DNA from: Candidatus Rokuibacteriota bacterium
Lineage (GTDB): Bacteria; Methylomirabilota; Methylomirabilia; Rokubacteriales; JACPHL01
Assembly (NCBI GenBank): GCA_016188625.1
Contig: JACPHL010000183.1
Coordinates: forward strand, 1-6,653
DNA: 6,653 bases
Direction of reading: 5' to 3'
Shown here: piece by piece, positions 1 to 6,653 of the stretch
How the letters are laid out: the number at the start of each line of letters is the position of its first letter
Numbering within the stretch: the first letter of the stretch is position 1
Notes under the pieces: model-generated
Seen by the model: only the letters and a program-made list of their open reading frames with translations
What the model was told of the DNA's origin: nothing
Database searches by the model: none
Made by a program: the position numbers and the translations under genes

Positions 1-1
1 C

Positions 2-301
2 CGCTACCTGGAGCTGCGCTTCGACACCCCGGCGCGCGTAGCCTTCACGCTGACGAACGCAGGGAATAGCCCGCTGCGCCTGAACGGGGTGCCGCCGGTC
101 ATCCTCAAGGCCGGCTGCTGACCGCCCAAGGCGGTCGTCGGGCAGACGACCATCAAGCCCGGAGGAGCCACGACCCTCCTGCTCGAGTTTACGATGCACC
201 CCGGGATGGGGGGCTACCACGAGTTCTGGGTGCCGGTGCGGACGAACGATCCGGCCGCCCCGGAGCAACGGCTCGTCGTCCGCTCGAGCTGGGGCCCGTG
301 A
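2..301 (+). CDS. DUF1573-like protein, 3' part, probable selenoprotein (in-frame TGA)
   Basis: The gene starts upstream of the window; 99 codons remain before the TGA at 299-301. The frame is interrupted only by TGA at 119-121, inside Leu-Lys-Ala-Gly-Cys-TGA-Pro-Pro-Lys. Protein-like sequence continues on both sides. Before it comes FTLTNAGNSPLRLNGV. After it come IKPGGATTLLLEF, the HPGMGGYHEFWVPVRTNDP stretch and a final beta-strand. This is the layout of DUF1573-type Ig-like domains: a TN-G-xPL strand, a cysteine motif, a PG turn, then an ND-P strand. From memory, relatives carry a Cys pair (GCCPP-like) at this site, so TGA would replace the second Cys with selenocysteine. A SECIS-like hairpin follows at 133-151. 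Such domains are usually exported; a redox or metal-binding role is inferred, not shown. The alternative is a nonsense mutation from a Cys or Trp codon. Family assignment is moderate; readthrough is likely but unproven. Confidence 0.72.
133..151 (+). promoter_or_regulatory. Candidate bacterial SECIS hairpin
   Basis: A perfect 7-bp stem, GGTCGTC (133-139) with GACGACC (145-151), encloses the loop GGGCA. The loop begins 19 nt after the last base of the in-frame TGA (119-121), and its first base is G. Bacterial SECIS elements are known to sit within the coding sequence just after UGA, with a small apical loop about 16-37 nt downstream and a G in its first two positions; this hairpin meets each of those. 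That it recruits SelB is inference. Confidence 0.6.
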
Positions 302-326
302 CCGGGCGGAAGCGGACACGACTCCT

Positions 327-344
327 CTGGCACGGATTCTGCAA
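327..344 (+). promoter_or_regulatory. Sigma-54 (RpoN) -24/-12 promoter for the Met-rich protein gene
   Basis: CTGGCACG-GATT-CTGCAA matches the RpoN consensus TGGCACG-N4-TTGCW with one mismatch. The invariant GG (329-330) and GC (341-342) are exactly 10 nt apart. A start about 12 nt after the GC would fall near 354, giving a leader of about 37 nt that contains the hairpin at 357-372 and the Shine-Dalgarno at 376-382. Geometry and intergenic position both fit. Sigma-54 control implies an enhancer-binding activator, which is not encoded in the window. Confidence 0.6.
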
Positions 345-356
345 CCACAGATTGAT

Positions 357-372
357 CGGCCACGCATGGCCG
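357..372 (+). promoter_or_regulatory. Leader hairpin just upstream of the Shine-Dalgarno
   Basis: CGGCCA (357-362) and TGGCCG (367-372) pair perfectly across the loop CGCA. The hairpin ends four bases before the AGGAGGT ribosome site (376-382) of the gene at 391. No T-tract follows, so it is not an intrinsic terminator. It would lie at the 5' end of a transcript started near 354. An mRNA-stability or translation-tuning role, or a DNA operator, are equally possible. Confidence 0.35.
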
Positions 373-390
373 GAGAGGAGGTGAGCGACG

Positions 391-816
391 ATGCAACGGT
401 TCGTGGGTATCGCGATCCTGGTGCTCGCCCTGGCACTGGCGGGCGGCGTGGCCCTTGCCCAGATGGGCGGCGGCCCGCCAGCCGGCATGATGGGGCCGGG
501 CATGATGATGGGCCCTGGCATGATGGGCGGCGGCATGATGGGAGGAGCGACCGGCCAGTCCGGCTGCCCCGGCATGACGGCGACCGGCCCGTCCGGGGCC
601 CAGATCAGCGAGGATCAGGCCAAAGAGCTGGCCCAACAGTACGCGAACAAGTACCTGAAGGGGTTCGCCGTGGACAAGGTCCTGCCCTTCACCGGGATGC
701 ACATGCCGATGTACTCGGTGGAGCTGAAGGGCCCCAACGATGAAGTCCGGGTCCTCCACATCAATCCCTGGGGCCAGGTGATGCCGTTCGGCGGCCCCTG
801 GCGCCGCGCGGGATAG
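391..816 (+). CDS. Exported Met-rich protein, putative copper/soft-metal binding
   Basis: 141 residues. The ATG at 391 follows AGGAGGT (376-382) by 8 nt. Residues 1-23 form a signal peptide ending ALA before Gln24, so the mature protein should be periplasmic or extracytoplasmic. Residues 25-62 are a low-complexity Gly/Pro/Met tract with 11 methionines, arranged as imperfect GPGMM/GGGMM repeats, and one cysteine (Cys59). A folded domain of about 75 residues follows (ISEDQAKELAQQYANKYLKG, then GMHMPMYSVEL and HINPWGQVMPFGGP). Its helix-then-strands pattern recalls PepSY-like domains, but I cannot assign it to a named family. Met-rich extracytoplasmic tracts are known to bind Cu(I) or Ag(I), and the copper ATPase in the same window supports that role by inference. 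It appears monocistronic: its own sigma-54-like promoter and a strong terminator flank it. Confidence 0.85.
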   Translation: MQRFVGIAILVLALALAGGVALAQMGGGPPAGMMGPGMMMGPGMMGGGMMGGATGQSGCPGMTATGPSGAQISEDQAKELAQQYANKYLKGFAVDKVLPFTGMHMPMYSVELKGPNDEVRVLHINPWGQVMPFGGPWRRAG

Positions 817-833
817 AGACAACATCACCAGCG

Positions 834-872
834 CGACCCCCGAGGACGATCCGTCCCGGGGGTCGTCTTTTT
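834..872 (+). terminator. Rho-independent terminator after the Met-rich gene
   Basis: A GC-rich stem of 9 bp (834-842 with 857-865) continues, past a bulged A at 843, into a 5-bp upper stem (GGACG 844-848 with CGTCC 852-856) with a 3-nt loop. The T-rich run TCTTTTT (866-872) follows directly. It lies 17 nt after the stop codon at 816. Confidence 0.88.
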
Positions 873-885
873 CCTCCAGATCCCG

Positions 886-900
886 CTGACAGTCTGTCAG
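886..900. promoter_or_regulatory. Perfect dyad, possible activator or regulator site
   Basis: CTGACA-GTC-TGTCAG is a perfect 6-bp inverted repeat with a 3-nt spacer. A further TGTCAG half-site lies at 936-941. The dyad is about 115-125 bp upstream of the sigma-54-like element at 1012-1028, a usual distance for an enhancer-binding protein site. No comparable dyad was found upstream of the other two sigma-54-like elements, so the role is uncertain. Confidence 0.25.
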
Positions 901-1011
901 CCACCTCCTGTCCTGCGGCCCCGATCCTGCCAGGTTGTCAGTGCGTCCTCGGGCGGACGGCCCCGGGCCCCTGGAACCGCTTGATTTTCCGCTGCTTCTA
1001 GGCGCCCGCTC

Positions 1012-1028
1012 CGGCACGGGAAATGCAA
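1012..1028 (+). promoter_or_regulatory. Candidate sigma-54 promoter for the four-Cys membrane protein
   Basis: CGGCACG-GGAA-ATGCAA keeps GG (1013-1014) and GC (1025-1026) at the exact 10-nt gap and matches TGGCACG-N4-TTGCW except for the first base of each box. The predicted start near 1038 leaves about 22 nt of leader holding AGAAGGTGAG (1046-1055) before the ATG at 1060. It is weaker than the elements at 327 and 2731. Confidence 0.4.
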
Positions 1029-1059
1029 AACTCCAGGTAAGGGAAAGAAGGTGAGAACG

Positions 1060-1452
1060 ATGGAAGCCCTGGCGATCGCGGTCGTCCTGCTGTTGGTGGG
1101 ACCGCTGGTCATCATCGTGCCGGCCATCCTGATCCTGCTCGGGATCGCCGTGTTCTCCGCCCCCGGGCCGCGTCTGGTGACGAAGGGCTTCCGGTGCCCG
1201 TTCCGGAGACGGAGGGTCACCGCGGAGTTCGTGGTCCCAGCGGGAGCAGCCCGACCGCTCTCGGTGGTCTCCTGCACGGCGTTCAAGGACCCGAAGCGGA
1301 TCAGATGCCGGAGGCCGTGCCTTTCCCTGACCGAGGTCCGCTGGAGCCCGCCCCCCGGGGTCTTCGGGCGCCGGGCGCTGATCTCGGGCGGGGTCGTCGG
1401 CCCCGACGGGGACGGCCGCCCCGAGCCCGAGACGGCGCGGCCGGCCGCCTGA
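1060..1452 (+). CDS. Small one-helix membrane protein with four cysteines, function unknown
   Basis: 130 residues from the ATG at 1060. A GTG at 1051 is in frame, but it lies within the purine-rich AGAAGGTGAG that serves as ribosome site for the ATG. Residues 3-33 are one long hydrophobic helix. The remainder is soluble and Arg-rich, with cysteines at 46, 72, 83 and 87 (RCPF, SCTAF, then RCRRPCL) and a Pro/Gly/Glu-rich, probably disordered tail. The spacing C-x25-C-x10-C-x3-C could form a metal or redox site; that is inference. I do not recognise a named family. It lies between the Met-rich gene's terminator and the haem-protein gene and probably responds to the same stimulus. The protein-like first 90 residues and the start signals make a real gene likely. 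Confidence 0.68.
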   Translation: MEALAIAVVLLLVGPLVIIVPAILILLGIAVFSAPGPRLVTKGFRCPFRRRRVTAEFVVPAGAARPLSVVSCTAFKDPKRIRCRRPCLSLTEVRWSPPPGVFGRRALISGGVVGPDGDGRPEPETARPAA

Positions 1453-1520
1453 CGGGATGGCCCGGCCTGGCGCGGCAGGTCCGGCCGGCCTGGCCGGGTT
1501 CGCATTTAGACTCCTGGACG

Positions 1521-1664
1521 ATGCATGGGGAGGCGCCTGCCTTCGGCTACGGCCTCTGCCCCCTGATCGCGCTGAACGCGGCGCTCTTCCTCCTCTTCAC
1601 GCTCTCGTTTCTGGCGCCGACGGTGAGAGCGGATCCTGACAGATCGAGGAGGTGTGCCACATGA
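1521..1664 (+). pseudogene. Truncated N-terminal copy of the isoprenylcysteine-methyltransferase-like gene
   Basis: An ATG at 1521 opens 47 codons beginning MHGEAPAFGYG and ending with NAALFLLFTLSFLAP and a short unrelated tail. By hand, 22 of its first 33 residues are identical to the start of the protein at 6350 (MHGEGIAYGYG... NAAIFVLFTLSFLAP). Similarity stops near 1619, where the intact gene continues with a second membrane segment. No good ribosome site precedes the ATG. The TGA (1662-1664) overlaps the ATG of the next gene at 1661. The simplest reading is a remnant of a duplicated or rearranged copy. The alternative is a functional single-helix microprotein translationally coupled to the haem-protein gene. 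Confidence 0.6.
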
Positions 1665-2650
1665 AACGGCTGATGGAAGTGCTCACGATGCTGGTGGTCT
1701 CTGCTTTGGTCGTTGCCGGAGCGGCTTGGGCCGCCGAGATCGAGGTGACCGCCAAAAAGATCAAGGACGCCGAGGCGCCCAAGATCGACGGCAAGGTGGA
1801 CAAGGTCTGGGACAGTGTGCGGGCCACCAAGGTCATCGCCTCGGAGGGACCCCAAGGGAAGGTTGAGATCAACCTAAAGGTTCTCTATACGGACAAGGAG
1901 ATCTTCTTTCTCTTCCAGTGGCCCGACAAGACGGAAAGCCTGAGCCGCTTCTTCGAGTTCGACGGAAAGGAGTGGAAGAAGTTCAAAGGAAACGAGGACC
2001 GGTTGAATCTGGCCTGGGACATCGACAACACGGTCAAAGACTTTCCTAAGAAAGGATGCGCCGCGGTCTGCCACAAGGTGGACAAAGAAGTCGAGCTCAA
2101 GACCAACGCGGCGGACGAGCGTGTGGACATCTGGCACTGGAAGGCCCAGCGGTCGAACCCCGCGGGATATGCGGATGATCAGTGGCTGGGTCATGAGGCC
2201 AAGAAGATCATCTACGAGGGGCGGGAGATCGCTCGGTACCGTGGAAACGACGCCGCCACGAGTGGTGCTGGAAAGGGCAACTGGGACAAGGAGGCCAAAC
2301 GACCGAAGTATACCTTCAAGGAAGGTGTGAGTGCCGGCCCTATCCTCCACGAGAAAGACGCGGTGGAGATCAAAGACTTCGGGAAGTTCAAGGCCGGAGA
2401 TCGCCTCCCCTTAGAGACGGTGACGCGCCCGGCGGGAAGCCGCAGCGACGTCGATGCCAATGGAGTCTGGAAGGACGGCCGGTGGGCATTGGAGTTCAGA
2501 CGGGCCCGTGCCACCGAGGATAAGCAGAATGACGTCCAATTCGTCGACCCCGGCCGCCCTTACTACTTCGGAATCTCGGTGCATGATAACGAGACCGACG
2601 ACAACCACTCCCACACCGGGGAGACCGTGCTGAAGCTCATCCTGAAGTAG
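1661..2650 (+). CDS. Exported haem-binding protein, ethylbenzene dehydrogenase gamma-like, with CX3CH
   Basis: 329 residues. The ATG at 1661 is chosen because GGAGG (1647-1651) is 9 nt upstream and a signal peptide follows at once (residues 1-25, ending AAWAA before Glu). The mature part begins with IDGKVDKVWDSV, then the strand VEINLKVLYTDKEIFFLFQWPD, both typical of the DOMON-like haem fold of the ethylbenzene dehydrogenase gamma/cytochrome c-552 family. Residues 133-138 read CAAVCH, a CX3CH motif that could attach haem covalently with one extra residue in the usual CXXCH spacing. The family-typical DIWHWKAQRSNPAG stretch covers about 156-169 and YYFGISVHDN lies near the C-terminus. It should act in the periplasm, in electron transfer or as partner of a molybdenum enzyme; neither partner is in the window. 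It uses AAA, GGA, CCT and TTA codons more than its neighbours, hinting at a different origin. Confidence 0.85.
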   Translation: MKRLMEVLTMLVVSALVVAGAAWAAEIEVTAKKIKDAEAPKIDGKVDKVWDSVRATKVIASEGPQGKVEINLKVLYTDKEIFFLFQWPDKTESLSRFFEFDGKEWKKFKGNEDRLNLAWDIDNTVKDFPKKGCAAVCHKVDKEVELKTNAADERVDIWHWKAQRSNPAGYADDQWLGHEAKKIIYEGREIARYRGNDAATSGAGKGNWDKEAKRPKYTFKEGVSAGPILHEKDAVEIKDFGKFKAGDRLPLETVTRPAGSRSDVDANGVWKDGRWALEFRRARATEDKQNDVQFVDPGRPYYFGISVHDNETDDNHSHTGETVLKLILK

Positions 2651-2730
2651 CGCTGGCTCTTCCGCGGCGAGTTGAAGTGACGGGTGATCCTGCTCTCCAC
2701 CGACCCCTCACCCGCCGGCGGCGTCGACAA

Positions 2731-2747
2731 TTGGCACCGGGCTTGCA
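2731..2747 (+). promoter_or_regulatory. Sigma-54 (RpoN) promoter of the copper ATPase operon
   Basis: TTGGCAC-CGGGC-TTGCA matches TGGCAC-N5-TTGCW at all these positions; GG (2733-2734) and GC (2745-2746) are 10 nt apart. The expected start is near 2758. That lies after the GGGAG (2751-2755) that would serve the ATG at 2763, so this transcript would use a near-leaderless ATG, or the GTG at 2775 preceded by GGAGGA (2765-2770). It sits in a 112-bp gap with no visible terminator. The match is strong; the spacing to the gene is the weak point. Confidence 0.55.
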
Positions 2748-2762
2748 CTTGGGAGAGAAGCC

Positions 2763-2933
2763 ATGGAGGAATTCGTGAGGAGCTACGGGCCCTGGATCCT
2801 GCTGGCCGCGGTCTTCGTCGCCATGCACTGGTTCGGAGCCGGATGTGGCGGCCACCGGCGCGACGGCGAGAAGCCCCACGGGCCGGGCGGGGAGAAGGAC
2901 CCGCCTTCCGGGCGGGCGCGCGGCTGCCGCTGA
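2763..2933 (+). CDS. Small membrane protein preceding the copper ATPase
   Basis: 56 residues from the ATG at 2763, with GGGAG at 2751-2755. An alternative GTG at 2775 has GGAGGA at 2765-2770. Residues 8-26 form one hydrophobic helix ([20 protein letters not shown]). A polar tail rich in Gly, His, Lys and Pro follows, with cysteines at 28 and 55 ([13 protein letters not shown]). Short one-helix proteins with Cys/His-rich tails are often encoded just before copper-exporting ATPases, and the tail could carry metal; this is inference from context and composition. The ATPase frame opens about 30 nt after its stop codon, so the two are probably co-transcribed. I do not assign a named family. Confidence 0.68.
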
Positions 2934-2962
2934 CGCCCCAGGCCGGGGAGCTGGGAACGCCC

Positions 2963-3856
2963 GTGGGGAGCGAGCGCCAGACCTTCCGGATCAGCGGCAT
3001 GCACTGCGCGGGGTGCATCGCGAAGGTCGAGGCCGCCATCGGCGGGCTCGACGGGGTCACCCAGGTCGCGGTGAGCCTGGAGCCAGGGCTGGCGCGCGTG
3101 GCGTTCAACCCCGCCCGCGTGGCGCCCGCGAGGATCGCCCAGGCCGTCCGCGAGCTGGGCTACGCCGTCGAGGAGCGCCTCGAGGGGCAGACCGCCCTGG
3201 ACCGGGAGCAGGCGCTCCGGCAGGCGGAGATCCGCCGGCAGGCGCGGTGGATGGCCGTGGCCTGGCCGATCTCCGTCATCATCATGGCCGGGACCTGCCG
3301 CGAGTACTGGGTCCTCCCTGCCCTGATCCCGGAGTGGCTGGGGCGGCCGTTCACCCTCTTCCTCCTGGCCACGCCCGTGGTGCTGGGGCCGGGCTGGCAG
3401 TTCTTCGCCCAGAGCGCGCGCGGCCTGGCCCGCGGCGTCACGGACATGAACCTCCTCTACGCCACCGGAATCGGGGCCGCCTACCTCATCGGGGTCCTCA
3501 ACACCTTCTTCCCGGACGCCGGCTTCGGGGGCGAGAAGGCGATCTTCTTCGAGTCCGCGGTGCTCCTGACCGCGTTCGTCATCCTGGGGAAATACCTGGA
3601 GGCGCTCACGCGCGGGCGGGCGTCCGAGGCGATCCGCAAGCTGATGCGGCTCCAGCCCAAGATCGCGCGCGTGGTCAGGGACGGCGAGGAGCGGGAGGTC
3701 CCGGCCGATGAGGTCGAGGTGGACGACGTGGTCCTGGTCCGGCCCGGGGAGCAGATCCCGGTGGACGGCGTGGTGCTGGACGGCTACTCCGCGGTGGACG
3801 AGTCGATGCTGACCGGGGAAAGCCTGCCGGTGGAGAAGCAGACGGGCGCGGTGGTT
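2963..3856 (+). CDS. copA: Cu(+)-exporting P1B-type ATPase, N-terminal part (frame broken near 3855)
   Basis: First 298 residues of a copper-transporting ATPase. The GTG at 2963 is preferred because the HMA domain starts within ten residues and GGGGAG lies at 2945-2950; the frame is open further upstream, but that part overlaps the small gene before it. The HMA domain covers about residues 5-70, with GMHCAGC (Cys15, Cys18) binding Cu(I). Four membrane segments follow at about 97-115, 130-148, 160-183 and 194-212. The actuator domain then carries [10 protein letters not shown] and DESMLTGES (TGES 284-287), the loop that drives dephosphorylation. The protein-like frame ends at TGAVV (Val298). 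The next expected stretch of the actuator domain, the G-G-T-x-N-x-x-G segment, is missing, and similarity resumes in another frame as [14 protein letters not shown]. As assembled, translation would run on out of frame to a stop at 4568-4570. Confidence 0.85.
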
Positions 3857-5252
3857 TCGAGCCACCAAGGGGGGAAGCGAGACCGCCCTGGCCCAGATCA
3901 TCCGGCTCGTGGAGGAGGCCCAGGCGTCCAAGGCGCCTATCCAGAAGCTGGCCGACTGGGTGGCCGGCCACTTCATCCTGGGGGTCCACGTCCTGGCCCT
4001 GACCGTCTTCGCCTTCTGGTTCCTGGCCGGCTACCGCCTCTTCTTCGACCCGGCCTCGTCGTTCATCCTCTCCCCGGCCGTGCTGGGAGAGATCGGGGTC
4101 TTCGGCTTCGCCCTCCTCCTCTCCATCACGGTCCTGGTGATCTCCTGCCCGTGCGCCGTGGGGATGGCCACGCCCAGCGCCATGATGGCGGGGACCGGCA
4201 AGGGCGCCGAGCACGGGGTCCTCTTCAAGGGGGCCGATGCGATCGAGGCCACGACCAAGGTGCGGACGGTGATCTTCGACAAGACCGGCACCCTGACCCG
4301 CGGGGAGCCGTCGGTCACCGACGCCCTGCCGCTGCCGGGGATCCGCCGGGAGGAGCTGCTCCGGTGGGCGGCCGTGGCCGAGACCGTCTCCGAGCACCCC
4401 CTGGGCGAGGCGATCGTGCGGGCCGCGCGCGAGGCCGGGGTCGGCACGGAGCACCCCGACTCCTTCCAGGCCATCCCCGGCCACGGCGTGGAGGCGGGCT
4501 GGCACGGGCGGAAGATCCTCCTCGGCACCCGCCGGCTCCTGGCGCTCCGGGGCGTGGAGATCCGGGGTGACCAGGAGGAGCTGCTCCAGCGCATCGAGTC
4601 CGAGGGGAAGACGGCTATGCTCGTGGCCGTGGACGGATGGATCGCCGGCATCGTGGCGTGCGCCGATACGCTGAAGCCCTTCGCCCGGGAGGCGGTGGCC
4701 GCGCTCCGCGGGGCGGGGCTCGAGGTCCTGATGCTCACCGGCGACAACCGCCGGACCGCGGCCGCCATCGGCCGGATGCTCGGGATCGATCGGGTGCTCG
4801 CCGGGGTGCTCCCCGAGACCAAGGCCGACGAGGTGGCGCGCCTCCAGGCCGAGGGCCGCGGCGTGGCGATGGTCGGGGACGGGATCAACGACGCCCCCGC
4901 CCTGGCCCGCGCCGACGTGGGGATCGCCATCGGTTCCGGCACCGACGTCGCCAAGGAGACCGGCCACGTGATCCTGATCAAGGACGACCCGCGCGATGTC
5001 GTGGTGGCCCTCGAGGTGGCGAGGGCCACCATGCGGAAGGTCAGGCAGAACCTCTTCTGGGCCTTCGCCTACAACACCCTGGCCATCCCGGTCGGCGCCG
5101 GGCTCCTCTACCCCCTCTTCAAACTCATCGTGAGCCCCGAGCTGGCCGCGCTCCTGATGGCCGTGAGCTCCCTCACCGTGACGCTCAACACGCTCCTGCT
5201 CCGAGGGTTTATCCCGGCCTCGAAGCAGGCCGCCTGGAGGACCGCCTCATGA
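3855..5252 (+). CDS. copA: Cu(+)-exporting P1B-type ATPase, C-terminal part (frame broken near 3855)
   Basis: Last 465 residues of the same ATPase, one frame over. Counting from Phe at 3855, it resumes the actuator domain ([14 protein letters not shown]) and its following helix. Two membrane segments come next. The second holds Cys98-Pro-Cys100 ([15 protein letters not shown]), the Cu(I)-binding motif of P1B-1 pumps. The catalytic domain has DKTGT with the phosphorylated Asp142, HP at 181-182 in [16 protein letters not shown], and GDGINDAP at 341-348. The last two helices carry FAYNTLAIP and [13 protein letters not shown], which fit the copper type. Both parts together give about 763 residues, close to normal length less the missing segment. 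The stop (5250-5252) overlaps the next start as ATGA. All catalytic motifs are intact, so the break is either recent or an assembly error. If real, the pump should not work, unless this half is made from the GTG at 3909. Confidence 0.88.
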
Positions 5253-5668
5253 CCTCCGGTGAGCGCCGGGTCGGCCGGCTCGCCGCCCTCGGGTACACGG
5301 GGGTCTCCCTTGCCGCGGCGGTCGGGTTCTTCGGCCTGGCCCGCTGGGTCGGGGAGGCCCCGCCGCTGGCGATCCTGGGCGGGACGGTCTGGGTCTTCAT
5401 CCTCTCCATGATCGTCTCCATGCCGCTGGTCTCCGGGTGGACGAAGCGGGAGACCTCGGAACGCACGGGAGGGGGTGGCCGCCGGGCCCCGATGGCCCTG
5501 ACGCTGGGCGTCTGGCTCTGCGCGCTGCCGCTCGTCCTGCTCCTGCTCGGCCCGCTCTTCGGGTGGAAGGTGACCGCGTTGACGGCCGGAGGGCTGCTGG
5601 TGGTCCTGACCCTGATCTGCTGGGGCGTCTGCACCGCGAAGGCGTCGAGCCTTCAAGAAAGGAGGTAA
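5249..5668 (+). CDS. Four-helix membrane protein coupled to the copper ATPase, function unknown
   Basis: 139 residues. The ATG at 5249 overlaps the ATPase stop as ATGA, which implies translational coupling. Four hydrophobic segments are visible at about residues 12-31, 40-62, 82-104 and 108-130. A polar loop with Lys, Glu, Arg and a Gly run (GWTKRETSERTGGGGRRAP) separates the second from the third. The last helix has two cysteines (LICWGVCTA). I recognise no catalytic motif and no named family. Position suggests an accessory role in metal export or envelope maintenance; that is inference only. Its 3' end contains AGGAGGTAA, so its stop codon overlaps the ribosome site of the YHS gene. Confidence 0.78.
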   Translation: MTSGERRVGRLAALGYTGVSLAAAVGFFGLARWVGEAPPLAILGGTVWVFILSMIVSMPLVSGWTKRETSERTGGGGRRAPMALTLGVWLCALPLVLLLLGPLFGWKVTALTAGGLLVVLTLICWGVCTAKASSLQERR

Positions 5669-5672
5669 GGCG

Positions 5673-5846
5673 ATGGCGAAGGATCCGGTCTGCGGGATGG
5701 ACGTGGACGAGAGGAAGGCCGCGGCCACGGCGATCTACCAGGGGAAGACCTACTACTTCTGCGCCGTGGCGTGCAAGAGCACCTTCCAGAAGGACCCGGA
5801 GAAGTACGCGGCCGCTGAGAAGGGCGGGACAAAGGGATGCGCGTGA
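5673..5846 (+). CDS. YHS-domain metal-binding protein
   Basis: 57 residues, essentially one YHS domain. The ATG at 5673 follows AAAGGAGGT (5658-5666), which includes the first base of the upstream stop. The domain shows DPVCGM (Cys7, Met9), a middle strand ATAIYQGKTYYFC, then Cys30-x3-Cys34 before STFQKDPEKY. This is the usual YHS order of DPVCGM, YFC-x3-C, F and P-x-KY. YHS domains occur free-standing or fused to copper ATPases and are thought to bind soft metals such as Cu or Ag through these cysteines. A cytosolic metal-handing or sensing role for the adjacent pump is the natural inference. A further Cys56 sits in the Gly/Lys-rich tail. No signal peptide is present. Confidence 0.9.
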   Translation: MAKDPVCGMDVDERKAAATAIYQGKTYYFCAVACKSTFQKDPEKYAAAEKGGTKGCA

Positions 5847-6058
5847 GGAAGACGCGGAAGCCGAGCGCGGGTGGGGGCGCCGCAGATCCCTGGGAGGAGG
5901 CGCTGGCCGCGCGCCTGCGCCGCCTCCCGCGGCCGCGAGCTCCGGCCCGACTCAGGCGGCGGATCCTCGCGGCCATCGCCGCCCTTGAGAAGGAGGCGAA
6001 AGATCATGAAACGGCTCACGATCCCAGGAACGGCGCTGTCGCTCGGGCTCTTCTTTGA
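5837..6058 (+). CDS. Small basic protein overlapping both neighbours, uncertain
   Basis: 73 residues from the ATG at 5837, which lies inside the last codons of the YHS gene (10-nt overlap). The reading frame runs 53 nt into the DUF5676 gene. It is highly basic, with a pattern EEALAARLRRLPRPRAPARL then RRRILAAIAALEKE. That recalls the amphipathic tails of some anti-sigma-factor or zinc-finger-like small proteins, but no Cys/His site is present, so I make no family call. The final 18 or so codons look like out-of-frame reading of the next gene. The purine-rich ribosome site is only moderate. In favour, without it 159 nt of this tightly packed operon would be empty, and the helix pattern is not obviously random. 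It could be a real small gene or a remnant. Confidence 0.45.
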   Translation: MRVRKTRKPSAGGGAADPWEEALAARLRRLPRPRAPARLRRRILAAIAALEKEAKDHETAHDPRNGAVARALL

Positions 6059-6323
6059 TGTGACCTTCGCCCTGTGCGCCCTCTGGGGGCTCGTGGTCCC
6101 GGCGGCCTGGGAGCCCATGGCCCGGATCTGGGAGGCGGTCTTCCCGGGCTTCACGTGGCTGACCCCCCAGAGTTTCCTCCTGGGGCTGGTGGAGGCCTTC
6201 CTCTACGGCTGGTACGTCGCGCTGGTCTTCGTCCCGCTATTCAACCACTTCGAAAGCCAGCGGCCGGCAGAGGTCGGGGCGCCCACGATGGGGCTGCCAG
6301 GAGAGGCCGCGCATCATCCCTGA
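6006..6323 (+). CDS. DUF5676 family membrane protein
   Basis: 105 residues. The ATG at 6006 follows AAGGAGG (5990-5996) by 9 nt, and the hydrophobic N-terminus starts directly. There are two membrane segments: about residues 8-32 (LSLGLFFDVTFALCALWGL) and about 58-82 (FLLGLVEAFLYGWYVALVF). Between them lies FPGFTWLTPQSF. The second helix ends in PLFNHFES, and the E-x-F-x-YGWY-x-A core is what I associate with DUF5676. The function of this family is not known; members are often found with copper-efflux and YHS genes, as here. The C-terminal 20 residues are polar and poorly conserved in appearance. It probably belongs to the ATPase operon, 26 nt before the next gene. Confidence 0.8.
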   Translation: MKRLTIPGTALSLGLFFDVTFALCALWGLVVPAAWEPMARIWEAVFPGFTWLTPQSFLLGLVEAFLYGWYVALVFVPLFNHFESQRPAEVGAPTMGLPGEAAHHP

Positions 6324-6349
6324 GCGAAAGCGGGGGGTGCTAGAGAGCC

Positions 6350-6653
6350 ATGCACGGCGAGGGGATCGCCTACGGCTACGGCTTCTGGTCGCTGGTGGTC
6401 GTGAACGCGGCGATCTTCGTGCTATTCACCCTCTCCTTCCTCGCTCCCGTCAGGCGGCGCGAATGGCACTCGTTCGGGGTGTTCACAGCCTTCGCGGTGG
6501 CGCTCTTCACGGAGATGTACGGCTTCCCGCTGACCATCTACGCGCTGACCGCCATCCTCGGGAGCCGATACCCGGCGCTGAACCCCTTCTCGCACGCCTC
6601 GGGCCATCTCTGGATCACCTTTCTCGGCGGCGGACCCTGGATGTTCGCGCTGA
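6350..6653 (+). CDS. Isoprenylcysteine methyltransferase-like membrane protein, 5' part
   Basis: 101 codons are in the window and the frame is open at the end. The ATG at 6350 is chosen because the protein-like sequence starts there and an independent copy of this N-terminus (1521) starts at the same residue. The ribosome site is weak (GGGGGGTG at 6332-6339). Membrane segments cover about residues 12-32 and 42-67. Between them lies REWHSFGVF, and after the second comes YGFPLTIYALT, SRYP, then NPFSHASGHLW. This matches the N-terminal half of ICMT/phospholipid-methyltransferase-like proteins found in metal-resistance clusters. The SAM-binding C-terminal part (usually with a GPY-x-x-x-RHP motif) would lie beyond the window, so activity cannot be judged. 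A role in modifying membrane lipids or a partner protein under metal stress is speculation. Confidence 0.75.
   Translation, partial: MHGEGIAYGYGFWSLVVVNAAIFVLFTLSFLAPVRRREWHSFGVFTAFAVALFTEMYGFPLTIYALTAILGSRYPALNPFSHASGHLWITFLGGGPWMFAL

Follow-up and report, generated by a model that had tools for sequence, protein, structure and literature searches.

The window analysed here, a stretch of 6,653 nucleotides that constitutes contig C316 of a 2.6-Mb draft genome, opens within a gene whose 5′ end lies beyond the contig edge, so that the N-terminus of its product is absent (Table 1). The remaining frame (2–298) is interrupted only once, by a TGA embedded in the codons GGC TGC TGA CCG CCC, which would encode Gly-Cys-Sec-Pro-Pro within the longer context Ala-Gly-Cys-Sec-Pro-Pro-Lys. 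The frame is thus open across this TGA, directly behind a cysteine codon, as the original prediction had stated. Downstream of the gene follow a Met-rich secreted protein, an EB_dh-type protein, a CopA-like ATPase, a YHS protein, and DUF5676; the Met-rich protein had no match in Pfam or NCBIfam. The frame of the ATPase gene is broken near 3850–3910, inside the E1-E2 domain, which reflects either a frameshifting deletion or an assembly error.

Table 1. Positions of the genes and sequence elements of the window.
Feature	Position	Strand	Remarks
Putative selenoprotein gene, 3′ part	2..301	+	DUF1573/ASH-Hydin-type Ig-like domain, GCU-PP motif, stop TGA 299-301
In-frame UGA, predicted to be read as selenocysteine	119..121	+	TGA at 62/65 homologous loci with a readable site; Cys codon at the remaining 3 and in 2 paralogues
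SECIS-type hairpin	133..151	+	Stem 133-139/145-151, loop GGGCA 140-144, 18 nt after UGA
Segment EFTMHPGMGGYHEFW	185..229	+	Met65, Met69, His73 invariant and His66 near-invariant in alignments; ligand role inferred
Met-rich secreted protein (MMGPGMMMGPGMM...)	391..816	+	Neighbour of the Sec gene, context only
CopA-like P1B ATPase with HMA domain	2684..5252	+	Two frames, 2684-~3868 and 3909-5252; copper context
YHS-domain protein	5673..5846	+	Neighbour

The hairpin that follows the TGA consists of a perfect 7-bp stem, GGTCGTC paired with GACGACC, and the gap from the UGA places the start of its loop at +19, which reproduces exactly the stem and count given in the original prediction. Published limits for bSECIS elements comprise a loop of 3–9 nt, a stem of 4–16 bp, a G at loop position 1 or 2, a spacing of 16–37 nt, and an MFE of −7.5 kcal/mol or lower (PMC13188914). 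With a folding energy of −11.5 kcal/mol in isolation and a spacing of 18 nt, the window hairpin lies within all of these limits and obeys the spacing and loop rule that had been invoked for it. When positions 116–160 were folded together, the MFE favoured a rival hairpin (GACCGCC/GGCGGUC) over the SECIS-type hairpin, and the SECIS assignment therefore depends on conservation rather than on the fold of a single sequence. The rival, a 7-bp hairpin of the form GACCGCC-CAA-GGCGGTC at 120–136, overlaps the UGA. A search of positions 1–420 with Rfam returned no SECIS match, the only hit being a sub-threshold chance match on the opposite strand.

Conservation of the site was assessed at several phylogenetic depths. 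Matches were found in 22 of 99 related genomes (23 in total); 22 of them contain exactly one in-frame TGA, the remaining one is a fragment that begins past the site, and every readable site takes the form G-C-TGA-P-P. A scan of the genomes of 84,980 species (GTDB) yielded 66 loci, distributed over Rokubacteria/Methylomirabilota and Chloroflexota together with a few bins labelled otherwise. Among the 65 loci with a readable site, TGA occurs in 62 and TGC in three (L047, L054, and L061). Each of the 62 TGA codons follows Gly-Cys and is accompanied by a hairpin at equal distance, in Methylomirabilota/Rokubacteria and Chloroflexota alike. The scan relied on two patterns, and it should be kept in mind that VVG[QA]TT, which covers part of the hairpin, is biased towards Sec forms; FTMHxGMG is free of this overlap and bias. 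In a separate search with a profile, 301 Chloroflexota genomes produced 21 TGA loci that have the motif, along with a single Cys locus, which was the L061 copy again. Relatives with Cys at exactly the TGA position, as assumed in the original prediction, exist, namely the three loci above and second copies in L062 and L092. Given that Sec is far commoner than Cys among the members found, these bacteria seem to depend on selenium at this position. Scans of viral contigs revealed no relatives of the GCU protein.

For the hairpin, 58 TGA-bearing sequences were analysed for covariation, with 500 shuffles as a control. Of the stem cells, 94.5% were paired, double changes were counted in 33 cells, and two-sided changes affected six of the seven stem pairs; none of the shuffles reached the observed paired cells, double changes, or covariation score. 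The latter was 0.289 in register and did not exceed 0.103 once the partners were slid. Energies of −7.5 kcal/mol or lower were obtained for 72 of 78 distinct hairpins, and the loop reads GGKNN or AGTTY in all loci. Stems seen with the added loci included GTCGTC/GACGAC, GTGGTC/GACCAC, GTCGTG/CACGAC, GTTGTG/CACAAC, GTCGTA/TACGAC, and ACCATC/GATGGT. Judged from alignments alone, selection acts on the hairpin as RNA, and its pairing keeps a strict register. Four of the five Cys forms lack it despite preservation of the protein sequence, which indicates that coding constraint alone does not explain the element: the isolated-hairpin energy is 0.0 kcal/mol in L061 and −1.4 kcal/mol in L047, and in the Cys copies of L062 and L092 the two stem arms can be seen not to pair. 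The fifth form, L054, retains part of the hairpin (−5.3 kcal/mol); its genome also encodes its sister, the Sec copy L066. Retention of the downstream hairpin in homologues, one of the checks named in the original prediction, is consequently a property mainly of the TGA forms.

These comparisons bear on an alternative in which the TGA at 119–121 is a true stop and the frame behind it a pseudogene, an assembly error, or a separate ORF. Recurrence of TGA and hairpin in dozens of homologues rules out chance, and this alternative survives as a formal possibility only, which we regard as practically eliminated by the identical TGA and covarying hairpin across many independent genomes, the continuity of the domain through the TGA, and the presence of Cys in relatives.

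The genome that contains the window is equipped for selenocysteine incorporation, and the four genes sought on the strength of the original prediction are all present: selA, selB, and selC (tRNA-Sec with a UCA anticodon, TCA in DNA) on contig C273 and selD on contig C179 (G000:C179:1347-2267; L105). The selD gene carries an in-frame TGA, and in view of this the SelD of this genome is probably a selenoprotein itself. SelA was found above the cut-off in 25 of 32 genomes with a Sec form and in none of the other seven, which are draft assemblies. Co-occurrence of SelA as proof of Sec was dropped, since SelA is encoded in 242 of 301 Chloroflexota genomes; at this base rate co-occurrence is consistent with Sec and not probative. 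One Cys-only genome (G101, locus L061) had no SelA above the cut-off, a consistent observation, though an isolated one.

An open frame would also result from reassignment of TGA to Trp or Gly, or from its selenium-independent suppression. However, TGA serves as an ordinary stop elsewhere in the window (for example at 1450–1452) and terminates the selenoprotein gene itself, relatives have Cys rather than Trp or Gly, the Sec machinery is complete, and the hairpin is tied to the TGA form, all of which makes this explanation very hard to sustain. On comparative evidence, and in the absence of protein, mass, or selenium data, decoding of UGA 119–121 as Sec is nearly certain; the presence of Sec in the protein itself is inferred.

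Complete relatives start with basic residues and contain one hydrophobic helix and a single domain, and the protein is inferred to sit outside the membrane on a single-helix anchor. The N-truncated window protein scored 23.7 bits (E = 4.8e-5) against PF07610 (DUF1573), below the gathering cut-off of 26.1, and 28.2 bits against HYDIN_VesB_CFA65-like_Ig, above the cut-off of 25.5. The domain was predicted with a pLDDT of 97.7. Its top structure match is 2qsv, a DUF1573 protein from Porphyromonas gingivalis (Z = 14.0, rmsd of 1.6 Å over 101 residues; sequence match with E = 0.0036); Hydin/ASH/VesB Ig-like domains rank below it, several Hydin/ASH domains at Z = 9.7–11.8. As modelled, the domain is an ASH/Hydin/DUF1573 Ig-like β-sandwich. 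The DUF1573-like assignment made originally thus finds support in the fold, with the Pfam score slightly below the cut-off. In contrast to the window family, 2qsv aligns the GCU stretch to a gap and has no Met/His segment in that domain.

A DUF1573 selenoprotein, OS_HP2, was already known, its motif being given as 'UxC' (PMC2398784) or 'UGC' (PMC13188914). The claim of a new selenoprotein consequently has to be narrowed to the GCU site, as Sec lies elsewhere in OS_HP2. OS_HP2 (NF041425, PF07610) belongs to the same Ig-like domain superfamily and its Sec likewise adjoins Gly-Cys in the same loop, but there Sec precedes Gly-Cys (U-G-C), whereas in the window family it follows directly (G-C-U). 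In a profile alignment, Gly-Cys falls on Gly-Cys, the Sec column of OS_HP2 is occupied by Glu, Ala, Lys, and others in the GCU family, and the GCU Sec column is Thr in OS_HP2; hhalign assigned a probability of 96.6 to the match between the GCU alignment (A5) and the OS_HP2-type protein L145 of genome G067. This Methylomirabilota genome encodes both types, the OS_HP2 type with ITTSUGCT (L145, G067:C69) and the GCU type (L029/L079, G067:C12). Scored singly, GCU family members are matched by NCBIfam release 20 mainly via NF041425, far under its cut-off of 100 (24.1 bits for the window protein, 20–33 bits for three relatives), and NF041425 gave no match above the cut-off in any of 95 genomes. Without a score above the cut-off or the U-G-C motif, the window protein is placed by its sequence outside the OS_HP2 family. 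Selenoproteins with a CU motif (SaoL, SaoC, MbdU, KCU-star, and CopZ-like Csac_0668; PMC13188914, Table 1) share the vicinal Cys-Sec pair but differ in domain, a comparison confined to the listed motif and domain.

The 2026 catalogue treats differing Sec positions within one domain as distinct subfamilies, and a GCU DUF1573 entry is absent from its 119 families (PMC13188914). The GCU family is also not among the new families of the deep-Sep paper, and literature searches on the family, on Sec in Rokubacteria/Chloroflexota, and on DUF1573 with copper yielded the UGC form only. A groundwater-MAG survey, cited in the catalogue (PMC13188914, ref. 66) for 63 selenoproteins in one Methylomirabilota genome, may already list the GCU protein. 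The GCU group is apparently an uncatalogued, widespread selenoprotein group. Without protein data, the joint claim that the window gene encodes a selenoprotein and that its Sec site is distinct from that of OS_HP2 is made with high confidence. It adds a selenoprotein subfamily in two phyla known mostly from metagenomes, the genes of which would be split in two by standard gene callers.

Indications of function come from invariant residues and from gene context. In 48 diverse members, the Asn, Gly, and Leu of an early strand turn, Gly-Cys-Sec-Pro (with Sec entered as Cys), a Met, a Gly-Met, a His, and a Phe are invariant, and a second His is nearly so. Predicted secondary structure, which provides no distance data, places the Cys-Sec pair and the Met/His segment in two inter-strand loops. 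Cys39, Sec40, Met65, His66, Met69, and His73 are inferred to be candidate soft-metal (Cu) ligands.

The neighbours of the Sec gene differ between loci. In the closest relative, an RND/HlyD/OEP efflux set flanks it on one side and a CopA-like ATPase on the other; in Chloroflexota, it ends a run of HMA, PCYCGC, CuA-like cupredoxin, NapH-like, and COX2/cytochrome c genes, and in G243 it directly follows a COX2/cytochrome c gene. On the large Chloroflexota contigs (L139–L143), the recurring run of HMA, PCYCGC, CuA-like cupredoxin, NapH-like membrane FeS protein, and COX2/cytochrome c adjoins the Sec gene and looks like a copper electron-transfer cluster, to which no name was assigned. Cytochrome c (9), cupredoxin (7), PCYCGC (7), COX2 (4), and HMA (4) stood out in a set of 125 nearby genes; none of these five families was among the 25 families listed, each with at least two members, for 125 far genes from the same loci. 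The neighbouring genes were called mechanically, and the family counts are accordingly rough. Glutaredoxin and DsbD-like neighbours occur at some loci. More generally, the context of the GCU family indicates copper, a field in which few selenoproteins have been placed.

Together, the invariant Met/His residues and the copper and electron-transfer neighbours suggest an extracytoplasmic protein that handles Cu(I). In such a model, the product would be a single-helix-anchored, extracytoplasmic Ig-like selenoprotein of the DUF1573/ASH-Hydin type, with UGA 119–121 decoded by the host SelA/SelB/SelC/SelD under direction of the conserved hairpin 18 nt downstream. The vicinal Cys-Sec pair, located in the loop after one strand, would form a Cu(I)-type soft-metal site with the invariant Met, Met, and His and the near-invariant His of the second loop, and this site would hold copper or pass it on where copper redox proteins (CuA/cupredoxin/COX2-like partners) are assembled or protected. 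COX11/CtaG, PCuAC, and Sco are anchored extracytoplasmic domains, Ig-like in COX11, in which Cys or Met/His pass copper to oxidase sites. The resemblance of the GCU protein to them is functional and inferred, a working analogy, and no sequence match to these families arose. By inference, the GCU group probably handles copper outside the cell membrane; that it does so through a Cu(I) site on behalf of copper redox proteins, for which there are no binding data, is an even call.

The original prediction had left open whether the Cys-Sec pair forms a selenylsulfide or a metal site. Either remains an inference; the invariant Met/His and the gene neighbours speak for a Cu(I)-type site. The main functional rival is that the same selenoprotein uses Cys-Sec for selenylsulfide redox chemistry: without carrying metal itself, it would reduce disulfides or oxidised metal sites in its periplasmic partners. 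All TGA forms have the vicinal pair, which resembles the GCU-type tails of thioredoxin reductases; uncharacterised selenoproteins are mostly thought to be redox proteins (PMC13188914), and cytochrome c, glutaredoxin, and DsbD-like genes are found nearby at some loci. We nevertheless consider it unlikely, if well short of dismissible, because it leaves unexplained both the Met, Met, and His that are invariant in the second loop and the cupredoxin, COX2, CopA, and HMA neighbours.

Binding of Hg by vicinal Cys pairs is known from other systems, and the CopA, HMA, YHS, and RND efflux neighbours would also be compatible with a Cys-Sec pair that scavenges mercury, or a different soft toxic metal, outside the membrane, beside a CopA/HMA/YHS efflux cluster and without a role in copper supply. 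This is a still weaker candidate, as copper electron transfer is the better match for the CuA-like cupredoxin, NapH-like, and cytochrome c genes of the Chloroflexota operons.

The copper reading may be extended to a widespread, mostly Sec-containing carrier in which Cys-Sec and Met/His form an extracytoplasmic Cu(I) site for CuA-type/oxidase assembly and Sec was replaced by Cys several times, a proposal that is tentative and falls somewhat short of even. The number of Sec-to-Cys changes could not be fixed, because the tree of the GCU family is based on few columns and has many open forks. At L092, neighbouring paralogues at 1187 and 1785, 600 nt apart, are a Cys form (TGT) without the hairpin and a Sec form (TGA) with it, and the L062 paralogues at 3145 and 6936 likewise comprise Cys and Sec copies, with the hairpin in the Sec copy alone. 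Adjacent copies of this kind constitute a natural test of what selenium contributes.
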